This document shows positions 1 through 64,000 of a stretch of DNA of 64,000 bases, piece by piece. The notes under the pieces were generated by a model. That model saw nothing but the letters and a program-made list of their open reading frames with translations. It was not told the origin of the DNA and did no database searches. The translations under genes were made by a program, and so were the position numbers. This DNA is from Halorientalis regularis (GTDB lineage Archaea; Halobacteriota; Halobacteria; Halobacteriales; Haloarculaceae): contig NZ_JALJCL010000001.1 in the NCBI RefSeq assembly GCF_023698535.1, positions 248,001-312,000 on the forward strand, written 5' to 3'. Positions within the stretch are counted from its first letter, which is position 1. Every line of letters begins with the position of its first letter.

Positions 1-817
1 CGTCGGTCACCGCGGCCTTGGCCGCGTCGCGGTCGCCCGCCTGCCACCGCTCCGCGACCGTCTCGGCCTGGTCGGGGAACCGCTGGGCGACGGCCTTCCG
101 GTAGCCCTCGCCGTTCCCGACGTAGTAGGCGACGTGCCCCCGGATCGCGTCCCGAGCGGCGTCGGGGTCGTCGTCGCTGACCGCCGAGGGGACGTAGGGT
201 GCGACCGTGATCTGGCTGGCGTCCCGTCCCGCCTCTGCGGCCGTCTCCTCGATATCCTCGAAGGCCGCGGGCAAGTCCGGGAACGGCACGTTGTGCGGAA
301 TCCAGCCGTCGGCCAACCGCGCGACGACCCGGCGGTTTGCCGGGCCGAGCGCAGCGTGATAGACCGGCACGTCCCGACCGAGTGGCTCGAAGTCCTCGAC
401 CTCGAACAGCTTGCCGTCGTAGGAAACGGTACCGTCGTCGGTCGAGAGGTAGCGCTGGGCGATGGCGATGGTCTCGTGCGCGCGCCGGACCGGGTTCTCG
501 AACTCCAACCCGTGGAGGTCCTCGATGGCCTTGGCCGTACTGACACCGGTTCCCAGCACCATCCGGCCGTCGGCGTAACGGTCGACGGTTGCGGCGGCCA
601 TCGCGAGGACGGCCGGCGAGCGCGAGAACACGTTGGCGATGGCGGTGCCCAACTGGACGGTCTCGGTCGCCTCGGCGACCGCCGAGAGCTGGACGAACGC
701 GTCGCTCCCCCAGAGTTCCGGCATCCAGACGGAGCCGTAGCCCAGCTGTTCGGCGGTGGTCGCGACGCCGGTCGGGTCCATCACGTCGGCAGGCGGCAAG
801 AGCAGGCCCGGTTGCAT
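1..817 (-). CDS. LLM-class (F420/flavin-dependent) oxidoreductase, C-terminus cut by window edge
   Basis: Reads leftward from an ATG at 815-817 and runs off the window after about 272 codons, so the C-terminus is missing. The start MQPGLLLPPAD, the stretch GYGSVWMPELWG, then VQLGTAIANVFSRSP, RMVLGTGVS and VARLADGWIPHN follow the barrel order of the luciferase-like monooxygenase superfamily. Members move hydride between F420 or FMN and an organic substrate in the cytoplasm; haloarchaea make F420, so F420 is the likelier cofactor. The substrate cannot be read from sequence. It lies head-on behind an AMACR-like gene on the same strand, which may hint at acyl/lipid oxidation, but that is inference. 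Confidence 0.85.
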   Translation of the reverse strand, partial: MQPGLLLPPADVMDPTGVATTAEQLGYGSVWMPELWGSDAFVQLSAVAEATETVQLGTAIANVFSRSPAVLAMAAATVDRYADGRMVLGTGVSTAKAIEDLHGLEFENPVRRAHETIAIAQRYLSTDDGTVSYDGKLFEVEDFEPLGRDVPVYHAALGPANRRVVARLADGWIPHNVPFPDLPAAFEDIEETAAEAGRDASQITVAPYVPSAVSDDDPDAARDAIRGHVAYYVGNGEGYRKAVAQRFPDQAETVAERWQAGDRDAAKAAVTD

Positions 818-880
818 GGTCACCGCAATCGCCGCCCCGACACAAAAAGCTCCCTCCGGCGGAGTCGCCAGTATCGACGA

Positions 881-2047
881 CTACTCGATGATGCCGTCCT
901 CGCGGAGGTCGGCGATCCGGTTGGCGTCGTATCCCGCCGCTTCGAGTACGTCGTCAGTGTGCTCGCCGTGGCCGGGCGGCGCGCCGGCGGCCTCCTCCGG
1001 TTCCGCGGTCGACTGAGCGGGGAACCCCACGCGGGGCACGGTCCCCGAGTGATCGATGAGGTCGCGAGCGTCCGCGGCCTCGCTGTCGAGTGCTTCGGCG
1101 GGCGTCCGGACAGGCGCGACCATCGCTTCGGTGTCGCCGAGTTCGGCCTCCCACTCCTCGCGCGTCCGCTCGGCAAACAGGGCTTCGAGTTCCTCGCGCA
1201 CGGCCTCGCGTTCTGCCGGGTCGCCGGTCATGTGCGCGTCCGCGAGCTCCTCGCGCCCGACTGCCTCGCAGAAGGCATCCCAGAACTTCGGTTCGAGCGC
1301 CGCGAGCGTGACGTAGTTGCCGTCGGCGGTCTCGTAGGTGTCGTACCACGGCAGGGACCCGGAGAGTTCCGTGTCACCCGGGCGGGGGTCACCGCCGGTG
1401 AGCGCGTCGTGGGCGACGGCCTGTGAGAAAGAGGCCACCACGTCGGTCATCGCCACGTCGACGTACTCGCCGGCGGTGTTGCCTAACTCGCGAGAGAGCA
1501 GTGCTCCGACGACCGAGAAGGCGGCGAACAGTCCGCCGGCCATGTCGCCGACGGGGTAGCCGGGCATCTGTGGCTCGCTTTCTTCGTCCGCGCGGGTCAT
1601 GTCCAGCAAGCCGGCCATCCCGACGTAGTTGAGGTCGTGCCCCACCCGGTCGGCGTGGGGGCCGTCCTGGCCGAAGCCCGAGAGCGAGCAGTAGATCACG
1701 TCGTCGTTGACCGTTCGGACGGCCTCGTAGTCGACGCCCAGACGCTCGACGACGCCGGGGCGGAACTGCTCGAACACCACGTCGGCTTCGGCGGCGAGGT
1801 CTAGGAAGGCCTCGCGACCGCGGTCGGTCTTCAGATCGAGGGCGACACTTCGCTTCCCCCGGTTGACCGCGTCGAAGATTGCGCCGACGCCCGCGTCGGT
1901 GTACGGCGGGAGGATTCGCGCGTAGTCCCCAGCGTCCGTGTCTTCGATCTTGATCACGTCGGCACCGGCGTCGGCGAGCAGTTGCGTCGCGTAGGGGCCG
2001 GGCAACAGTCGCGAGAGGTCCAGCACGCGTACTCCGTCGAGTCGCAT
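881..2047 (-). CDS. CaiB/BaiF family III CoA-transferase, alpha-methylacyl-CoA racemase-like
   Basis: 388 aa from the ATG at 2045-2047; the frame stays open upstream, but homology begins at MRLDGVRVLDLSRLLPGPYA, the standard family III start. The family either moves CoA between acids or epimerises 2-methylacyl-CoA. The racemase catalytic pair is visible: His137 in VGHDLNYVGM and Asp168 in PVGDMAGG, with spacing close to that of the mycobacterial racemase MCR (His126/Asp156). I therefore favour racemase over transferase. It is divergent from an acyl-CoA dehydrogenase at 2247, which fits branched-chain acyl-CoA beta-oxidation. A CoA-transferase with unknown substrate remains the alternative. 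Confidence 0.85.
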   Translation of the reverse strand: MRLDGVRVLDLSRLLPGPYATQLLADAGADVIKIEDTDAGDYARILPPYTDAGVGAIFDAVNRGKRSVALDLKTDRGREAFLDLAAEADVVFEQFRPGVVERLGVDYEAVRTVNDDVIYCSLSGFGQDGPHADRVGHDLNYVGMAGLLDMTRADEESEPQMPGYPVGDMAGGLFAAFSVVGALLSRELGNTAGEYVDVAMTDVVASFSQAVAHDALTGGDPRPGDTELSGSLPWYDTYETADGNYVTLAALEPKFWDAFCEAVGREELADAHMTGDPAEREAVREELEALFAERTREEWEAELGDTEAMVAPVRTPAEALDSEAADARDLIDHSGTVPRVGFPAQSTAEPEEAAGAPPGHGEHTDDVLEAAGYDANRIADLREDGIIE

Positions 2048-2246
2048 ACCCCTCCTCCCGAGGCCACGACCATAAGCCCCCGTCCCGAACTCGCGACCGC
2101 CACGCCACCAGCTCGACGCCGCTTTCTGGCACGGCGTCCCGTACGAACCGCCGGGAACAATCCGTTCACTCAGCTTACGAGTCTCGCCCGGCCACCCCTG
2201 TGCTCGAGCGGTGGTTTCATAGCAATAGCGCGCGTTCACTCTTGCC

Positions 2247-3467
2247 ATGGCAACAGAAAACAAGAAACGGTCGGTCAGTTTCGACACGGGCGAGGAGACA
2301 CGGCTCATCCTCGACAGTCTCGACGAGTTCATCGAGCAGGAAGTGGAACCGATCAGGGACGACCTAGGCGAGACGTGGGAGAACCCGCGACTGCGCCACG
2401 AGGACGACGGGCGGCTGGTCCCAGAAGTCGTCGACGCCATCGAGACGATTCGCAAGAAGAGCGCGGACGCGGGCTACTACGCGATGAACCTCTCCGAGGA
2501 CGTGGGCGGGGAGGACGTCTCGAACGTCACCTGGTACCGGGCGAAAAAACACGTCGCGAGCCACGGCATCGGCCTGACGGAGTACATCCTCGCAGGCCCC
2601 GAGGGCCCCAAGCCACTCCTGATGCAGGCCGAGGGTGAACAGGTCGAAAAGTACCTGAAGCCGGCCGTGGCGGGCGAGGTGTCGACGGCCTTCGCCCAGA
2701 CCGAACCCGGGCAGGGGTCGGACTCGCCGAACATGGACACCCACGCCGAGAAAGACGGCGACGAGTGGGTCCTCAACGGGCAGAAGCAGTGGATCACGAA
2801 CGCGCCCTACGCCGACTTCGTACAGGTGTTCGCGCGGACGACACCCCAGGAGGAGGCCGGCCGCTACGGCGGGATCACCTGCTTCATCGTCGAGCCCGAC
2901 GAGTTCGAGCTCGGGTCGATGAACAACGCCGTCGGGCTGGAGGGGATGCAGGCCGAGTTGCTGTTCGACGACGTGCGCCTCGGGGAGGACCGGGTCCTCG
3001 GACAGCCCGACACGGCATTCTACAACGCCATGGACTTCCTCTCGCTGGGACGGCTGGAACTCGGCGCGGAAGCGGTTGGCTACGCCGAACACCTCATCGA
3101 GAAAGGCGTCGAGTACGCCAACGACCGGGAGGCCTTCGGGCGACCAATCGGGAAGTTCCAGGGCATCTCCCACAAACTCGCCGAGGGGCGGGCGCGGAAC
3201 TACGCCGCCGACGCCGCCGGCCTCAAACTCGCCTGGCAGATGGACCAGGGCGAGCAGGCCATCGAGGAGTCGTCGATCTTCAAGTACCTCGCGACGAACG
3301 TCTACTTCGACATCGCCGACGACGTGGTGCAGGTCCACGGCGGGAACGGGCTCTCCGAAGACAATCCGTTCATGGACCACCTTCACGTCGCCCGGATCCT
3401 GCGGGTCGTCGAAGGCACCGACGAGATCCAACTCAACACCATCGCGAAGCAACTGGGCGTGTCGTAG
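2247..3467 (+). CDS. Acyl-CoA dehydrogenase
   Basis: 406 aa, full length for the family. FAD-dependent alpha,beta-dehydrogenation of acyl-CoA, the first oxidation of beta-oxidation, passing electrons to ETF. The middle beta domain carries AFAQTEPGQGSD and the flavin-proximal QKQWITNAPYAD; the helical C-terminal domain has EAFGRPIGKFQGI and ends in the catalytic-base motif RVVEGTDEIQ, where Glu389 sits at the position of the general base. Divergent from the racemase-like gene at 881-2047 with about 200 bp between. Acyl chain preference is not readable from sequence. Confidence 0.93.
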   Translation: MATENKKRSVSFDTGEETRLILDSLDEFIEQEVEPIRDDLGETWENPRLRHEDDGRLVPEVVDAIETIRKKSADAGYYAMNLSEDVGGEDVSNVTWYRAKKHVASHGIGLTEYILAGPEGPKPLLMQAEGEQVEKYLKPAVAGEVSTAFAQTEPGQGSDSPNMDTHAEKDGDEWVLNGQKQWITNAPYADFVQVFARTTPQEEAGRYGGITCFIVEPDEFELGSMNNAVGLEGMQAELLFDDVRLGEDRVLGQPDTAFYNAMDFLSLGRLELGAEAVGYAEHLIEKGVEYANDREAFGRPIGKFQGISHKLAEGRARNYAADAAGLKLAWQMDQGEQAIEESSIFKYLATNVYFDIADDVVQVHGGNGLSEDNPFMDHLHVARILRVVEGTDEIQLNTIAKQLGVS

Positions 3468-3482
3468 ATCGACGGCCGGCGG

Positions 3483-3878
3483 TTACTCCGACGCCCAGTC
3501 GACTGCGTCGTCGAGGTCACTGAAACTGCGGACCGCGGCACCGGGCACCTCGACGTTCGATTTCACTGCCATCGCGGTCGTTCCCTCGGAGACGAATCCG
3601 ATCCTGTCGACGCCCGTGTATTCCCCGTTCTCCGACCAGGCCTCACCCATGTACTCCTGGGTCTCTTTCGGGAGGTTCGTGCCGTCGCCGAAGACGGCCA
3701 GCGTCGCTTCGATGTCGTCGCGTTTGCCGCGCTCTCGGTAGTGATCACTCGCGGCGTCGAGGTCGTCGTCGGCGAACCCCTGCCAGCCCTGCATGAACCA
3801 GATACCGACCGGGCCGCGCTTCTCGAACCGCCACTCGTACTCGTCCGGGTCCGGCAACGTGCCTGTCGATTCTGACAT
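3483..3878 (-). CDS. Conserved-looking hypothetical protein (131 aa)
   Basis: Chosen start is the ATG at 3876-3878 (MSESTGTLPDPDEYEW); two further in-frame ATGs at 3905 and 3920 would add an unsupported hydrophobic tail. Soluble mixed alpha/beta protein with a Trp-rich middle (GIWFMQGWQGFADDD) and the ending FSDLDDAVDWASE. The alternating strand/helix pattern with AMAVKSNVEV would suit a SpoIIAA/STAS-like fold, but I see no diagnostic residue and do not assign a function. Convergent with the acyl-CoA dehydrogenase, 15 bp away. Confidence 0.7.
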   Translation of the reverse strand: MSESTGTLPDPDEYEWRFEKRGPVGIWFMQGWQGFADDDLDAASDHYRERGKRDDIEATLAVFGDGTNLPKETQEYMGEAWSENGEYTGVDRIGFVSEGTTAMAVKSNVEVPGAAVRSFSDLDDAVDWASE

Positions 3879-3942
3879 CAACTCTACCAGGGTTTGGAGT
3901 GGCATAACTCCGTCCCGCATATCGAGGAATGATTCGCCCGTT

Positions 3943-4218
3943 TCAATGCCTGAACATCAGGATCCGGTTGGGTTCGTGCCGGATGCAAAAGGGCGTCACC
4001 GACGACGGCGTGAACGTGTTGTCGGTCTTCTCGGAGACGAACAGTTGTTCGAAGGGCTTCCCGCAGGCGGGACAGGCGTATCCCTTCTTGTTCGCCCAGT
4101 GGCTGGTGTCGCGGGTCTCTTTCAGAAGTTTGAGCCCGTGCCGGTAGTCGTGGACGTCGATGGGGCCGTCGTCGTCGCCCAGCGTTTCCATGTGGGAGAG
4201 TAGGTCACGGAACGGCAT
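3943..4218 (-). CDS. Small CxxC protein of the haloarchaeal 'flagella cluster'/DUF7385 type
   Basis: 91 aa from the ATG at 4216-4218 (MPFRDLLSHMETLGD); a longer in-frame start at 4293 would run into the divergent Usp gene. It carries one CPACGKPFEQL pair plus a later lone Cys in TPFCIRHEP, so a metal site would need a partner residue or a dimer. The opening DVHDYRHGLKLLKETRDT resembles proteins that haloarchaeal annotations call flagella-cluster protein; that label comes from genomic position in other species and says nothing firm about role. Divergent from the universal stress protein gene. Confidence 0.72.
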   Translation of the reverse strand: MPFRDLLSHMETLGDDDGPIDVHDYRHGLKLLKETRDTSHWANKKGYACPACGKPFEQLFVSEKTDNTFTPSSVTPFCIRHEPNRILMFRH

Positions 4219-4291
4219 CAATGTCCGGAGCGGTTCGGGAGGCGTTGCCGGCTCCCCGGCCGTTAAGACGCGGGCTGGAGAATCCGACTGC

Positions 4292-4741
4292 ATGACGCTT
4301 CTGGTCCCGTTCGACGGCTCGGCGCTGTCCCGGACGGCGCTCGAACGCGCGAGCGAGTTCGCCGACTACCGCGACGAAGAGGTCGTGGCGCTGACGATCA
4401 TCCCCGACGACGAGGAGTTCGCCCGCGAGCGCGGCTGGATCGACGAGGACGGCACCTACGATCAGGCCGCCGTCTGTGAGGAGTTCGAACGCACCGTCCA
4501 GGAAGTCGCGCCGAACGCGACCTACCGGTGTGAACACCCCGAGACCAGCGACTCGATGACCGCGACCGTCATCGACGACATCACGCGGACGATCAGACAC
4601 GTCGCCGACGACGTGGACGCATCAATCGTGTTCATCGGCAGCGAGAACGCCGGCCGCGTCTCGACCCCGGTCACCAGCGTCGGGAGCCCCGTCTCGGAGG
4701 ACCCGCGCTACGACGTACACATCGTCCGGCATGCCGACTGA
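4292..4741 (+). CDS. Universal stress protein family (UspA-like)
   Basis: 149 aa, one Usp domain. Starts MTLLVPFDGSALSRTALERA, the beta1-loop with Asp that opens the nucleotide-binding Usp fold, and continues with EVVALTIIPDDEEFARERGW. The ATP-binding glycine motif near the C-terminus (GxxGx9GS) is weak: SIVFIGSENAGRVSTPVTSVGS keeps only parts of it, so ATP binding is doubtful. Cytoplasmic. Start is the ATG at 4292. Single gene between divergent and empty intergenic sequence. Confidence 0.85.
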   Translation: MTLLVPFDGSALSRTALERASEFADYRDEEVVALTIIPDDEEFARERGWIDEDGTYDQAAVCEEFERTVQEVAPNATYRCEHPETSDSMTATVIDDITRTIRHVADDVDASIVFIGSENAGRVSTPVTSVGSPVSEDPRYDVHIVRHAD

Positions 4742-4804
4742 GGGCCACACCCGGGGACGTTGACTGATCGCTCACCGTTTTCCCAACCCACGGGCCAACG
4801 GGGA

Positions 4805-4814
4805 TTACTTATAA
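4805..4814 (+). promoter_or_regulatory. Orphan TATA box
   Basis: TTACTTATAA is a very good archaeal TATA element, yet the next gene starts almost 200 bp downstream at 5010. Initiation would be expected near 4838. It therefore serves either a long leader or the small RNA candidate listed next. Confidence 0.55.
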
Positions 4815-4837
4815 CAGGCCGATGATGTCGTGAAGAA

Positions 4838-4905
4838 AACTGAACCACAATCGGTTCGTTGAATCAAGTGCGGTTCGCTCCCAATCCCGAACCGGATTTT
4901 CCCCT
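4838..4905 (+). ncRNA. Candidate small RNA with own promoter and hairpin end
   Basis: Begins about 25 bp after a strong TATA box (4805-4814). It contains two copies of CGGTTCG (4852-4858 and 4871-4877), either of which can pair with CGAACCG at 4888-4894. The nearer pair makes a 7-bp hairpin with a 10-nt loop, followed by ATTTTCCCCTCCCTCTTT, a pyrimidine-rich run that suits archaeal termination. The two competing pairings would allow a switch. No open frame of note covers it. Ends are estimates; this could instead be a long 5' leader of the gene at 5010. Confidence 0.4.
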
Positions 4906-5009
4906 CCCTCTTTCCGCTCCCCCTCTTCGACCGGTTTCGAGTAGTGGTGATTTCCGGCAGGCCTGTCCGTGACCGAAATCACTAGCCCGTGGGTCCCCTA
5001 CGCTCGGTC

Positions 5010-5279
5010 ATGACTGCTGTCCTCGACCGACTCGCCGAACAGGAGGGCTGGCGCATCGAGAACACCGCGGCGCGTGTCCACTACGACGGCGGTGGCGACC
5101 GGTACAGCATCGAGTACTACGAGCCGAGCGACTGTGTGATCTACTGGAAAGTCGCACCCGACGGTGACATCGCCGTTCCGGTCGGTCGCAATACCGTTCC
5201 GACACCGCTACGCGAGCGGATCAGGCAGGATCTGGCCGCCGCTGACATCGATCCGGAAATCGAACGTCGCTCTCTCTGA
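5010..5279 (+). CDS. Hypothetical small protein (89 aa)
   Basis: Start is the ATG at 5010 (MTAVLDRLAEQEGW); an upstream in-frame ATG at 4989 adds seven residues. A single compact alpha/beta domain: helix, then paired strands RYSIEYYEPSD and VIYWKVAPDGDIAVPVG, then a C-terminal helix RERIRQDLAAADI. No cysteines, membrane segment or catalytic motif. Convergent with the acidic gene at 5282-5560, 2 bp apart. Function not recognised. Confidence 0.7.
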   Translation: MTAVLDRLAEQEGWRIENTAARVHYDGGGDRYSIEYYEPSDCVIYWKVAPDGDIAVPVGRNTVPTPLRERIRQDLAAADIDPEIERRSL

Positions 5280-5281
5280 GA

Positions 5282-5560
5282 TCACATCGAGAAGTGGTCG
5301 TCGTCGGCCTCTCGGATCCGGCCCTTGTCCGACTCCGCCGCCTCGACCGCTGCCTCGACTGCCGACTGACTCGCGCCCTCGGGCGGCTCCACCACCGCGT
5401 CGATCGCTGTCCTCGTGGTGGTGTCCGGTTCGTCGTCGCCTTCGGATTCGTCCTCACCGACATCTTCCCAGAGACGGTCGATGACAGCCACCAGCCGCTC
5501 GCCGACGACTTCCAACTCCGGTTCGTACTGTTCGGGGTCCTCGACCGATTCGGCTGGCAT
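5282..5560 (-). CDS. Hypothetical acidic protein (92 aa)
   Basis: Start chosen at the ATG 5558-5560 (MPAESVEDPEQYEPEL) because a TATA box at 5587-5594 would initiate within a few bases of it; the in-frame ATG at 5581 lies upstream of that point. N-terminal helix VVGERLVAVIDRLWEDV, an acidic linker and a second helix with ASQSAVEAAVEAAE; overall strongly acidic, probably soluble. No family recognised. Confidence 0.65.
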   Translation of the reverse strand: MPAESVEDPEQYEPELEVVGERLVAVIDRLWEDVGEDESEGDDEPDTTTRTAIDAVVEPPEGASQSAVEAAVEAAESDKGRIREADDDHFSM

Positions 5561-5586
5561 GTGCGTGTGAGTAACTGCCACGGACT

Positions 5587-5594
5587 GATAAATT
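5587..5594 (-). promoter_or_regulatory. TATA box for the gene at 5282-5560
   Basis: On the minus strand AATTTATC lies centred about 30 bp upstream of the ATG at 5560, the spacing of a leaderless haloarchaeal transcript. It decides the start between two in-frame ATGs. Confidence 0.5.
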
Positions 5595-5689
5595 GCGAGC
5601 TTGATTCATGACCCAATTTACATTATACCGGGGGTACAGCGGTACGCGAGACGGTGAGTTTAATCCCGCAGGCGCTCTGAACCAGTGGT

Positions 5690-6454
5690 ATGAGCGTCGA
5701 CGAGCCGGACGTTCGGGCAGTTGCGCAGGCGGTCCGCGACGCGGAGTCGGTCGTGGCGCTGACGGGGGCCGGCGTCAGCACCGCATCGGGCATCCCGGAT
5801 TTCCGCGGGGAAGACGGCATCTGGGAGCGCCACGATCCGATGGACTTCCACATCGACCGGTTCCGGTCCGACCCCGAGGGGTTCTGGCGCGACCGCGTGA
5901 AACTCCAGGCGTCGGCGTTCGACGACGGGAACGTCGCGCCCAACGCCGCCCACGAGGCGCTGGCGGGACTCGAATCGGCGGGCCACCTCGACACCGTCGT
6001 CACCCAGAACATCGACGGGCTCCACCAGGACGCCGGCTCCGAGGACGTGATCGAGATCCACGGTTCGGCCGCGCGTGTCGTCTGCCGGGACTGCAACCAG
6101 CGGTTCGACGCGGAACCGGCGATGGCGCGAGCCCGGGACGGCGACCTCCCGCCCACCTGTGACGACTGTGACGGGACGCTCAAGCCCGACACCGTCCTGT
6201 TCGGCGAGCAGTTGCCAGAACACGCGCTGATGCAGTCACAGGCGAAAGCCGAGAGCGCGGGCGTGTTCCTCGCCGTCGGCTCGTCGCTGACCGTCGAACC
6301 GGCTGCCTCGCTCCCACGGGTCGCCGCGGAACGAGGGGCGACGCTGGTCCTGGTCAATCTCGAGTCCACACCGCTCTCCGGGCGGGCCGACTTCGACTTC
6401 CGAGCGGACGTGACCGAAGCCCTCCCGCAATTGCGCCGGGCAGTCGAGGAGTGA
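5690..6454 (+). CDS. Sir2-family NAD-dependent protein deacylase
   Basis: 254 aa. Removes acyl groups from lysines using NAD, giving nicotinamide and O-acyl-ADP-ribose. Rossmann and cofactor loop GAGVSTASGIPDFRG (26-40), TQNIDGLH (105-112) and the catalytic His124 in EIHGSAARVVC are intact; the zinc site is CRDC (132/135) plus CDDC (157/160). GSSLTVEPAA and LVNLE near the end complete the NAD pocket. The short zinc insert and lack of a long N-terminus resemble bacterial/archaeal class U or III sirtuins. Its product could feed the macro-domain and Nudix enzymes at 24.2-25.2 kb (inference). Confidence 0.95.
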   Translation: MSVDEPDVRAVAQAVRDAESVVALTGAGVSTASGIPDFRGEDGIWERHDPMDFHIDRFRSDPEGFWRDRVKLQASAFDDGNVAPNAAHEALAGLESAGHLDTVVTQNIDGLHQDAGSEDVIEIHGSAARVVCRDCNQRFDAEPAMARARDGDLPPTCDDCDGTLKPDTVLFGEQLPEHALMQSQAKAESAGVFLAVGSSLTVEPAASLPRVAAERGATLVLVNLESTPLSGRADFDFRADVTEALPQLRRAVEE

Positions 6455-6530
6455 GGGGAGTCCACAGGCAGGGCAACCGGCGCACACGCCCCCTACGCTT
6501 TTGATGTGACCGGGCGTGGGTTGTGTCGTT

Positions 6531-6929
6531 ATGGAGTACGAAGTGCTCGACACCGAGGACGTACCGGTTACCGACCTGTCGGAAGTCGAGGGCGTGCCGC
6601 CGGATCTGGACATCCGCCCCGTCGGCCGGACGATGGGTCTGGAGAACCTCCACCTGACGCTGTGGTACTTCGAGCCCGGCGAGGAGATCCAGTATCACGC
6701 CCACAGCGAGCAGGAGGAACTCTACTACGTCATCGAGGGCGAGTTCTCGCTGAAACTCGGTCGCTCCGGCGAGGAGGAGACGATGGAGGTCGGCCCGGGC
6801 GCGTTCTGGGCGGCCGGCCCGGAGATCGGTCACGGCCACCGCTACGTTGGCGACGACGAGGGCGTCGTCCTCGCGGTCGGCGCGCCCGCCGTCGAAGACC
6901 CCGGTCTCGACCCGCACAATCTGGACTGA
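6531..6929 (+). CDS. Cupin-domain protein
   Basis: 132 aa single-domain cupin. Motif 1 is visible as QYHAHSEQEELYYVIEGEF, giving two His and a Glu metal ligands; motif 2 follows in GPGAFWAAGPEIGHGHRYVG with the last His. Start is the ATG at 6531; five further codons upstream are less likely. Small stand-alone cupins bind a metal and serve as isomerases, dioxygenases or sugar sensors; the substrate cannot be named. The gene lies between Sir2 and a convergent glutaredoxin-like gene. Confidence 0.88.
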   Translation: MEYEVLDTEDVPVTDLSEVEGVPPDLDIRPVGRTMGLENLHLTLWYFEPGEEIQYHAHSEQEELYYVIEGEFSLKLGRSGEEETMEVGPGAFWAAGPEIGHGHRYVGDDEGVVLAVGAPAVEDPGLDPHNLD

Positions 6930-6935
6930 AACCGG

Positions 6936-7175
6936 TCAGGCGTAGCTCCGATCGAGGTATTCGAGGATGCGCTCGGACTCGGCCATCGTGATGCCACGGT
7001 CCTCGTCGACGACGACGGGGACCTGGCGCTGGCCCGAGAGCCGCTTGACCTCGTTGCGTCGGGAGTGGAGTCCCTCGACCCAGACCGACTCGTAGTCGAT
7101 GTCCAGTTCTTCGATCCGGTCCACGACGAGTTCGCAGTACGGACAGCCCTCCAGCCGATAGAGTGTCATCGTCAT
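6936..7175 (-). CDS. Glutaredoxin-like / GST N-terminal-like thiol protein
   Basis: 79 aa thioredoxin-fold protein starting MTMTLYRLEGCPYCELVV, with the CPYC redox motif after the first strand and the cis-Pro segment QRQVPVVVDEDRGITMAES, then LEYLDRSYA. It would exchange disulfides in the cytoplasm; haloarchaea use gamma-glutamylcysteine rather than glutathione, so that is the likely partner. Full size for glutaredoxin. Divergent from the redoxin-like gene at 7287, suggesting linked redox roles. Confidence 0.88.
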   Translation of the reverse strand: MTMTLYRLEGCPYCELVVDRIEELDIDYESVWVEGLHSRRNEVKRLSGQRQVPVVVDEDRGITMAESERILEYLDRSYA

Positions 7176-7286
7176 ACCACTCGCTATGGGGGCGGCTGGC
7201 AAAAAACTGCGGCTCAGGGTCGTCGCCGGACCCACCATGCCCGGGCCTTCGCCGGGGTTTTTGAGGGAGGCACTCCATGCCCGGGT

Positions 7287-7766
7287 ATGCCACCCACCGA
7301 CGGCGACGACATCCCCGATTTCGAGGCACTGTGCTGTGACGGCGAGACCTTCCGCTCGACCCACCTCTCCGAGGCCGTGGGCGACCGCGGTGCGGTCCTC
7401 GTCTCGACTGGCTTCGTCTACAGCGCCATCGCACAGAACTGGTGGAAGCGCTTCCAGAAGTACGGCTGGGACGATTTCGAGGACGTACCCGTCCTCGGGA
7501 TCAGCCGGGACGGCCCCTACGCCCAGAACGACTTCCTGCGCTGGCTGGGCCGCCCGCCGTTCCGGATGTTCGCCGACGTGAACGGCGAAGTCTCCGAGGC
7601 ACTGGACCTGCTCACCGACCGCGATCACATGGCCAACGTCGCGACACCCTGGCGATCCGTCTTCGTCGTCGACCCCGACCTGACTGTGCAGTTCGCCTAC
7701 GTCGCCGACGAGTGGATCGGCCCGCTCCCCCACGAGGACGTGGAGACGGCCGTGGCCGAACTCTGA
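7287..7766 (+). CDS. AhpC/TSA-like thioredoxin-fold protein lacking the peroxidatic cysteine
   Basis: 159 aa from ATG 7287 (MPPTDGDDIPDFEALCCDGE). It follows the peroxiredoxin layout: N-terminal DFEALCCDGETF, strand GAVLVSTGFVYSAIAQNWW, then LGISRDGPYAQNDFLRW and SVFVVDPDLTVQFAYVADEW. Where peroxiredoxins have T-x-x-C, this protein reads VYSAIAQN with no Cys, so it is unlikely to be a standard peroxidase. The only cysteines are Cys16-Cys17. Compare the true peroxiredoxin at 12614-13090. It may be a redox chaperone or use the CC pair; function unknown. Confidence 0.8.
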   Translation: MPPTDGDDIPDFEALCCDGETFRSTHLSEAVGDRGAVLVSTGFVYSAIAQNWWKRFQKYGWDDFEDVPVLGISRDGPYAQNDFLRWLGRPPFRMFADVNGEVSEALDLLTDRDHMANVATPWRSVFVVDPDLTVQFAYVADEWIGPLPHEDVETAVAEL

Positions 7767-7894
7767 GCCCGGCACGGCCGAAGGGGAACGGTTCGAGTCA
7801 CCGTCGAGGCGGACGGCGACAGGTGACCACCGGTCCGTTCGGCCGGACGTGTCGAGGCAGGGATTTACATCTTCGACCCTTCAGTGTCGAGTAT

Positions 7895-8254
7895 ATGGAT
7901 GCTGGAAGCGAGATCGTGATCCACGTTACGAGCGGCGAGAGCAGCGACTGGCGGATGGCACTGCGCAACCTCGTGAACCTCGTTCAGGACGAGTCGGTGT
8001 CGACGCCGCCGGGGTTAATCAACGTCGTCGTCAACGGCCCGGCGGTCCGGTTCCTGCTGGCGACGGCCCCGGAAGCGGCCAAGATCGAACGGATGGCGGA
8101 CGCCGGCGTGGAAATTTCTGCCTGTACGAACTCTCTCGAACGGTTCGACCACGCGGTCGACGCCCTCGCCGACGGCGTCTCGACCGTTCCATCCGGCGTC
8201 GCGGAGGTCACTCGCGCCCAGAATCGGGGGGCGACGTACCTGAAACTGCCGTAG
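7895..8254 (+). CDS. DsrE/DsrF-like sulfur-relay family protein
   Basis: 119 aa. Starts MDAGSEIVIHVTSGESSDW, a first strand and loop like DsrE, with NVVVNGPAVRFLLATAP as the middle strand-helix and a Cys in VEISACTNSLERF at the position where DsrE proteins keep their persulfide cysteine. Small cytosolic proteins of this fold carry sulfur or act as oligomeric sensors. Monocistronic in appearance, with a TATA-like sequence ending just before the ATG at 7895. The specific partner is unknown. Confidence 0.8.
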   Translation: MDAGSEIVIHVTSGESSDWRMALRNLVNLVQDESVSTPPGLINVVVNGPAVRFLLATAPEAAKIERMADAGVEISACTNSLERFDHAVDALADGVSTVPSGVAEVTRAQNRGATYLKLP

Positions 8255-8316
8255 CGAACCGGTTCTGAACCTGCCCTCCGACCGGATGACTGGATCGACG
8301 GCCGAGTGGCCGACCG

Positions 8317-10311
8317 CTACTCCGCACTGGCCGACTCGCCGTAGATCGCTTCGACCTTGTGGAAGAAGTGATCGCGGATGTTCCGGCGCTTGAGCTTCAT
8401 CGAGGAGGTGAGCATGTCGTTTTCGGGCGTCCACTCGACGTGGACGAGCTCGAACTGCTTGATCGTCTCGTGTTTCTCGAACCCCTCGTTGACCTCGTCG
8501 ACGGCTTCCTGAACCCACTCGTGGACGCGCTCGTCGTCACACACGTCGTCGCGGTCCTCGGGCAGGTCGATCCCCTCCTGCTCGGCCCACCGCTCGATGG
8601 CCTCGAAGTTCGGGACGAGCAGCGCGCTGATGAACTTCTGGTTGTCGCCCATCACCATCACCTGGTCGACGCGCTCGCTTGTGGCGAAGGCGTCCTCGAT
8701 GGGGCCGGGCGCGACGTTTTTCCCGGTCGAAAGGACCAGGAGTTGCTTCAGCCGGTCGTGATAGACCAGATAGCCGTCCTCGGTCCGCTCGATGATGTCG
8801 CCGGTCCGGAACCACTCGTCGTCGTCCTCGTCGTCGCCGGGCAGGGTGGTGAACGCGTCCTCGGTCTCCTCGGGCTTGTTCCAGTAGCCCTGCGTGACGT
8901 TGGGGCCGCGCACGAGGAGTTCGCCGATCTCGCCGTCGGCTTTCTCCTTCCGGTCCGGACCGATCACGGAGTCGTCGAGGTACGTCTCCATCCCGGCCAT
9001 CGGCGGGCCGAGCGTCCCGGGTCGCGGGTCCTCGGCGGGGTTGGTCGAGACGACGGGCGATGTCTCGGTGAGGCCGTAGCCCTCGAAGATCTCTAGGCCC
9101 ATCCCGCGGAACAGTTCCGCGAGGTCCTTGTTGAGGCTGCCGCCGCCGCTGACGAAGTAGTCGATGTTCCCGCCCAGCTGGTCTTTGACCTGCTGGAAGA
9201 CGAGTTTGTTCGCGACGTAGTACTCCAGTTTGAGCCGTCGGCTCGGGTCCTCGGTCCGGCCGTACTCCTTGCCGATCTCCAGTGCGCGCTGGAAGATCTT
9301 CTCTTTGAGGTCAGAGGAGGCGGCCTGTTCGCGCATGGCGTCGAAGACTCGCTCGTACACCCGCGGGACGCTCGTGGCCGTCGACGGCTGGACCGCGTGC
9401 ATGTCTTCCTGCACCGTATCGGGGCTCTCGGCGTAAGCGACGGTCGCGCCGCCACCGAACATCGAGAAGTGCCCGGCCGTCCGCTCGAAGACGTGGGCAA
9501 GCGGGAGGAAGGAGAGCGTCTTCACGTCCGAGTCCAGGACGGGGATGTCCTCGGTCTTGTCCGGTCGCGGGCCGAATCGCTTCCGGATCTGGGTGACGTT
9601 GGCCCGGAAGTTGGCGTGGGTCAACCGGACGCCCTTGGGCTTGCCCGTGGTCCCGGAGGTGTAGATCAGGCTGGCGAGGTCGTCCGGCGATTGCTCGTCG
9701 AGCCAGGACTGGTAGGCCGACTCCTCGAAGGCCTCGCGGCCGAGTTCGTGGACCTCGCCGAGCGTGTAGATGTCGTCGTTGTCGTCGTAGATGTCGACGC
9801 CGTCGACGAGAACGACGAACTCCACAGCGGTGTCGTCCTTGACATCGAGAACGCGGGCGAGCAGTTCCTCGTTCTCGACGACGACGCCCGTCGCGCCGGG
9901 GTCGTTCAGCAGATAGCGGACCTGCCGGGGCGAGGACTCGGTGTAAATGGTCGTGACGACGCCGCCGGCGGCCAGGAGCGCGAAGTCCGTCTGGGCCCAC
10001 TCCATCCGGGTGTTCGAGAACAGCCCCACCCGTTCGCCGTGGTCCACGCCGAGTTCCCGAAAGCCCGCCGCCAGGTTCCGGACGATTTCGGCCATCCGGT
10101 CGTAGGTCAACAGCCCCCACTCCCCCGCGGCAGGTTCGGGGATCACGTCCTCGGTCAGCGACCGGTCGTAAACGCCGCCCTTGTACTGCTGAGCGGGTAG
10201 TTCCGCGTGGCGTTCGACGCTGGCCTCGAACAACTCGGGGACCGTCCCCGACCCGGTCACTTCGTCGGTGTACTCACGCTCCAGTTGCAACAACTCCTCC
10301 GTTGTGGTCAT
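8317..10311 (-). CDS. Long-chain acyl-CoA synthetase (AMP-forming)
   Basis: 664 aa from the ATG at 10309-10311 (MTTTEELLQLEREYTDEV); the open frame continues upstream without homology. ANL-superfamily ligase: fatty acid + ATP + CoA to acyl-CoA via acyl-AMP. P-loop-like YTSGTTGKPKGV is at 217-228, the A5 motif appears as EGYGLTETSPVV, and the hinge region as EWFRTGDIIERTEDGYLVYHDR; the C-terminal KNVAPGPIEDAF helps adenylation. A long insert and length match FadD15/long-chain types. It supplies substrate for the acyl-CoA dehydrogenase 5 kb away. The promoter lies just left of an IS element. Confidence 0.93.
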   Translation of the reverse strand: MTTTEELLQLEREYTDEVTGSGTVPELFEASVERHAELPAQQYKGGVYDRSLTEDVIPEPAAGEWGLLTYDRMAEIVRNLAAGFRELGVDHGERVGLFSNTRMEWAQTDFALLAAGGVVTTIYTESSPRQVRYLLNDPGATGVVVENEELLARVLDVKDDTAVEFVVLVDGVDIYDDNDDIYTLGEVHELGREAFEESAYQSWLDEQSPDDLASLIYTSGTTGKPKGVRLTHANFRANVTQIRKRFGPRPDKTEDIPVLDSDVKTLSFLPLAHVFERTAGHFSMFGGGATVAYAESPDTVQEDMHAVQPSTATSVPRVYERVFDAMREQAASSDLKEKIFQRALEIGKEYGRTEDPSRRLKLEYYVANKLVFQQVKDQLGGNIDYFVSGGGSLNKDLAELFRGMGLEIFEGYGLTETSPVVSTNPAEDPRPGTLGPPMAGMETYLDDSVIGPDRKEKADGEIGELLVRGPNVTQGYWNKPEETEDAFTTLPGDDEDDDEWFRTGDIIERTEDGYLVYHDRLKQLLVLSTGKNVAPGPIEDAFATSERVDQVMVMGDNQKFISALLVPNFEAIERWAEQEGIDLPEDRDDVCDDERVHEWVQEAVDEVNEGFEKHETIKQFELVHVEWTPENDMLTSSMKLKRRNIRDHFFHKVEAIYGESASAE

Positions 10312-10371
10312 TGGCGTGGCCCACGCAGTCCCACACAATAATACGTTCGGGATTGAGCTACCCACCGCTAA

Positions 10372-11748
10372 ACAGTAGTTGCTGAAGTAGCCAAGCTTCG
10401 ATTGTCGGCGCGGTCGTTGTCTCGGTATGGTCAAGACTACCGAGGCGAAACAGGTGAGTCGGGCTGCTTCGTCACTGCTGTTCCCGGAGCTTGAGTTCGG
10501 TGTTGCGGACAACGGCACCTATCCGAGCGAGGACTTCCAGCGAGTCATCACTCGGATAGCTTTCGATAACGAGTTTGCGAACGCTGGCGCGAAAGCGTAT
10601 CAACTTGCTCGTGGTGAGGATGTAGACGTTGGTGCCGAGTCACGGAATTCACTGGCGAGAGCCCTGCTGTACCATCTCCGTGGATTGGACGCGGACGCGG
10701 TCGACGATCAGTTCGACCGCGTCCGTGATGCTGTACTCGACGAAGCAGCCCGTAACCGCCTGTTCAGTCGACCCGTCGACGTTGCGACCGACGTACACGA
10801 CTGGCTCTATTACGGCGACACAGAGACACCGCACGTCTCTCGGACTGATCCCGACCGCGGAACCGACTGTGCCTACAAGTTCGCCACCATCTGTATCGTC
10901 GACCCGAGCGTCCGATTCACGCTTGGCTGGGTTGCGCTGGACGGTGCCAAGACCGACGAGTTGGCGGATGCACTCCGCCAACTCGTCTCCCAAGCACGGG
11001 AGTACGTCGAGATCAATCGCGTCTACCTCGACCGCGGCTTCTATCGCGTCCATCTTGCGTTGCTGCTGGAGGAGTTAAACGTCGAGTTCGTCATGCGTGC
11101 GCCACAGACGCGGAAAGTACAGCGATTCATCACCGACCACGACGAAGACACGTTCGTCGCAGAGTACGAGATGGCACGGTCGAATCCACCGACGGGCCGG
11201 ACGACAGTCCGGCTCGTCGTCACACCCCATCGGACCCGTGAGAACGATCAGTTCTGCCTGGTCACCAACCGCGAGGTCACGCGTGACCTCGCTCGGCCAC
11301 TCGCTGAAGCCTATCGTCGCCGCTGGGGGATCGAAACATCCTACCGCAAAGTCACGGAATTTCTCCCGAGAACGTCGTCACCGACGTTCTCTGTCCGGCT
11401 GTTCTACTTTCTGTTTGCTGTGGCCCTCTACAACCTGTGGGTGTTGACGAACCTGCTGCTCACACCAGACCGGACGGTCGGGCGGAAGCCGGTCCTCCCA
11501 ACCGTCCTGTTCAGGCAGTTTCTCGGGCAGATCCCGTATGGGTAGCATCTCGTTCGGCGACTGACTCGGGCCGGCACGTCCGAGTCAGGACGCCACTGGC
11601 TACTGGCAAGACTGCCAGAACATCCCTCGTCACTGGTTCTTGGCCGGCAGATCCGAACCACTCGGTGCTGGCGACCGAGTTATCTTGGATACAGCTGAGG
11701 GAACGAGCTTCGAGCAGTGATTCTCACAGTCGAATCAGCAACTACTGT
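10372..11748 (+). mobile_element. IS4-superfamily (ISH3-like) insertion sequence, about 1.38 kb
   Basis: Terminal inverted repeats ACAGTAGTTGCTGA at 10372-10385 and its reverse complement at 11735-11748 match over 14 bp; outside them the flanks still pair imperfectly (CCCACCGCT left against AGCCGTGGG right). One DDE transposase gene lies inside. I find no clean target duplication: the left flank ends GCTAA and the right flank begins AAAGC. The right flank is the left end of a TnpB-type element, and the pairing flanks may be the two arms of that element's hairpin, which would mean insertion into its loop. Confidence 0.8.
10427..11545 (+). CDS. IS4/ISH3-like DDE transposase
   Basis: 372 aa. 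The N-terminal part (about 1-110) is helical and presumably binds the ends; the RNase-H-like core has the first Asp in WLYYGDTET, the second Asp in VYLDRGFYR and the Glu in YRRRWGIETSYRK, the Y-R-E-K signature of the IS4 group, followed by the hydrophobic FYFLFAVALYNLWVLTN. No frameshift or internal stop, so it may be functional. Cut-and-paste transposition is expected. I assign the superfamily confidently but not the named ISH subgroup. Confidence 0.9.
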   Translation: MVKTTEAKQVSRAASSLLFPELEFGVADNGTYPSEDFQRVITRIAFDNEFANAGAKAYQLARGEDVDVGAESRNSLARALLYHLRGLDADAVDDQFDRVRDAVLDEAARNRLFSRPVDVATDVHDWLYYGDTETPHVSRTDPDRGTDCAYKFATICIVDPSVRFTLGWVALDGAKTDELADALRQLVSQAREYVEINRVYLDRGFYRVHLALLLEELNVEFVMRAPQTRKVQRFITDHDEDTFVAEYEMARSNPPTGRTTVRLVVTPHRTRENDQFCLVTNREVTRDLARPLAEAYRRRWGIETSYRKVTEFLPRTSSPTFSVRLFYFLFAVALYNLWVLTNLLLTPDRTVGRKPVLPTVLFRQFLGQIPYG

Positions 11749-11787
11749 AAAGCCGTGGGTTTTCGCCTCGTGTTTTGTATAATTCGA
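11749..11787 (-). mobile_element. Relic left end of a TnpB (IS1341-type) element
   Basis: On the minus strand CGAGGCGAAAACCCACGGCT, preceded by an A-rich TTATACAAAA, matches the left end of the TnpB element at 54701-54736 with about five mismatches in 36 bp; a 21-bp core is identical. It abuts the right inverted repeat of the IS at 10372-11748, and no tnpB remains beside it, so the element body has been lost. Confidence 0.6.
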
Positions 11788-11820
11788 CGCCCCCCGAATG
11801 AACGGCTCCTCATGCGGACG

Positions 11821-11955
11821 CTACGGCGAGGGGTCGATATCGGCCTCGGTGAACTCACGCCCACAGTCACCACACCGGTAGGTTCCGATGGCGACTTTCC
11901 GGAGCGTCCGTGTCCGACCGCAGGACGGACACGCGATGTCGACGACCAGTGTCAC
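11821..11955 (-). CDS. Putative zinc-ribbon micro-protein (44 aa)
   Basis: Open on the minus strand from a GTG at 11953-11955 to TAG at 11821-11823. It would begin VTLVVDIACPSCGRTRTLRK and contain a second pair in GTYRCGDCGREFTEAD, a four-cysteine ribbon of the kind common in haloarchaea. The frame stays open upstream without an ATG, so the start is uncertain and this may be the tail of a broken longer gene in the scarred stretch beside the IS. Function unknown. Confidence 0.5.
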   Translation of the reverse strand: MTLVVDIACPSCGRTRTLRKVAIGTYRCGDCGREFTEADIDPSP

Positions 11956-12103
11956 ACTTTCGGGTCGTCGTCCGGCTACTTCAGGGTAGCGGCGACCGCT
12001 GGTTCTTTCCTGCGGTCGGGCGCGTGCCGGCGTATTGCAGGGTCTTCCAGTTCCGCTCCGCCCAGTCTGGCTGTGCTGGCGCGGCGTGGCTACCGACGCC
12101 TGC

Positions 12104-12469
12104 TCACTCCCGGGTCGCCGCCTCCAGACCGCCGGGGACCCGTGCCAGCGAGTCGAAATCGACGGCCCCTGGCTCGCAGTGTTCGACGACCAGTTCGTCG
12201 TCGTCGCTGGCGACGACCAGCACGTCTGCCTCGTCGTCCACCGCCGCAGGGGCGGGGCCGACCGTGGGACCGGCCGGCCCCGGACCGCCCGCGGACCGAG
12301 CGAGGACGACCTGGTCGTCGTCCCGGAACAGGACGGCGTCGTCGAGCGACCAGGGGAGGACGGCGGACAGTCGCCCGAGCCGCTCCGCTAGCACCCCGAA
12401 CCCGTCCTCGACCGACGACCGCTCCGCGCCCGCGTCGCCCTCACCGTCGTCTCCGGGTGTCAGTACCAT
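12104..12469 (-). CDS. Hypothetical haloarchaeal protein (121 aa)
   Basis: Start is the ATG at 12467-12469 (MVLTPGDDGEGDAG); a TATA-like TTTAGG lies shortly upstream. Two halves look like strand-rich repeats: LPWSLDDAVLFRDDDQVVLARS and EADVLVVASDDDELVVEHCEPG, joined by a Gly/Pro-rich linker (GGPGPAGPTVGPAPA). One cysteine, no membrane span. It is divergent from the peroxiredoxin at 12614. I do not recognise a characterised family. Confidence 0.65.
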   Translation of the reverse strand: MVLTPGDDGEGDAGAERSSVEDGFGVLAERLGRLSAVLPWSLDDAVLFRDDDQVVLARSAGGPGPAGPTVGPAPAAVDDEADVLVVASDDDELVVEHCEPGAVDFDSLARVPGGLEAATRE

Positions 12470-12613
12470 ACCCGCCCTAAACAGTCCCGGGTTGTAAGCA
12501 CCGTGCCGGATTCGAGCGTCGAACCGCGGACGCCAGACGGGGCCGCGGACGCGTCGGGGCCCGAACAGGTTGCGGGCGGGTTTTACCGACATCGAGGCCG
12601 TCCGTGTTCCGGT

Positions 12614-13090
12614 ATGCCAGACGTTGGCGATCAGTCACCGGACTTCACCGTCCCGCTCGCCCACGACGGCGACCCCGAACCGTTCACGCTGTCGGACCAC
12701 CTCGACGAGGCCCCCATCGTGCTGGCCCTCTTCCCCGGCGCGTTCACCCCACCCTGCCGGGAGGAGATGAGCCAGTTCCAGAACGGCATCGACGAGTACC
12801 GCGACGTGAACGCGACGCTGTACGGCGTCAGCGTCGACTCGCCGTTCGCCCAAAAGGCGTTCCGCGAGGAACACGGCTTCGAGTTCGAGATGCTCGGTGA
12901 CTCGAACAAGGAGGTCATCGAGGACTACGGCGTGCAGATCGACTTCGCGGACATGGGCTACTACAGCCTCGCCCAGCGCGCCGTCTTCGTCGTGAACGGC
13001 GACGGCGAGATCACCTACAAGCGGGTCGCCGACGACCCCCACACCCAGCCGGACTTCGACGCCGTGCAGGAGGCCGTCGAAGCCGCCTGA
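12614..13090 (+). CDS. Peroxiredoxin (AhpC/Bcp-type redoxin)
   Basis: 158 aa with a standard active site: APIVLALFPGAFTPPCREEM places the peroxidatic Cys48 after the F-x-x-x-T motif, and the conserved Arg sits in SLAQRAVFVVNGDG. No second conserved Cys follows in a resolving position, which suggests a 1-Cys or partner-dependent mechanism. Reduces H2O2 and organic hydroperoxides in the cytoplasm. Single transcription unit with its ATG at 12614. It follows a stretch of mobile debris but has ordinary host composition. Confidence 0.93.
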   Translation: MPDVGDQSPDFTVPLAHDGDPEPFTLSDHLDEAPIVLALFPGAFTPPCREEMSQFQNGIDEYRDVNATLYGVSVDSPFAQKAFREEHGFEFEMLGDSNKEVIEDYGVQIDFADMGYYSLAQRAVFVVNGDGEITYKRVADDPHTQPDFDAVQEAVEAA

Positions 13091-13218
13091 TAAGTCGGTC
13101 GCCCAATTCGATTTTTCAGGGTTCGTCTACAGTATCGGGATTTGATACGGACGGCGTGCTGGATATAGAGGTTGTATACAGCACGACCCAACAAAATTGC
13201 GAGGAAGATGTTAACCAG

Positions 13219-13920
13219 TCAGTAGTGAACTTGTCGTACAGCGTCAGCTGTAGCAGTTCCAGAAATACGAATGTATTTTTGAGCAGTAGCGAGGTCACTC
13301 CAACCCATCAGGGCTTGTAACGGGACGGGGGCAACACCCTTGTACGCGTGATAACTGGCAGCCGTAGCCCGAAGACAGTGCGGATATACACGTCCGCTGA
13401 GCGCTGCCTGTTCTGCCGCTTCCTGTACTCGTCTGTTCACGGTCGTCCGAGAATGAGGAAACGACGAATACCGGTCGCTAAATCGCTCAATACAGAGTTC
13501 GACTCTCAGAGAAAGATCGAATGGAATCGCCCGTGCAGACGCGATCGTCTTCGGATGCCATCTAGACGCGAGCGCCTCTTGGACACTGAGAGTATCATTG
13601 TGTGACGCTTCTTGAGCAGCTTGCCGGTGACAGTAGCCACAAGCACATGGTTCGGATTTGGGTATCCGTACTAGCTTTCGGTTCCAGTCCAGCCAGTTCG
13701 TATCGAAATGCGCAATCTCTCCTGCACGCAGTCCTAGCCGACCAGCGATCAGACAGATGAAGCGTGCTTGAAACCTCCGCGGCTCGGGTAATTCCGAGCA
13801 GGCTTCCACCAGTAACTCAAACTCGCGGTCGGTGAGGACATCTTCGTATGTATGTCTCGTCGTCAGAGATCGCCGATGCCGATCAGCCCACTCGTTCGAC
13901 TCAGTTTGCCACTGTGTCAT
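13219..13920 (-). CDS. Compact tyrosine recombinase (phage-integrase fold)
   Basis: 233 aa from the ATG at 13918-13920. Catalytic residues are in order: Arg65 in GRLGLRAGEIAHF, His181 and Arg184 in YPHCLRATAASYH, Trp207 in MGWSDL and the nucleophile Tyr216 in ATAQKYIRIS. It lacks the usual N-terminal SAM-like core-binding domain, having only a 30-residue lead (SLTTRHTYEDVLTDREFELL), as seen in a haloarchaeal family of short site-specific recombinases. An internal CACGYC suggests a metal site. GC content is visibly lower than in the neighbours, which points to acquired DNA. The tRNA-iMet with a duplicated end lies 1 kb away. Confidence 0.9.
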   Translation of the reverse strand: MTQWQTESNEWADRHRRSLTTRHTYEDVLTDREFELLVEACSELPEPRRFQARFICLIAGRLGLRAGEIAHFDTNWLDWNRKLVRIPKSEPCACGYCHRQAAQEASHNDTLSVQEALASRWHPKTIASARAIPFDLSLRVELCIERFSDRYSSFPHSRTTVNRRVQEAAEQAALSGRVYPHCLRATAASYHAYKGVAPVPLQALMGWSDLATAQKYIRISGTATADAVRQVHY

Positions 13921-14026
13921 CGTAATCTTCCACTCGCGGCCGTCACGTGGGTATTTGTATTCTTGAACTGTAAGGAGCAATCGAAACAGTAACTCATTAT
14001 TTGCTCCTGGTGGTACCTCGATCCGG

Positions 14027-14878
14027 ATGAAGGGGCAACCCGTTGGAGAATACGAAATTGATCCGGAAGATGGCCTCTCCCGAATCGAGGAACTGGTTCT
14101 GGAGCAATGTCCGAGCGCAGTCGTGAAGCAGGTCGACGAGGTAATCTTCGTCACCGATGGACCGGTCGACCACCTTGCATGGGTAGCCTACGACGACTAC
14201 GACCGGCATGCGATCTTCTATCTGGATGACGACCCAAACGAGCAGGAGATCCAACGCTATATCGGTTGGACACCCTCACGTCAGGAGATGCCCAAACTCA
14301 AGGCTTACCTCGCGAGCACCTACGAGGTCTACGAACCCCTCGAACTGATAACCTTCTTCGAGATCCCAGATCCGTATCTTCCCGGATCAGATCCACGAGT
14401 GCTCGTCACCTACTATCACAACACCTACCACGATCAGTTCAACGTCGGGATCAACGCCTACCCACCCCAGCGCGAGCCGGAGATTCTGGAACACGCCGAC
14501 AAGATCGTTCCAGCACGGGATCTGGAGCGCTTCCTCAAAAATATCATGCTAACGCTGGGAAGCGAAGTCGAGGAAGAGGTCGAAAAACACGTGCTGGAGG
14601 GCGACGTACGAGATTTTCTCCAGCGAGACGACGACTTCCGAAAGCAGACGGTCCGTTCCCTTCCCGACGATATCCATCCCGAATACACCGGTGACGAGGC
14701 CGTGCTCTGGCAGAAACCCGCCTCGAAGGTCGACCACCTCGATAGTGCCGCCGGATTCGTCCAGGTGTGGGTCCCCGTCGACGAGGAGAACATCGGATTG
14801 CTCTCCATCACGAGCGGTGAGTACGACCGCAAAAGCGTGCTTGACGAAGTTCAGGAGACCCTGCTTGTGGAGCTGTAA
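14027..14878 (+). CDS. Unrecognised 283-aa protein in the accessory patch
   Basis: Acidic soluble protein starting MKGQPVGEYEIDPEDGLSRI. Visible segments: DHLAWVAYDDYDRHAIFYLDDDPNE, an aromatic patch RVLVTYYHNTYHDQFNVGIN, a helical EEEVEKHVLEGDVRDFLQRD and a C-terminal VQVWVPVDEENIGLLSITSGEYDR. No cysteine pair, P-loop, HTH or membrane span is apparent. It lies between the divergent recombinase and tRNA-iMet. It may be cargo of the element that brought the recombinase. Function not recognised. Confidence 0.7.
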   Translation: MKGQPVGEYEIDPEDGLSRIEELVLEQCPSAVVKQVDEVIFVTDGPVDHLAWVAYDDYDRHAIFYLDDDPNEQEIQRYIGWTPSRQEMPKLKAYLASTYEVYEPLELITFFEIPDPYLPGSDPRVLVTYYHNTYHDQFNVGINAYPPQREPEILEHADKIVPARDLERFLKNIMLTLGSEVEEEVEKHVLEGDVRDFLQRDDDFRKQTVRSLPDDIHPEYTGDEAVLWQKPASKVDHLDSAAGFVQVWVPVDEENIGLLSITSGEYDRKSVLDEVQETLLVEL

Positions 14879-14934
14879 CATGGAATAAGAACGACTTCTC
14901 AACCCTTTTGTCGGTACGGGAAAACGCTACAGGT

Positions 14935-15009
14935 AGCGGGATGGGATAGCTCGGAGATTCCGGCGGGCTCATAACCCGCAGATCGGTAGTTCAAATCTAC
15001 CTCCCGCTA
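14935..15009 (+). tRNA. Initiator tRNA-Met (CAU)
   Basis: AGCGGGA at 14935-14941 pairs with TCCCGCT at 15002-15008, discriminator A at 15009. The anticodon stem has three G-C pairs (GGG CTCATAA CCC), the mark of an initiator, with CAT at 14970-14972. The T-arm reads GTAGTTCAAATCTAC. No intron. No encoded CCA. A near copy of the last 21 bases follows 134 bp downstream. Confidence 0.96.
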
Positions 15010-15143
15010 CTTTTCGACGTGAATAACACGGCGAGCACGCGTAGCCTGTGCTCGCTTTCATGAACGTCGAGAGTCTCTGTGTCGATTCGACGTAGGGAGT
15101 GGAGCAGAGCGGAAGAACCGCGGTTCAGATCTACCTCCCGCTA
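15010..15143 (+). repeat. tRNA-iMet trailer with duplicated tRNA 3' end
   Basis: GTTCAGATCTACCTCCCGCTA at 15123-15143 copies the tRNA end at 14989-15009 with one mismatch. Between them are a nested hairpin, outer TCGACGT/ACGTCGA and inner GCGAGCAC/GTGCTCGC, and at 15081-15094 a partial inverted copy of the T-arm (GTCGATTCGACGTA against GTAGATTTGAACTA). The copy ends 2 bp before the stop of the convergent RNase J gene. The same layout follows tRNA-Ser and tRNA-Thr in this window. Confidence 0.8.
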
Positions 15144-15145
15144 TT

Positions 15146-16495
15146 CTAAACGAGTTGGATCGTGTTCCCGTTCGAGGTCACGTGGAGATCACGGCCGAGG
15201 TCGTATCCTTTGTTCCCGGCGAGATCGACGTATCCAGAGAACCCTTTCATGTCCTGGTGGGCTGGGATGACGTGCTGGGGCTGGAGGGCGTCCAGCATCT
15301 GGTAGTGGCCTTCCTGGCGCAGGTGGCCGGAAACGTGCACGTCGTCGTAGATACGCGCACCCTGCATACCCAGCAGTTTCTCGCTCTGGTAGCGCTGGCC
15401 CTCGTTGGTCGGCTCCGGAATGACCCGCGCCGAGAAGATGACCTTGTCACCGTCGGTCAGTTCGAACGGCGTTTCGCCGCGGCCCATCCGGGTGAGCATC
15501 GCCCGCGGCTCGCCCTGGTGGCCGGTGACGACTGGGAGGAACTTCTCCTTGCCCTCGTTCATAATTCGCTTGAACGCTCTGTCGACGGATTTGCGGTGGC
15601 CGTACATCCCGAGATCGTCCGGGAAGCCGATGTCGAGCCCGTCGAGGCGGGCGGCAGTGCCCGAGTATTGCTCCATGGACCGCCCCAGAAGGACTGGCTC
15701 ACGGCCGATGTCCTGGGCGAACTCCACGATGCTCTTGACCCGTGCGATGTGGGAGGAGAAGGTGGTGGCGACGATACCGCCGTCCCAGTCCTCGATGCTT
15801 CGCATCACGTCTCGGAGCTGCCTGCGGGCGACGGCCTCACTCGGCGTCCGTCCCTTCCTGTTCGCGTTCGTACAGTCCTCGATGTAACAGAGGACGCCCC
15901 CATCCTCACGTCCGATCTCGCGGAAGCGCTTCATGTCGATGGGATCGCCGATGACAGGCGTGTGGTCCACCCGCTTGTCCAGCCCGTAGACGACCGACCC
16001 TTCAGGCGTGTGGAGGACGGGATTGATCGCGTCGATGATCGAGTGGGTGACGTTGACGAATTCCAGTTCGCACCGTTCACCAATCTGCATCGATTCGCCC
16101 GCTTCCATCGAGATCAGGTCGTTGTTCACGACGTACTCGCTTTCGTCGTGGACCTCCTCGTCGACGAGTTCGCGGGTGAACGGTGTCGCGACGATGGGTG
16201 CATCGTAGCGGTGGGCCAGCTTCGAGATGGCCCCGATGTGATCCAGGTGACCGTGGGTCGGCACGATGGCCTGCACCTCGCCGTCGAGTTCGGACATGAC
16301 CCGATCGTCGGGGATCGCACCCATGTCGATCAGGTCGAGCGACCGCATCTCCTCGGTGCGGATGTTGTCGTGGATTAGGACCTTCGAGAGGTTCAGACCC
16401 ATGTCGAAGACGACGATGTCGTCGCCCGCTCGCACTGCCGTCATCTGCCGGCCGACTTCCTCGTAACCGCCGATTGTCGCAATTTCGATTTCCAT
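15146..16495 (-). CDS. rnj: Ribonuclease J (archaeal beta-CASP nuclease)
   Basis: 449 aa from ATG 16493-16495 ([20 protein letters not shown]). Metallo-beta-lactamase motif [10 protein letters not shown] (80-89) binds the two zincs; further ligands are seen in [13 protein letters not shown] and [14 protein letters not shown], with the beta-CASP region between and the motif-C-like [12 protein letters not shown] at the end. Archaeal RNase J degrades RNA 5'-to-3'. A TATA-like sequence on the minus strand at about 16543-16549 gives a leader near 22 nt. The gene ends right against the duplicated tRNA-iMet tail. Confidence 0.93.
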
Positions 16496-16811
16496 AGTTG
16501 GAGTCCGATCAGAGCAGTCCCAGAACTCGGTGAGAGTGCGCCTGATATAGGAGGAGAGGGAGGAGTCTGATGTCGTCGGCACGGAACGGCGTCCTGCCGA
16601 AATGATCCGTCGACTGGTACTCCTTCTCCGGGGACAGCGCGTCTTTCGGTTACGTTCACTCGAACGCCACGACGTAAATAGTCGGTGGATCGCTGTTACC
16701 GATAGCGGCGTTCGGATACAGGACGGGCCGCCAGAGAGAACCCCAGTCTGTCGGCGGATTTCACACGGATTTTATACCGTCAGTGGATTGGTCCAGATAG
16801 GTGTCGGTACT
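16496..16811. promoter_or_regulatory. Divergent promoter region between RNase J and the antiporter gene
   Basis: No gene is supported here. It holds a TATA-like element for RNase J (about 16543-16549, minus) and TTTATA at 16771-16776 (plus), about 38 bp before the GTG at 16812. The long upstream extension of the antiporter reading frame (from 16602) has no membrane or domain character. Confidence 0.5.
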
Positions 16812-18692
16812 GTGAGTTCCGGGGCTAGTTTGATCCCCCTCGTCGTGACCATCTTAGGGTTGGGTGTCACGGCCCAGGTGTTAGCCGATCGGCTGGAGAT
16901 CCCGAGCGTCCTCTTTCTCATCCTCGCCGGGATCGCCGTGGGGCCGGAGGGACTCGACATCGTCAGCCTCGAATCGTTCGGTGGCCCAAGTCCGCTCACG
17001 GGAATCGTCGGCCTCTCGGTCGCGATCATCGTGTTCGAGGGTGCATTCCATCTGAAAGTCTCGAAGCTACGGCAGACGCCGCGAGAGGCGTTCCGCTTGG
17101 TGACCATCGGGGCTGGGATCACGCTCTTCGGGACGGCCCTCGCCGTCCGGTTCGCGCTCGACGCCTCGTGGACGCTGTCGTTCCTCGTCGGGTCGCTCCT
17201 CGTGGCGACGGGGCCGACCGTGGTCACGCCGATCCTGAACGTCGTACCAGTCCGTGACCGGGTTGGTGCCGCGCTGGAAACGGAGGGGATCGTCAACGAC
17301 GTGATGGCGGCGATCATGGCGGTCGCTGTCTTCGAGGTGCTCATATCCAGCGGGACCGGCCTCAGTCTGGTCGTCGAGTCGTTCCTGACGCGCCTCGGGA
17401 TCGGCGTGTTCGTCGGTGGCCTGTCGGCTGGCTTCCTGTGGTATATCTTGGCACACGTCGACCTGTCGCCGTCGAACGCAGTCCGGAACGCCCGACTGAT
17501 CGTTCTCGTCGGTGCGATCGCGACGTACGGAATCGCCGATGCACTCGCCACGGAAGCGGGGATCGCCGCCGTCGCGACGGCCGGTATCCTCCTCGGGAAC
17601 GCCGATCTCCCATACGAGGACGAGATCGAGGCGTTCAAAGGCGACCTCACGCTGATCGTCCTCTCGTTCGTATTCATCTCGCTGGCGACACTGCTGTCGT
17701 TCGACGACCTGCTGTCTCTCGGAGTCGGTGGGCTGTTCGTGGTCGTGGTCGTCGTGGTGGTCATCCGGCCACTGGCCGTCATGCTTTCGACGTACGGGAA
17801 CCGATTCTCGTTCCGCGAACGGTTGTTCATGAGCGCCGTCGGTCCCCGGGGGATCATTCCCGCGAGCGTGGCCACGCTGTTCGCGCTCGAACTCCGTGGG
17901 TCCAATCCCGAGGCGGCGACCATCCTGGTGGGAACAGTCTTTCTGGTCATTCTGACGACCGTCGTGTTCGAGGGTGGATTCGCTCGACACATCGCACAAG
18001 CACTCAACGTCTTACCCATGCGTGTCATCATTGTTGGCGGCGGCCGCGTCGGTCGCGGCCTCGCCGAACGGCTGGAGGATCGCGGCGAAAACGTCATCAT
18101 CGTCGACAACGACCAGCAACAGGTCGAACAGGCCCGGAACGCGGGCTTCACCGCGCATTTCGGTGACGGAACCGACACGGACGTTCTCAGGTCGGTCGGG
18201 GTCGGCAACGCGAAAATCGTCGCGGCGGCGACCGGCGACGACGACGCGAACCTGCTCGTCGCCCAGCTCACCCAATCGAAGTTCGATGTCGAAACTGTAC
18301 TGGCCCGGGTGAACACGCCCGGCAACGCCGAGGCCTTCGAGGAACTCGGTGTCCGGGCCATCTCGGCCGACGACTCCATCGCACAATCGATGGACAACGC
18401 CATCGAGCGGCCGGCTCTCTCGGAGTGGATGTCGGAGCTCGGTCGGGCGGGTGACGTGCAGGAGATCGAGGTGACCGCGGAGACCCTCGTCGGTACGTCG
18501 ATCAGCGACCTCGACGGCGAACTTCCGGACGGCGTCCTCGTCGCGCTGGTCAGCCGGGACGGCGAGTCACAGATTCCCGATCCCGAGTGGACGCTCCAGC
18601 ACGGCGACCACCTTACCTTCGTCGGCCGACGCGACGCCGTCCACCGAGCGCTCGAACAGTGTCACCCGGACCTTCACGCCGATACCGCCTGA
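16812..18692 (+). CDS. CPA-family cation/proton antiporter fused to TrkA-N and TrkA-C domains
   Basis: 626 aa from a GTG at 16812, chosen from the TATA at 16771-16776. Residues 1-395 form about 12 membrane segments of the NhaP/KefB type, with the antiporter signature around EGIVNDVMAAIMAVAVFEVL and a start VTILGLGVTAQVLADRLEIPS. Residues 403 onward are a Rossmann NAD(H)-binding RCK/TrkA-N domain (IIVGGGRVGRGLAERL, then FGDGTD), ending in a TrkA-C domain (about 545-620). The fused RCK domain would gate Na+ or K+/H+ exchange by nucleotide. In a salt-in halophile this serves ion and pH balance. The ion transported is not certain. Confidence 0.92.
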   Translation: MSSGASLIPLVVTILGLGVTAQVLADRLEIPSVLFLILAGIAVGPEGLDIVSLESFGGPSPLTGIVGLSVAIIVFEGAFHLKVSKLRQTPREAFRLVTIGAGITLFGTALAVRFALDASWTLSFLVGSLLVATGPTVVTPILNVVPVRDRVGAALETEGIVNDVMAAIMAVAVFEVLISSGTGLSLVVESFLTRLGIGVFVGGLSAGFLWYILAHVDLSPSNAVRNARLIVLVGAIATYGIADALATEAGIAAVATAGILLGNADLPYEDEIEAFKGDLTLIVLSFVFISLATLLSFDDLLSLGVGGLFVVVVVVVVIRPLAVMLSTYGNRFSFRERLFMSAVGPRGIIPASVATLFALELRGSNPEAATILVGTVFLVILTTVVFEGGFARHIAQALNVLPMRVIIVGGGRVGRGLAERLEDRGENVIIVDNDQQQVEQARNAGFTAHFGDGTDTDVLRSVGVGNAKIVAAATGDDDANLLVAQLTQSKFDVETVLARVNTPGNAEAFEELGVRAISADDSIAQSMDNAIERPALSEWMSELGRAGDVQEIEVTAETLVGTSISDLDGELPDGVLVALVSRDGESQIPDPEWTLQHGDHLTFVGRRDAVHRALEQCHPDLHADTA

Positions 18693-18707
18693 GGTCTTCT
18701 CTCGGCG

Positions 18708-19946
18708 CTACCAGCGCAGGAGTTCGCGTGGGCCGTACCGCATCGCGACGATCCCAGCGAACGTCAGCACACCGGTGAGAGCGGCCACGCCGCCGACGAC
18801 GAACACCCAGGCCATTCCCGCTGTATCCATGAGATAGCCGCCGACGAGCGGAGCGAGTAGGGCTCCCGGCCGCCAGACCAGCCCGCGGACGCCGAAACTG
18901 CTCGCGATACCGTTGTCCTTCCCCTCGTCGGCGAACAGCGCCATGCTCGCGGGTTCCCGGACGGCGTCGGCCACCCCGAGGAGTCCGTTCAATCCGACCA
19001 CGAGGAAAAACACGGCCGGGAGCGTCCCGAGGATAGGAACTGCCACCGAGAACCCCAGACGACTTCCGAGTGCCGGTGCCAGGGGGATCGCCAGTGCGAT
19101 CAGGCCGTACGCACCACCACCGAGCGTGATGAACAGACCGCGGCCGAAGCGGTCGGACCACCGGCCCGTAATCGGCTGGCAGAGCATGTTCGTGAACTTC
19201 TCGGCGGCGACGGCCACCCCGACGGCGGCCGCGGACAGCGCCAGTCCGCCGCGGGCGACCGACACGCCGACGAAGATGGGCACCCAGTTACGCACGAGCG
19301 TCACGGAGACGGCGTACTGGGCCCGGAAACTCGTGATCGTGAGAATCCGCTCGTTGAGGGCGAGATCGAAGAAGGCGAACCCTGCGACTTGTGTCTCGTC
19401 GGCCTCGACGAACACCCAGACGCCGAGCGTCGCGAGGACGAACAGCGCGACCAGTGCCGCGAAGATCGGTTCGAATCCGAACGCGTCGTAGAGCGCACCG
19501 GCACCCAGCGTCCCGACGACGCCGGCGGCCATCCGCCAGGCGTTGTACTTCCCGATCTGGTTGGCTCGTTCGTCCGGTGCGGCGATGTCGCCGACCAGCG
19601 CCAGGCTGATCATCCCGGTACCGACGATGCTCAGCCCCTGGAGCGTCCGAGCGACGATGAACCCGGCTGGCGTCTCGACGACGGTGAACGAGGCGTACGC
19701 GAGGACGCTCAGGGCCAGCGACACGAGCAGTATCGTGTGCTTGTTGTACCGGTCGGCTGCCCATCCGATCGGCACGATGGCGATGGCCCGCCCGAGGCTG
19801 AGCGCGGTGACGAAGAGGCCGACGACGACACCCGTCGCCCCGAGCTGTTCGATGTAGGTCGGCAACAGGGTCAACAGCGTGATGAATCCGAGGCTGCCGA
19901 CGAACCGGGTCAAATAGAGCGGGTAGAACTGCCGACGACTCGACAT
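18708..19946 (-). CDS. Major facilitator superfamily transporter
   Basis: 412 aa, 12 predicted membrane segments. The start MSSRRQFYPLYLTRFVGSLG is followed by the MFS motif-A loop IGWAADRYNKHTILL between segments 2 and 3, and a second GRWSDRFGRGLFITLGGGA between 8 and 9, so both halves keep the motif. Substrate unknown; drug/proton antiport is the commonest role of such sequences. Convergent with the antiporter gene, 15 bp apart. Confidence 0.9.
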   Translation of the reverse strand: MSSRRQFYPLYLTRFVGSLGFITLLTLLPTYIEQLGATGVVVGLFVTALSLGRAIAIVPIGWAADRYNKHTILLVSLALSVLAYASFTVVETPAGFIVARTLQGLSIVGTGMISLALVGDIAAPDERANQIGKYNAWRMAAGVVGTLGAGALYDAFGFEPIFAALVALFVLATLGVWVFVEADETQVAGFAFFDLALNERILTITSFRAQYAVSVTLVRNWVPIFVGVSVARGGLALSAAAVGVAVAAEKFTNMLCQPITGRWSDRFGRGLFITLGGGAYGLIALAIPLAPALGSRLGFSVAVPILGTLPAVFFLVVGLNGLLGVADAVREPASMALFADEGKDNGIASSFGVRGLVWRPGALLAPLVGGYLMDTAGMAWVFVVGGVAALTGVLTFAGIVAMRYGPRELLRW

Positions 19947-20049
19947 ACTCGGTGGCAGTCAGGGCGGACAGGTAAGCCGCTCGGCTCGGGCCGTCAGTGT
20001 GGGGTAGTACCACTCACGGTCGGCAGTGACCCGAAGGCGGTGACGAGGG

Positions 20050-20718
20050 CTACTCGCCTGTGAACTGCCCGAAATCCGCCCGCGTCGACCGGAGATCCAT
20101 CTCGATGTCACCGTCGGACTGTTCGGTGATCCAGAGGACGCGGTCGGCCGTTTCCGCGATCGCTGCCACCGTCTCTTCGTCGTGGGCCGTGTAATCGAGC
20201 CCGAAGACCGCCAGCCCGTCCGCAGTCCGCAGCCCGGAGATTCGCTCGACAACGTCGCTCACGTTGGCCGTCGACGTCGCACTGAGCATCGGCGAGAGTG
20301 ACCGGACCACCAAGTGTCGATTGTCCCCGGCCGCGATCTTCCCGGTCAGGTCGGAGAGCCCGATGACCAGTCGCTCAGTATCGCCCTGTGACGGGGTGTA
20401 CACCGTGGGCACCTCGCCGTAGGCCGCCGAAATTGACTGTCCTTCCGACACCATATCGACGACCCCGATCGACGGCCCTGACTCGGTGCCAAGCAACGAC
20501 GAATACGTCTCGCTCGTTTCCGAAACTCCCTGCTTCGTCGTGACGACGATGGCACTGTCCTCCGCCGAGCCGAACTGTCCGAGACATCGGAGTCCGAGGG
20601 CGAACTCTGTGGGGTCGAATCCGCATAGCAGGACCGTTGCCCCGTCGGTCACTGCGTCCGGGAACTTCAGAGCCGCTCGCCGGTCGTGTTCGGAACCGGA
20701 GTCAGGGACAGAGTCCAT
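20050..20718 (-). CDS. RecA/KaiC-like protein without P-loop (DUF7504-like)
   Basis: 222 aa. Alternating strands and helices resemble the haloarchaeal DUF7504 proteins: GATVLLCGFDPTEFALGLRC, SAIVVTTKQGVSETSE, LVIGLSDLTGKIAAG, HLVVRSLSPMLSATS, GLAVFGLDYTAHDEETV and a final strand DRVLWITEQSDGDIEMDLR. The Walker A loop of true KaiC is absent, so this is probably a non-ATPase relative used in signalling or regulation. It starts 4 bp after the stop of a zinc-ribbon gene, so the two are co-transcribed. Confidence 0.72.
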   Translation of the reverse strand: MDSVPDSGSEHDRRAALKFPDAVTDGATVLLCGFDPTEFALGLRCLGQFGSAEDSAIVVTTKQGVSETSETYSSLLGTESGPSIGVVDMVSEGQSISAAYGEVPTVYTPSQGDTERLVIGLSDLTGKIAAGDNRHLVVRSLSPMLSATSTANVSDVVERISGLRTADGLAVFGLDYTAHDEETVAAIAETADRVLWITEQSDGDIEMDLRSTRADFGQFTGE

Positions 20719-20722
20719 CGTG

Positions 20723-20932
20723 TTAGCTCCCCCCACGAGAGCGTTCGGTCGACGAGCGACGAAGTCTCGAGAGCGTGTCCTCCGGGTAGAAGCGCGCACC
20801 ACAGCGCGGGCACTCAGCGACGGTCACCGTTTCACGTGCTGCTGTCGCAAACGGGAGATCCTGTACGTCGATCGTCCGTTCGAAGAGGCCTGCACCGCAG
20901 TCCGAGCAGGGGGGGTCTGTTTCATGAGTCAT
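20723..20932 (-). CDS. Zinc-ribbon protein (69 aa)
   Basis: Two cysteine pairs, CSDCGAGLF and CPRCGARFYPED, separated by about 30 residues, form a rubredoxin-like ribbon; the C-terminus is basic (RLRRSSTERSRGG), which is unusual for a halophile protein and suggests nucleic-acid or protein docking. Leads a two-gene unit with the DUF7504-like gene. Function unknown. Confidence 0.78.
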   Translation of the reverse strand: MTHETDPPCSDCGAGLFERTIDVQDLPFATAARETVTVAECPRCGARFYPEDTLSRLRRSSTERSRGGS

Positions 20933-21112
20933 GGCTATTCAAGGGGCGGTCACGGCAACGTCCCACGAGGCGGACCGGTGGCCGCCGGAACCACGGACAC
21001 ACGGCACGCGTTCAAGAGCAGTGCCGTCACGGGTCCGCGACGGCGGGCCAAACGGCAAGCGCAAAAAGGACGGGACCGATCGCCCAGTTAGCACACCTAT
21101 AACAGCGCGGAG

Positions 21113-21119
21113 ATAAATA
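21113..21119 (+). promoter_or_regulatory. TATA box for the DUF2298 gene
   Basis: ATAAATA lies about 38 bp before the GTG at 21154, placing initiation within roughly 10 bp of that start and supporting the GTG. Confidence 0.5.
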
Positions 21120-21153
21120 CTCTTCGCCCCGATTCGATTCAGGCAATGTCGAC

Positions 21154-23484
21154 GTGTTTTTATTCGGTGACCAGCAGCCACCAACCACACCGGTGGTCGA
21201 CATCTCCGTCGTCACCGTCTGGCTCCTCCTCTGTGTGGGACTGGGGTTAGCCGGTGGCTCGATAGCAGTCGGCGGACTCCCCCAGCTCGGACGCTACGCG
21301 CCTGCGTTCGGGCTGCCAATAGCCCTTTCGCTACTCGGCATCGTCGGACTGTGGATCGGTCACGTTTCGATTGCGCTCGGTCTGTGGGTAGGGCTCGGAT
21401 TCATGGCGTTTGGGGCAGTTATAGCGACGAGACAGCAGAACTGGTGGCATCAGTTCCGGGCTGGACTGCCGGCCTACGCGCTGTTCACCGTCGCCTTTCT
21501 GTTGATGATTTCACTCCGGGCCATGGATCCAGCGGTCAATCCATCCAGTGGCGAGAAATTCCTGAACTTCGGCCTCCTCACGGCGCACCTCGAAGCGGAC
21601 GTGCTCCCGGCTGAGGATATTTGGTTCGCCAGCGAACCGTTCAGCTACTACTACGGCGGGCACTTCGTCGCGTCGCTGCTCGCCAGGCTCACCGGAACGC
21701 CCGCTCGCTTCGCCTACAACCTCTCACTGGCGACGTTCTATGCGACCCTCGTGACCGCGGCCTACGGGCTGGCCGGCGCCATCGGACGACGGTGGAAGGT
21801 CGGCCGCACGGCCGCGTTGCTGGGCGCGTTCTTCGTCGGATTCGCCAGCAATCTACTGACGGTTGCTCGGCTCGCGGCTTGGGCGCTTCCGGATCTGCTT
21901 GTGTCGGCGTTCGTTTCTCAACCGGCGGCACAAGTCGGGCTCGCGCCTGGTTCGTTCGACTACTGGCCGGCCAGCAGAATCGTGCCGGGGATGATCTCCG
22001 AATTTCCGCTGTTCGCCTATCTCAACGGCGATCTGCACGCCCACATGCTCGCGATGCCGTTCCAACTGCTCGTTACCGCGATTCTCTACGTCTACTTCTG
22101 GACCCCTGCTGATCGACGTGGATACCGGATTGTATTGCTATTCGGTGTCGTTCCCGCTATCTCGGGATTCGTTACAGCCACGAACGCCTGGGCGTTACCT
22201 GTTCTCGCTGGCCTGGTCTGGCTGACGCTGTATTTCGCGCCTGCACCACCGGCGACACTCGGCTTCGACCGGCTCTGGTCGGCCGTCCCACTGGACCGAC
22301 TGTCGATCCCTGCGTGGGCAGCCGCTGCCGGGCGAGCGATTGCCTCGACGCTCGCGGTCGCCGTCGTGATGCTGCTCTCTATTGGCTGGTCGCTTCCGTT
22401 CTGGACCGTCACCGCAACGTCTGGGATGTCACTCGCCTTCCTCCCATCCCGGAGCCCGCTACCTGCGCTGTTGGTCATCCACGGCGGCTTTCTGGTCGTA
22501 CTGGTCCCGTATCTCGTCAGGCGGCTCTCCCCGGACGCTTCCGCACGGACCCGTATCGCTCTCGTCGGTGGTGCCGTAGTCACAGCTGGTGTGCTCTTCC
22601 CCGATTTCGCCGGTGTCGTCCTGTTTGGCCTCCTCGCCGTCGTCGCCTGGTTCGTTCTCCGCCGGACTCGCAGCATCGAGTTCGACTCCACGGGCTACGA
22701 AGCTCTCCTGGCGTTCGGGGGCTTGAGCCTCGTCGTGTTAGTCGAACTCGTGTATCTCCAGGAACCGGCCGTCCCCGGCCGGTTCAATACGTTCTTCAAA
22801 ACCTACGCCCAGATCTGGCTCCTGTTCGGTATCGCCGCTGGCGTCGTCGTCGCCCGGTTCCTCGCGAGTAACTGGTCGCGTTCCCGTCCGAACATCTCCG
22901 GGCGGGCCACACGCGGAGCGCTGGTGTCCATGCTCCTCCTTTCGACGAGCGTGTACGGGGCTGGAGCCGTTCATCAATGGACGACAGCCGACAGCGATGG
23001 TGTCAGAACACCCGACGATCCGACGCTCAATGCCTTGTCGTTCGCCGAGCAACGGTATCCCGATCAGATGGCCGCGATCAACTGGCTCGACGATCGGTCG
23101 GGAACCCCGACCATCGCGAGTGCGCCTGGTGCGTACATCTGGAAGGGATACCACTGGGTCAACGCACCCTCCAGTCTCACTGGGCTTCCGACCGCCGCTG
23201 GCTGGGCACACCAAGCCGGCTATCGAGGCTCCGATACGTACTGGGGTCGCGTGGACGACGTCGGACTCATATTCAACGGGGGCCAGCAGGAACGGTATCG
23301 TCAGCTGGAGCGATACGACGTCAGGTACGTCTTCTACGGACCGATCGAACGTGACCGATATGGAACTGGGCTCTTTCGAAACGAGTCCGCTGTGACCCCG
23401 GTATTCGAGGCCGATAACGTGACGATATTCCGCGTAAATCAGTCAGCAATCGACCGACGCGAGTTTTCGACCAGACCAGCCTGA
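21154..23484 (+). CDS. DUF2298 (Chlor_Arch_YYY) multi-pass membrane protein
   Basis: 776 aa beginning at a GTG. Many membrane segments (about 15) and the family-naming YYY motif in FSYYYGGHFVASLL near residue 165, following the acidic loop DVLPAEDIWFASEP. NGDLHAHMLAMPFQ and a C-terminal extracytoplasmic domain (INWLDDRSGTPTIASAPG, GWAHQAGYR) are typical. The layout resembles GT-C lipid-linked glycosyltransferases, so a role in surface glycosylation is plausible but untested. Stand-alone gene behind a TATA box. Slightly AT-richer codon choice than its neighbours. Confidence 0.85.
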   Translation: MFLFGDQQPPTTPVVDISVVTVWLLLCVGLGLAGGSIAVGGLPQLGRYAPAFGLPIALSLLGIVGLWIGHVSIALGLWVGLGFMAFGAVIATRQQNWWHQFRAGLPAYALFTVAFLLMISLRAMDPAVNPSSGEKFLNFGLLTAHLEADVLPAEDIWFASEPFSYYYGGHFVASLLARLTGTPARFAYNLSLATFYATLVTAAYGLAGAIGRRWKVGRTAALLGAFFVGFASNLLTVARLAAWALPDLLVSAFVSQPAAQVGLAPGSFDYWPASRIVPGMISEFPLFAYLNGDLHAHMLAMPFQLLVTAILYVYFWTPADRRGYRIVLLFGVVPAISGFVTATNAWALPVLAGLVWLTLYFAPAPPATLGFDRLWSAVPLDRLSIPAWAAAAGRAIASTLAVAVVMLLSIGWSLPFWTVTATSGMSLAFLPSRSPLPALLVIHGGFLVVLVPYLVRRLSPDASARTRIALVGGAVVTAGVLFPDFAGVVLFGLLAVVAWFVLRRTRSIEFDSTGYEALLAFGGLSLVVLVELVYLQEPAVPGRFNTFFKTYAQIWLLFGIAAGVVVARFLASNWSRSRPNISGRATRGALVSMLLLSTSVYGAGAVHQWTTADSDGVRTPDDPTLNALSFAEQRYPDQMAAINWLDDRSGTPTIASAPGAYIWKGYHWVNAPSSLTGLPTAAGWAHQAGYRGSDTYWGRVDDVGLIFNGGQQERYRQLERYDVRYVFYGPIERDRYGTGLFRNESAVTPVFEADNVTIFRVNQSAIDRREFSTRPA

Positions 23485-23558
23485 CCCCCTCCGGTCTACA
23501 CCGGGGTCGCTCGTGTTCCCACACCACGTTTTTCGGTCTGGCAGACCCAGCTAACCGT

Positions 23559-23679
23559 GTGAGTGACTCATCCGCTCATCAGTGTCCAGTCTGTGGGTGG
23601 ACTGGCCCCAGATCAGCGCTCGAGACGGAAAATAACGAGTCGAACTGCCCAGCGTGCGGGGAATCAGTTCCGGTGTAAG
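23559..23679 (+). pseudogene. Frameshifted zinc-ribbon micro-gene
   Basis: From a GTG at 23559 the frame reads SDSSAHQCPVCGWTGPRSAL, then at about 23626-23641 the matching second half NCPACGESVPV and its stop (23677-23679) lie in the +1 frame. Removing one T from GAGTTCG would restore a 40-residue two-CxxC ribbon of a familiar haloarchaeal kind. So this is either a recently broken gene or a single-base sequence error; reading on in the first frame gives no second ribbon. Confidence 0.5.
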
Positions 23680-23830
23680 ATGTCAGTTCCGCCGACTGTG
23701 TGCTGATCGTCTCTTTAATCGAATCGGAGTTTGGGGCGAAAGAGCCCGGCACTCTCGGGCATGATCGACTACTGGAGGCGCTGCCGAAACGATGGCGGGG
23801 AATTCCCGAATCCCAATTCCTTGCGGCCAA

Positions 23831-24073
23831 TTACTCGCTCCAGGAGATCTCGTATTCGAGTTCGTATCGCTGTTCGCCGGTTTCGGAGTCAGTCAGCCGT
23901 TCCAGTTCCACCTCCAGGGTCGGCTCCTCCGGGACAGTGACCTCCCGCTCCTGCTCCGGACCCGACAGTTGCACCGTCCCGGATTCGATCTCCTCCGCGG
24001 CCACGGCGAGCGTCTCGGCGATCTCCGACCGGGTCTGTGGATTCTCGGTCTTGAAGGGTTGTTCTTCGGGCAT
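23831..24073 (-). CDS. Amphi-Trp domain protein (80 aa)
   Basis: From the ATG at 24071-24073: MPEEQPFKTENPQTRSEIAE, a helix AETLAVAAEEIESGTVQLSG, then two strands (EVTVPEEPTLEVELERLTD and EQRYELEYEISWSE) ending in the Trp. This helix-plus-amphipathic-strands layout with a C-terminal W is the amphi-Trp domain, small stand-alone proteins of archaea and bacteria with no known activity. Convergent with the broken zinc-ribbon gene. Confidence 0.82.
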   Translation of the reverse strand: MPEEQPFKTENPQTRSEIAETLAVAAEEIESGTVQLSGPEQEREVTVPEEPTLEVELERLTDSETGEQRYELEYEISWSE

Positions 24074-24213
24074 CCAGTGAGAACACACCGTCCAGTTCGA
24101 TAGGTGTGTGGGGAGTTCTCACGAACTTGGAAACGCGGTTCCCGTCGATCCGAAACCGACGAGGCGGTCACTTCGGCCTGTATCCCTTTCAGGAAGTCGC
24201 ACTATCGTCAGGT

Positions 24214-24606
24214 ATGGGCGACCAACGAGCACTTACCACTGATGCGGTGATCGAACTGGGCGGCGAGGTACTTCTGCTGGAGCGGAACCATCCACCCTTC
24301 GAGGGCCACTGGGTGTTGCCGGGGGGCTACGTCGAACCCGACGAAACCGCGCGAGAGGCCTGTGTCCGCGAAACGAGTGAGGAAGTAGGCCTCGACGTCA
24401 CGGTCGAGGAGTTCGTCGGACTCTACGACGATCCCGACCGTGACGAACGCGGCAACGTCAGCGCGGCGTATCTGTGCGCACCGGTTGGCGACGTATCGCC
24501 GACTGCCCGAGAGGAGGCTCGTCAGGTGGAGACGTTCGACCCGTCTGACCTGCCACCGCTCGGATTCGATCACGAGCGGATCGTCACCGACGCACTGCCC
24601 CAGTGA
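24214..24606 (+). CDS. Nudix hydrolase
   Basis: 130 aa. The complete Nudix box spans 38-60 (GYVEPDETAREAC, then RETSEEVGL), holding the Mg2+-binding glutamates. The fold starts TTDAVIELGGEVLLLERN, and HWVLPGGY precedes the box. Short ADP-ribose pyrophosphatase-like members look like this, though substrate choice lies outside the box. It is followed, 52 bp on, by a macro-domain gene in the same direction, which makes an ADP-ribose derivative a reasonable substrate (inference). Confidence 0.9.
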   Translation: MGDQRALTTDAVIELGGEVLLLERNHPPFEGHWVLPGGYVEPDETAREACVRETSEEVGLDVTVEEFVGLYDDPDRDERGNVSAAYLCAPVGDVSPTAREEARQVETFDPSDLPPLGFDHERIVTDALPQ

Positions 24607-24658
24607 TCGAGCCCGGCACTCCTGAGAATTTTACTGTGGCGACGGCGTACGGAACCAC

Positions 24659-25183
24659 ATGGAGTTCACAGTCATCGAAGGCGACATCGCCGATCAGAGC
24701 GCCGATGCACTCGTGAACGCGGCCGGAACGAGCCTCCAGATGGGCAGCGGCGTGGCGGGCGCGCTCCGTCGAGGCGCACATGGACCGATCAACGACGAAG
24801 CGGTTTCGAAGGGACCCGTCGATCTCGGGGCGGTCGCCGTCACCGACGCGTACGAACTCGACGCCGAACACGTCATTCACGCCGCCGCGATGCCCCACTA
24901 CGGCGACGGACGGGCGACCACGGAGAGTATCCGCGAGGCGACGGAGAACACGTTGGAGAGAGCCGACGAACTCGGCTGTGAATCACTCGTCGTTCCGATT
25001 CTCGGCACCGGCGCAGCCGGGTTCGACTTCGAGACCGGTGCCCAGATCGTCTGTGAAGCGATCTGGCAGTACGGACCCGACACGCTGGACGACGTTCGGG
25101 TCATCGCGTACTCGACGCCGGAGTACGAGACTGTGCAGGAGATCGCGGATCGGCTCGAGTCGAACGACGACCAGCAGGAGTGA
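24659..25183 (+). CDS. Macro-domain ADP-ribose/O-acetyl-ADP-ribose hydrolase
   Basis: 174 aa macro domain. ALVNAAGTSLQMGSGVAGAL gives the N-A-A/G loop that binds the distal ribose, and VVPILGTGAAGFDFETG the second phosphate loop; HVIHAAAMPHYGDG lies between. MacroD-type enzymes deacetylate O-acetyl-ADP-ribose or remove ADP-ribose from protein. Neighbouring Nudix gene and a Sir2 elsewhere in the window give a coherent route. Its end lies 12 bp from the convergent aCPSF1 stop. Confidence 0.92.
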   Translation: MEFTVIEGDIADQSADALVNAAGTSLQMGSGVAGALRRGAHGPINDEAVSKGPVDLGAVAVTDAYELDAEHVIHAAAMPHYGDGRATTESIREATENTLERADELGCESLVVPILGTGAAGFDFETGAQIVCEAIWQYGPDTLDDVRVIAYSTPEYETVQEIADRLESNDDQQE

Positions 25184-25195
25184 CGAAACGCTCGT

Positions 25196-27106
25196 TCACC
25201 TGAGTCTGAAAGTCTCCAGATTCTTCGGCGCGTACGTCCGGCAGTTGAGTTTCTGGTACAACGCCGAGGAGAACTGATCCGTGGCCGTCTCGTCGCCGTG
25301 GACACAGAGGACCTCTTCGGGTTGCGGGTGCATCGTCCGGACGAAGTTCTCCAGCCCGTTCCGGTCGGCGTGACCCGAGAATCCGCTGACGGACTCGATG
25401 TCGAACCGGAGTTGCAGGCGGTCGGAACCCCTGCCGTCGTCGAGGGATATTTCCCGCCGCCCGCCCTGGATCTGGCGACCGAGGGTGCCCTCCGCCTGAT
25501 AGCCGACGAAAATCAGGGCGTTGTCCGGGTCCGTCCCGAGCAGTTCCAGCCACGAGAGAATCGGGCCACCGTTGACCATCCCTGCGGTCGAGAGGATGAT
25601 ACACGGTTCGCCGTCGGCGATGTCCTGACGCATCTCGGAGCCGCCGTCGACCTGCTGGAACTGCTCGGCCATGAACGGGTTGTCGTCCTGGTGGAGAATC
25701 CGGTCGGTCAGGCCGTCCCGCAGGAACTCGGGGTAGGCGGTGTGGATCGCCGTCGCCTCCCGGATCATCCCGTCCAGATACACGGGCATCGTCGGGAGCC
25801 GTCCCTCGCGCATGGCCTCCTCGAAGACGAGCATCATCTCCTGGGAGCGACCCACGGCGAACGCCGGGATGACGACTTTCCCTCCCTGTTCGTACGTTTC
25901 GGAGATCAAGTCGATCAGCTTCCGCTCGGAGTCTTCCTGATCGGTCTGGTAGTCGCCGTTGCGACCGTAGGTCGACTCCATCACGAGGGTCTCGGCGCGC
26001 GGGAAGTCGTTCTCGGCACCGTTGAACAGACGCGTGTCGGTGTGGTGGATATCGCCCGAGAACACGACGTTGTGGAAGCCACTGCCGACGTGGAAGTGCG
26101 CGACCGCACTGCCGAGGATGTGGCCCGCGTTGTGGAGTGTGAGTTTGATATTCGGCGCGATATCGGTGACGTCGCCGTAGTCGACCGGGATCGTGTGTTT
26201 GAGCGTCTCCCGGACCATCTCGCTCTCGTAGGGGGGCGTCCGGCCCTGCTTCGCGGCCACGTTCAGGTAGTCCAGCTGGAGCAACCCCATCAGATCCCGC
26301 GTCGGCGCGGTCGTGTAGATCGGCCCGTCGTACCCGTACTTGAAGAGCAGCGGGAGAAGGGCGCTGTGGTCGAGGTGGGCGTGTGTCAGAACCACAGCGT
26401 CCAGGTCCGCGATCGGATTCGCCTCAGGCATCTGGAGGTACGGCACCTCGCCTTCGGCACCGGGTTTGTCACCGCAGTCGATCAATACGCGAGTGTTCGG
26501 CGTACTCAGAATGAAACTCGCTCGGCCGACCTCACGGCAACACCCCAGTGTCGTAATCCGGACCCACTCCGGGTCGTCGGGCGATGGACCGTAGATGTCC
26601 GACCCGATGTCTTCAAGCAACTCTCGGCGTTCGGCTCGCTCCTGCACGAGGAAGTTTCGGACGTTTGCGACCGTCGAGGACTCCATCGGCGGTGTTCGGA
26701 GGACTTCCGGCGTCCAGCCGATCTCCTGGGTAATCTCGTCGAGTTTGCTCGCCTGCCGACCGATGACCAATCCGGGCTTTTCGGCCTCGATGAGGACCTC
26801 ACCGGTCTCGGGGTAGAACTCCAGTTCGCTTACGCCGGCCTCGTCGGGGAGGAGGTCGTGGAGATGACTCTTGGCGTCGGTTGGTGGTGTTCGACTCCCA
26901 GGCGACGGTCGGACGGTGATTCGCTTCCGGAGTGTGCTCGCCAGTTGGGGGATGACGCCGTCTGCTTCGGCGAACATTCTGGGCGTATCCGTGTAGATGA
27001 CGAGCCGTGGCCCCTCGTAGGCGACACGAGTGACCGACAGGTCGGTTGGTATCTCCGACGTGATCTTCTCGCGGAGGGTATCGAAGTCGGGTTCGTTCGG
27101 ACTCAT
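25196..27106 (-). CDS. aCPSF1 / FttA, transcription-termination ribonuclease
   Basis: 636 aa, the usual length. The N-terminal 140 residues hold two KH-type RNA-binding modules (KPGLVIGRQASKLDE keeps the GxxG loop); the metallo-beta-lactamase core has THAHLDHSAL (241-250), GDIHHTD, NAGHILGSA and later GFSGHADRNGL; the beta-CASP insert follows RAETLVMESTYG. In archaea this factor cleaves nascent RNA after U-rich signals and releases RNA polymerase. Monocistronic with a 390-bp upstream gap. Confidence 0.95.
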   Translation of the reverse strand: MSPNEPDFDTLREKITSEIPTDLSVTRVAYEGPRLVIYTDTPRMFAEADGVIPQLASTLRKRITVRPSPGSRTPPTDAKSHLHDLLPDEAGVSELEFYPETGEVLIEAEKPGLVIGRQASKLDEITQEIGWTPEVLRTPPMESSTVANVRNFLVQERAERRELLEDIGSDIYGPSPDDPEWVRITTLGCCREVGRASFILSTPNTRVLIDCGDKPGAEGEVPYLQMPEANPIADLDAVVLTHAHLDHSALLPLLFKYGYDGPIYTTAPTRDLMGLLQLDYLNVAAKQGRTPPYESEMVRETLKHTIPVDYGDVTDIAPNIKLTLHNAGHILGSAVAHFHVGSGFHNVVFSGDIHHTDTRLFNGAENDFPRAETLVMESTYGRNGDYQTDQEDSERKLIDLISETYEQGGKVVIPAFAVGRSQEMMLVFEEAMREGRLPTMPVYLDGMIREATAIHTAYPEFLRDGLTDRILHQDDNPFMAEQFQQVDGGSEMRQDIADGEPCIILSTAGMVNGGPILSWLELLGTDPDNALIFVGYQAEGTLGRQIQGGRREISLDDGRGSDRLQLRFDIESVSGFSGHADRNGLENFVRTMHPQPEEVLCVHGDETATDQFSSALYQKLNCRTYAPKNLETFRLR

Positions 27107-27493
27107 GAATTCTCGGACTCGTGGCGTAACGGTGGTCGAATTGGCATGGACTATCCGTAGATGTGTGTTCGGACGGGGTGACTGCGGAAGAACGAAAACC
27201 GTTCGCCGCTATCTGATTAGGGATTCCGGTCGGCGCTTATATGAGTTTTGTTACCGGGGGAGAAAGACGACCAGAACTCACTCTCCACCGGTTTCAGCTT
27301 AACTTTCGGTCGTCACGCGGTACGAACGTACCGAGACTGCCGGTTGCCCTCGGCCCGTTTGGCCTCATCGGGCTGTACCCCTACGGTGTCCCAGGCGTAG
27401 CTATCTAATGTCGTCGCATAAGCATTGTGGCCCCAGAAGTCAGGTTCCGATTTCGCCGCACGAGTTTAGTGCGTGGAAGGTATGTGATAGCAT
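27107..27493. other. Intergenic region without a supported gene
   Basis: 387 bp between aCPSF1 and the 63-aa gene. It contains a TATA-like GCTTATATGAG near 27235, and a near-perfect inverted repeat CGGTACG/CGTACCG at 27318-27333 with a 2-bp centre that could be a regulator site. TTTAGT about 22 bp before the ATG at 27494 may drive the next gene. I see no CDS or recognisable RNA here. Confidence 0.45.
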
Positions 27494-27685
27494 ATGGGTT
27501 TTGGGAGCTATGATGAATCCGAACAGCAGAACCAGGAGATCGACACAGACGATGGCGACTCTGAAAGCGTCAGTGTCCATGAACACGAGCACGACGGCGA
27601 CGTCGAATACGATATCGGGGCGTCGACTGATACGCTCCTCGATGAACTACAAAAAATCAAAGACCAAAATGAGACCACCGAGTAG
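27494..27685 (+). CDS. DUF5786-family small acidic protein (63 aa)
   Basis: Starts MGFGSYDESEQQNQEIDTDD, the conserved opening of this haloarchaeal family, then a His-rich middle (VSVHEHEHDGDVEYDIGAST) and a C-terminal helix TLLDELQKIKDQ. Probably unstructured at the front and helical at the end. No known role. Single gene. Confidence 0.88.
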   Translation: MGFGSYDESEQQNQEIDTDDGDSESVSVHEHEHDGDVEYDIGASTDTLLDELQKIKDQNETTE

Positions 27686-28087
27686 GTTGCATCCTCGGAC
27701 TCAGCTATTTCGCCATTAGGACTGGCAGAAAGGACAAGCGATTTATCGACGGCGCGACGATGACTCTGTATCCAGTGCCCGATGAAGCCACCCGGCCGAG
27801 GGCTCCATGCAATGCCCGTGTTCGCACCAGCTGACACGGGTTCGCGTGGGAGCGTGGGTATCCCCAAAATATCCACTGCTGTTTCGCCATCCCCCGCAAG
27901 GGGGTTTATATGAGACCTGCATCCAGAATTGGTGACCGATGGGGTCTTGTACAGAGATCGTTGATAGTTTTAAGATCGTTGTTGGAGTCGGTGGATAGCT
28001 CCGCTTGGAAACGAGTTCCAGCGGGAGTTTGAAGCCCGATGTGGCGGTCTGCACACATGGAAGCGGCAGGGGCCGCGAGATGGGCCG
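27686..28087. other. Gene-free 402-bp region
   Basis: No supported CDS. It has a hairpin CCCCC-GCAA-GGGGG at 27891-27904 followed directly by TTTATATGA, which reads as either a terminator-like end (plus) or a TATA box, and an AT-richer patch GATAGTTTTAAGATCG around 27962-27978. Composition differs from the flanks, so it may be mobile-element debris, but I cannot identify ends or a transposase. Confidence 0.4.
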
Positions 28088-28405
28088 TCAGGAGTCGCGC
28101 CATTTGTGGCCGCACTCGACGCAGGTGAACAGCCGAACCTCGTAGGAGCCGCCCGGCTTGGGCAGCATCTCGTAGTGAGCCCGGTCGCTGTCGCAGTCCT
28201 CGGCCGGACAGGGTTCCTGCATGGTCTCGTTGGCGTCCTGGGTCGCGTCAGCCACGTCGGGTGCCCCGTCGTCGCGCTGTCCATCTTGGGTCGTCATCGC
28301 CGCTTCTGCTTGCGAGTCCCGCGGTTCCTCGTTCTCACAGGAGCGACACACCCACGTGTCTCCCTCCGTGTGCATCAGCGACCCACACTCGTCACAGAAT
28401 TGCAT
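28088..28405 (-). CDS. Transcription factor S paralogue (RPA12/RPB9/TFIIS-like zinc ribbon)
   Basis: 105 aa from ATG 28403-28405. N-terminal ribbon MQFCDECGSLMHTEGDTWVC-xx-C and C-terminal ribbon EPCPAEDCD ... LFTCVECGHKWRDS match the TFS layout. True TFS carries an acidic Asp-Glu tip in the C-terminal hairpin that drives RNA cleavage by RNA polymerase; here that loop reads MLPKPGGSYEVRLF without the pair. It may bind the polymerase secondary channel without stimulating cleavage, like diverged TFS paralogues in Sulfolobus. A TATA-like ACATATAT lies about 28 bp upstream. Confidence 0.85.
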   Translation of the reverse strand: MQFCDECGSLMHTEGDTWVCRSCENEEPRDSQAEAAMTTQDGQRDDGAPDVADATQDANETMQEPCPAEDCDSDRAHYEMLPKPGGSYEVRLFTCVECGHKWRDS

Positions 28406-28739
28406 ATAACGTAGATTACACTGAGATCGGATATATGTATTAACTTCCGATCCATCGTGGATGTCAGACAACTGTTCATGCTGGCTATACTGCGTTATCG
28501 AAGAGGCAACAAGCCACGTTAAATCTCGCCCGACATTGTATTTCGTGTCCTCTGTACTGGCCGAATCAGACAGTCCCGGTTCTCGGTGTGCGACGTGCTG
28601 CATACGCGCCCTGTATTCAGCACAGCCCGAGGATGTCAATTGTTTCTGCCACGATAGACAGTCCTCTCTCTCTATCCGCCATTCAGCACGGTGCCCGGAA
28701 CCCATCGGCGACTGTGGATATCGACACAGCACCGTCCCC
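28406..28739. other. Gene-free region between TFS paralogue and ABC exporter
   Basis: 334 bp, AT-richer than the flanks. It carries the minus-strand TATA for the TFS paralogue near 28430-28437. A long plus-strand reading frame that starts here continues antisense through the ABC transporter and is not a gene. Nothing else recognised. Confidence 0.45.
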
Positions 28740-30671
<1,932 letters not shown>

Positions 30672-30775
30672 GTTCTGGGCAACGGCTCCAGCGTCAAGTA
30701 TGGCCCGCACTCGGGTCGCGGTCGGCACAAGCGTTTTTTCGCCGGGCCGACGACGTTCGACGGGGTGCGACTCCC

Positions 30776-30901
30776 ATGCCGATCGCTCCGTACGACCCGC
30801 GAGAGAGCGACGAGGACCGGGACGCGCCGGATATCGGTGACGTTGTCGAACGGATCATCAACGGGGGCGACGACCCGTCCCCGGTCGCGGCACCGGCGTG
30901 A
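30776..30901 (+). CDS. Putative micro-protein (41 aa)
   Basis: ATG at 30776, TGA at 30899-30901. Begins MPIAPYDPRESDEDRDAPDI and continues GDVVERIINGGDDPSPVAAP: acidic, with one short helix and the codon-position GC bias of a real haloarchaeal gene. It faces the ABC transporter gene divergently and is followed 74 bp on by the DUF5784 gene. No family recognised; a chance frame is possible. Confidence 0.5.
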   Translation: MPIAPYDPRESDEDRDAPDIGDVVERIINGGDDPSPVAAPA

Positions 30902-30975
30902 CGAGGAGTCGTAACCGACCGTTTTCTTCGGCCGAGACGCGGAACACGTAAAACACTCGATAGGCAAATGCGTGT

Positions 30976-31974
30976 GTGGCGAAGCCGCTCCGCTTTCGCG
31001 TGTCGAACGAGCGCTGGACCGAGGGACGAGTCCGGTCGGACCTGCTGGGCCCCCTAGACACCAACCTCGGGGCCACCATGCGCAGGCCCTGGTTCAAACA
31101 GCCAGCGGGCTACGAGGCCCGCCGGTTCGAGATGAACAACGGTGACATCGCCCTGTTCGCCTGGAACGGGCAGGGCTACTGGCTGGGCAACACCGAGACG
31201 CCCAGCGCGCTCTGGCGCACCGAGAAGTACACCTTCTCGCAGGTGCCCGACCGGATCTCGGAGTGGGCCCAGCGCGAACTACTGGCCCAGCTCCACGAGG
31301 AGTCGCCCTGGCTGGCCGAGTACCCGACGATCTCGCACTTTTTCCTGCCCGTCCTGCTCTCGAAGGACGGCCGACACACGACGCGTGAGTTCCTGCACGA
31401 CCACGCCGCCGGTTTCCCCGACGCCGATCCCGAGGAGGGGCTCCAGTTCTACGAGGAGTTCCTGGGGACCGACGCGCTCGACGACCGCTACACGATGGCG
31501 TCGAAGCTCGGCACGAGCGAACACCTCAACGTCGGCCGGATGCGCTCGACGATGAGCGAGTTTACGGTGGCCAAGATGCTCCACGAGGCCGGCTACGAGG
31601 TCACCCCGGAGATCGAAGTGACGACCGGCCACTTCATCGACTTCCGCGCGGACGAGAACGGCCGGGGCGTCCTCGTGGAGGTAACTCGGCCGCAGCCGCC
31701 CGCGGAGCGGGCCGCGGATTCGGCGAGCAAATCGATCCGCGAGACCACCGAGACGAAAGTCAGCGGCCAGCTCTCCGAACACGAGGGCGGCGTGGCTCTG
31801 TTCGTCGACTGTTCCTCCTTTGCCGACCATCACTGGGAGACGCTGCTGGCCGAGCGACCCGAGGTCCGGCACCGCCCCGCGGTCGTGTTCCGGGCCTGGC
31901 CCGACGGCCGCGTCGAGGGCTACACGAAAGGGAGCGTCCCGCTGGATCTACCCGAGGGTATCGAGACGGGCTGA
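30976..31974 (+). CDS. DUF5784-family protein
   Basis: 332 aa from a GTG (MAKPLRFRVSNERWTEGRVR). Characteristic family stretches: AGYEARRFEMNNGDIALFAW, YWLGNTETPSALWRTEKY, and a C-terminal domain FTVAKMLHEAGYEVTPEIEV ... HFIDFRADENGRGVLVEVTR that resembles a PD-(D/E)xK nuclease core (D-x-E-V within a helix-strand-strand pattern). Whether it cuts nucleic acid is unknown. Conserved among haloarchaea. Convergent with the DUF5796 gene, 3 bp apart. Confidence 0.85.
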   Translation: MAKPLRFRVSNERWTEGRVRSDLLGPLDTNLGATMRRPWFKQPAGYEARRFEMNNGDIALFAWNGQGYWLGNTETPSALWRTEKYTFSQVPDRISEWAQRELLAQLHEESPWLAEYPTISHFFLPVLLSKDGRHTTREFLHDHAAGFPDADPEEGLQFYEEFLGTDALDDRYTMASKLGTSEHLNVGRMRSTMSEFTVAKMLHEAGYEVTPEIEVTTGHFIDFRADENGRGVLVEVTRPQPPAERAADSASKSIRETTETKVSGQLSEHEGGVALFVDCSSFADHHWETLLAERPEVRHRPAVVFRAWPDGRVEGYTKGSVPLDLPEGIETG

Positions 31975-31977
31975 GAC

Positions 31978-32409
31978 TTACTCCGCGTCCGCGACGATCT
32001 CGAGGGACCGCTCGCCCATCTGGTTCTCCTCGAAGACGAACACGCGGCCGTCGGCGCGGTCGAGGTCGGCGTCGACGACTACGCGGTGGGCCTCGTTGCG
32101 GACACTGACGCCGGGGAATACCGTCGTCTGCTCGTCGGGTTCGAGCATGACGCGACCGACGCCGGTCTCTTCCAGAATCTCGGCGTGCGTCTTCAGGTCG
32201 TTCACGTAGGTCAACACGCCCTGTTGCTCGCTGGCGTCGGTGACGAGAACGTGCACGTCACGGCCGGGCGCGGTCCGGAGCGGTGATTCGCGTCTCTGGG
32301 GGACACCCCGGTAGAACGCCTCGCGCCCGTCGTTGTACTCGACGGTGATCCCGTCCTCGGTGAGTTCTATCGGCAGAGTCTGCGGGGAGACTTCCTCGCG
32401 GGAGGTCAT
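31978..32409 (-). CDS. DUF5796-family protein
   Basis: 143 aa from ATG 32407-32409 (MTSREEVSPQTLPIELTEDG). Beta-rich: EYNDGREAFYRGVPQRRESP, DVHVLVTDASEQQGVLTYVN, RVMLEPDEQTTVFPGVSVRN and ADGRVFVFEENQMGERSLEI. Conserved small haloarchaeal protein with no known role. Divergent from the shikimate kinase gene. Confidence 0.83.
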   Translation of the reverse strand: MTSREEVSPQTLPIELTEDGITVEYNDGREAFYRGVPQRRESPLRTAPGRDVHVLVTDASEQQGVLTYVNDLKTHAEILEETGVGRVMLEPDEQTTVFPGVSVRNEAHRVVVDADLDRADGRVFVFEENQMGERSLEIVADAE

Positions 32410-32531
32410 ACCGGATGGTTCGTCCCCGCGGGCAAAATCCCGTCGGACCACCGGTAGACTCGCTTCGCTCGACTACCGAGCCCGGCCGGCAACCACCACA
32501 AGTAAGTACCGAGATACGAGAGGAACGGGTG

Positions 32532-33383
32532 ATGGAAGGTCGGGCACGGGCCCCAGCGGCAGGGACGGTGTTGAACGCCCTCGCGACCGGCACGGGATCG
32601 GCGTTCGCTATCGACGCCTACACGACGGCGACCGTCGAGTTGACCGACGAGGACGGCGTCGAGGGCGAAATCGCCGGCGCACCCGACGCGGACACGCGAC
32701 TGATCGAACGCTGCGTCGAGCGCGTCGTCCAGCGGTTCGGCGACGGACAGGGCGGGACGGTCCGGACCGAGAGCGAGGTCCCGATGGCCTCCGGGCTGAA
32801 AAGTTCCAGCGCGGCCGCGAACGCGACCGTGCTGGCGACGCTCTCGGCGCTCGACGCGAGCGACGAGGTCGACCGCGAGGACGCCTGTCGGATCGGCGTG
32901 CGAGCCGCCCGCGACGCTGGCGTCACGGTGACGGGCGCGTTCGACGACGCGAGCGCGAGCATGCTCGGCGGCGTCACCGTCACCGACAACACCGCAGACG
33001 AGTTGCTGGCTCGCGAGGAACGCGACTGGTCCGTGCTGGTGTGGACGCCGCCCGAGCGGTCGTTCTCGGCCGACGCCGACGTGGATCGGTGCGAGCAGGT
33101 CGCGCCGATGGCCGAGCTGGTGGCCGACCTCGCCCTCGACGGCGACTTCGCCCGGGCGATGACGGTCAACGGCCTCGCCTACTGTGCGGCACTCGATTTT
33201 CCCACAGAGCCCATCGTCGAGGCGATGCCGCTGGTCGAGGGCGTCTCCCTCTCGGGGACCGGCCCGAGTTTCACGGCGGTCGGCGAGCACAGCGCACTCA
33301 AAACAGTTCGGGACATCTGGACGGAACGAGACGGTAATACATGGCTGACAACGACACAGACCGACGGCGCACAGAAGAGATGA
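32532..33383 (+). CDS. aroK: Archaeal shikimate kinase (GHMP family)
   Basis: 283 aa. Phosphorylates shikimate with ATP, fifth step of the shikimate pathway. The archaeal enzyme is a GHMP kinase, unrelated to bacterial AroK: the ATP loop PMASGLKSSSAAANA is at 84-98, the start ARAPAAGTVLNALATGTGSA and the C-terminal VSLSGTGPSFTAVGE are the other GHMP motifs. Its stop overlaps the aroQ coding sequence, so the two are translated from one message. Feeds aroA and aroC at 42.7-45.5 kb. Confidence 0.95.
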   Translation: MEGRARAPAAGTVLNALATGTGSAFAIDAYTTATVELTDEDGVEGEIAGAPDADTRLIERCVERVVQRFGDGQGGTVRTESEVPMASGLKSSSAAANATVLATLSALDASDEVDREDACRIGVRAARDAGVTVTGAFDDASASMLGGVTVTDNTADELLAREERDWSVLVWTPPERSFSADADVDRCEQVAPMAELVADLALDGDFARAMTVNGLAYCAALDFPTEPIVEAMPLVEGVSLSGTGPSFTAVGEHSALKTVRDIWTERDGNTWLTTTQTDGAQKR

Positions 33384-33646
33384 ATCTGGACGAACTCCGC
33401 GAGGAGATCCAGTCCATCGACCAAGAGCTCGTGGAGTTGATCGCCCAGCGCACCTACGTGGCCGAGACCATCGCGGCCGTCAAGGAGGAACAGGGCCTCC
33501 CGACGACCGACGAGGAGCAGGAACAGGCCGTGATGGAACGGGCCGGCGAGAACGCCGAACGGTTCGACGTGGACTCGAACCTCGTCAAGGCCGTCTTCCG
33601 ACTGCTGATCGAGTTGAACAAGGTCGAACAGCGGGAGAGTCGGTAG
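33341..33646 (+). CDS. aroQ: Chorismate mutase (AroQ type)
   Basis: 101 aa helical chorismate mutase: chorismate to prephenate. Active-site pattern LREEIQSIDQELVELIAQRT, then ETIAAVKEEQGLP, EEQEQAVMERAGENAE and the end VFRLLIELNKVEQRESR. Start at 33341 follows the common haloarchaeal N-terminus; an ATG at 33380 overlaps the aroK stop as ATGA and could be used instead. The last 11 codons are present a second time 1.03 kb downstream. Confidence 0.93.
   Translation: MADNDTDRRRTEEMNLDELREEIQSIDQELVELIAQRTYVAETIAAVKEEQGLPTTDEEQEQAVMERAGENAERFDVDSNLVKAVFRLLIELNKVEQRESR
33614..33646 (+). repeat. Direct repeat copy 1: 3' end of aroQ
   Basis: Encodes LNKVEQRESR and stop at the end of the live gene. 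The second copy at 34644-34676 encodes LNEVEQRESR and stop, with several silent differences. The pair brackets the vapBC cassette. Confidence 0.75.
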
Positions 33647-33816
33647 CCGAAATCGACCTTCTCAGGGAGGAGTGGGCGCTGTTCGTCCGATAATTCGCTT
33701 CAGATAGCAGTGTGATTCCTCACCGGTGGAGAGACAGGAGTAGGCTGATCGGCGACGTTAGTACTCGACCGATCCGGAGTCCAACCGATCTGTCTCAGAA
33801 CCGATCTCACCGAAAG

Positions 33817-33832
33817 ACACAGTGTCCTGTGT
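33817..33832. promoter_or_regulatory. Probable VapB operator
   Basis: ACACAG-TGTC-CTGTGT is a perfect 6-bp inverted repeat ending 17 bp before the vapB ATG. Ribbon-helix-helix antitoxins repress their own operons by binding such sites. Position and symmetry are the only evidence. Confidence 0.45.
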
Positions 33833-33848
33833 ACACATAGTTTTCTGT

Positions 33849-34079
33849 ATGCCCAGTATCACCGTCAACGTCGACGACGACCTCAAAGACCGGATGGAGG
33901 AACATCCGGAAATCAACTGGAGCGAGGTTACTCGTCAGGCTATCCAAGAGAAAGTCGAGACCCTCGAAGTCATGGACGAACTCACGTCCGGCAGCGAACT
34001 CACCGAGAACGACGTCGCCGACATCGCTGACAGAATCAACGAGGCCGGACGCGAACGCGTCGAGAAGCAGTCGGAGTAG
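33849..34079 (+). CDS. vapB: VapB-type antitoxin (ribbon-helix-helix)
   Basis: 76 aa from ATG 33849 (MPSITVNVDDDLKDRMEEHP). The N-terminal strand plus two helices, with EINWSEVTRQAIQEKVETLE, is the RHH DNA-binding fold; the C-terminal half (SELTENDVADIADRINEAGR) would wrap the toxin. Neutralises VapC and represses the operon. The toxin gene follows after 7 bp. Confidence 0.88.
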   Translation: MPSITVNVDDDLKDRMEEHPEINWSEVTRQAIQEKVETLEVMDELTSGSELTENDVADIADRINEAGRERVEKQSE

Positions 34080-34086
34080 TCTTTCA

Positions 34087-34503
34087 ATGAAGCTGGTCAT
34101 CGACGCCAATGTCGTCATCTCTGCGCTCATCGCCGACTCGAAAACCCGCGAACTCATCGTGACGCTTGAACCGGATCTCCTGACACCCGAATTCGTCCGT
34201 GACGAAATAGAGAACTACACGGAGTTAATCGTCGATAAGTCCGGGATGCACCCGGACCGAGTCGCACAGTTCATCGACCTTCTGTTCCAGTATATCGAAG
34301 TCGTCCCCGCCAGCAAATTCCATCCATATATCGAGGAGGCCGAGGCAGCCATCGGCGAGACTGATCCCGATGACGTTCTGTACCTCGCGTGTGCCCTTGC
34401 CAATGATGCGGACGTCTGGAGCGACGATAGCGACTTCCGTGAACAAGATATCGTCGAGACCTATTCGACAACCGACGTGATTGACTCGTTCGACAAACGC
34501 TAG
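34087..34503 (+). CDS. vapC: VapC-type PIN-domain ribonuclease toxin
   Basis: 138 aa PIN domain. Acidic metal-binding residues: Asp6 in MKLVIDANVVISAL, a central Glu in PEFVRDEIENY, Asp residues in ETDPDDVLYLACAL and in DVWSDDSDF. PIN toxins cut tRNA or rRNA at specific sites; the target is unknown. Intact and paired with vapB. The pair sits between two copies of the aroQ 3' end, so it appears to have arrived as a cassette. Confidence 0.9.
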   Translation: MKLVIDANVVISALIADSKTRELIVTLEPDLLTPEFVRDEIENYTELIVDKSGMHPDRVAQFIDLLFQYIEVVPASKFHPYIEEAEAAIGETDPDDVLYLACALANDADVWSDDSDFREQDIVETYSTTDVIDSFDKR

Positions 34504-34643
34504 CCGACCGAGAAGCCGATTGGAGTCCACGGGAGGTCTTTTTATAAATGCCATCTAGTGAAGAGTGCTGTCGTCCGTATTCGACAGGCTGAGATTGTCA
34601 CCGGGCGTCGTTTTCCCGAGATTGCATAATTGACCTCAGCTAC

Positions 34644-34676
34644 CTGAACGAGGTCGAACAGCGGGAGTCGCGGTAG
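34644..34676 (+). repeat. Direct repeat copy 2: displaced aroQ 3' end
   Basis: CTGAACGAGGTCGAACAGCG and the bases to TAG at 34674-34676 encode LNEVEQRESR and stop, the same C-terminus as aroQ. Sequence upstream of the copy does not match aroQ, so only the tail is present. It marks the right edge of the roughly 1-kb vapBC insertion. Confidence 0.7.
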
Positions 34677-34714
34677 ACGGGCACCTTTGTAACGGGGCCA
34701 CCACTACGCGACGT

Positions 34715-35557
34715 ATGGACGGCGACGAGTCCGTGTCGGGCGATCGAGACCTCCGGAAGACGGTCCGGTTTTATTTGCTCGATCACCGGACGTACCTCGG
34801 GAAAGCCATCGACATCACCTTGCTCCTGTTGAATCTGCTGTTCGTCTGTCTGTTCGTGGTCGAGACGTACCCGCTCGCGGATCGGTTCCGGGACCTGCTG
34901 TGGACGCTCGAAGTCGCTATCGCGGCCGTGTTCATGATCGAGTACGTGCTCCGACTCTACGGCGCGCAAAACAGAGTCGCGGAGTTCCTGAACGGCTACA
35001 CGATGGTGGACCTGTTCGCCATCTTGCCGACGCTATTGCTGGTCGCGTTCCCGGCGTCGATCTTCGCGGTCAACGTGGGATTCCTGCGAATCCTCCGCAT
35101 CGTCCGGTTCTTGCGTTTCTACCGGTTCACGCAGGACGCGGAGTTCTTCTTTGGGACCGTCTCGGACAACACGCTGCGAGCGATGAAGCTCCTGCTCACG
35201 ATTCTGGTCCTCCTGTCGGCGTCGGCCGGGCTCTTCTACACCGCCGAACACGGCGTCAATCCGAACGTCGACACGTTCGGTGACGCGTTCTACTACACCG
35301 TCGTGACGCTCTCGACGGTCGGCTTCGGCGACATCGTCCCGATGACGGCGGCGGGCAAGTGGATCACCGTCGCGTCGATCCTCGCGGCGATCATCGTCAT
35401 CCCGCGGCAGGCCAGCAAGATCCTCAAGGAGTGGACCAGCCGGGAGAAAGTCAACGTCACCTGTCCCGAGTGTGGCCTCGAATACCACGACCCGGACGCG
35501 TCCCACTGCAAGGCCTGCGGGCACGTCATCTACCAGGAACACGACTCCCGGGAGTGA
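34715..35557 (+). CDS. Kv-like voltage-gated potassium channel with C-terminal zinc ribbon
   Basis: 280 aa. Six membrane segments: S1 around 31-50, S4 with arginines every third residue (FLRILRIVRFLRFYRF, 123-138), pore helix and the K+ filter TVGFGD (201-206), S6 to about 232. After S6 comes a cytosolic ribbon CPECGLEYHDPDASHCKACG, not part of the classical channel. It would conduct K+ in response to voltage; the ribbon may sense metal or redox or hold the tetramer. ATG at 34715. Confidence 0.92.
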   Translation: MDGDESVSGDRDLRKTVRFYLLDHRTYLGKAIDITLLLLNLLFVCLFVVETYPLADRFRDLLWTLEVAIAAVFMIEYVLRLYGAQNRVAEFLNGYTMVDLFAILPTLLLVAFPASIFAVNVGFLRILRIVRFLRFYRFTQDAEFFFGTVSDNTLRAMKLLLTILVLLSASAGLFYTAEHGVNPNVDTFGDAFYYTVVTLSTVGFGDIVPMTAAGKWITVASILAAIIVIPRQASKILKEWTSREKVNVTCPECGLEYHDPDASHCKACGHVIYQEHDSRE

Positions 35558-35563
35558 TCCCCC

Positions 35564-36244
35564 TCAATACTCCCAGCGGCGGTCGATCCGGTCGTCGATT
35601 TCGGGGTGGTCGGCCCGGAGACGGTCCACGTCGGTCTCGCCGTCGACGTTGACGACGTGAATCTCGCCGCGTCGACCGCCGTACACGTCCTGGAAGTCGT
35701 ACACGGTACCGACGACGGTGACCGAATCGGGGACATCGTCGCTCTCACGGAGGAGCTGGACCTGTCGGTCGACGTTGTACTCGACGAGGTGGTTGATCGA
35801 ATCAGGGCGGGACAGGTCGGCCGGCAGGCGGTCCACGCCGGGTTCGAGGTGGGGTTTCAGCAGGTCGAGACAGTGCCCGATTCCGTCGGGCTCGGACACC
35901 CCGTGAGTGAGTGCGTCGTAGGTTGCGGTGACGGCCCCACAGCCAGTGTGGCCGACGACGACAGCGATTTCGGTCCCGGTGTGTTCGATGGGGTAGAGGA
36001 CATCGCCGGAGACGGTTTCGCCGACCGCGGTCCGCTGGACGACCCGGTTGCCGATGTTGCCACAGGTGAAGATCCGGCCAGGTTCGTCGTTCCCCCACAT
36101 CTGGTCCTGGAGGACGCGCGAATCCGAACAGCAGACGGTGACGACGGCAGGGTGCTGGGCGTCCTGCACGTCGTCGAACCGCGACTCGAACCGCTCGGCG
36201 TGTTCGGCGTTTCGCGCCAGCAGGTCGACGAACGTCTGGTCCAT
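35564..36244 (-). CDS. Beta-class carbonic anhydrase
   Basis: 226 aa from ATG 36242-36244 (MDQTFVDLLARNAEHAERF). Zinc ligands Cys39 in VTVCCSDSRV with the Asp41-Arg43 dyad, then His99 and Cys102 in VVVGHTGCGAVTA. Interconverts CO2 and bicarbonate in the cytoplasm. The C-terminal part DSVTVVGTVYDFQDVYGGRR is typical. Convergent with the channel gene, 6 bp apart. Confidence 0.95.
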   Translation of the reverse strand: MDQTFVDLLARNAEHAERFESRFDDVQDAQHPAVVTVCCSDSRVLQDQMWGNDEPGRIFTCGNIGNRVVQRTAVGETVSGDVLYPIEHTGTEIAVVVGHTGCGAVTATYDALTHGVSEPDGIGHCLDLLKPHLEPGVDRLPADLSRPDSINHLVEYNVDRQVQLLRESDDVPDSVTVVGTVYDFQDVYGGRRGEIHVVNVDGETDVDRLRADHPEIDDRIDRRWEY

Positions 36245-36357
36245 ACTCACGAGAGGCACACGGAACCATGGTAACTCTTGGTTTTCACACGTTATCGACA
36301 AATAGCGGCGGTCGGCTCGCGAGGACTTGTCGACCTGTACTCGAAGCGAGCGACGGG

Positions 36358-36603
36358 TTACAGCGTGTAGTCGTCTTCACCGGGGTCGTCGCGCATGGCG
36401 GGGTCCTGCTGGTCGGCGACGGACTGCTGGAACATGTCGCCGCCGAGTTCTTCGCTCTCTTCCTCGGCGGGGCCATAGGCGTTCAACCCCTGCGTGAGCA
36501 GTTTCTCGACGGCCTCGTCCCAGTTGACGAACTCATCGTTGTTCACCATGCGTTCGATGTCGCTCTCGACGCGGTCTGACAGCTCCATCTCGATCTTGGC
36601 CAT
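36358..36603 (-). CDS. Ribbon-helix-helix-like small protein (DUF7120-like, 81 aa)
   Basis: Starts MAKIEMELSDRVESDIERMV, a strand followed by NDEFVNWDEAVEKLLTQGLN as two helices, the RHH/Arc pattern, with an acidic unstructured tail rich in E, D and Q. Likely a dimeric DNA-binding regulator, though the usual basic strand residues are absent, so DNA contact is not certain. Sits beside the TnpB-type remnant. Confidence 0.75.
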   Translation of the reverse strand: MAKIEMELSDRVESDIERMVNNDEFVNWDEAVEKLLTQGLNAYGPAEEESEELGGDMFQQSVADQQDPAMRDDPGEDDYTL

Positions 36604-36689
36604 ACCCCCGCTCAGGGGAACAGGCAGGTAAGGTTTGGGTCTCCTACGTGAGATCGAAACGCGGTCGACAGGGGATTGTGAAACGATTG

Positions 36690-37190
36690 ACCTCCTCCCA
36701 CGGCTGAAGCCGTGGGATTCCACGCGCGGTGGGCATCCCGGTGATGCCGCACCCGGTGGCAAATTTCCCCTCGCGGGTACTCCGGTTTGCGGGACTCTGG
36801 TTTGGCCCCCATCCGGGGTCTGACGTGTTCGCCCTTGCGGGCCGTATCCACTCCCAGCGACTGTCGTCCCCGGTTGTTCACCGGGCCGCGGGCCGGGCCA
36901 TCGACCCGACGCGCCGCCACACCGCGTGGCGGCGCGTCCCAAGCCGGCGCAGGGTTGCTTTTTGATTTTCCTTGCGGGCCACGGGGACGCCCTCGCGGGA
37001 ACGGTGTGGTAGCCTTTCGTCCACCGGGCAGACCCCAATCCAACTGCCAGTTTTTCGCCGTCTTGAGTGCCTCTATGTACGGATTCCGGTAGATTAAACG
37101 TTGGGGATGCAGACAGCCATCGGCGGTGGCCTGACGGGGCGTGGTGCCGCTCGGACCCACCCCTGAAGGGGTGGGCTTCCGCTTCCTGCG
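36690..37190 (-). mobile_element. tnpB-less IS1341-type element (both ends, no transposase)
   Basis: Read on the minus strand, the left-end hairpin CCCACCCC-TTCA-GGGGTGGG is at 37156-37175 and the right-end hairpin CCCACGGC-TTCA-GCCGTGGG at 36697-36716. Between them the leader preserves a CCCCAACGTTTAAT motif found at the same place in the TnpB element at 54.7 kb, but no TnpB motif can be read in any frame; a strong inverted repeat CGCCGCCACA/TGTGGCGGCG-like sits near 36918-36936. Either an internal deletion or a non-autonomous element whose RNA is mobilised or used in trans. Confidence 0.65.
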
Positions 37191-37192
37191 TG

Positions 37193-37996
37193 TCAGTCGG
37201 CAGTGTCGGGAAACGTCTCCGCAAGCGCGTCGAGCGCTTCGTGGTGTTCGGTGGTGTGCGGTGCCGTCAGCGGCGAGACACTGACGTTCCCGTCGACGAC
37301 GGCGCGGCGGTCGGTCCCCTCTGGGTCGGGAATCTCGCCCTCGCCCATCAGTTCCCAGATGCGGTCGTGGAGAGTAATCTCCCCGTCGTGGCGCTCGGCG
37401 TCCATCATGTAGGTTCGAGAGGGTTCGGTGACGACCATCTCCGCCGGCCCGTCACCGCTCTGCTCGGGAACGGGCGCGTTCACGTTGAGGTAGTCCGCAC
37501 GCTCGAAGACACCGGCGTCGATGGTGTGATCAGCGAGGTATCGCGTCGCGCGGGCGGCGTTGTCGTAGGCGGACGGGTCCACGTCCACGTCGGTGTAGCT
37601 CGTGTCTTCGCTGACGGGGACGTACAGGGAAACGGCGATGGCCGGCACGTCGAAGAAGGTGGCCTCGACGGCGGCGCTGACCGTCCCAGACCGGCCGAGA
37701 ACGTACGAGCCGAGGTTGGCCCCCTGGTTACAGCCCGCGACGACGAGGTCGGCGTCGGGAACCAGCGTTCCCAGGCCGGCGATTACGCAGTCTGCCGGCG
37801 TCCCCTCGATGGCGTAGCCCAGTTCGTGCTGGTGGATCTCGACGTTGTGTGAGAGCGCGCGGCCGACGGCACTCTGATCCGCGGCAGGGGCGACGGCCGT
37901 CACCGTCCCGGCGGCCGAGAGCGCGTCGTAGAGAGCGCGAAACCCGGTGCTCCCGATGCCGTCGTCGTTCGTCAACAGAATCTCCGGATCGGCCAT
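37193..37996 (-). CDS. surE: 5'/3'-nucleotidase SurE
   Basis: 267 aa from ATG 37994-37996. Metal-binding start ILLTNDDGIGSTGFRALYDA, then VAPAADQSAVGRALSH and VVAGCNQGANLG, the SurE active site with Asp-Asp, Ser and Asn ligands. Hydrolyses nucleoside monophosphates. Expected tail SPLTAPHTTEHH is present. Its promoter shares an AT-rich divergent region with the membrane-protein gene at 38103. Confidence 0.95.
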   Translation of the reverse strand: MADPEILLTNDDGIGSTGFRALYDALSAAGTVTAVAPAADQSAVGRALSHNVEIHQHELGYAIEGTPADCVIAGLGTLVPDADLVVAGCNQGANLGSYVLGRSGTVSAAVEATFFDVPAIAVSLYVPVSEDTSYTDVDVDPSAYDNAARATRYLADHTIDAGVFERADYLNVNAPVPEQSGDGPAEMVVTEPSRTYMMDAERHDGEITLHDRIWELMGEGEIPDPEGTDRRAVVDGNVSVSPLTAPHTTEHHEALDALAETFPDTAD

Positions 37997-38070
37997 GTCG
38001 AGTGGTAGGACGGCCCTCGCAAAAGCCCACCGCTCACCCGCGACGCTCGGGAACTGAGTCGGCACCAGTT

Positions 38071-38090
38071 TTTATATAACGGTTTTTATA
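38071..38090. promoter_or_regulatory. Divergent AT-rich promoter
   Basis: TTTATATA (38071-38078) and TTTTTATA (38083-38090) lie in 60 bp of otherwise GC-rich DNA. The first is centred about 29 bp before the ATG at 38103, the spacing of a leaderless transcript. Read on the other strand, TTATATAAA could drive surE. Confidence 0.5.
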
Positions 38091-38102
38091 AGTACACTGT
38101 AT

Positions 38103-38414
38103 ATGACTGAAGAGAAGACCCCACCCGAGAATCTATCGACACTCGGGAGTTGTCGGTGGCTGTTGTTCGACCAGTTCGACGAATCGCGGGCCGACCGACT
38201 CCGGAGCGCGTTCGTCTTCGTCGGGCTGGCGACGAGTTTTCTCGCCTTCGTCGCGGCCACGTCCGCGCTCCTACAGAGCCTCGGGCTGTGGTGGATCGCG
38301 CTGATCCTCGGGCTGCTGGGCGCGGGGACGCTCGCTTTCGTCTGGCTGCTCGCCCTCGGTTCGTTCGCGGAGTGGTTCGAGACCGGCGAAGGCCTGGGCG
38401 CGGACGCCGAGTAA
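38103..38414 (+). CDS. Two-helix membrane protein (103 aa)
   Basis: A soluble N-terminal 30 residues (TEEKTPPENLSTLGSCRWLL) then two membrane helices: FVFVGLATSFLAFVAATSAL and WWIALILGLLGAGTLAFVWL, and a short acidic tail. No catalytic motif. Tightly convergent with the Rsm22-like gene (1 bp apart). Function unknown. Confidence 0.75.
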   Translation: MTEEKTPPENLSTLGSCRWLLFDQFDESRADRLRSAFVFVGLATSFLAFVAATSALLQSLGLWWIALILGLLGAGTLAFVWLLALGSFAEWFETGEGLGADAE

Positions 38415-38415
38415 C

Positions 38416-39831
38416 TCAGGCGTCGGCGGGCACCCGGTCGACGACGCTCTCGCCGTCGACCACCAGATTGTAGGCTTCTTCGTCGTCGTTCCAGAGTGCC
38501 AGCACGTTCTCACAGACCAGCAGGTCGCCGTACGCGGCCGTCGCCAGGTCGCTGTTCAGCGCCGACTCCTTGGTGAGGACGGCGTAGTGGGCGACCTGCT
38601 CGCTCCCGTCGCCGATCTTGAACAGTGGGTGGGCGTCCTCGCCGGCGAGGTCGTGGCTCAGCTTGATCGCCGCCACGTCGATACGGTTCGAGACGTGGGT
38701 GTCCATCTCGGCCATCCGGGCGAACTCGCTGACGGATGGTGAGAAGTCGATCCGGCGCTTCCCGTCCGGTCGCATGATCGTGTAGGCGTACTGCACGTCG
38801 ACGTTGACGAACTCGCCGGGTTCGTGGTCCGGGCCGCTGGCCGCCTCGTCCAGGCGACGCTGGAAGGCCGGCGGTTCGAGGTCGGGGTGTACGTCGAACG
38901 ACCAGGCCTCGTCGGTCGGCGTCGCCGACGGCCAGAGCCGCACCGTCGGCGCGTAGACTGTCAGTCCGTCCTCGACGGCGCGCTCGACCTCGCGGAGTCC
39001 GATGGCAGTCTCGCGGTCGGCGGGCGCGAGTCCGACGAGCGAGCCATCGGCCGCCAGCGCGTCCCGGTAGCGGTCGACGACGCCGGCAGGGTCGTCGAGT
39101 TCGCTCAGGACGTTGGCGAAGAGGATCAGGTCGTACTCCCCGTCGGGTTCGAAGTCCTCGGCGGTCGACTCGTGAACCGTCGTCCGGAAGTTCCGGCCGG
39201 TTTCTTCGAGCAGGGTCGAGAGAACGCCGGTCGCGGCGCTTGGCTCGACGGCGTGGTAGTCGACCAGCGCGTCCTCGGGGACCAGTTCGGCCAGTCCCAG
39301 CGCCGGGCCACCGACGCCCGCGCCCACGTCGAGAACACGCAGTTTCCGGGGGCACAGACCGTCCGCGATCAGGTCCGCGAGGACGTACTGGACGGCGGCG
39401 TAGTAATTCGGGAGGTGATAGAGGGCGTAGGCCAGCGCCGTCTCGGCGTCGTAGTCCACGTCGTTGCCCCACAGGTAGTCACTCTTCAAATCGCGAATCC
39501 GCTCGCGGATCGCGTCGCCGGACTCCCCCTCCGGCCAGCCTGCACCGTATTCCTCGACGAACATGTCTTCGAGCGCCATCGAGTACGTCGACGGAAAACT
39601 CTCGACGCCGTGGAACGGGACCGAGAGGGTACCTTCTTCGACCGGCTCGAAGGTCCCGTCCTCGTTCTCCAGCAGTCCGAGATCGAACGCGTCCTCCCGC
39701 AGGACCTGCGTGATCGTGGCCGGATGGGGTTGGCCTTCGACGTACTCCTGGATCTCCTCGGGGTCGATGGGGCGGACCGACTGGAGGTACCGGGCGTTGT
39801 CCCGGACCTGTTCACGCTGGTCGGCGTTCAT
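38416..39831 (-). CDS. Rsm22-like SAM-dependent methyltransferase
   Basis: 471 aa. Class I methyltransferase core with motif I LRVLDVGAGVGGPALGLAEL, an acidic loop YHAVEPSAA, and YDLILFANVLSELDDPAG as motif IV-like; the N-terminal FPSTYSMALEDMFVEEYG and C-terminal strand-rich domain follow the mitochondrial/archaeal Rsm22 (METTL17) layout that works on small-subunit rRNA assembly. Its ATG overlaps the tyrA stop by 4 bp, so it is the second gene of that unit. rRNA target not shown. Confidence 0.82.
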   Translation of the reverse strand: MNADQREQVRDNARYLQSVRPIDPEEIQEYVEGQPHPATITQVLREDAFDLGLLENEDGTFEPVEEGTLSVPFHGVESFPSTYSMALEDMFVEEYGAGWPEGESGDAIRERIRDLKSDYLWGNDVDYDAETALAYALYHLPNYYAAVQYVLADLIADGLCPRKLRVLDVGAGVGGPALGLAELVPEDALVDYHAVEPSAATGVLSTLLEETGRNFRTTVHESTAEDFEPDGEYDLILFANVLSELDDPAGVVDRYRDALAADGSLVGLAPADRETAIGLREVERAVEDGLTVYAPTVRLWPSATPTDEAWSFDVHPDLEPPAFQRRLDEAASGPDHEPGEFVNVDVQYAYTIMRPDGKRRIDFSPSVSEFARMAEMDTHVSNRIDVAAIKLSHDLAGEDAHPLFKIGDGSEQVAHYAVLTKESALNSDLATAAYGDLLVCENVLALWNDDEEAYNLVVDGESVVDRVPADA

Positions 39832-40574
39832 CGGCGATCACCCGCGTCGCTGTACAGGGCTCCGAACCCGTCGTCGTCGGCCGCCGCGATCTCCTCGGCC
39901 GCCGCGGCCACGTCGCTGGCTCCCTCGAAGGCGGTCTGGATGTCGGCGTACACGCGTGGATCGCCGTCCGTGACCTGTTCGACCAGATCGAACAGCGCGG
40001 CGGAAACGGGCGTCTGGAACTGCTCGGGCACCGGATCGGCAGCCAGCCCGAACGCGAGGATGGCGGCGTGGGCCTTGGCCTGGACGGTCTCCATGACGCG
40101 GTCGTGTTCGGCCGCAGTCGTCTCGAAGACGGTGTTGCCGCGGGCCTGCAGTGCGTCCTGGATCGTGTCGGTCGTCGGTCCGGCAGCGTCGACGACGGCG
40201 GCGACGTTCCCGGGTTCGTTTTCCGGGGCAAAGAGCGGATGGAGACTCAGCCGTTCGCGGTCGGGGGCCGCCTCGCGCATTGCGGCGACGGGGTCGGCGG
40301 CGGCGCCGGTCACGTCGACCAGTGCGTCCTCGGCCTTCTCGGCGTGGGTGTCGATGGCCTCGACGGCGACCGGGATCGGGACCGCGATACAGACCGCAGC
40401 AAAGGACTCGTCGGTGTCGAGCGGGACGGTCCGGCCGTCCACGGCCTCGGCGGCGGCGGTCGCGGCCGCGTCGTCGGGATCGGCGAAGGCGGCGGCCACC
40501 TCGTCGGGGCCCGCCCGGACCGCGTCGGCGAACCAGCGGCCCATCGCGCCGGCACCGACCACGAGTACGTTCAT
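39828..40574 (-). CDS. tyrA: Prephenate dehydrogenase
   Basis: 248 aa. NAD(P)-binding N-terminus MNVLVVGAGAMGRWFADAVR, then CIAVPIPVAVEAIDTHAEK and DVTGAAADPV, with the catalytic-region His in LSLHPLFAPENEPG, as in TyrA. Oxidatively decarboxylates prephenate to 4-hydroxyphenylpyruvate for tyrosine. No ACT or chorismate-mutase fusion; the mutase is separate at 33.3 kb. The helical C-terminal half is shorter than in bacterial enzymes. Heads a two-gene unit. Confidence 0.88.
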   Translation of the reverse strand: MNVLVVGAGAMGRWFADAVRAGPDEVAAAFADPDDAAATAAAEAVDGRTVPLDTDESFAAVCIAVPIPVAVEAIDTHAEKAEDALVDVTGAAADPVAAMREAAPDRERLSLHPLFAPENEPGNVAAVVDAAGPTTDTIQDALQARGNTVFETTAAEHDRVMETVQAKAHAAILAFGLAADPVPEQFQTPVSAALFDLVEQVTDGDPRVYADIQTAFEGASDVAAAAEEIAAADDDGFGALYSDAGDRR

Positions 40575-40658
40575 GGAGACGTGGTAACCGTGGCCCGCTC
40601 AAAAGCGGTTCGGGTCGCCGACCACGAGCCTTTTACCGCCGCCCTGTCGCTATCCGGT

Positions 40659-41483
40659 ATGGACAGGCGGGTGGCACTCGCGCTTCTTGTCGCCGTCGCG
40701 ACGATTCTGGCCGGGTGTTCGTGGATTGAGCGGCCCGAGCCCGCAGGACCCCCACCGGGGAACACGACCGAAACCGGTGGCGGCCCCGGAATCCCGTACG
40801 ACCGACTGGCGGCACACGCGGACGCGCTTCGTGATCGGGGGTACGAACTCAGCCTCGACGTGCGGATCAGGACACCGAACGGGAGTACGAACGAGACAGT
40901 CAGCGTCGCCAGCGACCCAGGCAGCGAGCGACAGCTGATTCACAGACGAACGGCCGACAGCAGCCTCGACCGGTACGTCGACGGTGCGCAGTTGTTCACG
41001 AGATTCGTCGCCAACGGCTCGACGACGTTCGACACAGCCGACCTCGGGACGGAGAACGTCACGTTCACGACCGACGGGAACCGTGGCGTCGCCTTCGTCA
41101 ACACCGTCCACGGCAGTAGTCTCCGCACCCGGCAACTCCGACGGATCTACGAGTTCGGCGACTTCGAGCCGGCCGGAAACGTCACCCGCGACGGCCGAGA
41201 ATACGCCGCCTTCGACCTGACCAGCGCGGCCACCGGCCCCGACGCGACGGTGACGCTGAACGACTCGTCGGGCCGAATCCTGATCGCATCGAGCGGCGTG
41301 ATCCGTCGGGCGAGCATCGACCTGCGGGGCACCCAGCGTGGCGAGCCGTTCGTCTACGCCGTCGACTACCGAGTCACGAAGGTCGGGGACGTGCCGATCC
41401 AGCCGCCGGAGTGGCTGGACGAAGCTCGAGCCAGCCGAAATACCACGGCGAGTGGGTCTCAGACGACGAGTGCCTCGGGATAG
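40659..41483 (+). CDS. DUF7537-type lipoprotein
   Basis: 274 aa. Signal MDRRVALALLVAVATILAGC with a lipobox (LAGC), so anchored outside the membrane by a lipid at Cys20, followed by a Gly/Pro/Thr linker. The remainder is strand-rich with repeated YELSLDVRIRTPNG and AFVNTVHGSSLRTRQL segments, as in haloarchaeal lipoproteins that look LolA/LppX-like. A ligand carrier is a guess. The 3' end overlaps the convergent M24 gene by 25 bp. Confidence 0.85.
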   Translation: MDRRVALALLVAVATILAGCSWIERPEPAGPPPGNTTETGGGPGIPYDRLAAHADALRDRGYELSLDVRIRTPNGSTNETVSVASDPGSERQLIHRRTADSSLDRYVDGAQLFTRFVANGSTTFDTADLGTENVTFTTDGNRGVAFVNTVHGSSLRTRQLRRIYEFGDFEPAGNVTRDGREYAAFDLTSAATGPDATVTLNDSSGRILIASSGVIRRASIDLRGTQRGEPFVYAVDYRVTKVGDVPIQPPEWLDEARASRNTTASGSQTTSASG

Positions 41484-42652
41484 TCGGTGAGATTCTCGTA
41501 GCCGTCCTCGGTGACGACCACGATGTCTTCGATCCGGATGCCACCGACTGCGGGGTCGTAGAGGCCGGGCTCGATGGTGATGATGTGCCCGGGTTCGAGT
41601 TCGCCACCACCGGGGCCGACGAGAGGCTGTTCGTGGACGTCCAGCCCGACGCCGTGGCCGGTGTTGTGGATGAAGCCCGTCTCGGTCGTCTCGTCGTCCC
41701 TGAGAGTCGGTTCGCCGGCGTCCTCGTACACGTCACAGACGGCGTCGTGGACCGCCGCGCCGGTCGCGCCGGGTTCGACGGTTTCGAGAGCCGCCCGCTT
41801 GGCTTCGGCGGTCAGGTCGTACCAGCGGCGGATCTCCTCGGACGGCTCGCCCTTCAGGAAGGTCCGGGTCATGTCCGCGTGGTACTTCGTGGCCTTGTCC
41901 CGCGGGAAGATGTCGACGATGATCGGTTCGTCGGCCGCGAGCGGGCCGCTCCCGCGGTCGTGAGGATCGGCGGCGTCGGCCCCGCAGGCGACGATGGTCT
42001 CGTCGAGCGCACAGCCGTGCCGGAGGAGCGTCACCTCGATCGCCTCTTTGACGCGTTCGCTAGTAAGTGGCTCGCCTTCGTAGCGGAGGGTCCCGTCCGC
42101 GACGGTCGCCGCGGCGATGAGGTCCTCGGCGGCGCGCATCGCGGCTTCGTTCGCCTGCTGAGCCGTGCGGACGTGATCGACTTCCGCGTCGGTCTTTGTC
42201 GCGCGGATGCCCTCGATCACGTTGGTCCCGCCGCGGCCGATGGGCGGTGTATCGGGGGACTTGACCTCGACCCCGTGCTCGCGAAGGCCGTCGGCGGTCG
42301 CCAGCGGGAACCGTGACGGGACGGCCACCGACTCGACACCGCGGTCTTCGACGAACGAGGCCAGGACGCGGCGACCCCCCTCCAAGCGACCGTGTTCCTC
42401 GACGAGCGCAGGCAAGTCGTAATCGACGTGGCGCTCGACCGACGCCGCCCGACTCTCGGTCTTCGCGCGGCCGTACTCCAGACTGGAGACCAGCAGGTGG
42501 ACCTCGCCGTCGTAGAGCGTGTGGAACGGGTCCGGTGCGTCGAACCCGGAGAGGTACAGCTGGTCGGAGTCGTCGCCGGCGGCGTCGATCAGGAAGCCAC
42601 CGACGCCCGCCTCGTCGAGGAAGGCGTCGAGAGCGGAGAGATCGGGTTCCAT
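41459..42652 (-). CDS. Xaa-Pro aminopeptidase-like M24 metallopeptidase
   Basis: 397 aa from ATG 42650-42652 ([20 protein letters not shown]). N-terminal creatinase-like domain to about 150, then the pita-bread domain with the five metal ligands: Asp in IIVDIFPR, Asp in YHADMTRTF, His in [14 protein letters not shown], Glu in ITIEPGLY and Glu in IRIEDIVVV. Releases N-terminal residues before proline. Divergent from aroA with under 100 bp between starts. Confidence 0.93.
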
Positions 42653-42741
42653 ACGCCGGTGTCCGGTCCCGACCGACAAAACCTCGTGGGTCCTCGGGAC
42701 GCTCCGGTACCCTCATGCCGAGGGACTGCGACGACTCCCGC

Positions 42742-44034
42742 ATGAACGTCGAGATCTCTCCATCCCGGGTTGGCGGGACCGTACAGGCTCCGCCCTCGAA
42801 GAGCTACACCCACCGCGCGATCCTCGCGGCGGGATACGCCGACGGCGCGACCGTCACCGACCCGCTCGTGAGCGCGGATACGCGAGCGACGATGCGCGCG
42901 GTCGAGGCTTACGGTGGCACCGTGGACCGCAGTGCCGACGACAGCACCCTCGACATCGACGGGTTCGGTGGCCAGCCCGACGTTCCGGACGACGTGATCG
43001 GCTGCGCCAACAGCGGGACGACGATGCGACTGATCACCGCGACCGGCGCGCTCGCCGACGGGATCACCGTCCTGAGCGGCGACGACTCGCTCCGGTCGCG
43101 GCCCCAGGGCCCGCTGCTGGACGCGGTCGAGCAACTCGGCGGTCGCGCGAAGAGCACCCGCGGGAACGGGCAGGCCCCGCTCGTGGTCGAGGGACCGGTC
43201 GACGGTGGATCGGTCTCGATCCCCGGCGACGTGTCCTCGCAGTACATCACCGCCTTGTTGATGGCCGGCGCGGTCACCGACGAGGGAATCGAAATCGACC
43301 TGGAGACCGAACTCAAGTCCGCGCCGTACGTCCAGATCACCATCGAAGTTCTGGACGCGTTCGGTGTCGAGGCCGTCGAGACCGACGCGGGCTTCCGGGT
43401 CGACGGCGGGCAGTCCTACGCGCCGGCGGGTGGCGAGTACGCCGTCCCCGGCGACTTCTCTTCGATGTCGTACCTGCTGGCCGCGGGCGCGCTGGCGGCC
43501 GACGACGAACTCGAAGTGAGAGGGGCACAGCCCAGTGCGCAGGGTGACGCAGCCATCGTCGAGGTCCTGGAGCGGATGGGTGCGGACATCGACTGGGACC
43601 GTGATGGGGGCGTCATCACGACCCGGCAGTCCTCGCTCTCCGGGATCGAGGTCGGCGTCGAGGACACGCCAGACCTCCTGCCGACCATCGCGGTGCTGGG
43701 CGCGGTCGCCGACGGGACGACGACGATCACCGACTGCGAACACGTCCGGTACAAGGAGACCGACCGCGTGAGCGCGGTGGCCGAGGAGCTGACGGCGATG
43801 GGGGCCACGGTCGAGGAGGAACAGGACACCCTGACGATCCACGGTGGCGAGAGCGACCTGCAGGGCGCGACGGTCGACGGGCGCGCCGATCACCGGATCG
43901 TGATGTCGCTGGCGGTAGCAGGGCTGGTCGCCGACGGGGATACGACCATCGAGGGCGGTGAACACGTCGACGTGTCCTTCCCGGACTTCTTCGACGTGTT
44001 CGAGGGAATCGGGGCGACGGTCACTCGGGAGTGA
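42742..44034 (+). CDS. aroA: 3-phosphoshikimate 1-carboxyvinyltransferase (EPSP synthase)
   Basis: 430 aa. Sixth shikimate-pathway step, adding the enolpyruvyl group of PEP to shikimate 3-phosphate. [19 protein letters not shown], the [13 protein letters not shown] loop, [12 protein letters not shown] and the late [13 protein letters not shown] and [13 protein letters not shown] motifs hold the substrate and catalytic residues. Full-length and intact. aroC follows in the same direction after 205 bp, which suggests a shared regulon. Confidence 0.96.
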
Positions 44035-44239
44035 CGGCTCGCCGGTAGTGAGCGATGGGGGCGAACAGACGGGACGGACGGCCGCGGCGCAGTGTCCCGT
44101 GCTATCGCGGACTGCGCCGCGGTGGTGGTCAGTGCATGGTCCGTGGTGGTCTCGGGTTCCGAAATAAACCCTCGTGCGGCGAAGGCGGGGTTCGACGCTT
44201 TCTCAACCTTCAAATGCCAGGGCCACTCAGAAACCAGTA

Positions 44240-45472
44240 ATGAACGGCAACAGTTTCGGGCGGCTCTTCCAGGTGACCACCTACGGGGAGAGCCACGGGG
44301 AGGCCATGGGCTGTACCGTCTCCGGTGTCCCGGCAGGCGTCGAGATCGACGAGGACGACATCCAGCGAGAACTCGACCGCCGCAAACCCGGCCAGTCGAT
44401 GATCACCACTTCCCGGGGCGAGCCGGACGAGGTGACGATCAACAGCGGTATACAGGATGGATACACCACAGGCACGCCCATCGGGATGGTCATCCAGAAC
44501 AAGGACGCCCGCTCGGGCAAGTACGAGCCGTTCGTCACGGCCCCGCGCCCGAGCCACGGCGACTACACCTACTCGGCGAAGTTCGGGACGCGCAACTGGG
44601 GCGGCGGCGGCCGCTCGTCGGCCCGCGAGACCGTCAACTGGGTCGCCGCAGGTGCCGTCGCCCAGCAGGTGCTGGACGCGTCGGCGTACGACGTACAGGT
44701 CAAGGCCCACGTCAACCAGGTCGGCGACATCGAGGCACCGCCGGTCACCTTCGAGGAGATGCTGAAACACACCGAGGACAACGAGGTCCGGTGTGCCCAC
44801 CCCGAGACGGCCGAGGAGATGCGCGAGGCCATCGACCAGTACCAGACGGAGGGCGACTCCATCGGCGGGTCCATCTACTTCGAGTGCCGCGGCGTCCCCC
44901 GCGGCCTCGGCGCACCGCGGTTCGACTCGTTCCCGGCGCGCCTGGGGCAGGCGATGTTCTCGGTTCCAGCGACGACCGCCTTCCAGTACGGGAAGGGCCG
45001 TGACGCCCGGGAGATGCGGGGCACCGAGCGCAACGAGGACTGGGAGTTCGACGACGGCGAGTCCCACCCCGAGACTGTCAGCGAGGAGGGCGACCCCGTC
45101 CCCGAGGGCAACGACCACGGCGGTCTGCAGGGCGGGATCACCACCGGCGAGCCCATCTACGGCGAGGTGACCTGGCACGCGCCGACGTCCATCCCCGCCG
45201 AGCAGGAGACGGTCGACTGGGAGACCGACGAGCGCAAGGAGATCCAGGTCGTCGGCCGCCACGACCCGGTGTTGATGCCCCGGGCGGTCCCGGTCGTCGA
45301 GGCGATGCTCAACATCACCATCCTCGACTTCATGCTGCTCTCCGGTCGGATCAACCCCGACCGCATCGACGACCGACCCGGCGAGTACGATACCGACTAC
45401 CACCCGTCGAGCCCGCAGGACGACCCCGAAGACGCCGCGACGAAGGCCGAGACGACCGAGGACGACGACTAA
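44240..45472 (+). CDS. aroC: Chorismate synthase
   Basis: 410 aa from ATG 44240 (MNGNSFGRLFQVTTYGESHG). Last common-pathway step, anti-elimination from EPSP to chorismate, needing reduced FMN. Conserved flavin/substrate segments: GQSMITTSRGEPDEV, ARETVNWVAAGAVAQ, FDSFPARLGQAMFSVPATTA and GGLQGGITTGEPI. The last 45 residues form an acidic tail. Its last 4 bp overlap the convergent methyltransferase gene. Confidence 0.96.
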   Translation: MNGNSFGRLFQVTTYGESHGEAMGCTVSGVPAGVEIDEDDIQRELDRRKPGQSMITTSRGEPDEVTINSGIQDGYTTGTPIGMVIQNKDARSGKYEPFVTAPRPSHGDYTYSAKFGTRNWGGGGRSSARETVNWVAAGAVAQQVLDASAYDVQVKAHVNQVGDIEAPPVTFEEMLKHTEDNEVRCAHPETAEEMREAIDQYQTEGDSIGGSIYFECRGVPRGLGAPRFDSFPARLGQAMFSVPATTAFQYGKGRDAREMRGTERNEDWEFDDGESHPETVSEEGDPVPEGNDHGGLQGGITTGEPIYGEVTWHAPTSIPAEQETVDWETDERKEIQVVGRHDPVLMPRAVPVVEAMLNITILDFMLLSGRINPDRIDDRPGEYDTDYHPSSPQDDPEDAATKAETTEDDD

Positions 45473-46086
45473 CGTTTCGTTGCAGTCACCGCGTAGAACG
45501 GATCCCGTCCGTGCTCGACCGCGGCGTGGACGGTCGGGTCGTCGAACGCGCCCGTCGAATCGAGATACGTGCCCACGAGCGCCGCCCGTTCGTCCATCGA
45601 CCGGGACCGCCACGCCCGGATCGCCTTCTGTGCGAACATCCGGTTCGAGAAACTCACGACGACGAAACCACCGGGCCGGAGGGTGCGTGCCACCTCCGCG
45701 AAGACCCGTCCGGGGTACTGGAGATACTGGACGGAGACGGCGCACAGCACGGCGTCGACCGAGGCACTCTCTAGGGGCAACCTCTGGTCGTCGTTGAGGT
45801 TCTGGCGGAACCAGCTATCGAGGCGGTCGTTCCGAGTGAGTTCGGCTTCGTTCAGGCCGTGGCCGATCACCTCGCCGAGTTCCAGATCCGGCGGGAGGTG
45901 CGACACCCAGCTGCTCATCAGGTCGAGGACGTCGTCGTCCGGCGAGAACCGGTCGCGGTACAGCGTCGTCAGTCGCTCACGAAACGGCTCGTCGACGTGC
46001 TGGACGAACCGTGGCTGGTCGTAGAAGCGCTCGTCGTCGTTGTCGAGGAGTCGCTGTCGGTCGGCCTCGGAGAGGACCGAGGGCAT
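45469..46086 (-). CDS. SAM-dependent methyltransferase (class I)
   Basis: 205 aa. DDDVLDLMSSWVSHLPPDLE is motif I, though its usual glycine-rich loop is replaced (MSSWVSH), followed by LGEVIGHGLNEAELTRN, SVDAVLCAVSVQYLQYPGR and LRPGGFVVVSFSNRMF. Small-molecule methylation is likely; the substrate is unknown. Convergent with aroC, co-oriented with a small membrane-protein gene upstream. Confidence 0.85.
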   Translation of the reverse strand: MPSVLSEADRQRLLDNDDERFYDQPRFVQHVDEPFRERLTTLYRDRFSPDDDVLDLMSSWVSHLPPDLELGEVIGHGLNEAELTRNDRLDSWFRQNLNDDQRLPLESASVDAVLCAVSVQYLQYPGRVFAEVARTLRPGGFVVVSFSNRMFAQKAIRAWRSRSMDERAALVGTYLDSTGAFDDPTVHAAVEHGRDPFYAVTATKR

Positions 46087-46111
46087 ACGTCTATCAGGGG
46101 CGCCGCCGAAA

Positions 46112-46324
46112 TCAGCCTGACGCCTCGCTGCCGGACCAAGCCTCGCGCAACTGCCGCCACTGCGACCGCGCACAGCGGAGCGAGTCCACGAGAATCGCCA
46201 GCACGACCACCGCGCCGAGCCACATGAGTATCGGGTACTGGTCGAAGACCGTCGTCGTAATCTCGGTCAGCCCGAAGGCGATCAGGAAGGCCAGTTCGGC
46301 GAGGCGTCTGAGGTGACCCATCAC
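46112..46324 (-). CDS. Small membrane protein (70 aa)
   Basis: Two hydrophobic helices: AELAFLIAFGLTEITTTVF and ILMWLGAVVVLAILVDSL, then a basic amphipathic tail (RCARSQWRQLREAW). Starts at ATG 46322-46324, with the next codon also ATG. Upstream of and co-oriented with the methyltransferase gene (25 bp gap). Function unknown. Confidence 0.65.
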   Translation of the reverse strand: MMGHLRRLAELAFLIAFGLTEITTTVFDQYPILMWLGAVVVLAILVDSLRCARSQWRQLREAWSGSEASG

Positions 46325-46437
46325 CTCCGCTTAGGAATCGAACATTGTCAGCGTATCCCATCGTTTCGACGTGTCGGCCGGTGAAACGGAGCCCCGTCCG
46401 ACCCCGGGCTTATCACCGACCCGGCCCTGCCTCACCT

Positions 46438-47067
46438 ATGGACGCGAACCAGGAGACGGTCGCCAATCCGTTCGGGATGGACGCGGACTGTCGGCAGTGT
46501 CCGGCGCTCTGTGAGACGCGCACGCAGGTCGTCCACGGCTACGGCGACGTGAGCGCGGATTTTCTCGTCCTCGGCGAAGCGCCCGGTTCGGGCGCGGACG
46601 AGACGGGTATTCCTTTCACCGGCGACGAGAGCGGACGCGCGATCCTGTCGATCCTCTCGGAGCTGGGATTCGTCGACGCGCCCGATAGCGACGAGCCGAC
46701 CGTCGAGAACGTCTTCCTGACGACGCTGACGCGGTGTCACCACCCGGAGCGACCGCCGAGCGACGACGAGGTGCGCAACTGCGAGGGCTTCCTGACCGCC
46801 GAGGTTCGGATGATCAACCCCGAAGTGATCCTGCCCGTGGGACAGCGGCCGCTAGAGGCGCTGGCGCTGGAGTACACGACCAAGCGGGCCGACGATTTCG
46901 ACGTGGCGGCGGACCACGGGACGACGATCAGGGGCCGTGGGTTCGAACTCGTGCCAATGCTTCCACCGGCAGAACAGACGGACGACCAGCGAACGGCGCT
47001 ACTGGAGCATCTCGCATCGCTGCTGGATCGGGACTATCGGCAGACGAAAGGGCGGCGCAGTCGGTGA
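46438..47067 (+). CDS. Uracil-DNA glycosylase, iron-sulfur type (family 4/5-like)
   Basis: 209 aa. Removes uracil from DNA. CRQCPALCETRTQVV opens the protein as in Fe-S UDGs; FLVLGEAPGSGADETGIPF is motif A; the later cysteines in LTRCHHPERPPSDDEVRNCE complete four 4Fe-4S ligands. Motif B-like region VPMLPPAEQTDDQR lacks the usual His-Pro-S pattern (reads LPPAEQ), a deviation worth noting. ATG at 46438. Convergent with a small membrane gene. Confidence 0.87.
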   Translation: MDANQETVANPFGMDADCRQCPALCETRTQVVHGYGDVSADFLVLGEAPGSGADETGIPFTGDESGRAILSILSELGFVDAPDSDEPTVENVFLTTLTRCHHPERPPSDDEVRNCEGFLTAEVRMINPEVILPVGQRPLEALALEYTTKRADDFDVAADHGTTIRGRGFELVPMLPPAEQTDDQRTALLEHLASLLDRDYRQTKGRRSR

Positions 47068-47068
47068 G

Positions 47069-47287
47069 CTACCAGTAGGGGTTCGAGACGGTGTCGCTGC
47101 CGGCTGTGCCGGCGGCCGCGAGGCCGAGGACGAAGAGTGCGGTGAGCACGAGGGTCGCGCCGACCGCGCCGGTGGAGGTCACAGCCGGGACATCCGCCAC
47201 CAGGGTTGCGATTCCGACGACGCTGCCGACGAGCATCACGGCGATCAGGATTGCACTGACGAATCCAGTCATCTGTTCGTAGATCAT
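47069..47287 (-). CDS. Small membrane protein (72 aa)
   Basis: Starts MIYEQMTGFVSAILIAVMLV; two membrane helices (about 7-31 and 40-63), the second in GAVGATLVLTALFVLGLAAA, and a short tail SDTVSNPYW. No motif beyond hydrophobicity. Divergent from the DUF2064 gene. Function unknown. Confidence 0.68.
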   Translation of the reverse strand: MIYEQMTGFVSAILIAVMLVGSVVGIATLVADVPAVTSTGAVGATLVLTALFVLGLAAAGTAGSDTVSNPYW

Positions 47288-47378
47288 GTCACCGGTTTGG
47301 CCCACCGATGACATAAACGGGGGTGGTTCCGGCGCTCGAAACGGCGCGTTCAAGGGCCGCCCGCGCCGAGGATGGGAC

Positions 47379-48128
47379 ATGACTACCGTCGCCGTACTCG
47401 CGGACCCGCCGCGCGAAGGACTCGTCCTGTCGGAACTCGTCGCGGAAACACCGCTGTCGGAAACCGAGACAGTCAAGCTGTACACTGCGATGCTTCGGGA
47501 CGTGTGCCGTGCCGTCGAGGCCAGCGGTGGCGACCTGCTCGTCAACTACCGGGGCGACGACGACCTCCCGGCCCACGACGGTGAGTCCTCGGAGGCACAG
47601 GTCCGGGCGGCCGTCGCGCCGGCGCTCGAATCCCCCGACGAGGCGCGGTACGAGGTCCAGGTCGGCTCGTCGTTCTCGGCGCGGGCCGGCAACACGGTCT
47701 CGCACCTGCTCGACCAGGAGCAGGTCACCTCGGCCGCGGTCGTCGAGCCGACGGCCGCGTTCCTGACCCGTGGGATCGTCGACAACGCGGCGATGAAGCT
47801 CCGGCGACACGAGGTGGTGCTCGGTCCTGCGGGAGACGGACGGGTGTACTACGCTGGGTTCGCCGATGGGATCGACTTCGGGGACGCGTACGAATCGCCG
47901 GCCGTGGAGACACTGACCGACCGCGGCGTCGCGGCCGACCACAGCGTCGACTTCCTGCCGATGACGCCGGTCGTCGAGTCCCGGGGAGATCTGGTGACGG
48001 CGATCACACAGACTGCCGCGCGGGCCGAGGCCGGGCGCAATCATCCCGGCCACACCGCCCAGTGTCTGGCCGAGTTGGGAGTGGACGTGATCGCGGGTGC
48101 GGACGGGCCGGAACTGGTGCGGGAGTAG
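47379..48128 (+). CDS. DUF2064-family, glycosyltransferase-A-like protein
   Basis: 249 aa. MTTVAVLADPPREGLVLSEL is the first strand of the GT-A nucleotide-binding fold, LYTAMLRDVCRAVEASGGDL the following helix, and VVLGPAGDGRVYYAGFADG the D-G-x-Y region characteristic of DUF2064. Related proteins include TIGR04282 enzymes of arsenosugar synthesis; here a sugar-nucleotide role is inference only. Lies just upstream of tRNA-Ser. Confidence 0.82.
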   Translation: MTTVAVLADPPREGLVLSELVAETPLSETETVKLYTAMLRDVCRAVEASGGDLLVNYRGDDDLPAHDGESSEAQVRAAVAPALESPDEARYEVQVGSSFSARAGNTVSHLLDQEQVTSAAVVEPTAAFLTRGIVDNAAMKLRRHEVVLGPAGDGRVYYAGFADGIDFGDAYESPAVETLTDRGVAADHSVDFLPMTPVVESRGDLVTAITQTAARAEAGRNHPGHTAQCLAELGVDVIAGADGPELVRE

Positions 48129-48180
48129 CGTCGGCAGTGACCGACAGGTCTTATAGTCGGCGGGGAAAAGTGGAGACCGC

Positions 48181-48264
48181 GGTGGGATAGCGAAGTGGCC
48201 TAACGCGCCTGCCTTGAGAGCAGGTGTCCTCACGGACTCAGGGGTTCGAATCCCCTTCCCACCG
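48181..48264 (+). tRNA. tRNA-Ser (UGA)
   Basis: GGTGGGA (48181-48187) pairs with TCCCACC (48257-48263), discriminator G at 48264. Positions 8-9 are TA. The anticodon loop CTTGAGA gives TGA at 48215-48217. The long variable arm (TGTCCTCACGGACTCA) marks a type II tRNA. T-arm AGGGGTTCGAATCCCCT. No intron. Confidence 0.94.
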
Positions 48265-48376
48265 CTTCTTCGCGAACGCACGTGAGCGGAGAGCGGTGCA
48301 CGTGGATTTTAACCCTGCCGGTCGCAGCGCGAACGGAGTGAGCACGTCTGGGCGTAGTTCGATCGCCGTCCCACCG
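48265..48376 (+). repeat. tRNA-Ser trailer with degenerate copy of the tRNA 3' end
   Basis: TTCGATCGCCGTCCCACCG at 48358-48376 resembles TTCGAATCCCCTTCCCACCG at 48245-48264, 113 bp earlier, with one gap and few mismatches. Between them GGATTTTAACCC near 48304-48315 resembles the inverted T-arm (GGATTCGAACCC), and CACGTG occurs on both sides of AGCGGAGAGCGG. This is the same order as after tRNA-iMet and tRNA-Thr, but more decayed. Confidence 0.6.
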
Positions 48377-48446
48377 TATTCTGTCGCTCAGACGGGCTTG
48401 CAAATGCCGGCGCAACGCACACCGGACCGCGAACCGACCAAGACGT

Positions 48447-48608
48447 ATGACATCTCGGACGACGGTCGGGTGGTCGCTCATCACCGCTGGCGTCGTGACG
48501 CTCCTGCTAATGTATCTGCCGGGTGAGTCCGTACCGTGGGGGATCGGTCCGCTGGTTACCGGGATTGCGGTATTCATGACAGATTTGTTATGTATATTCG
48601 ATTCGTAA
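48447..48608 (+). CDS. Tiny membrane protein (53 aa) upstream of a histidine kinase
   Basis: ATG 48447 to TAA 48606-48608. Two hydrophobic helices: VGWSLITAGVVTLLLMYLP and WGIGPLVTGIAVFMTDLL, ending CIFDS. Ends 8 bp before the kinase ATG at 48616, so translation may be coupled. It could be a membrane sensor or anchor for the kinase, which has no membrane span of its own; that link is inference. Confidence 0.6.
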   Translation: MTSRTTVGWSLITAGVVTLLLMYLPGESVPWGIGPLVTGIAVFMTDLLCIFDS

Positions 48609-48615
48609 GAGATCC

Positions 48616-49695
48616 ATGGGTGCGGACAGTTGGCTCGTCGAGGAGGCACTGGACACGCTGGAGGACGTGTTCTACGTGTACGACGAGCGGGGGAGACTCG
48701 TCCACTGGAACGCGGTGTTAGCGGAGTTGTTCGATCTGTCCGAGGCGGAGTTGTCCGGGATGGCGGCCGCGGATTTCTTCGTCTCGGCCGACAGGCCACA
48801 GGTCGAAGCGGCCATCGAGGAAGTGCTGGAGACGGGGCGAACAGTCGTCGAGGCGCGAGCCGAAACCACGCGCGGGACGGTCCTGTTCGAGTTGACCGGC
48901 GAGTTGCTGACCGACGCGGACGACGAGAGTCTGGGATTCTGTGGCGTCGGGCGGGACGTGACGACGGTCAGGGAGCGCGAGTGGCAACTGGCGCGCCGGA
49001 ACGAGCACCTGGGGGAGTTCGCGAACGTAGTAGCCCACGACCTTCGGAACCCGCTCCAGGTGGCCAAGTTACAGCTAGAGGCCGTCAACGGTGATCCGGA
49101 CCCCGAAACCGTCGCGCGCGTCGTCGAGGCGCTCGACCGGATCGAGGGCATCATCGAGGACGTGCTGACGCTGGCCCGGGAGGGACGGACGGTGCTGGAC
49201 AGACAGCCGGTCGAACTGGCGGGTGTGGCGCGCGCGGCGTGGGACGCGGTGGAGACGACCGGCGCAAGCCTCGAAGTGCGGACGGATGCGACGGTCGAGG
49301 CCGACGCGAGCCGGCTCCAGCGGTTGTTCGAGAACGTCTTCCGGAACAGTGCGGAACACGGACCGACAGGCGAGAGCGGTGCGGACGGACGCTGTGACGG
49401 TGCCGGTGGGCTGACGGTCACCGTCGACGATACCGAGACCGGGTTCGCCATCGAGGACGACGGGGCGGGCTTTCCGGTCGACATCGTCGAAGAAGCCTTC
49501 GAGGCAGGCGTTAGCGGGTCGGCTTCGGGGACCGGACTCGGCCTGAACATCGTCCGGACGCTCGCGGAGGCCCACGGGTGGGCGGTCCGCGTGAGCGAGG
49601 GGACCGATGGAGGGGCGCGGCTGGACGTGGATTTCGAGTCGCTGTATACCGACACGGCGTCGCTCGACGATTGGGCTGGCGGACGCGGAGAGTAA
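48616..49695 (+). CDS. PAS-domain sensor histidine kinase
   Basis: 359 aa, soluble. PAS domain about 8-120 (DVFYVYDERGRLVHWNAVLA ... FCGVGRDVT), a dimerisation helix with His141 in FANVVAHDLRNPLQVA, N-box LQRLFENVFRNSAEHG, G1 IEDDGAGFPVD and G2 GTGLGLNIVRTLAEAHG. Autophosphorylates and passes phosphate to a response regulator not found nearby. Likely co-transcribed with the 53-aa membrane protein just upstream. Confidence 0.94.
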   Translation: MGADSWLVEEALDTLEDVFYVYDERGRLVHWNAVLAELFDLSEAELSGMAAADFFVSADRPQVEAAIEEVLETGRTVVEARAETTRGTVLFELTGELLTDADDESLGFCGVGRDVTTVREREWQLARRNEHLGEFANVVAHDLRNPLQVAKLQLEAVNGDPDPETVARVVEALDRIEGIIEDVLTLAREGRTVLDRQPVELAGVARAAWDAVETTGASLEVRTDATVEADASRLQRLFENVFRNSAEHGPTGESGADGRCDGAGGLTVTVDDTETGFAIEDDGAGFPVDIVEEAFEAGVSGSASGTGLGLNIVRTLAEAHGWAVRVSEGTDGGARLDVDFESLYTDTASLDDWAGGRGE

Positions 49696-49727
49696 CGTTT
49701 TTGCGTGGTTCGGCCCGAGCGTGTGGT

Positions 49728-50024
49728 ATGAGCGACTGGCCCCACGATCCCGACGGTGACGAGGGTAGCGAGGGACGCCGCAAGTACGGGCAGGCGATCC
49801 TCGCCAAGAAGATCGACGAGGACGAGGACTTCCCCCTCTCTCAGGACGAGTTCGTCGAGGAGTTCGGCGACGAGCCGATCCGGATCGACTACGAGACCGT
49901 CGTCAGCGTGGCCGACATCTTCGAGAACGTCGACGTGGAGGAGTTCGAGGACTTTCCGCACTTCCACAGGGTCGTCGGCCAGTCCATGCGCGATGCGGGC
50001 TACTGGCCCTACGAACTCGCCTGA
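49728..50024 (+). CDS. DUF5785-family protein (98 aa)
   Basis: Starts MSDWPHDPDGDEGSEGRRKY, then GQAILAKKIDEDEDFPLSQ and a helical region VVSVADIFENVDVEEFEDFP with a closing RDAGYWPYEL. A conserved haloarchaeal small acidic protein with no known role. ATG at 49728. Downstream of the histidine kinase in the same direction, 32 bp away. Confidence 0.85.
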   Translation: MSDWPHDPDGDEGSEGRRKYGQAILAKKIDEDEDFPLSQDEFVEEFGDEPIRIDYETVVSVADIFENVDVEEFEDFPHFHRVVGQSMRDAGYWPYELA

Positions 50025-50123
50025 TGGTCGCCGGCCACGTTTCTTTTCCGCCCGACGTTCCGGGGCGCGGTGTGTGACCGCGACACATACTTGTACGGGG
50101 GTGGCGTAGCACTACGACGAGCC

Positions 50124-50492
50124 ATGGCCACCCACACAGTGAACACGGGATCCGGCGGCGAGGGGGACTTGGAGCTACCGGCAGACGTGGTGGATAGCTT
50201 GCTCGCGTCGCCGGCGCGCCGACGGATGCTCCGACAACTCAGGAACGCGGGAGAGCCCATGCCGGTCGACGATCTGGCGGCCGCGGTCGCGGCGTCGACG
50301 ACAGACGGCGAGGGTGCGGACGCTGTCGAGGACGACCGTCCGGCCGACCGGCAGCGAGCGCGGGCGGAGATCTACCAGCATCACCTGCCGCGGCTGATGG
50401 AGACGGGTGTGGTCGCGTTCGACTCCCGGCTGGGGACCGTCGAGTTCGTCGGCGGGCCGGGACTGACGGCGCGGCTGGACGAGGAACCATAG
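50124..50492 (+). CDS. DUF7344-like winged-helix protein (122 aa)
   Basis: From ATG 50124 (MATHTVNTGSGGEGDLELPA). LPADVVDSLLASPARRRMLR is the first helix of a winged-helix fold, then PVDDLAAAVAAS, a variable acidic loop, AEIYQHHLPRLMETGVVAFD as the recognition region, and a wing GTVEFVGGPGL. Probably a transcription regulator; the target is unknown. Between DUF5785 and GTP cyclohydrolase III. Confidence 0.75.
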   Translation: MATHTVNTGSGGEGDLELPADVVDSLLASPARRRMLRQLRNAGEPMPVDDLAAAVAASTTDGEGADAVEDDRPADRQRARAEIYQHHLPRLMETGVVAFDSRLGTVEFVGGPGLTARLDEEP

Positions 50493-50556
50493 ACGGCCCG
50501 GCGACCGCTGTCAGAACCAAAGACAAATAGCGGCCGGGAGCCAAGCTTGGGTCACT

Positions 50557-51318
50557 GTGACGAACACGCAGGTGACCCACGTCCAGATCGACAACTACGG
50601 CCCCTGGACGGTCACCCCGGAGCCGCGACGCGAGGTCGACCTGCAGACGCTGCAATCCCGGCTGTACGCCGACCTCTCGCAGTTGTTCGGGAACCGGAAC
50701 GGCTACGTCTTCTTCTCCAGGTTCGACAACATGATCGCGGTGACCAACGGGCTCGACGTGGACGACCACGCGATGATTCAGGAATCGGTCGGCAACCGTT
50801 ACCCCGTGACGATGAGTATGGCAGTCGCGACGGGGACGACACCGGTGAAAGCGCTGGGTGACGCCACGAGCGAACTGCAGGCGGCCGGGAGCGCCCAGGA
50901 CGAACACCGGCGGGAGATTCTGCAAGGCCGGACCATCGACGAGGAGTTCCGGACCGAGGCGGACGTCCAGATCGCCCACTTCGACGTGAACGACGCGACG
51001 GGCAAGTACACGGACGAACTCAACGAGTTCGACACGTTCATCCGGATCGAGCAGGGCTACGCCGAGTTGATGCGGTACATGCGTCGGGCCCACGGGTCGC
51101 TGTCGTTCTTCGTCGGCGGCGACAACGTCATCGCGGTCTGCCCGGACCTCGACGGGGACGACTATCGGGACGCCATCGACCACGTCAACGAGGCCGTCGA
51201 CGTAGACCTCAAGGTCGGCGTCGGTCGTGGGCGAACGGCCCAGAACGCCGGGATGGCCGCGAAACACGCGCTGGAGGAGTGCCGCGCGACCGGCGCGGAC
51301 GTGGAACTGGATTTTTGA
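50557..51318 (+). CDS. GTP cyclohydrolase III
   Basis: 253 aa from a GTG at 50557. Two tandem nucleotidyl-cyclase-like halves: GNRNGYVFFSRFDNMIAVTN (about 45-64) and HGSLSFFVGGDNVIAVCPDL (about 182-201), the second with the GGDN metal loop. Opens the GTP ring to a formamidopyrimidine, the archaeal first step toward riboflavin and F420; F420 fits the LLM oxidoreductase at the window start. Ends GVGRGRTAQNAGMAAKHALE. Confidence 0.93.
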   Translation: MTNTQVTHVQIDNYGPWTVTPEPRREVDLQTLQSRLYADLSQLFGNRNGYVFFSRFDNMIAVTNGLDVDDHAMIQESVGNRYPVTMSMAVATGTTPVKALGDATSELQAAGSAQDEHRREILQGRTIDEEFRTEADVQIAHFDVNDATGKYTDELNEFDTFIRIEQGYAELMRYMRRAHGSLSFFVGGDNVIAVCPDLDGDDYRDAIDHVNEAVDVDLKVGVGRGRTAQNAGMAAKHALEECRATGADVELDF

Positions 51319-51419
51319 CTCCCGCTCGCAGGAATCTCCGAAGGACGTTGAGCTAAGGCACGAGCGGTCTTAAGCGTGGTGCAGGTAGCTTTTAGACACC
51401 GTGTGTGAAAGTGTATCAC

Positions 51420-51989
51420 ATGAACGGCAACGTGACGGTCGGACAGGTGATGCGGCGAGACTACGTGGGTGCGAGTGAGGGCGACGCCCTCGCGGAGACG
51501 GCTGCGTTGATGCTCGAAGAGGACGTCGAGACGGTCGTCGTGTTGCGCGGGACCGACCCCATCGGGATGGTCACCCAGCGTGACGTGCTGGAGACGGCGG
51601 TCGAACGAGGTGACCTGGCCTCGGTGACAGTCGCGGACGTGATGCAGAACAATCCGCCGACGGTGGGGCCAGGCGAGACGCTGGCGGCGGCGACCGACCG
51701 GATGTCCGGGACGGACTCGCGCCACCTCCTCGTGATGGAGGGCGACGAGCTGGCCGGGGTCATCACGGAACACGACGTGGTAACGGCCTCGACGCTCGAT
51801 CCCGGTGTCGAGAGCGAACGGGTGGAGACGGAACGGGCAACCGTGGACGCGGTGACGGCGACGGCCGAAGCCGGGGCGACGGACGAAGAGTACTCGAACC
51901 AGGGGATCTGTGAGCTGTGTGGCTCGCTGAGCCGCGACCTCTCGACGTTCAACGGCCAGCTGGTCTGTAGCGACTGCAAGAACGTCTGA
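51420..51989 (+). CDS. CBS-domain pair with C-terminal zinc ribbon
   Basis: 189 aa. ATG 51420 is preferred over a GTG at 51405 because a TTTAGA box near 51390 would initiate close to the ATG. Two CBS motifs: VTVGQVMRRDYVGASEGDAL with PIGMVTQRDVLE, and VADVMQNNPPTVGPGETLAA with LAGVITEHDVV. Residues 165-189 add CELCGSLSRDLSTFNGQLVC-xx-C. CBS pairs bind adenine nucleotides; the ribbon suggests a regulatory partner or nucleic acid. Confidence 0.9.
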   Translation: MNGNVTVGQVMRRDYVGASEGDALAETAALMLEEDVETVVVLRGTDPIGMVTQRDVLETAVERGDLASVTVADVMQNNPPTVGPGETLAAATDRMSGTDSRHLLVMEGDELAGVITEHDVVTASTLDPGVESERVETERATVDAVTATAEAGATDEEYSNQGICELCGSLSRDLSTFNGQLVCSDCKNV

Positions 51990-52058
51990 GCGCGACGCGC
52001 CTCGCTCCACCGACCCCACAACAAAACACATATCCTCCACCGAACGGGAGAGGGGAGC

Positions 52059-53249
52059 ATGGGGATACCGACGCTCGACGACCTCGCCGTCGACGGCACG
52101 ACGGTGGGGGTGCGCGTTGACATCAACAGCCCGCTGGGCGAGGACGGACGCCTCGCCGACGACGCTCGGCTGCACGCGCACGTCGGCACGCTGCAGGAAC
52201 TGCTCGACCGTGGCGGCAAACTCGCCGTCCTCGCCCACCAGGGCCGGCCCGGGGGCGACGAGTTCGCCACGCTCGAAGACCACGCCCGCCGACTGGGCGA
52301 ACTGCTGGACCACCCGATAACCTACTGCGACGCCACCTTCTCGGCGGACGCCCGCGACGCCATCGCCGACCTCGATTCCGGCGAGGCGGTCCTGCTGGAG
52401 AACACGCGCTTTTACAGCGAGGAGTACATGGAGTTCCCGCCCGCGGAGGCCGCCGAGACGTTCCTCGTCGACCGGCTGGCCCCGGTCGTCGACGCGTTCG
52501 TCAACGACGCGTTCGCGGCCGCACACCGCTCACAGCCTTCCATCGTCGGCCTGCCGATGCGGGTCGACAGCTACGCCGGCCGGGTCATGGAACGGGAACT
52601 CGATGTACTGAGCAACATCGATGACACGCCGCGCCCGCGGGTGTACGCCCTCGGCGGTGCGAAGATCGCCGACGCCTTCGACGTAGCCGAGAGCGTCCTC
52701 GAACGCGGACTGGCCGACGAGATCCTCACGAGCGGGATGACCGGCAACGCCTTCCTCGCGGCCAGCGGCGTCGATATCGGCGAGCCGTCGATGGACGCCA
52801 TCACCGACCGCGACGCCACGGCCGTCGAGCAGGCCGAGGCGCTCCTTTCCGAGTACGGCGAGAAGATTCACGTCCCGGAGGACGTGGCCGTCGAGCGCGA
52901 CGGCGAACGCGTCGAAGTCGGCATCGACGAGTTACCCGTCGACGCGCCGGCACTGGACGTGGGATCGGACACTGCGGCCGCCTACGTGGACGTGTTCGAG
53001 ACTGCCGGGACGGCCATCCTGAACGGCCCACCGGGCGTGTTCGAAGAGGAGCGGTTCGCCCACGGGACCCGCGAGATATTCGGCGCGGCGGCCAACGCCG
53101 AGTACAGCATCGTCGGCGGCGGCGACACGGCGGCCTCACTGCGTCAGCTGGGAATCGAGGGCTTCGATCACGTCAGTACCGGCGGGGGCGCGGCCCTCCG
53201 GTTGCTCACCGGCGATGAACTGCCGGCGGTCGAGGTGCTGCGGGAGTAG
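52059..53249 (+). CDS. pgk: Phosphoglycerate kinase
   Basis: 396 aa. Transfers phosphate between 1,3-bisphosphoglycerate and ADP. GTTVGVRVDINSPLGEDGRL and LAVLAHQGRPGGDEF bind the phosphoglycerate; VYALGGAKIADAFDVAE, GPPGVFEEERFAHGT and SIVGGGDTAASLRQLG bind the nucleotide in the C-terminal domain; the final STGGGAALRLLTGDELP is standard. Some loops are shorter than in bacterial Pgk. Stop overlaps the GTG of the next gene by one base. Confidence 0.96.
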   Translation: MGIPTLDDLAVDGTTVGVRVDINSPLGEDGRLADDARLHAHVGTLQELLDRGGKLAVLAHQGRPGGDEFATLEDHARRLGELLDHPITYCDATFSADARDAIADLDSGEAVLLENTRFYSEEYMEFPPAEAAETFLVDRLAPVVDAFVNDAFAAAHRSQPSIVGLPMRVDSYAGRVMERELDVLSNIDDTPRPRVYALGGAKIADAFDVAESVLERGLADEILTSGMTGNAFLAASGVDIGEPSMDAITDRDATAVEQAEALLSEYGEKIHVPEDVAVERDGERVEVGIDELPVDAPALDVGSDTAAAYVDVFETAGTAILNGPPGVFEEERFAHGTREIFGAAANAEYSIVGGGDTAASLRQLGIEGFDHVSTGGGAALRLLTGDELPAVEVLRE

Positions 53250-53752
53250 TGAACGTCGAACGCGCGAACACGGACGCGGCCGACGCCATCGCCGACCTCT
53301 GGGTCGATCTGGCCGAGGAACAGCGTGATGTCGGCTCACACCTCCAGGCGGCCGAGAACCGAGACATGATCGGCGAAAACGTCCGCCGGGCTATCGTCGC
53401 CGACGGGCTCTACGTCGCGGTCGCCGAGGCCGACGACGAGTTCGACGCCGATCCCGGTACCATGCTGGGCTTCGTAATGTTCAGCGCGGGGAGCGAACTG
53501 CTGGCGACCACGGCGACGCGGGGTACCATCGAGAACCTGTACGTGCGTCCCGAGTACCGCGATCAGGGTATCGGTGGTGAGTTGCTGGCGACTGCCGAGG
53601 AGCAGCTGGCGGCTCGCGGGGTCGACGCGGTGAAACTGGAGGTGCTGGCGGCCAACGAGGCGGCGCGGCGGTTCTATCGACGACACGGGTACGATCCGCA
53701 TCGGGTGCAGCTGGAGAAGCCGGTGGAAAGCGATAATCACTCAAAGGGGTAG
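53249..53752 (+). CDS. GNAT-family N-acetyltransferase
   Basis: 167 aa from a GTG that shares one base with the pgk stop, so translation is coupled. The acetyl-CoA loop appears in IENLYVRPEYRDQGIGGELL (motif A, R/Q-x-x-G-x-G/A), followed by LEVLAANEAARRFYRRHGYD, the motif B ending. Acceptor unknown: protein N-terminus, amine or antibiotic are all possible. Ends 17 bp before tRNA-Thr. Confidence 0.92.
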   Translation: MNVERANTDAADAIADLWVDLAEEQRDVGSHLQAAENRDMIGENVRRAIVADGLYVAVAEADDEFDADPGTMLGFVMFSAGSELLATTATRGTIENLYVRPEYRDQGIGGELLATAEEQLAARGVDAVKLEVLAANEAARRFYRRHGYDPHRVQLEKPVESDNHSKG

Positions 53753-53769
53753 GCGCTATCCGGAGGTGT

Positions 53770-53843
53770 GCCAGGGGAGCTTGGGCGGTCCAAGCACCCG
53801 ACTTGTAATCGGGAGTTCGTGGGTTCAAATCCCACCCCTGGCT
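53770..53843 (+). tRNA. tRNA-Thr (UGU)
   Basis: GCCAGGG (53770-53776) pairs with CCCTGGC (53836-53842), discriminator T at 53843. Anticodon stem CCCGA/TCGGG with loop CTTGTAA, anticodon TGT at 53804-53806. T-arm GTGGGTTCAAATCCCAC. No intron. Head of the repeat array that follows. Confidence 0.96.
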
Positions 53844-54295
53844 CCTTCGTCAAGTAAAACGAGACGAAGAGCCGCTGGTGGGATTTGAATCAGGGAGCGG
53901 AAGGTGAGCGAATGCGAACGGGAGCGACCGTGGTTCACTATCCCACCCCTGGCTTCGACGCGCTCACAACCCGTGAGCGCGGCGAGTCGTCTGGGATTTG
54001 AATCAGGGAGCGGGAGGTGAGCGAATGCGAACGGGAGCGACCGTGGTTCACTATCCCACCCCTGGCTCTTTCGTCGAGTCTCACGAGACGAAGAGCCACT
54101 GGGATTTGAACGAGAGGAGTCGCAGCGGCCGAACAGAGTGAGGCCGACCGTCTCCGCGTGGTTCACTATCCCACCCCTGGCTTCGACGCGCTCACAACCC
54201 GTGAGCGCGGCGAGTCGTCTGGGATTTGAATCAGGGAGCGGGAGGTGAGCGAATGCGAACGGGAGCGACCGTGGTTCAATATCCCACCCCTGGCT
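53844..54295 (+). repeat. Regular array of tRNA-Thr 3'-end copies with alternating hairpins
   Basis: Copies of the tRNA end (GGTTCA-nn-ATCCCACCCCTGGCT) lie at 53932, 54045, 54160 and 54273; with the tRNA's own at 53821 the steps are 111, 113, 115 and 113 bp. After each of the first four direct copies comes a hairpin and then an inverted T-arm (TGGGATTTGAA). Hairpin types alternate: B (GGCT-CTTTCGTC/GACGAAGAGCC), A (CGCGCTCAC/GTGAGCGCG), B, A, and a fifth, truncated B. The linker AGGTGAGCGAATGCGAACGG is shared by units 1, 2 and 4. No CDS. Confidence 0.9.
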
Positions 54296-54351
54296 CTTTC
54301 GTCGAGTCTCACGAGCTCCGTTCTTTCCGATGCCGGCCGGGTAGCTGCGGG

Positions 54352-54630
54352 TCAGTCGTCGGCTTCGAGCGCTTCGACTGCGAGGTCGCCCCGAAGGTAG
54401 CGTCGGCCGCGGTCGGTCAGCTGGTAGAGGGCACGGGCTTCGTCGTAGTACTCGACGACGCGTTCGTCGGACAACTGGAGGAGATGCTCGCGGACGGTCT
54501 GTCGCTCCCAGTCGGAGTTGACCGCAATCACACCCGGGGTGAGAACGAGTTCCCGCTCGTCCCCGTTCCGGAGCAGCTCTAGCACGTCGCGGTCGACGGG
54601 CGTCATCCAGGATGCCAGGGGCGGCTGCAT
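54352..54630 (-). CDS. Winged-helix DNA-binding protein (phage PhiH1 repressor-like, 92 aa)
   Basis: From ATG 54628-54630 (MQPPLASWMTPVDRDVLELL); an internal ATG nine residues in is also possible. Helices DVLELLRNGDERELVLTPGV and WERQTVREHLLQLSDERVVE form the helix-turn-helix and YYDEARALYQLTDRGRRYLR the wing. This short form is frequent in haloarchaea and resembles repressors of halophage PhiH1. It sits between the tRNA-Thr array and a TnpB element, so a link to mobile DNA is plausible. Confidence 0.8.
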   Translation of the reverse strand: MQPPLASWMTPVDRDVLELLRNGDERELVLTPGVIAVNSDWERQTVREHLLQLSDERVVEYYDEARALYQLTDRGRRYLRGDLAVEALEADD

Positions 54631-54833
54631 CGTCGTGCCGTAATGACGGGCACCTTAAAATTCATTCTCATTTTACAGTCGTCTCACGAGATACGAGCCT
54701 TATTTATAGAAAATGCGAGGCGAAAACCCACGGCTTCAGCCGTGGGATGAAGCCGACGACTGGGAATCAAACCACGCCACAGTAGCAGGCTGACTCCCCA
54801 ACGATTAAAAATTAAAGGCTTTACGTATAAGAT

Positions 54834-56090
54834 ATGGAAGTGCGGCGTACTGTCCCCGTCACGCTTGACGTGGAGAGTGACGATGCCGCGCTTCTCGAAG
54901 ACACCGTTGACACGTTTCTCTGGTGCGCTCAATACGTCGTAGACCACGCTTTCCAAGGCGAATACGTCACTACCAGCAAGACACAGTTAGATGACGAAAC
55001 CTACGACGACGTGCGAGAAGCCACAAACGGGTTCAACGGCGGTCTTGTCCAAGCGGCCCGAAACAAGGCCGCTGAAGCCTGTAAGAGCGTCGTTGCACGC
55101 TGGAAGAACGGGAAGAAGGCGTCAAAACCGCGTATAACCTCGCCGCATATCGTCTACGACCACCGTACCGCCACGTTCCACGACGACTACGTATCTCTCG
55201 CCACCACAGACGGTCGGATTGAAGCCGACTACGTGCTACCGGACGGCGACAGCGACACGCCCCACGCTGAATACTTGTTCTCTGACGAGTACGAGACCAC
55301 TGGGGCAGAGCTTCATCGGAAGCACGGCGAGTGGCAACTTCATATCCACTGCAAGAAGGAGATAGAGACTGACACGCCGGAGCGGGCAACGACCACGCAC
55401 GGAACGGTGCTTGGCGTTGACCTCGGTGTGAACAACCTCGCTGTCACCTCAACAGGCACGTTCTGGACTGGCGACGAGTTCGACCACTGGCGGCGTGAAT
55501 ACGAGAAACGTCGTGGCGACCTGCAGGAGTGCGGAACGCGGTGGGCACACGAGAATATGCAGGCAGTCGGACGTAAAGAAGAAGGCCGGTTCAAAATGAC
55601 GCTTCACCGGATAGCGAACGAACTTGTCACAGAAGCCTGTAACCACGAGTGTTCGGTGATTGCGTTCGAGGACTTGAGCGATATTCGGGAACGTACTGGT
55701 GCGTCGTGGGGACACAAATGGGTCTTCAACCGCCTCTACGAGTACGTCGAATACAAAGCCGCAGAGTACGGTATCACAGTGGAACAGGTTGGCCCCGAGA
55801 ACACGTCGCGTCGGTGTTCACACTGTGGGTTCACGCACCCTGCCAACCGTGAGAGTGAGTCGTTCGAGTGCCAGAAGTGTGGCTACCAGAACCACGCTGA
55901 CTACAACGCAGCCAAGAACATCGGCCTACGGTATCTTCGTCGCAACCAAACCGGGGGCGACGAAGGCGCACTCTTGGGCGTGCGCCTGAACAGCGGGATA
56001 GTGAATGTGAATGGTGAGTATGAATCACCTGCCGAGATCTCGGCCAGAACGGGAGTCCACGCTGAATCCCACCCGTTTACGGGTGGGTAG
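54834..56090 (+). CDS. tnpB: TnpB RNA-guided nuclease
   Basis: 418 aa. The RuvC triad is intact: Asp196 in [11 protein letters not shown], Glu279 in [13 protein letters not shown] and Asp356 in [12 protein letters not shown]. Zinc ribbon Cys328/331 (CSHCG) and Cys346/349 (CQKCG). N-terminal wedge domain (about 1-180) with a CxxY start ([11 protein letters not shown]). TnpB cuts DNA next to a short motif under guidance of an RNA from the element's right end and aids retention of the element. ATG 54834 follows an AT-rich leader. Confidence 0.95.
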
Positions 56091-56095
56091 CTCAG
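55960..56095 (+). ncRNA. Expected omega-RNA (reRNA) region at the tnpB 3' end
   Basis: TnpB systems take their guide from RNA overlapping the 3' end of tnpB and reading out across the right end, so the guide would be the flank just after about 56095. The terminal hairpin at 56069-56088 is visible; the 5' limit is a guess and no promoter is seen. Known-family inference rather than direct evidence. Confidence 0.4.
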
Positions 56096-56284
56096 GGACA
56101 ATCGTTGTGGTAACAATTAAGTGCATCACCAACAGGGCTGTTGATACAGGCGGTTCGTCGCCGGGTGGTTGACCCGGGAGGTCCGCACCGAGTACGATGA
56201 ACCGGACGAAACGACGTTCGACGGGGCGACTCCCGTGTGAGCGGGCCGGCAGTTGCGGTGCCGACGGTGGCCGAGTGATCTCAG

Positions 56285-56608
56285 ATGACCGAATCCGAAT
56301 CTAGTACCACGGCCGACGTAACGTATGCGGACCTGAGTGCGTTCCAGCGGGACGTACTCATCGTCCTGCGACGACTGGAGTCCAGCGACGAGGACAGTTA
56401 CGGGCTGGCGATCAAACGCCGGCTCGAAGACCGATACGACGACGACGTGAACCACGGCCGTCTCTACCCGAATCTCGACGAACTCGTCGACTTCGGGCTC
56501 GTCGAACGCGGCGAGATCGACAAGCGGACGAACCGGTACACGCTGACCACCGGCGGCCTGTCGCTCCTGCAGGCCCACGCCGACGCTCTGACCGAACTTC
56601 TGGACTAG
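56285..56608 (+). CDS. PadR-family transcriptional regulator
   Basis: 107 aa. LSAFQRDVLIVLRRLESSDE, then SYGLAIKRRLEDRYDDDVNH and GRLYPNLDELVDFGLVERGE with the wing RTNRYTLTTGGLSLL: the PadR winged helix with its G-x-x-Y-P-x-L signature. The C-terminal dimer helix is short. Usually a repressor released by a small ligand. A DUF7521 membrane gene lies downstream on the other strand; the two families often occur together in haloarchaea. Confidence 0.92.
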   Translation: MTESESSTTADVTYADLSAFQRDVLIVLRRLESSDEDSYGLAIKRRLEDRYDDDVNHGRLYPNLDELVDFGLVERGEIDKRTNRYTLTTGGLSLLQAHADALTELLD

Positions 56609-56747
56609 CGGCGGACACGTCTGGTTCGGGAATCCGATCCGGCGAGTGACTCGCGTCGGGCGCCTCCCGCGGTCGGCCGCCCGGCTTACGGGTCCGTTCA
56701 CTCACCGCCCGCCCGTTGGAAGACGCTCCGATCAGTCGTGTCTTTGG

Positions 56748-57074
56748 TCAGCCGTCCCCTATCTGATGACCCGACTGCCGGTCACGTGACGGCATCGGCG
56801 ATTCGGTGTACAGCGAGTACGTGAGAACACCGAACCCGATAGCGGTGAACACGCTCTGGAACGTCGCGCTCGTCTTCAGTGGCAGTCCCAGTAGCTGGTG
56901 GAGGGCACCGCCGAGTATCGCCCCCGTCGTGACGAGTCCGATGCCGACGGCCAGCGCACGGAGCGCCGGCGACCCAGTCCGTCGATACGCCCGGAGCGAC
57001 AGCAACGTCAGTATCCCGCCGAACAGCAGGGTTACCGCCTTCGCGGCGGTCAGGAGGGTCGTACTCCCGTACAT
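56748..57074 (-). CDS. DUF7521-type membrane protein (108 aa)
   Basis: From ATG 57072-57074 (MYGSTTLLTAAKAVTLLFGG). Three membrane helices: 7-27, 40-63 (ALRALAVGIGLVTTGAILGG) and 72-95 (TSATFQSVFTAIGFGVLTYS), with basic residues between the first two (RAYRRTGSPALR) giving cytoplasmic orientation of that loop. Function unknown; commonly beside HTH regulators. Confidence 0.78.
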   Translation of the reverse strand: MYGSTTLLTAAKAVTLLFGGILTLLSLRAYRRTGSPALRALAVGIGLVTTGAILGGALHQLLGLPLKTSATFQSVFTAIGFGVLTYSLYTESPMPSRDRQSGHQIGDG

Positions 57075-57248
57075 ACGGCCAACTGCGACCCGACCCCACA
57101 TATAAACGAGCGGGTGTTTCCAGCCTCCGGGAACACGGTGACCCGGAGGCGTTCGGGGACATACTTATGCCGCGGCCGAAATGATATCCAGTTACAAAGT
57201 ATCGTTCACGTTGTCGGTTAGGGCCACTATACACCAGCACACAAGACA

Positions 57249-58088
57249 ATGGATCTGACACGTCGAAATCTACTCGTCGGGCTGGGTGGCACGGCCGTCG
57301 CGGGCGGTCTCGGGGCGGCGGTGTACGGCGGGGTGACCAGCGACGCAGACGAGACGCCGTCGGCGCTGGTCGCGGGCAGTCTGCTGGGCGTCGCCTCGCA
57401 GGTGCCCGGTGCGACGGTCGAAGCACACGGGAGCGTCGCCGTGCGCCAGTTTATTCGGAACGGGCTCCGGGACCCGGACGCGGTCGCCCTCGCGGACCCA
57501 CGGCTGTTCGAGGGGATCGCCGAGCGCGTGACGACGTTCGCGACCAACGCGCTGGTCCTGGCCTACAACGCCGACTCCGAGCACGCAGACGGGATCCGTG
57601 ACGACTGGGCGAGCGCCGTCCAGCGACCCGCCGTCGCCGTCGGCCGGACCGACCCCGCGGTCGACCCGCTGGGCTACCGGACGGTGATGGCGCTCGAACT
57701 GGCCGCCCGGGAGGGGCTGCTCGACGCCGACCGAACGCTGGATAACGCCCGTATCCTGCCCGAGACGGATCTGGCGAACGTCCTCGAACGGGGTAGCCTC
57801 GACGCCGCGTTCGTCTACCGCAACATGGCCGTCGAGCGCGACCTCCCCGCCGTCTCCCTGCCGGACCGGATCGACTTCTCCTCGCCCGCGGCGGCCGAGA
57901 GCTACGCCCGGGCATCCTACGACCTCGGCGAGCGGACGGTTCGGGGCCAACCGATCCGGTACGCGGCGACGGCGCTCACCGACGCCGGCCAGCCCTGGGT
58001 GGACCAGCTCACCGGCGGCCACGACCGGTTGCGCACGGCGGGGTTTGGCGTACCCGCCTCCTATCCGAAACGTCGCGCTCTCGGGTGA
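57249..58088 (+). CDS. Orphan ModA/WtpA-like substrate-binding protein with Tat-like signal
   Basis: 279 aa. Starts MDLTRRNLLVGLGGTAVAGG, a twin-arginine signal, so exported folded. The mature part follows the type II periplasmic-binding pattern of tungstate/molybdate proteins: VAGSLLGVASQVPGATVEAH, VTTFATNALVLAYNADS, VGRTDPAVDPLGYRTVMALE, LERGSLDAAFVYRNMA. It is shorter than WtpA (about 340 aa), and no permease or ATPase gene adjoins. Either it serves a distant transporter or it is a sensor. Confidence 0.82.
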   Translation: MDLTRRNLLVGLGGTAVAGGLGAAVYGGVTSDADETPSALVAGSLLGVASQVPGATVEAHGSVAVRQFIRNGLRDPDAVALADPRLFEGIAERVTTFATNALVLAYNADSEHADGIRDDWASAVQRPAVAVGRTDPAVDPLGYRTVMALELAAREGLLDADRTLDNARILPETDLANVLERGSLDAAFVYRNMAVERDLPAVSLPDRIDFSSPAAAESYARASYDLGERTVRGQPIRYAATALTDAGQPWVDQLTGGHDRLRTAGFGVPASYPKRRALG

Positions 58089-58109
58089 GAGATCGGAAAG
58101 CAGGGAGCG

Positions 58110-59135
58110 CTAATCGGCACGCTCCGGTGTCGGGCGGCCCTGCAACGTCAGCATGGACACGTACCCCACGAGCAATCCCGGCCAGTACGTCGTGAGCCGG
58201 AAGAGGACGGCGGCCGTCACGGCGGTCGCCAGCCCGACCGGAAAAAACAGCGTCATCAGCGCCGAGAACGCCACCTCGTACGTTCCGGATCCGCCGGGCG
58301 TCGGCGACAGCGTCGCGACGACCGAGAGGTTCACGATGAGGTACAGCGGGACGAAATCGGGTTCGATACCGATGGACAGGAGAACGAAATACAGCGAGGC
58401 GATCTGTGCGATGATCGCGAGATGGGAGACCCCGGCGGTCGTCAGCAGGAATCGGGGATCGCTCCCAGCCTCCTGGAACGCGTCCTCGATCCGGTCGACT
58501 CGTTCTTTCAGCGACCGGATGAGTGATTCAGCGCGGCCGAAGCGATTCTCGATGGCGGTCAGCAGGCGGGTGATCGCGGCACCGAGAGCATCGTTGTCGG
58601 ACCACAGCAGGTACGCCAGGAGGCCGCCGACGAACACGATGAGAACGGAGAGAATCGTGATGTCGACGAGCAAGCCTTCTATCGACCCCATCACGGCGAG
58701 ATAGAGGAGGCCGCCGAGGGTGAACGTGAAGAAGGGCGTGGCGTTCAGGATGTCGGCCGAGATCACACACGCCAGCGAGCGCTCGTAGTCGGTGTCGGTG
58801 TTGTTCGAGATGATGTAGGCCATGATCGGTTCGCCGCCGAACTGACCGAGCGGGGTGATCGAGTTCAGGAAGTGTCCCGTCAGGAACATCCGCACGGTGC
58901 GTGAGACCGTCGTGTCGATGCCCATGCGCTGGAAATACCGGTACCAGACCAGCGCCCAGACCAGGAGCGACGAGAACCCGACGAGGACGGCGACCGCGAA
59001 CAGCTGGGGATCCGCCCGGCTGATCGACGACAGCAGCTCGTCCACGTCGGCCAGATAGAACAGGATCGCGAACAGCAGTCCGGTGACGCCGAACCAGAGC
59101 GCCCCGTTCCGACCGAAGCTTATCGGGAGTCGCAT
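58110..59135 (-). CDS. Flippase-like membrane protein (UPF0104/LPG-synthase transmembrane family)
   Basis: 341 aa from ATG 59133-59135; a GTG two codons upstream is possible. About eight membrane helices; family marks are SITPLGQFGGEPIMAYIISN and SPTPGGSGTYEVAFSALM. No catalytic domain is attached, unlike bacterial MprF. In haloarchaea relatives act in dolichol-phosphate sugar handling (AglD/AglR context) or lipid flipping; the role here is unproven. Neighbours the sulfatase-fold gene. Confidence 0.87.
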   Translation of the reverse strand: MRLPISFGRNGALWFGVTGLLFAILFYLADVDELLSSISRADPQLFAVAVLVGFSSLLVWALVWYRYFQRMGIDTTVSRTVRMFLTGHFLNSITPLGQFGGEPIMAYIISNNTDTDYERSLACVISADILNATPFFTFTLGGLLYLAVMGSIEGLLVDITILSVLIVFVGGLLAYLLWSDNDALGAAITRLLTAIENRFGRAESLIRSLKERVDRIEDAFQEAGSDPRFLLTTAGVSHLAIIAQIASLYFVLLSIGIEPDFVPLYLIVNLSVVATLSPTPGGSGTYEVAFSALMTLFFPVGLATAVTAAVLFRLTTYWPGLLVGYVSMLTLQGRPTPERAD

Positions 59136-59275
59136 CGACACCTCCGAATGGATACCGGCGGGGCCGTCGCTCCGTTCGCGGGCGCTCTCGTGACGGCGTC
59201 ACAGGTGTCGGCGTGGTTCGTGCGGAACCGTCCGTCCGTGCAGTGTCCCGGCGTTCCCATCGTCTCTGGTCTCGA

Positions 59276-60652
59276 TTACTTGTAGCCCAGTTCTTCGAGT
59301 CGTCGCGTTACCTCTTCGTCCACCTCGTCGTCGGGCGCCGCGTCCGTGGCCGCGTCTCCACTCGGCGGGTGGTCCGCGGACGTGATCTCGTCGACCACGG
59401 CTCTGAGATCGTCCGGAACCGCGACCTCGGTCCCGGCGTCGAGATCGTACGCCTCGTAGTTCGCCGTGCCGTCCTCGTCGACGGACTTGACGACTTTCAT
59501 CCCGTCACGCTTGGCGTACCTGTACTTCCGGTAGTACTCGTCCCAGCGATCCTTCGGGATGTAGCCGGTGAAGTTCTCCGGGTACTCGATGCCGCCTTTG
59601 ACCGTGTCACTGAAAACCCCCTCGGGACGGGACGCGATGCCGGCGTAGTAGGGGACCAGTTCCGCGAGTTTCCGTAGCTCTGTCGGACGCTCCTCGCTCT
59701 CGGGGCCCGTATCCGGGTGGTCGACCAGCAACACTGAGTTCACGACCGGCTCGGCGACGGTGAACTGGTGGCCGAACTGCTCGCCGTCCTCGCCGAGCGC
59801 CTGGCCGTGGTCCGACAGCAGTACCACCACGGTATCGTCGTCGAGGCCGTTCGCTTCGAGCGCCTCGACGATGCGCCCCACGAGGTCGTCCGTGTAGTCG
59901 ACGGAGGCGTCGTAGACCGTCCGCAACTCCTCGAAGTCGATGTCGTCCATCGTGAACATGTCTTTCTGCCGGTGGGGGATGTTCGCGTCCTCGGAAACAC
60001 CGTGACGATCCGCGTACGACTTCGGGGGGTGGTACGGTTCGTGAGGTTCCATCAGGTTGACGAACAGGAAGAAGTCCTCGTCGGCACCCCGCTGGCCGAG
60101 GTACTCCTCGACCGCCGCGACGGTCTCCTCGGATTTCGTGGAGTCGTCGACCCCGAACAGTCTGAAGAGGCGGTCGAGTTGTCGGCCCAGCACGCGACGC
60201 GTCCCATCGTCGAGCGAATCCAGTAGCTTCGTCCCGAGTTTCGAGAGCTGGACACTCACCCGGTTGTCCGCTTTGCCGAGGAAGTTCTCGACGTGGTCGA
60301 AGTCCTCGGTCATCCCCTTGTGCGGGGTGATCCAGACGTTCGGGGTAATCGCACCGGTCGAATAGCCAGCGGCCTCGAACTCGGAGACGAACGTCTGGCC
60401 GCCCTGGAAGTAGCTCCTGGTGTGATTCGTCCCGTGGTCCCACGGGTACTCCCCGGTGAACATCGACGCGTGGGACGGAAGCGTCCATGGGGCCTGCGTA
60501 ACGGCGTTCTCGAATACGACAGCCGAGTCCGCGAGCCCCTGGATGTGGCTCGTGAAGTCGACCGCCTCGTTGTAGACGGAGAGGCGATCCTTCCGTAGCG
60601 AGTCCAAAACGAGGAACACGACGTTTTTTCTCCCCGAACCAACGTCTTCCAT
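59276..60652 (-). CDS. Sulfatase/alkaline-phosphatase-fold hydrolase with Thr nucleophile
   Basis: 458 aa from ATG 60650-60652. Metal Asp17 in VVFLVLDSLRKDRLSVY; nucleophile region TQAPWTLPSHASMFTGEYPW puts Thr57 where sulfatases have the Cys/Ser that becomes formylglycine; second metal site VVVLLSDHGQALGEDGEQFG. Thr at this place is the mark of phospho-transfer or phosphodiester enzymes such as LtaS-type proteins. No signal peptide or membrane span. Probably acts on a phosphate or sulfate ester of surface glycans. Confidence 0.87.
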   Translation of the reverse strand: MEDVGSGRKNVVFLVLDSLRKDRLSVYNEAVDFTSHIQGLADSAVVFENAVTQAPWTLPSHASMFTGEYPWDHGTNHTRSYFQGGQTFVSEFEAAGYSTGAITPNVWITPHKGMTEDFDHVENFLGKADNRVSVQLSKLGTKLLDSLDDGTRRVLGRQLDRLFRLFGVDDSTKSEETVAAVEEYLGQRGADEDFFLFVNLMEPHEPYHPPKSYADRHGVSEDANIPHRQKDMFTMDDIDFEELRTVYDASVDYTDDLVGRIVEALEANGLDDDTVVVLLSDHGQALGEDGEQFGHQFTVAEPVVNSVLLVDHPDTGPESEERPTELRKLAELVPYYAGIASRPEGVFSDTVKGGIEYPENFTGYIPKDRWDEYYRKYRYAKRDGMKVVKSVDEDGTANYEAYDLDAGTEVAVPDDLRAVVDEITSADHPPSGDAATDAAPDDEVDEEVTRRLEELGYK

Positions 60653-60752
60653 GCCGGATCCCTGGTGGGACACGTATTAGTAACTGTGCCTTCGCCTCGA
60701 AACGGGATCGGAGACCGTACCGGATTTATCAGAGAGGGGTATTAGACCGAGT

Positions 60753-61706
60753 ATGACGCTGAAAGTTGCGATTGTATACTGGTGTGACGGCGCAGGGCAC
60801 GCCGCCAGGGCCATACCGGTCGCACAGGAACTCGAATCCCGCGGTATCGAGGTCGCAGTCGCCGGCGGCGGCAAGGGACAGAAATTCGTCGAGATGAACG
60901 GCTTCGAGCACCCCGACCTGACCACGGTAACGGTCGAAGGCAGCACGCCGCTCTCCTTCCTGAAGCACACGGCGTTCGATCTGGTTCCGTCCGCCGCCCG
61001 GCGGATGCGGGAGGTCTACCGGTGGCTGGAAGACGAGGACCCGGACAAGCTCGTGACCGACGACGTGTTCGCGGGGCTCGCCGCGGCCAAGCAGGGGATC
61101 GAGTTCTACCGAATCGACCACCTGACGACGGATCTGCTCGACCCCCTCTGGCGACTCCCGCTGACGGCCTACAACGAGATCTCGCTGGCCTTCGCCGAGC
61201 AGATCATCGTCACGTCGCTGTGGGCGGACGATCCCGATCCTGACGGAATCACGCGGGTCGGACCGCTGGCCCAAGAAGGCGAGGCGACGGACGAGGTGGA
61301 ACCGTACGACGTGCTTCTCAACCCGGGGACCCACGGGGAGAACTTCGACGCGATCCGCCGGCGACTGGAGGCCGATGGACTCGACGTCAGGTCGGTCGGG
61401 GACGACGACTGGGAGACGAAACCGGCGATGACGCCCTACACCGCGGCCGCGGAGGTGGTGGTCTGTACCGGCTTCTCCTCTATCGCGGACACGGTCGTCG
61501 CGGGCACGCCCTGCGTGATCTATCCGTTCTTGCCTTTCCAGAAAGCTATCGCCAAGCGGGCCGAACGGAAGCGTATCGACGGGATCGCGAGAGCCACCTC
61601 GGTACGGGAAGTCGTCGACAGCGTCGAGCAGTTCCGCGACTCCGGGGAACGTCCGGACTACGAGAACGGTGCACCGGCGTTCGTCGACGTGGTTCTTGGC
61701 GAGTGA
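60753..61706 (+). CDS. GT-B glycosyltransferase (MurG/GT28-like)
   Basis: 317 aa. MTLKVAIVYWCDGAGHAARA is the first Rossmann strand and glycine loop with a His, EVAVAGGGKGQKFVEMNGF follows, and the donor site is VVVCTGFSSIADTVVAGTPCV in the C-terminal domain. EEGEATDEVEPYDVLLNPGT is the linker. Transfers a sugar from a nucleotide donor, perhaps to a lipid. Divergent from the sulfatase-fold gene by 100 bp, sharing its promoter region. Confidence 0.88.
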   Translation: MTLKVAIVYWCDGAGHAARAIPVAQELESRGIEVAVAGGGKGQKFVEMNGFEHPDLTTVTVEGSTPLSFLKHTAFDLVPSAARRMREVYRWLEDEDPDKLVTDDVFAGLAAAKQGIEFYRIDHLTTDLLDPLWRLPLTAYNEISLAFAEQIIVTSLWADDPDPDGITRVGPLAQEGEATDEVEPYDVLLNPGTHGENFDAIRRRLEADGLDVRSVGDDDWETKPAMTPYTAAAEVVVCTGFSSIADTVVAGTPCVIYPFLPFQKAIAKRAERKRIDGIARATSVREVVDSVEQFRDSGERPDYENGAPAFVDVVLGE

Positions 61707-61823
61707 CGGGCCCGCCCACACGGCGAGCCAGCCGTCGGTCGCGGTCCCGAACCGACCGTTTGCCCAGTTCTCCTCGGGTCGGTTCGTCAGACATAAACCC
61801 GTGAGTCGGCCAGTGGGCGACGG

Positions 61824-62345
61824 ATGCGGGAGTCGTCGTTCGGCTGGTCGGCGTTCGCGCGGGCACGGCCACTCGTCGACGCCGGATACGCCGGCGTCTT
61901 GCTCGTCGTCACCGGCGCGCTGGCGTGGGTGACCGGCGAGGCGTTCGTCTTCCCGAGTCTCGGCCCGACCGCCTACCTGCTGGCGACGGTCCACACGGAA
62001 CTCCAGACCGGGCGGCGCGTGATCGGCGGCCACCTGATCGGCGTCGTCGCCGGCCTGCTCGCCTATCACACTATCGCAGGCGGCCTCTCCATCGTCGCGG
62101 CCCACCCCTCGTACTCGGGCGCGCAGTTCCGGCTCATCGCCAGCGGCGTCGTCTCGGTCGTGCTGACGACGGCGGGGATGCGTTCGACCGGCACCGAACA
62201 CGCGCCGGCCTGCGCGACGACCCTGATCGTCTCGCTGGGCCTGCTCTCGGCACCCGAGGAGGGCGGATTCATCGTCGTCTCGGTCTGTCTGCTCTATCTC
62301 GCCCACCTCGGCGGCAAACGGGGTGTGGACGCACTCCTCGAGTAG
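61824..62345 (+). CDS. HPP-family membrane protein
   Basis: 173 aa with about five membrane helices. The HPP signature region is modified: VFPSLGPTAYLLATVHTELQ and RRVIGGHLIGVVAGLLAYH, where classical members read HPP-x-A. THALACA-like STGTEHAPACATTLIV is the second signature. Some HPP proteins carry nitrite; transport here is uncertain. Its stop lies against the convergent gene at 62346. Confidence 0.83.
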   Translation: MRESSFGWSAFARARPLVDAGYAGVLLVVTGALAWVTGEAFVFPSLGPTAYLLATVHTELQTGRRVIGGHLIGVVAGLLAYHTIAGGLSIVAAHPSYSGAQFRLIASGVVSVVLTTAGMRSTGTEHAPACATTLIVSLGLLSAPEEGGFIVVSVCLLYLAHLGGKRGVDALLE

Positions 62346-62789
62346 TTACCAGGCGTCGGCCTCGGTCGTGCCGTCGTCCCCGTCGTCCTGGACGAGCGTC
62401 CCGCCATACGGCCGGAAGTCGAGTTCGTAGACGCTCGCCACGTCCTCCAGCACGTCCTCGCGGCGGGCGATGGTCTCGGTGTCGAAGCCGACGGCCTCGA
62501 CGGCAGCCTCCAGATCCTCCCCGTCGACGACGCCTGCGGCGTACGCGTCGGCGATGCCGTCACACAACACGTCCGCGTTGCGCCGAAAGCGCAGGGCTTC
62601 CTCGAAGGCTTGGCGGGTCTCCAGCGAGGCCTCGTCCCCGCGTAGCGACACGTCCTCCAGTTCGGCGACCGCGCGCTCGTCGTAGTCGTCGACCTTCTTG
62701 AGGACCTCGGCCACCTGCTCCTGCGGGGAGAGTCGCTCCCAGGCGTCTTGCGCCGCGGGAGCCACCATCGCGTCGACGGCCTCCTCCAC
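62346..62789 (-). CDS. Hypothetical acidic helical protein (147 aa)
   Basis: Begins at a GTG (MEEAVDAMVAPAAQDAWERL); an ATG seven codons in is also possible. Nearly all helix: QEQVAEVLKKVDDYDERAVA, LRGDEASLETRQAFEEALRF, AVEAVGFDTETIARREDVLE, then a short acidic tail. No cysteine cluster or membrane span. Function not recognised. Confidence 0.7.
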   Translation of the reverse strand: MEEAVDAMVAPAAQDAWERLSPQEQVAEVLKKVDDYDERAVAELEDVSLRGDEASLETRQAFEEALRFRRNADVLCDGIADAYAAGVVDGEDLEAAVEAVGFDTETIARREDVLEDVASVYELDFRPYGGTLVQDDGDDGTTEADAW

Positions 62790-63172
62790 GTCGCTCTCGA
62801 CCAGCCAGTAAGTAGACAGAGGGATCGAGTGGGTTCCGATGGAAGCGGGCGAACGTGCCGGGGGAGTCCCGGCACCGCCGAGGCGGAGGACACCAGCACT
62901 CGGACCGCTGTGATGTCGGGCGATCTGACTCGCCCGAACTGTGGACGCTTGGCCGGTCGTGGTTCGGGAGCCCGATCCGTTCTGTCCAGCAACCGAAGCC
63001 AGGTCGGATTCGGTTGCGGCTGTAGATACCGGCCGATGGGGAATGAGTGTGGGGCCAAAACTCGATGGGGCTTTTTGTCCGTCCCCGCTGGGACCGTCCC
63101 GGCCACCGTTCCGGGGTTGGTCCGAACATATCCGGGAGTACCCAAATACTGTGGGAGCACCGATGAGTGGAC
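62790..63172. other. Intergenic region with three consecutive strong hairpins
   Basis: 383 bp with no supported CDS. Perfect 8-bp stems at 62855-62862/62868-62875 (GTGCCGGG/CCCGGCAC), 62916-62923/62930-62937 (TCGGGCGA/TCGCCCGA) and 62990-62997/63009-63016 (CAACCGAA/TTCGGTTG), then GGGGC-TTTTT at 63067-63076. Could be a structured RNA ending at the T-run, or a chain of binding sites ahead of the Bat-like regulator. No convincing TATA precedes the first stem. Confidence 0.45.
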
Positions 63173-63808
63173 ATGGGTGCGACCGGTCTGCAGATCGCGA
63201 TGGCGGTCGACGCCCCGGCGGGGTGTCCGGCGGGCGAGGTATCGGCGGACACCGGCAGTTCGGTCGAGTCGGTGACCTGGAACCGTGCCGGCGACGGGAA
63301 CGTCACCGAGGAGTTCACCGTCGAGGCCGACCTCGACCGGGCGGACGTGGACCCGGTCTTCGAGACCGACGGCCGGACCCGCTACCGGTTCGACCGCGAC
63401 TGGAGCGACCCCTGCGCCTGCGAGATCGTCGAGTTGCAGGGCAGTCCCCTCCAGAACGTCCGGGCCGAGGACGGCCGACTCCACCTGACGTTCTACGCGC
63501 CCGACATCGAGCAGGTCCGCGAGATCGTCTCGAACCTCCGAGAACGGTACGACGGCGTCCGCCTGAAACACCTCAGCCAGTCCGGCGACGTGGACGACGA
63601 GAACCTCGTCCTCGTCGACCGGAGCCGGCTCACCGACCGCCAGCGGGAGGTCATCGAGACCGCCTACGGGATGGGCTACTTCGAACACCCCCGCACGGCC
63701 AACGCCAGCGACGTGGCCGACGAACTCGACATTACGCTGTCGACGTTCACCGAACACCTCGCCATCGCCCAGTCGAAAGTGCTGGACGCCATCGTCGACA
63801 CCGATTGA
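63173..63808 (+). CDS. Bat-type HTH regulator (bacterio-opsin activator-like)
   Basis: 211 aa from ATG 63173. The N-terminal ~140 residues are a beta-rich bacterio-opsin-activator-type sensor domain (VTWNRAGDGNVTEEFTVEAD, CACEIVELQGSPLQNVRAED); the C-terminal HTH-10 domain is LTDRQREVIETAYGMGYFEH, PRTANASDVADELDITLSTF, TEHLAIAQSKVLDAIV. No PAS or GAF domain, so it is a short family member. AAATACTG about 25 bp upstream may be its TATA box. Target genes unknown. Confidence 0.93.
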   Translation: MGATGLQIAMAVDAPAGCPAGEVSADTGSSVESVTWNRAGDGNVTEEFTVEADLDRADVDPVFETDGRTRYRFDRDWSDPCACEIVELQGSPLQNVRAEDGRLHLTFYAPDIEQVREIVSNLRERYDGVRLKHLSQSGDVDDENLVLVDRSRLTDRQREVIETAYGMGYFEHPRTANASDVADELDITLSTFTEHLAIAQSKVLDAIVDTD

Positions 63809-63870
63809 CTCGCTTCGCTCGTCAATCGAGCCCGTCCCCGCTTCGCTCGCGCGGACACCGACTGATTCAC

Positions 63871-64000
63871 TCAGGGCCGTCTCGTCCGGAGGACCCACGT
63901 CTCGGACCCCCACTTTTCGACCTCGAACGGCTGGAAGGCCAGCACCGGATCGTCGACACCCGCCAGTTCGCCGAGGTACTCCCGGACCGGCGTCGGATCG
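63871..64000 (-). CDS. C-terminal fragment of a gene leaving the window
   Basis: Minus-strand frame ending at TGA 63871-63873. The visible 42 residues include TPVREYLGELAGVDDPVLAF, QPFEVEKWGSETWVLRTRRP. Codon-position bias is that of a real gene. Too little is present to name the product. Confidence 0.55.
   Translation of the reverse strand, partial: DPTPVREYLGELAGVDDPVLAFQPFEVEKWGSETWVLRTRRP

Follow-up and report, generated by a model that had tools for sequence, protein, structure and literature searches.

Many tRNA genes of the Halobacteria are followed by a tail, an array of up to five tandem units of about 100 to 130 bp. Each unit is laid out in the same order behind the tRNA: hairpin 1, often of the form GCGAAC-NNNNN-GTGAGC; an inverted partial T-arm (GGATTTGAA); a linker hairpin; and a copy of the tRNA end that runs from G53 of the T-loop to the discriminator base. 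Tails occur throughout the class Halobacteria and, as far as tested, are restricted to it. We put at about even the chance that a tail is a unit of a haloarchaeal family of small, noncoding, gene-free repeat elements that are anchored at tRNA 3' ends and join them by recombination at the T-loop, with a folded strand as the substrate. No prior account of the tails was found in the open-access literature that was searched; subscription papers lay mostly outside that search, and a prior description is possible. Excerpts from haloarchaeal papers describe single partial tRNA copies at prophages of a Haloquadratum genome (PMC3119063) and deal with the 3' ends (PMC7237163) and RNomics (PMC2584109) of H. 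volcanii and with pleolipoviruses (PMC5867852).

Tails in the window

The window, the whole 64,000-nt stretch of DNA analyzed here, is part of contig C11 in a haloarchaeal genome of 4.03 Mb (the home genome), and tails stand behind all three of its tRNAs: iMet, Ser, and Thr. A scan of the window with Rfam at gathering thresholds returned tRNAs only and no other family. The first-pass annotation had described a tail behind the initiator tRNA, and every part of it was found in place. The source of the copied 3' end is an initiator-type tRNA-Met (cat) at 14935 to 15009 on the plus strand, identified by ARAGORN and Rfam RF00005, with its 3' end called at 15009 or 15010. Hairpin 1 follows at 15014 to 15070 (plus strand) and consists of the nested stems that the annotation had reported, an outer stem TCGACGT (15014 to 15020)/ACGTCGA (15064 to 15070) and an inner stem GCGAGCAC (15031 to 15038)/GTGCTCGC (15048 to 15055), both of which form in the RNA fold. 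The partial inverted T-arm TGTCGATTCGAC, which we place at 15080 to 15091 (plus strand), is decayed and matches the complement of its own tRNA at 8 of 12 positions. Next comes a purine-rich linker at 15092 to 15122 (plus strand), a decayed member of the AGGGAGTGGAGCGAAGCGGAACGACCGTGG class, and finally the copy of the iMet 3' end, GTTCAGATCTACCTCCCGCTA, at 15123 to 15143 (plus strand). As reported, the copy spans 21 bp, agrees with the tRNA at 20 of 21 positions, and lies at a spacing of 134 bp; it runs from the T-loop to the discriminator base.

The iMet tail is a poor example of the family. Its second hairpin is absent from the minimum-energy fold, and its folding z score is -2.1. Halorientalis persicus carries the same iMet tail in the same place, with a linker nearer the class consensus than the stretch at 15092 to 15122, and each of the two species has its own point change in the copy. 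The iMet tail of the window is thus vertically inherited and decaying rather than freshly copied. In H. salina (locus L051, from 5334), the iMet tRNA is gone from that place, and a remnant copy of its 3' end persists beside the RNase J gene. An RNase J gene also adjoins the iMet tRNA of the window, and its protein is 98% identical to that of H. persicus. We note that several haloarchaea encode two RNase J-like genes (L052/L063, L053/L074, L050/L060, and L055/L111), one copy being plasmid borne in Halostella and Halorussus.

The annotation had also claimed that the same order of parts, with a similar purine-rich linker, follows tRNA-Thr. Indeed, four units of this plan lie behind the tRNA-Thr(tgt) at 53770, all on the plus strand: unit 1 at 53844 to 53954 (fold z of -4.5 for 53847 to 53954), unit 2 at 53955 to 54067, unit 3 at 54068 to 54182 with a linker of another class, and unit 4 at 54183 to 54295, nearly identical to unit 2. 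Unit 1 folds like the rest of the tail family and unlike the iMet tail. The Thr copies have T-loop changes in common that are absent from tRNA-Thr itself, and they are therefore not fresh. A changed or one-base-longer T-loop (GTTCAACATCC, GTTCACTATCC) common to the units of an array was seen at L157, at L156, and at 53934 to 54295 of the window. Behind the tRNA-Ser(tga) at 48181 there is one decayed tail unit (48265 to 48376, plus strand), with a copy of 13/16.

Tails across the Halobacteria

Tandem units that each carry a tRNA 3' end were seen behind many tRNA species of the home genome. Within 250 bp downstream, 22 of its 62 tRNAs have a match of 15 or 16 of 16 nt to their own last 16 nt, against a control in which about 0.7% of pairings with another tRNA's end match. 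The search was extended to six genomes from six families of Halobacteria with a count that does not depend on any tail pattern. At a threshold of at least 14/16 within 250 bp downstream, 96 of 218 tRNAs had a copy of their own 3' end, whereas control pairs matched at a rate of at most 0.0014 (0.14%). By genome, the counts were 24/62 (the home genome), 15/30, 18/31, 14/31, 16/34, and 9/30; tails therefore follow 39% of tRNA genes at home and 30 to 58% of the sampled genes across the six, the other five genomes having been sampled for about 30 of their 42 to 50 tRNAs. Three genomes of the same phylum outside the Halobacteria gave 1 tRNA with a copy among 92 (0/31, 1/28, and 0/33), and by eye that sole match reflects a longer duplication of part of a tRNA and lacks the unit plan.

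A pattern made solely from the universal bases of one linker class matched in 80 of 194 Halobacteria genomes and 41 of 65 genera, whereas the reversed pattern had no match in the same 194 genomes and the pattern itself had none in 163 genomes outside the Halobacteria drawn from the phylum. Thirty matching loci were fetched, one of which (L143) belongs to the home genome; each of the 30 is located downstream of a tRNA gene and on the same strand as it, 29 of them within 300 bp, and 19 have a copy that agrees with the resident tRNA end at 21 of 21 positions. That a different tRNA has the same plan had been taken to argue against one accidental duplication, and the presence of the plan at many tRNA species and across the class bears this out. 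So wide an occurrence, with one linker class alone present in 80 of 194 genomes, excludes the case that the annotation had named as fatal to its reading, in which the copy is an att remnant left by a single element in a single strain.

Copies belong to their own tRNA. Where a tRNA and its same-anticodon counterparts in other genomes differ, the copy has the base of its own tRNA at 539 sites and that of the other at 13, and 79 of 134 copies match their own tRNA at 21 of 21 positions. The annotation had asked whether copies track their tRNA or are inherited, and the answer is both: tracking holds across genomes, and the iMet tail shared with H. persicus is inherited. Moreover, tails are patchy, such that the same tRNA has one in some genera and lacks one in others. 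In a dense tRNA cluster on contig C4 of the home genome (C4:112978-118500; L002, L008, and L032), none of the 18 tRNAs is followed within 250 bp by a copy of its 3' end. Many tRNA genes are likewise densely packed at C22:17-21 kb of the sister genome G195, and such clusters may belong to an element.

The folded strand

Units fold better on the strand of the tRNA. The mean fold z of 43 distinct units was -3.7 for the tRNA strand, compared to -2.5 for its complement, and the tRNA strand had the lower value in 35 of them. Symmetric 2x2 internal loops were counted in 166 units, which came from six genomes and were folded by Watson-Crick pairing alone. Of 284 such loops on the tRNA strand, 222 were tandem GA/GA (5'-GA-3' against 5'-GA-3'), compared to 4 of 118 in shuffled units. 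The GA hairpin core, GCGAACN5GTGAGC, is present at 13 sites of the home genome; by position, 12 of these fall within tRNA tails, in each case on the strand of the tRNA. Finally, the linker stem changes in a compensatory manner: 95.2% of cells were paired, compared to at most 55.9% with slid partners, and 18 cells were doubly changed, compared to 3.8 in shuffles, in sequences that were chosen by length from the listed pattern matches and in which the pattern leaves four inner pairs unfixed. Before the folding and linker counts, we removed the units of five chance-match loci as well as the distal matches at Arg(cct) and Arg(ccg). Mismatches left the strand undecided (67 G-T to 52 A-C), and the GA/GA loops decided it. 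From the strand bias, the GA/GA loops, the compensatory stem, and the GA core, we conclude that what is kept is the way in which the tRNA-sense strand folds, be it RNA or single-stranded DNA.

Two structural readings were set aside. The GA pairs were considered as k-turns, a reading that was dropped because some hairpin 1 variants, by eye, have Watson-Crick pairs in their place. The inverted arm was considered as a full complement of T-stem plus acceptor, which was convincing by eye in a few loci; the test backs the T-stem part (own mean of 6.8 versus 5.4, P = 4.5e-6), the acceptor part being marginal (P = 0.03). The match of the inverted arm to its own tRNA is partial: the own tRNA ranked first in 5 of 26 loci, 4 of 30 loci with a copy below 17/21 having been omitted beforehand.

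Strand-specific folding fits RNA as well as DNA, and the main rival, which we judge unlikely but worth weighing, is that the tail works as RNA. Either a structured trailer of the pre-tRNA or a stable small RNA released from that trailer might direct termination, cleavage by tRNase Z, or turnover, and the inverted arm could pair with the T-arm of its own tRNA until the copy sequesters the arm. The better folding of the tRNA strand, the tandem GA/GA loops found mostly there, and the compensatory stem changes are all what such a trailer would predict. It is harder to reconcile with the patchy occurrence of tails between genera, and it leaves unexplained both the exact copy from T-loop to discriminator base and the polarity of the arrays described below. 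Were tails to act as RNA, haloarchaeal tRNA maturation would have an unknown layer.

Growth and turnover of the arrays

Arrays are polar. At a threshold of 13/16, the tRNA-proximal copy was the better one in 30 arrays and the distal copy in 3, with 21 ties, and at 11/16 the count was 42 to 3 with 18 ties. These counts cover arrays with at least two copies, with the C4 tRNA cluster loci and the outgroup omitted, and the age of a copy is read from its identity only.

Arrays also differ between close relatives. In the sister species G195, of the same genus, copy number differs in 16 of 23 tRNA pairs with a copy in at least one of the two genomes; the pairs were made by anticodon and best flank, and some of them are weak. 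Such turnover is a further point against a trailer RNA. At Leu(cag), the home genome has one 102-bp unit more, such that its positions 102 to 600 correspond to 0 to 501 of G195, and thereafter both flanks continue at 98%. Similar whole-unit registers between the two genomes were found at Leu(caa), Val(tac), and Ser(cga), and the order of units at Val(tac) is altered. Tail arrays change fast between species and could be used as strain markers whether the tails are inserted units or RNAs.

Some of this change may need no dedicated system. Neighboring units are identical at Lys(ctt), Leu(gag), Glu(ctc), and Gly(gcc), two-unit blocks are repeated at Val(tac), and the identical adjacent units at Lys(ctt) and Leu(gag) look like plain tandem duplication. 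One could extend this to all tails and suppose neutral tandem repeats, in which the tRNA 3' end and a trailer hairpin multiply through slippage and unequal exchange, with the hairpins favoring slippage. We find this improbable as a general account. Different tRNA loci of the home genome have linkers in common (33 pairs at 75% or more, among 14 loci, in a comparison that also left out 4 further units lacking a recognized inverted arm), while hairpin 1 of the linker-sharing pairs is at background, 0.53; slippage in place could not give the same linker classes behind different tRNAs. Nor would neutral repeats maintain compensatory changes and the 222 GA/GA loops, and the occurrence in Halobacteria only, as far as tested, also counts against them.

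Integrative elements at tRNA genes

A direct repeat of a tRNA 3' end is a trait of att scars, and tails have it. Tails might then be the scars of ordinary integrative elements, pleolipoviruses or others that bear an integrase, with one 3' copy left per integration. Direct copies of tRNA 3' ends are the product of such elements, and haloarchaeal integrase families are common, according to a review of archaeal recombinases (PMC8371274). Fifteen integrase matches were found in the home genome. Elements at two tRNA loci, however, lie between a tRNA and its tail. At tRNA-Val(cac), a 2.5-kb element, whose SNJ2-like integrase is 39.7% identical to that of SNJ2, lies between the tRNA and attR, a second tRNA-end copy, and attR is followed by a tail that comprises hairpin 1, inverted arm, and linker. 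The tRNA-Asp of L158 shows the same arrangement: two tail units are preceded by an element of about 0.9 kb, whose repeat measures about 40 bp. The element cores matched 19 bp at Val and about 40 bp at Asp, whereas tail copies start at G53, and the limits of tail copies and att cores are unequal at both loci. These two elements, with their different att boundaries, again exclude the att-remnant case that the annotation had raised.

SNJ2-type integrases and pleolipovirus att sites share the hosts of the tails and target tRNA 3' ends, but their cores are short and come without inverted arm or linker. Neither part was present in the attP regions of SNJ2, HHPV4, Harhisp1, Halfgib1, and LSV-48N, where attP is annotated in Harhisp1 and Halfgib1 and was placed by eye next to the integrase in the other three. 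Moreover, a uniform unit size and covarying stems are unexpected of scars. Because tRNA and tail are separated at two loci by an integrated element whose att boundaries differ, tails appear not to be ordinary att scars, although they share a target with elements, and we consider a scar origin very improbable. The tails warn against taking every tRNA 3' repeat for the scar of a provirus.

Tail and copy patterns had no matches in a collection of viral contigs that is apparently poor in haloarchaeal viruses; there, the SNJ2-like integrase query found no confirmed relative and the integrase of SNJ2 itself had one weak hit, and for these reasons the viral negative is a weak one. Phage and plasmid searches gave tRNA genes, and no tail, among the matches listed. 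In the window, a tyrosine recombinase (Pfam Phage_integrase, E value of 2.4e-14) is encoded at 13219 to 13980 on the minus strand. It was considered as the cause of the iMet tail and rejected because it lies upstream of the iMet gene and its relatives are int1 of phiCh1 and phiH and the integrase of HCTV-5. The open reading frame at 10427 to 11545 (plus strand) resembles an insertion sequence transposase by eye.

How units might be added

Under the reading that we prefer, that of small anchored repeat elements, a new unit would enter beside the tRNA by recombination within the T-loop (GTTCRAAT). The incoming unit would supply its own 3' half so that the tRNA stays functional, and the former 3' end would be pushed outward, where it would drift. 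The recognized substrate may be the folded tRNA-sense strand, held folded by tandem G-A pairs in a manner reminiscent of integron attC sites. As the units carry no gene, they would be mobilized in trans. A T-loop crossover and the need for a functional tRNA would lead one to expect copy limits at the T-loop and the discriminator base, and polar arrays with older, drifting distal copies would fit insertion next to the gene.

What speaks for this reading is the sum of the observations: copies that are class-wide and specific to their own tRNA, homology bounded by the T-loop on one side and the discriminator base on the other, the polarity of the arrays (30 to 3, with 21 ties), sister species that differ by exact units while the flank stays unchanged, linkers that are shared where hairpin 1 is not, the compensatory stem, the GA/GA loops, and the GA core in tails. 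Against it, 21 of 54 arrays are without polarity, the Thr copies are not fresh, the inverted arm is partial, the identical neighbors at Lys(ctt) and Leu(gag) resemble simple tandem duplicates, and the strand bias of the fold suits RNA equally well; moreover, no recombination enzyme for the units was found and no recombinase was tied to them. Slippage loss between direct repeats would also yield identical exact unit differences. A bolder reading, which we hold less likely than not, is that the Halobacteria have an undescribed tRNA-anchored array system. A recombinase would act on the folded tRNA-sense strand and place units that are about 100 bp long and free of genes into the T-loops of many different tRNA genes, each unit rebuilding the tRNA 3' end and leaving a polar, cassette-like record behind it. 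If units are inserted beside the tRNA, then an unnamed recombinase or replication process acts on essential genes.

Known systems resemble the tails in part. The 178-bp repeats of Escherichia coli tyrT, the source of RtT RNA (Rfam RF00391), are repeated in tandem downstream of a tRNA gene, and every unit includes the final 19 bp or so of that gene. Tails are alike in this arrangement and differ in being class-wide, in following many tRNAs, and in having no Rfam match to RtT in the gathering scan of the window. To our knowledge, the tyrT repeats are confined to one locus in enterobacteria, and we know of no class-wide set at many tRNAs and no plan of inverted arm plus linker. Integron attC sites are strand-specific folded sites with a variable inner stem and polar addition of cassettes. 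A strand-specific fold, conserved ends, and a variable inner stem were each tested on tails and present, but tails have no gene cassettes and are anchored at tRNAs, and any IntI-type enzyme of theirs would be putative; the likeness is one of resemblance only. As far as the excerpted account of Dehalococcoides ssrA islands goes, elements there insert in the T-loop, leave tandem 20-bp direct repeats of the 3' end, and have the newest element next to the gene (PMC3146451). The 3'-end repeats and the T-loop point of such tRNA- and ssrA-targeted accretion arrays are like those of tails, and the repeats lend the scar reading some support; the islands, however, are kilobase sized with integration genes, whereas tail units are of about 100 bp and gene-free.

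At 500 to 1100 of L049 (contig C5 of the home genome, 76 kb), a 5'-truncated tRNA-Gly(ccc) is followed by a hairpin 1 that is the same as that of the intact gene 1.6 kb upstream, and the locus is probably an element or a large duplication with tail parts on both sides.

Follow-up and report, generated by a model that had tools for sequence, protein, structure and literature searches.

An array of tRNA-Thr 3'-end copies in Halorientalis regularis as a probable member of a haloarchaea-wide family of RtT-like repeats behind tRNA genes

We describe a class-wide family of structured repeats in Halobacteria which is tied to tRNA genes, copies the 3' end of the resident tRNA and is turned over unit by unit. 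The array analysed here follows the tRNA-Thr(TGT) gene within a window of 64,000 nucleotides of Halorientalis regularis (contig NZ_JALJCL010000001.1, positions 248,001 to 312,000), the window being the whole stretch of DNA under analysis. The layout equals that of the RtT repeats of E. coli, and the array probably represents a locally expanded member of a family of tRNA-trailer repeats that is spread across haloarchaea, is transcribed, and gains or loses units by recombination between the direct copies of the tRNA end. Transcription and processing of the units, as well as any role for the host, are parts of this model that we infer.

Layout of the tRNA-Thr array

The 3' end of tRNA-Thr(TGT) occurs five times, counting the gene itself, with starts from 53821 spaced by 111, 113, 115 and 113 bp, as had been correctly given in a preliminary description of the sequence. 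The discriminator base of the tRNA is T53843, placed by acceptor pairing. The parts of the array are listed below, with hp1 and hp2 being the first and second hairpin of a unit, I the inverted T-arm and D the direct copy of the tRNA 3' end.

53770..53843, plus strand: tRNA-Thr(TGT) gene (reported by ARAGORN as 53770-53845; RF00005, 59.4 bits)
53822-53843, plus strand: template end D, the last 22 nt of tRNA-Thr
53844..53872, plus strand: hp1 of unit 1, type B (from inverted repeat I2 and fold)
53876..53889, plus strand: I of unit 1 (TGGTGGGATTTGAA), complementary to the tRNA T-arm (from inverted repeat I2)
53890..53931, plus strand: hp2 of unit 1, module a (TCAGGGAG...CGACCGT), a module common to many other tRNA loci
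53932..53954, plus strand: D2, direct copy of the tRNA-Thr 3' end
53955..53988, plus strand: hp1 of unit 2, type A (from inverted repeat I9)
53991..54002, plus strand: I of unit 2 (direct-repeat family D4 of the repeat search)
54003..54044, plus strand: hp2 of unit 2, module a (direct-repeat family D2 of the repeat search)
54045..54067, plus strand: D3, direct copy of the tRNA-Thr 3' end
54068..54096, plus strand: hp1 of unit 3, type B, with tandem G.A pairs (TTTCGTC-GA-GT..AC-GA-GACGAAG; tandem-GA hairpin scan, 54069-54093)
54099..54110, plus strand: I of unit 3
54111..54159, plus strand: hp2 of unit 3, a module other than a (GAGAGGAGTCGCAGC...GACCGTCTCCGCGT), with a tandem-GA hairpin at 54126-54146
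54160..54182, plus strand: D4, direct copy of the tRNA-Thr 3' end
54183..54272, plus strand: unit 4 (hp1 of type A, I at 54219-54230, hp2 of module a), a near-identical duplicate of unit 2
54273..54295, plus strand: D5, direct copy of the tRNA-Thr 3' end
54296..54315, plus strand: fifth hp1, type B, truncated, end of the array

A hairpin and then an inverted T-arm come after each of the first four copies, and the long stem earlier proposed for unit 1 corresponds to inverted repeat I2 (53824-53844 / 53869-53889), which is 86% complementary. The T-loop is inexact in the copies, reading TTCACTAT or TTCAATAT compared to TTCAAAT in the tRNA, and the second hairpin of unit 3 differs from that of unit 1. 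A trailing hp1 as at the end of this array closes arrays, or stands alone, at other loci too (Leu-CAG, Leu-TAA). The inner stems do alternate B-A-B-A-B with the last one truncated, a pattern previously described as covariation-like. However, a 159-nt block is present twice in the array, 228 bp apart and with 99% identity, so that units 2 and 4 are near-identical and the alternation mostly reflects this two-unit duplication instead of independent covariation.

The RNA fold of the array region is far more stable than that of shuffled sequences (z = -7.7), and Rfam models yielded nothing above the gathering score over the array except the tRNA. A 113-aa ORF on the minus strand (window 53825-54166) covers the array and has no Pfam match, probably being a spurious product of the T-arm copies. 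The interior of the array is free of a transposase, as had been stated, but an IS605-type TnpB gene starts ~0.5 kb 3' of it (window 54834-56090; Cas12f1-like_TNB, E 7e-24), with a hairpin, CCCACGGCTTCAGCCGTGGG, at ~54727-54746 on its 5' side.

Own-end copies behind the tRNA genes of the genome

We found a copy of the tRNA's own 3' end (at most 5 mismatches of 22, within 250 bp) downstream of 24 of the 44 chromosomal tRNA genes at offsets of 75-185 bp, whereas the same search upstream of these 44 genes returned none. The distribution in this search across tRNA genes is bimodal, and 20 of the 44 tRNAs are without a recognisable own-end copy. Permutation of the tRNA ends among the loci gives 0.1 matches per genome, compared to 39 T-loop-bearing and 6 further copies observed; the spacers between copies measure 30-226 bp. 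In a genome search with one unit, all matches beyond the tRNA-Thr locus lie behind other tRNAs (Leu-TAA, Ser-GGA, Val-TAC), whose own 3' end in each case forms the terminal repeat. Two further tRNA genes of the window are followed by a unit.

15011..15143 of the window, plus strand: one unit behind tRNA-Met(CAT) (tRNA at 14935), with own-end copy GGTTCAGATCTACCTCCCGCTA
48266..48378 of the window, plus strand: one degenerate unit behind tRNA-Ser(TGA) (tRNA at 48181), opening with a tandem-GA hairpin

The hp1 core occurs at 28 sites of the genome (at most 2 mismatches), 25 of which lie behind tRNAs or a truncated tRNA copy, and the reversed hp1 pattern used as control has no site in the genome. 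The hp2 modules are common to different isoacceptors in 441 of 489 hp2 pairs.

Two further observations concern the tRNA loci. A compact cluster of ~20 tRNA genes with a virus- or plasmid-like layout (contig C4, 111.0-117.8 kb, L042) has no units, its own-end matches being at chance level. Another family of repeats linked to tRNA genes, CCACTTTTT..hairpin..GCAAAAACGTGGGCGAAAA..GTGAACCG..GGATGC, is present in this genome (L045, L056, L021, L023, L032, L030) and in genome G035 (L332), and in some cases closes with 13-15 nt copied from the resident tRNA, limited to the 3' strand of the T-stem plus the acceptor strand.

Distribution of the family across genomes and replicons

The unit family is found at >30 isoacceptors throughout Halobacteria. 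When 84,980 species were scanned for the combination of I and module a, the matches listed comprised 80 loci. Of the module-a sites among these matches, 54 are haloarchaeal, of which 51 immediately follow a tRNA gene and share its orientation and the other 3 lie at locus edges, and none of the 26 non-haloarchaeal matches listed lies directly behind a tRNA gene. Across the class, 24 of 30 genomes retain a unit at tRNA-Val(TAC) while its stems change, these genomes deriving from the best BLAST hits of 59 genomes and not from a random sample. A haloarchaeon of another family carries a unit at 9-10 of its 20 tRNAs. Outside Halobacteria, but within the same phylum, 1 of 39 tRNAs is affected, by a simple duplication: at a tRNA-Ala (L286, genome G087) the 3' end and trailer are duplicated 117 bp on, without the haloarchaeal unit.

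The unit architecture was present in none of 50,697 phage records or IMG/VR contigs, and the plasmids searched gave one weak partial match only. We thus rejected a virus or plasmid as carrier of the units, none having been found in these collections except for this weak plasmid match.

Copies track the resident tRNA and units turn over as wholes

At positions of the tRNA ends that vary among species, D carries the base of its own species' tRNA in 945 cases and that of another in 41. I likewise matches the T-arm of its own tRNA better than those of other tRNAs (9.74 compared to 8.34 of 12 positions, with 7.0 for shuffled sequence; p 4e-19). Where D2 has diverged, I retains the state of the tRNA in 44 cases compared to 8, showing that the pairing between I and D2 is not strictly maintained. 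We do not take these counts as proof that I follows the tRNA and not the copy, since an ancestral tRNA state would by itself also produce them.

The gene upstream of tRNA-Thr, encoding a GNAT acetyltransferase, is conserved at 34 of the 37 loci examined, whereas the downstream gene is common to only three of the 37. Within the genus, the tRNA-Thr locus carries 0 to 4 units, and this unstable presence speaks against an essential role. Copy numbers differ from those of the sister species (G020) at many orthologous tRNAs, e.g. 5 vs 1 at Val, 1 vs 4 at Leu-TAA and 3 vs 0 at Gly-GCC. At the Leu(CAG) loci of the two species the flanks align and the difference is exactly one unit (tRNA-hp1-I-hp2-D-hp1'-gene compared to tRNA-hp1-gene). 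By such comparison the step size of gain or loss is whole units, for which the simplest account would be gain or loss of entire units between D (or hp1) repeats, in either direction.

This variability within the genus and the turnover at the 3' side of tRNA-Thr next to a conserved 5' neighbour are also what one would expect of small non-autonomous mobile elements at tRNA 3' ends, according to which each unit would be an insert of ~90 bp flanked by D1 and D2 as att-like or target duplications, and a recombinase supplied in trans would recognise the hairpins, with no host or RNA function. D covers the usual T-arm attachment block from T-loop to discriminator, hairpin modules are shared by different isoacceptors, and small mobile repeats of ~110 bp, SMR-A, are known from haloarchaea (PMC3119063). 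An insert of 1.6 kb at tRNA-Gly(CCC) fits as well (L244 2490-4320; contig C5 74.49-76.32 kb): a unit is followed there by ~1.4 kb encoding an HSDR_N-type protein, and then by a 5'-truncated tRNA copy, an identical hp1 and I, and a different hp2 module. This insert is an integrated element, the duplicated block covering the tRNA half, hp1 and I. Yet a single recombinase would have to recognise more than 30 different ends, copies hardly ever occur other than at tRNAs, the phage, viral and plasmid collections are devoid of units but for the weak match, and an inverted arm matching its own tRNA is not expected in a simple insert, leading us to regard the mobile-element reading as rather unlikely. 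The earlier proposal of stacked integration scars at a tRNA att site agrees with the att-like boundaries of the copies and the one integrated element overlapping a unit, but does not account for a conserved unit body common to >30 isoacceptors.

The close match of D to the resident tRNA could alternatively mean that the copies serve as decoy attachment sites, offering viruses and plasmids a harmless landing place that spares the tRNA, with the hairpins spacing or presenting the decoys. At four tRNA loci, another hairpin element (GGTTCAAAT|TCCGACCGAC..GTCGGTCGGCG...ACT|T-stem-acceptor) indeed splits a D copy at the T-loop, namely at Asp (L029) and Gly-CCC (L059, ~290-370) in this genome and at Ser-GGA (L410) and Gly-TCC (L392) in the sister species; a functional tRNA is never split in this way. 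An insertion into a tRNA gene would however be lethal and hence unseen, so that interrupted copies are expected even without selection for decoys. The T-loops of some copies have moreover drifted, and I, the tandem-GA stems and the strand bias described below are left unexplained, making the decoy reading quite improbable.

Hairpin structure, covariation and strand bias

Tandem G.A hairpins (outer stem - GA - 2 bp - loop - 2 bp - GA - stem) are present in 78 cases as the tRNA-sense type and in 3 cases as the complementary type. All seven outer-stem positions pair more often than in partner-shuffled controls (z 3.2-7.6, n = 92), the pairs being of many types, in a test anchored on the loop-side sequence and not on stem pairing, which ignores kinship and for which part of the sample was found by motif; with an antisense-type anchor (n = 10) no signal was seen. 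Across loci the stems covary around the conserved tandem G.A pairs, and only on the tRNA-sense strand; the earlier suggestion that the structure is kept while the bases change is borne out by comparing loci and genomes, although not by the A/B alternation of this array.

The sense strand folds better than the antisense strand after dinucleotide control in 133 of 144 units, and departures of I from I-D pairing favour G.U over A.C. Folding with DNA parameters gives the same strand bias in weaker form, so that RNA is not told apart from single-stranded DNA; the sense-strand bias could instead reflect insertion in a fixed orientation or a folded single DNA strand, and the A-to-G excess could be a transcription-linked mutation bias.

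Folding of released units recovers hp1 in 124 of 124 and the pairing I:D2 in 118 of 124, the latter count being weak evidence when taken alone because pairing persists in 104 of 124 units of a swapped-D2 control. When the tRNA end is included, the minimum-energy folds join I to the tRNA (D1) in 79 and to D2 in 41 of 124 cases. We considered D2 as a T-arm mimic for RNase Z and rejected this, the 5' strand of the T-stem not being kept in the bases before GG.

The mutually exclusive pairings I:D1 and I:D2, together with the class-wide retention at tRNA-Val while stems change, would suit a selected RNA switch or processing signal, with tRNA folding, 3' cleavage or termination depending on which partner, the tRNA T-arm or the following D, is paired with I. 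Against such a switch, which we hold to be unlikely, stand the 20 of 44 tRNAs of this genome lacking an own-end copy, the loss of whole arrays in sister species, and the pairing not being restored upon changes in D2. Neutral slippage during replication, duplicating tRNA ends in tandem and leaving the structure unselected, would explain the simple case in the non-haloarchaeal relative and the 228-bp duplication within the tRNA-Thr array, but neither covariation, conserved tandem-GA motifs and strand bias nor the modules shared across the class. The slippage reading is already disfavoured by these features and very improbable.

Relation to RtT and other known repeat systems

Among the interpretations offered in the preliminary description, tRNA-like structured transcripts come closest, as the layout is equal to that of the RtT repeats (RF00391) of E. 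coli tyrT. RtT is processed into a stable RNA and has a role in the stringent response. Behind tyrV of E. coli K-12, copies of the 19-nt tRNA-Tyr end lie at +160, +338 and +516, each tyrT unit contains an exact 10-nt inverted copy of the T-stem, and the annotation places the small RNA rttR at these repeats. In both systems the units are arranged in tandem directly 3' of a tRNA gene and on its strand, and each ends in a copy of the resident tRNA's own 3' end, which in E. coli is exact, 19 nt long and repeated with a period of 178 bp. Both have the D-I-D layout, the inverted T-stem copy (GGGGAAGGAT in E. coli) being paired with the direct copy in the Rfam consensus, and the E. coli unit also includes a tandem-GA hairpin sequence of the type CGAGC-N-GCGAG on the sense strand (CGAGC-GAA-GCGAG in the consensus). 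The E. coli repeats differ in being bacterial, seen here at one tRNA operon and built of a longer unit, in a D that begins in the T-loop and includes CCA, and in that an equivalent of hp1 was not recognised. The RF00391 covariance model has no match in this genome and, among the controls, matches only E. coli, so that the link to RtT is one of layout and not of proven homology.

About half of the tRNA genes of Methanopyrus kandleri are followed, at a distance of ~10 bp, by a palindrome (PMC5217627). It shares with the haloarchaeal units its archaeal origin, its palindromic nature and its position behind ~half of the tRNA genes, but is a short motif for which neither a tRNA-end copy nor tandem units are described (PMC5217627). 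The SMR-A repeats of Haloquadratum, whose mechanism is unknown, are likewise haloarchaeal, ~110 bp long, endowed with inverted repeats and free of a transposase, but target IS605-type transposons and PATEs instead of tRNA genes and lack a target duplication (PMC3119063). We rejected MITEs or SMR-A as an assignment, since the copies neither spread over unrelated targets nor keep fixed terminal inverted repeats, the ends varying with the resident tRNA. Attachment sites of tyrosine recombinases at tRNA genes, reviewed in PMC8371274, likewise have a second, direct copy of the tRNA 3' end beyond the tRNA gene with an element in between, but these elements are kilobases long and carry an integrase gene, compared to ~90-bp structured, gene-free spacers here. 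An att scar of this kind was rejected, the spacers of 30-226 bp being too short for an integrase gene and consisting of shared hairpin modules.

A REP-like family of dispersed intergenic palindromes, as had been suggested before, does not apply either: the motifs are not scattered, with 25 of 28 hp1 sites and, among the matches listed, 51 of 54 haloarchaeal module-a sites behind tRNAs. The array resembles CRISPR in its regular direct repeats with spacers, but the spacers form a recurring family of related structured modules and the repeats are host tRNA ends, in agreement with the earlier statement that it is not CRISPR. Our search of the open-access literature found no description of these post-tRNA units, by which priority is thus not established.

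A model for unit structure and turnover

Our data support a model in which a unit of ~115 bp is built of hp1, I as the inverted T-arm of the resident tRNA, hp2, and D reaching from ~G53 to the discriminator base. Recombination or slippage between the (near-)identical D repeats of ~22 bp, by enzymes whose existence the model presumes, would add or remove whole units, the tRNA gene always staying intact. Located in the tRNA trailer, the units would be transcribed together with the tRNA. On the sense strand, folding predicts hp1 as an independent hairpin and I as pairing with the next D around hp2, as in the Rfam structure of RtT, or alternatively with the tRNA's own T-arm, these two pairings being mutually exclusive. 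By the parallel to RtT, cleavage at the tRNA 3' end would turn the trailer into a string of ~115-nt structured RNAs with tRNA-like 3' ends. Such RNAs may be of use to the host, or the units may be satellites that it tolerates.

A more far-reaching version is possible, although we put it forward tentatively: the units may constitute an undescribed class-wide family of structured RNAs, in which each tRNA grows, trims and re-templates its own RtT-like string, the inverted T-arm is bistable, the tandem-GA hairpins possibly bind an L7Ae-like kink-turn protein, and the architecture is the same as that of enterobacterial RtT by convergence or common descent.

Significance

RtT repeats had seemed to be a curiosity confined to a single E. 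coli operon. Their build being present behind roughly half of the tRNA genes throughout an archaeal class suggests that some process acts generally on tRNA 3' ends. The units add candidate non-coding RNAs and bear on the instability of the 3' side of tRNA genes, and their arrays yield spurious reverse-strand ORFs in annotation such as the one over the tRNA-Thr array. For testing a general process of this kind, the haloarchaeal arrays constitute dozens of natural replicates.
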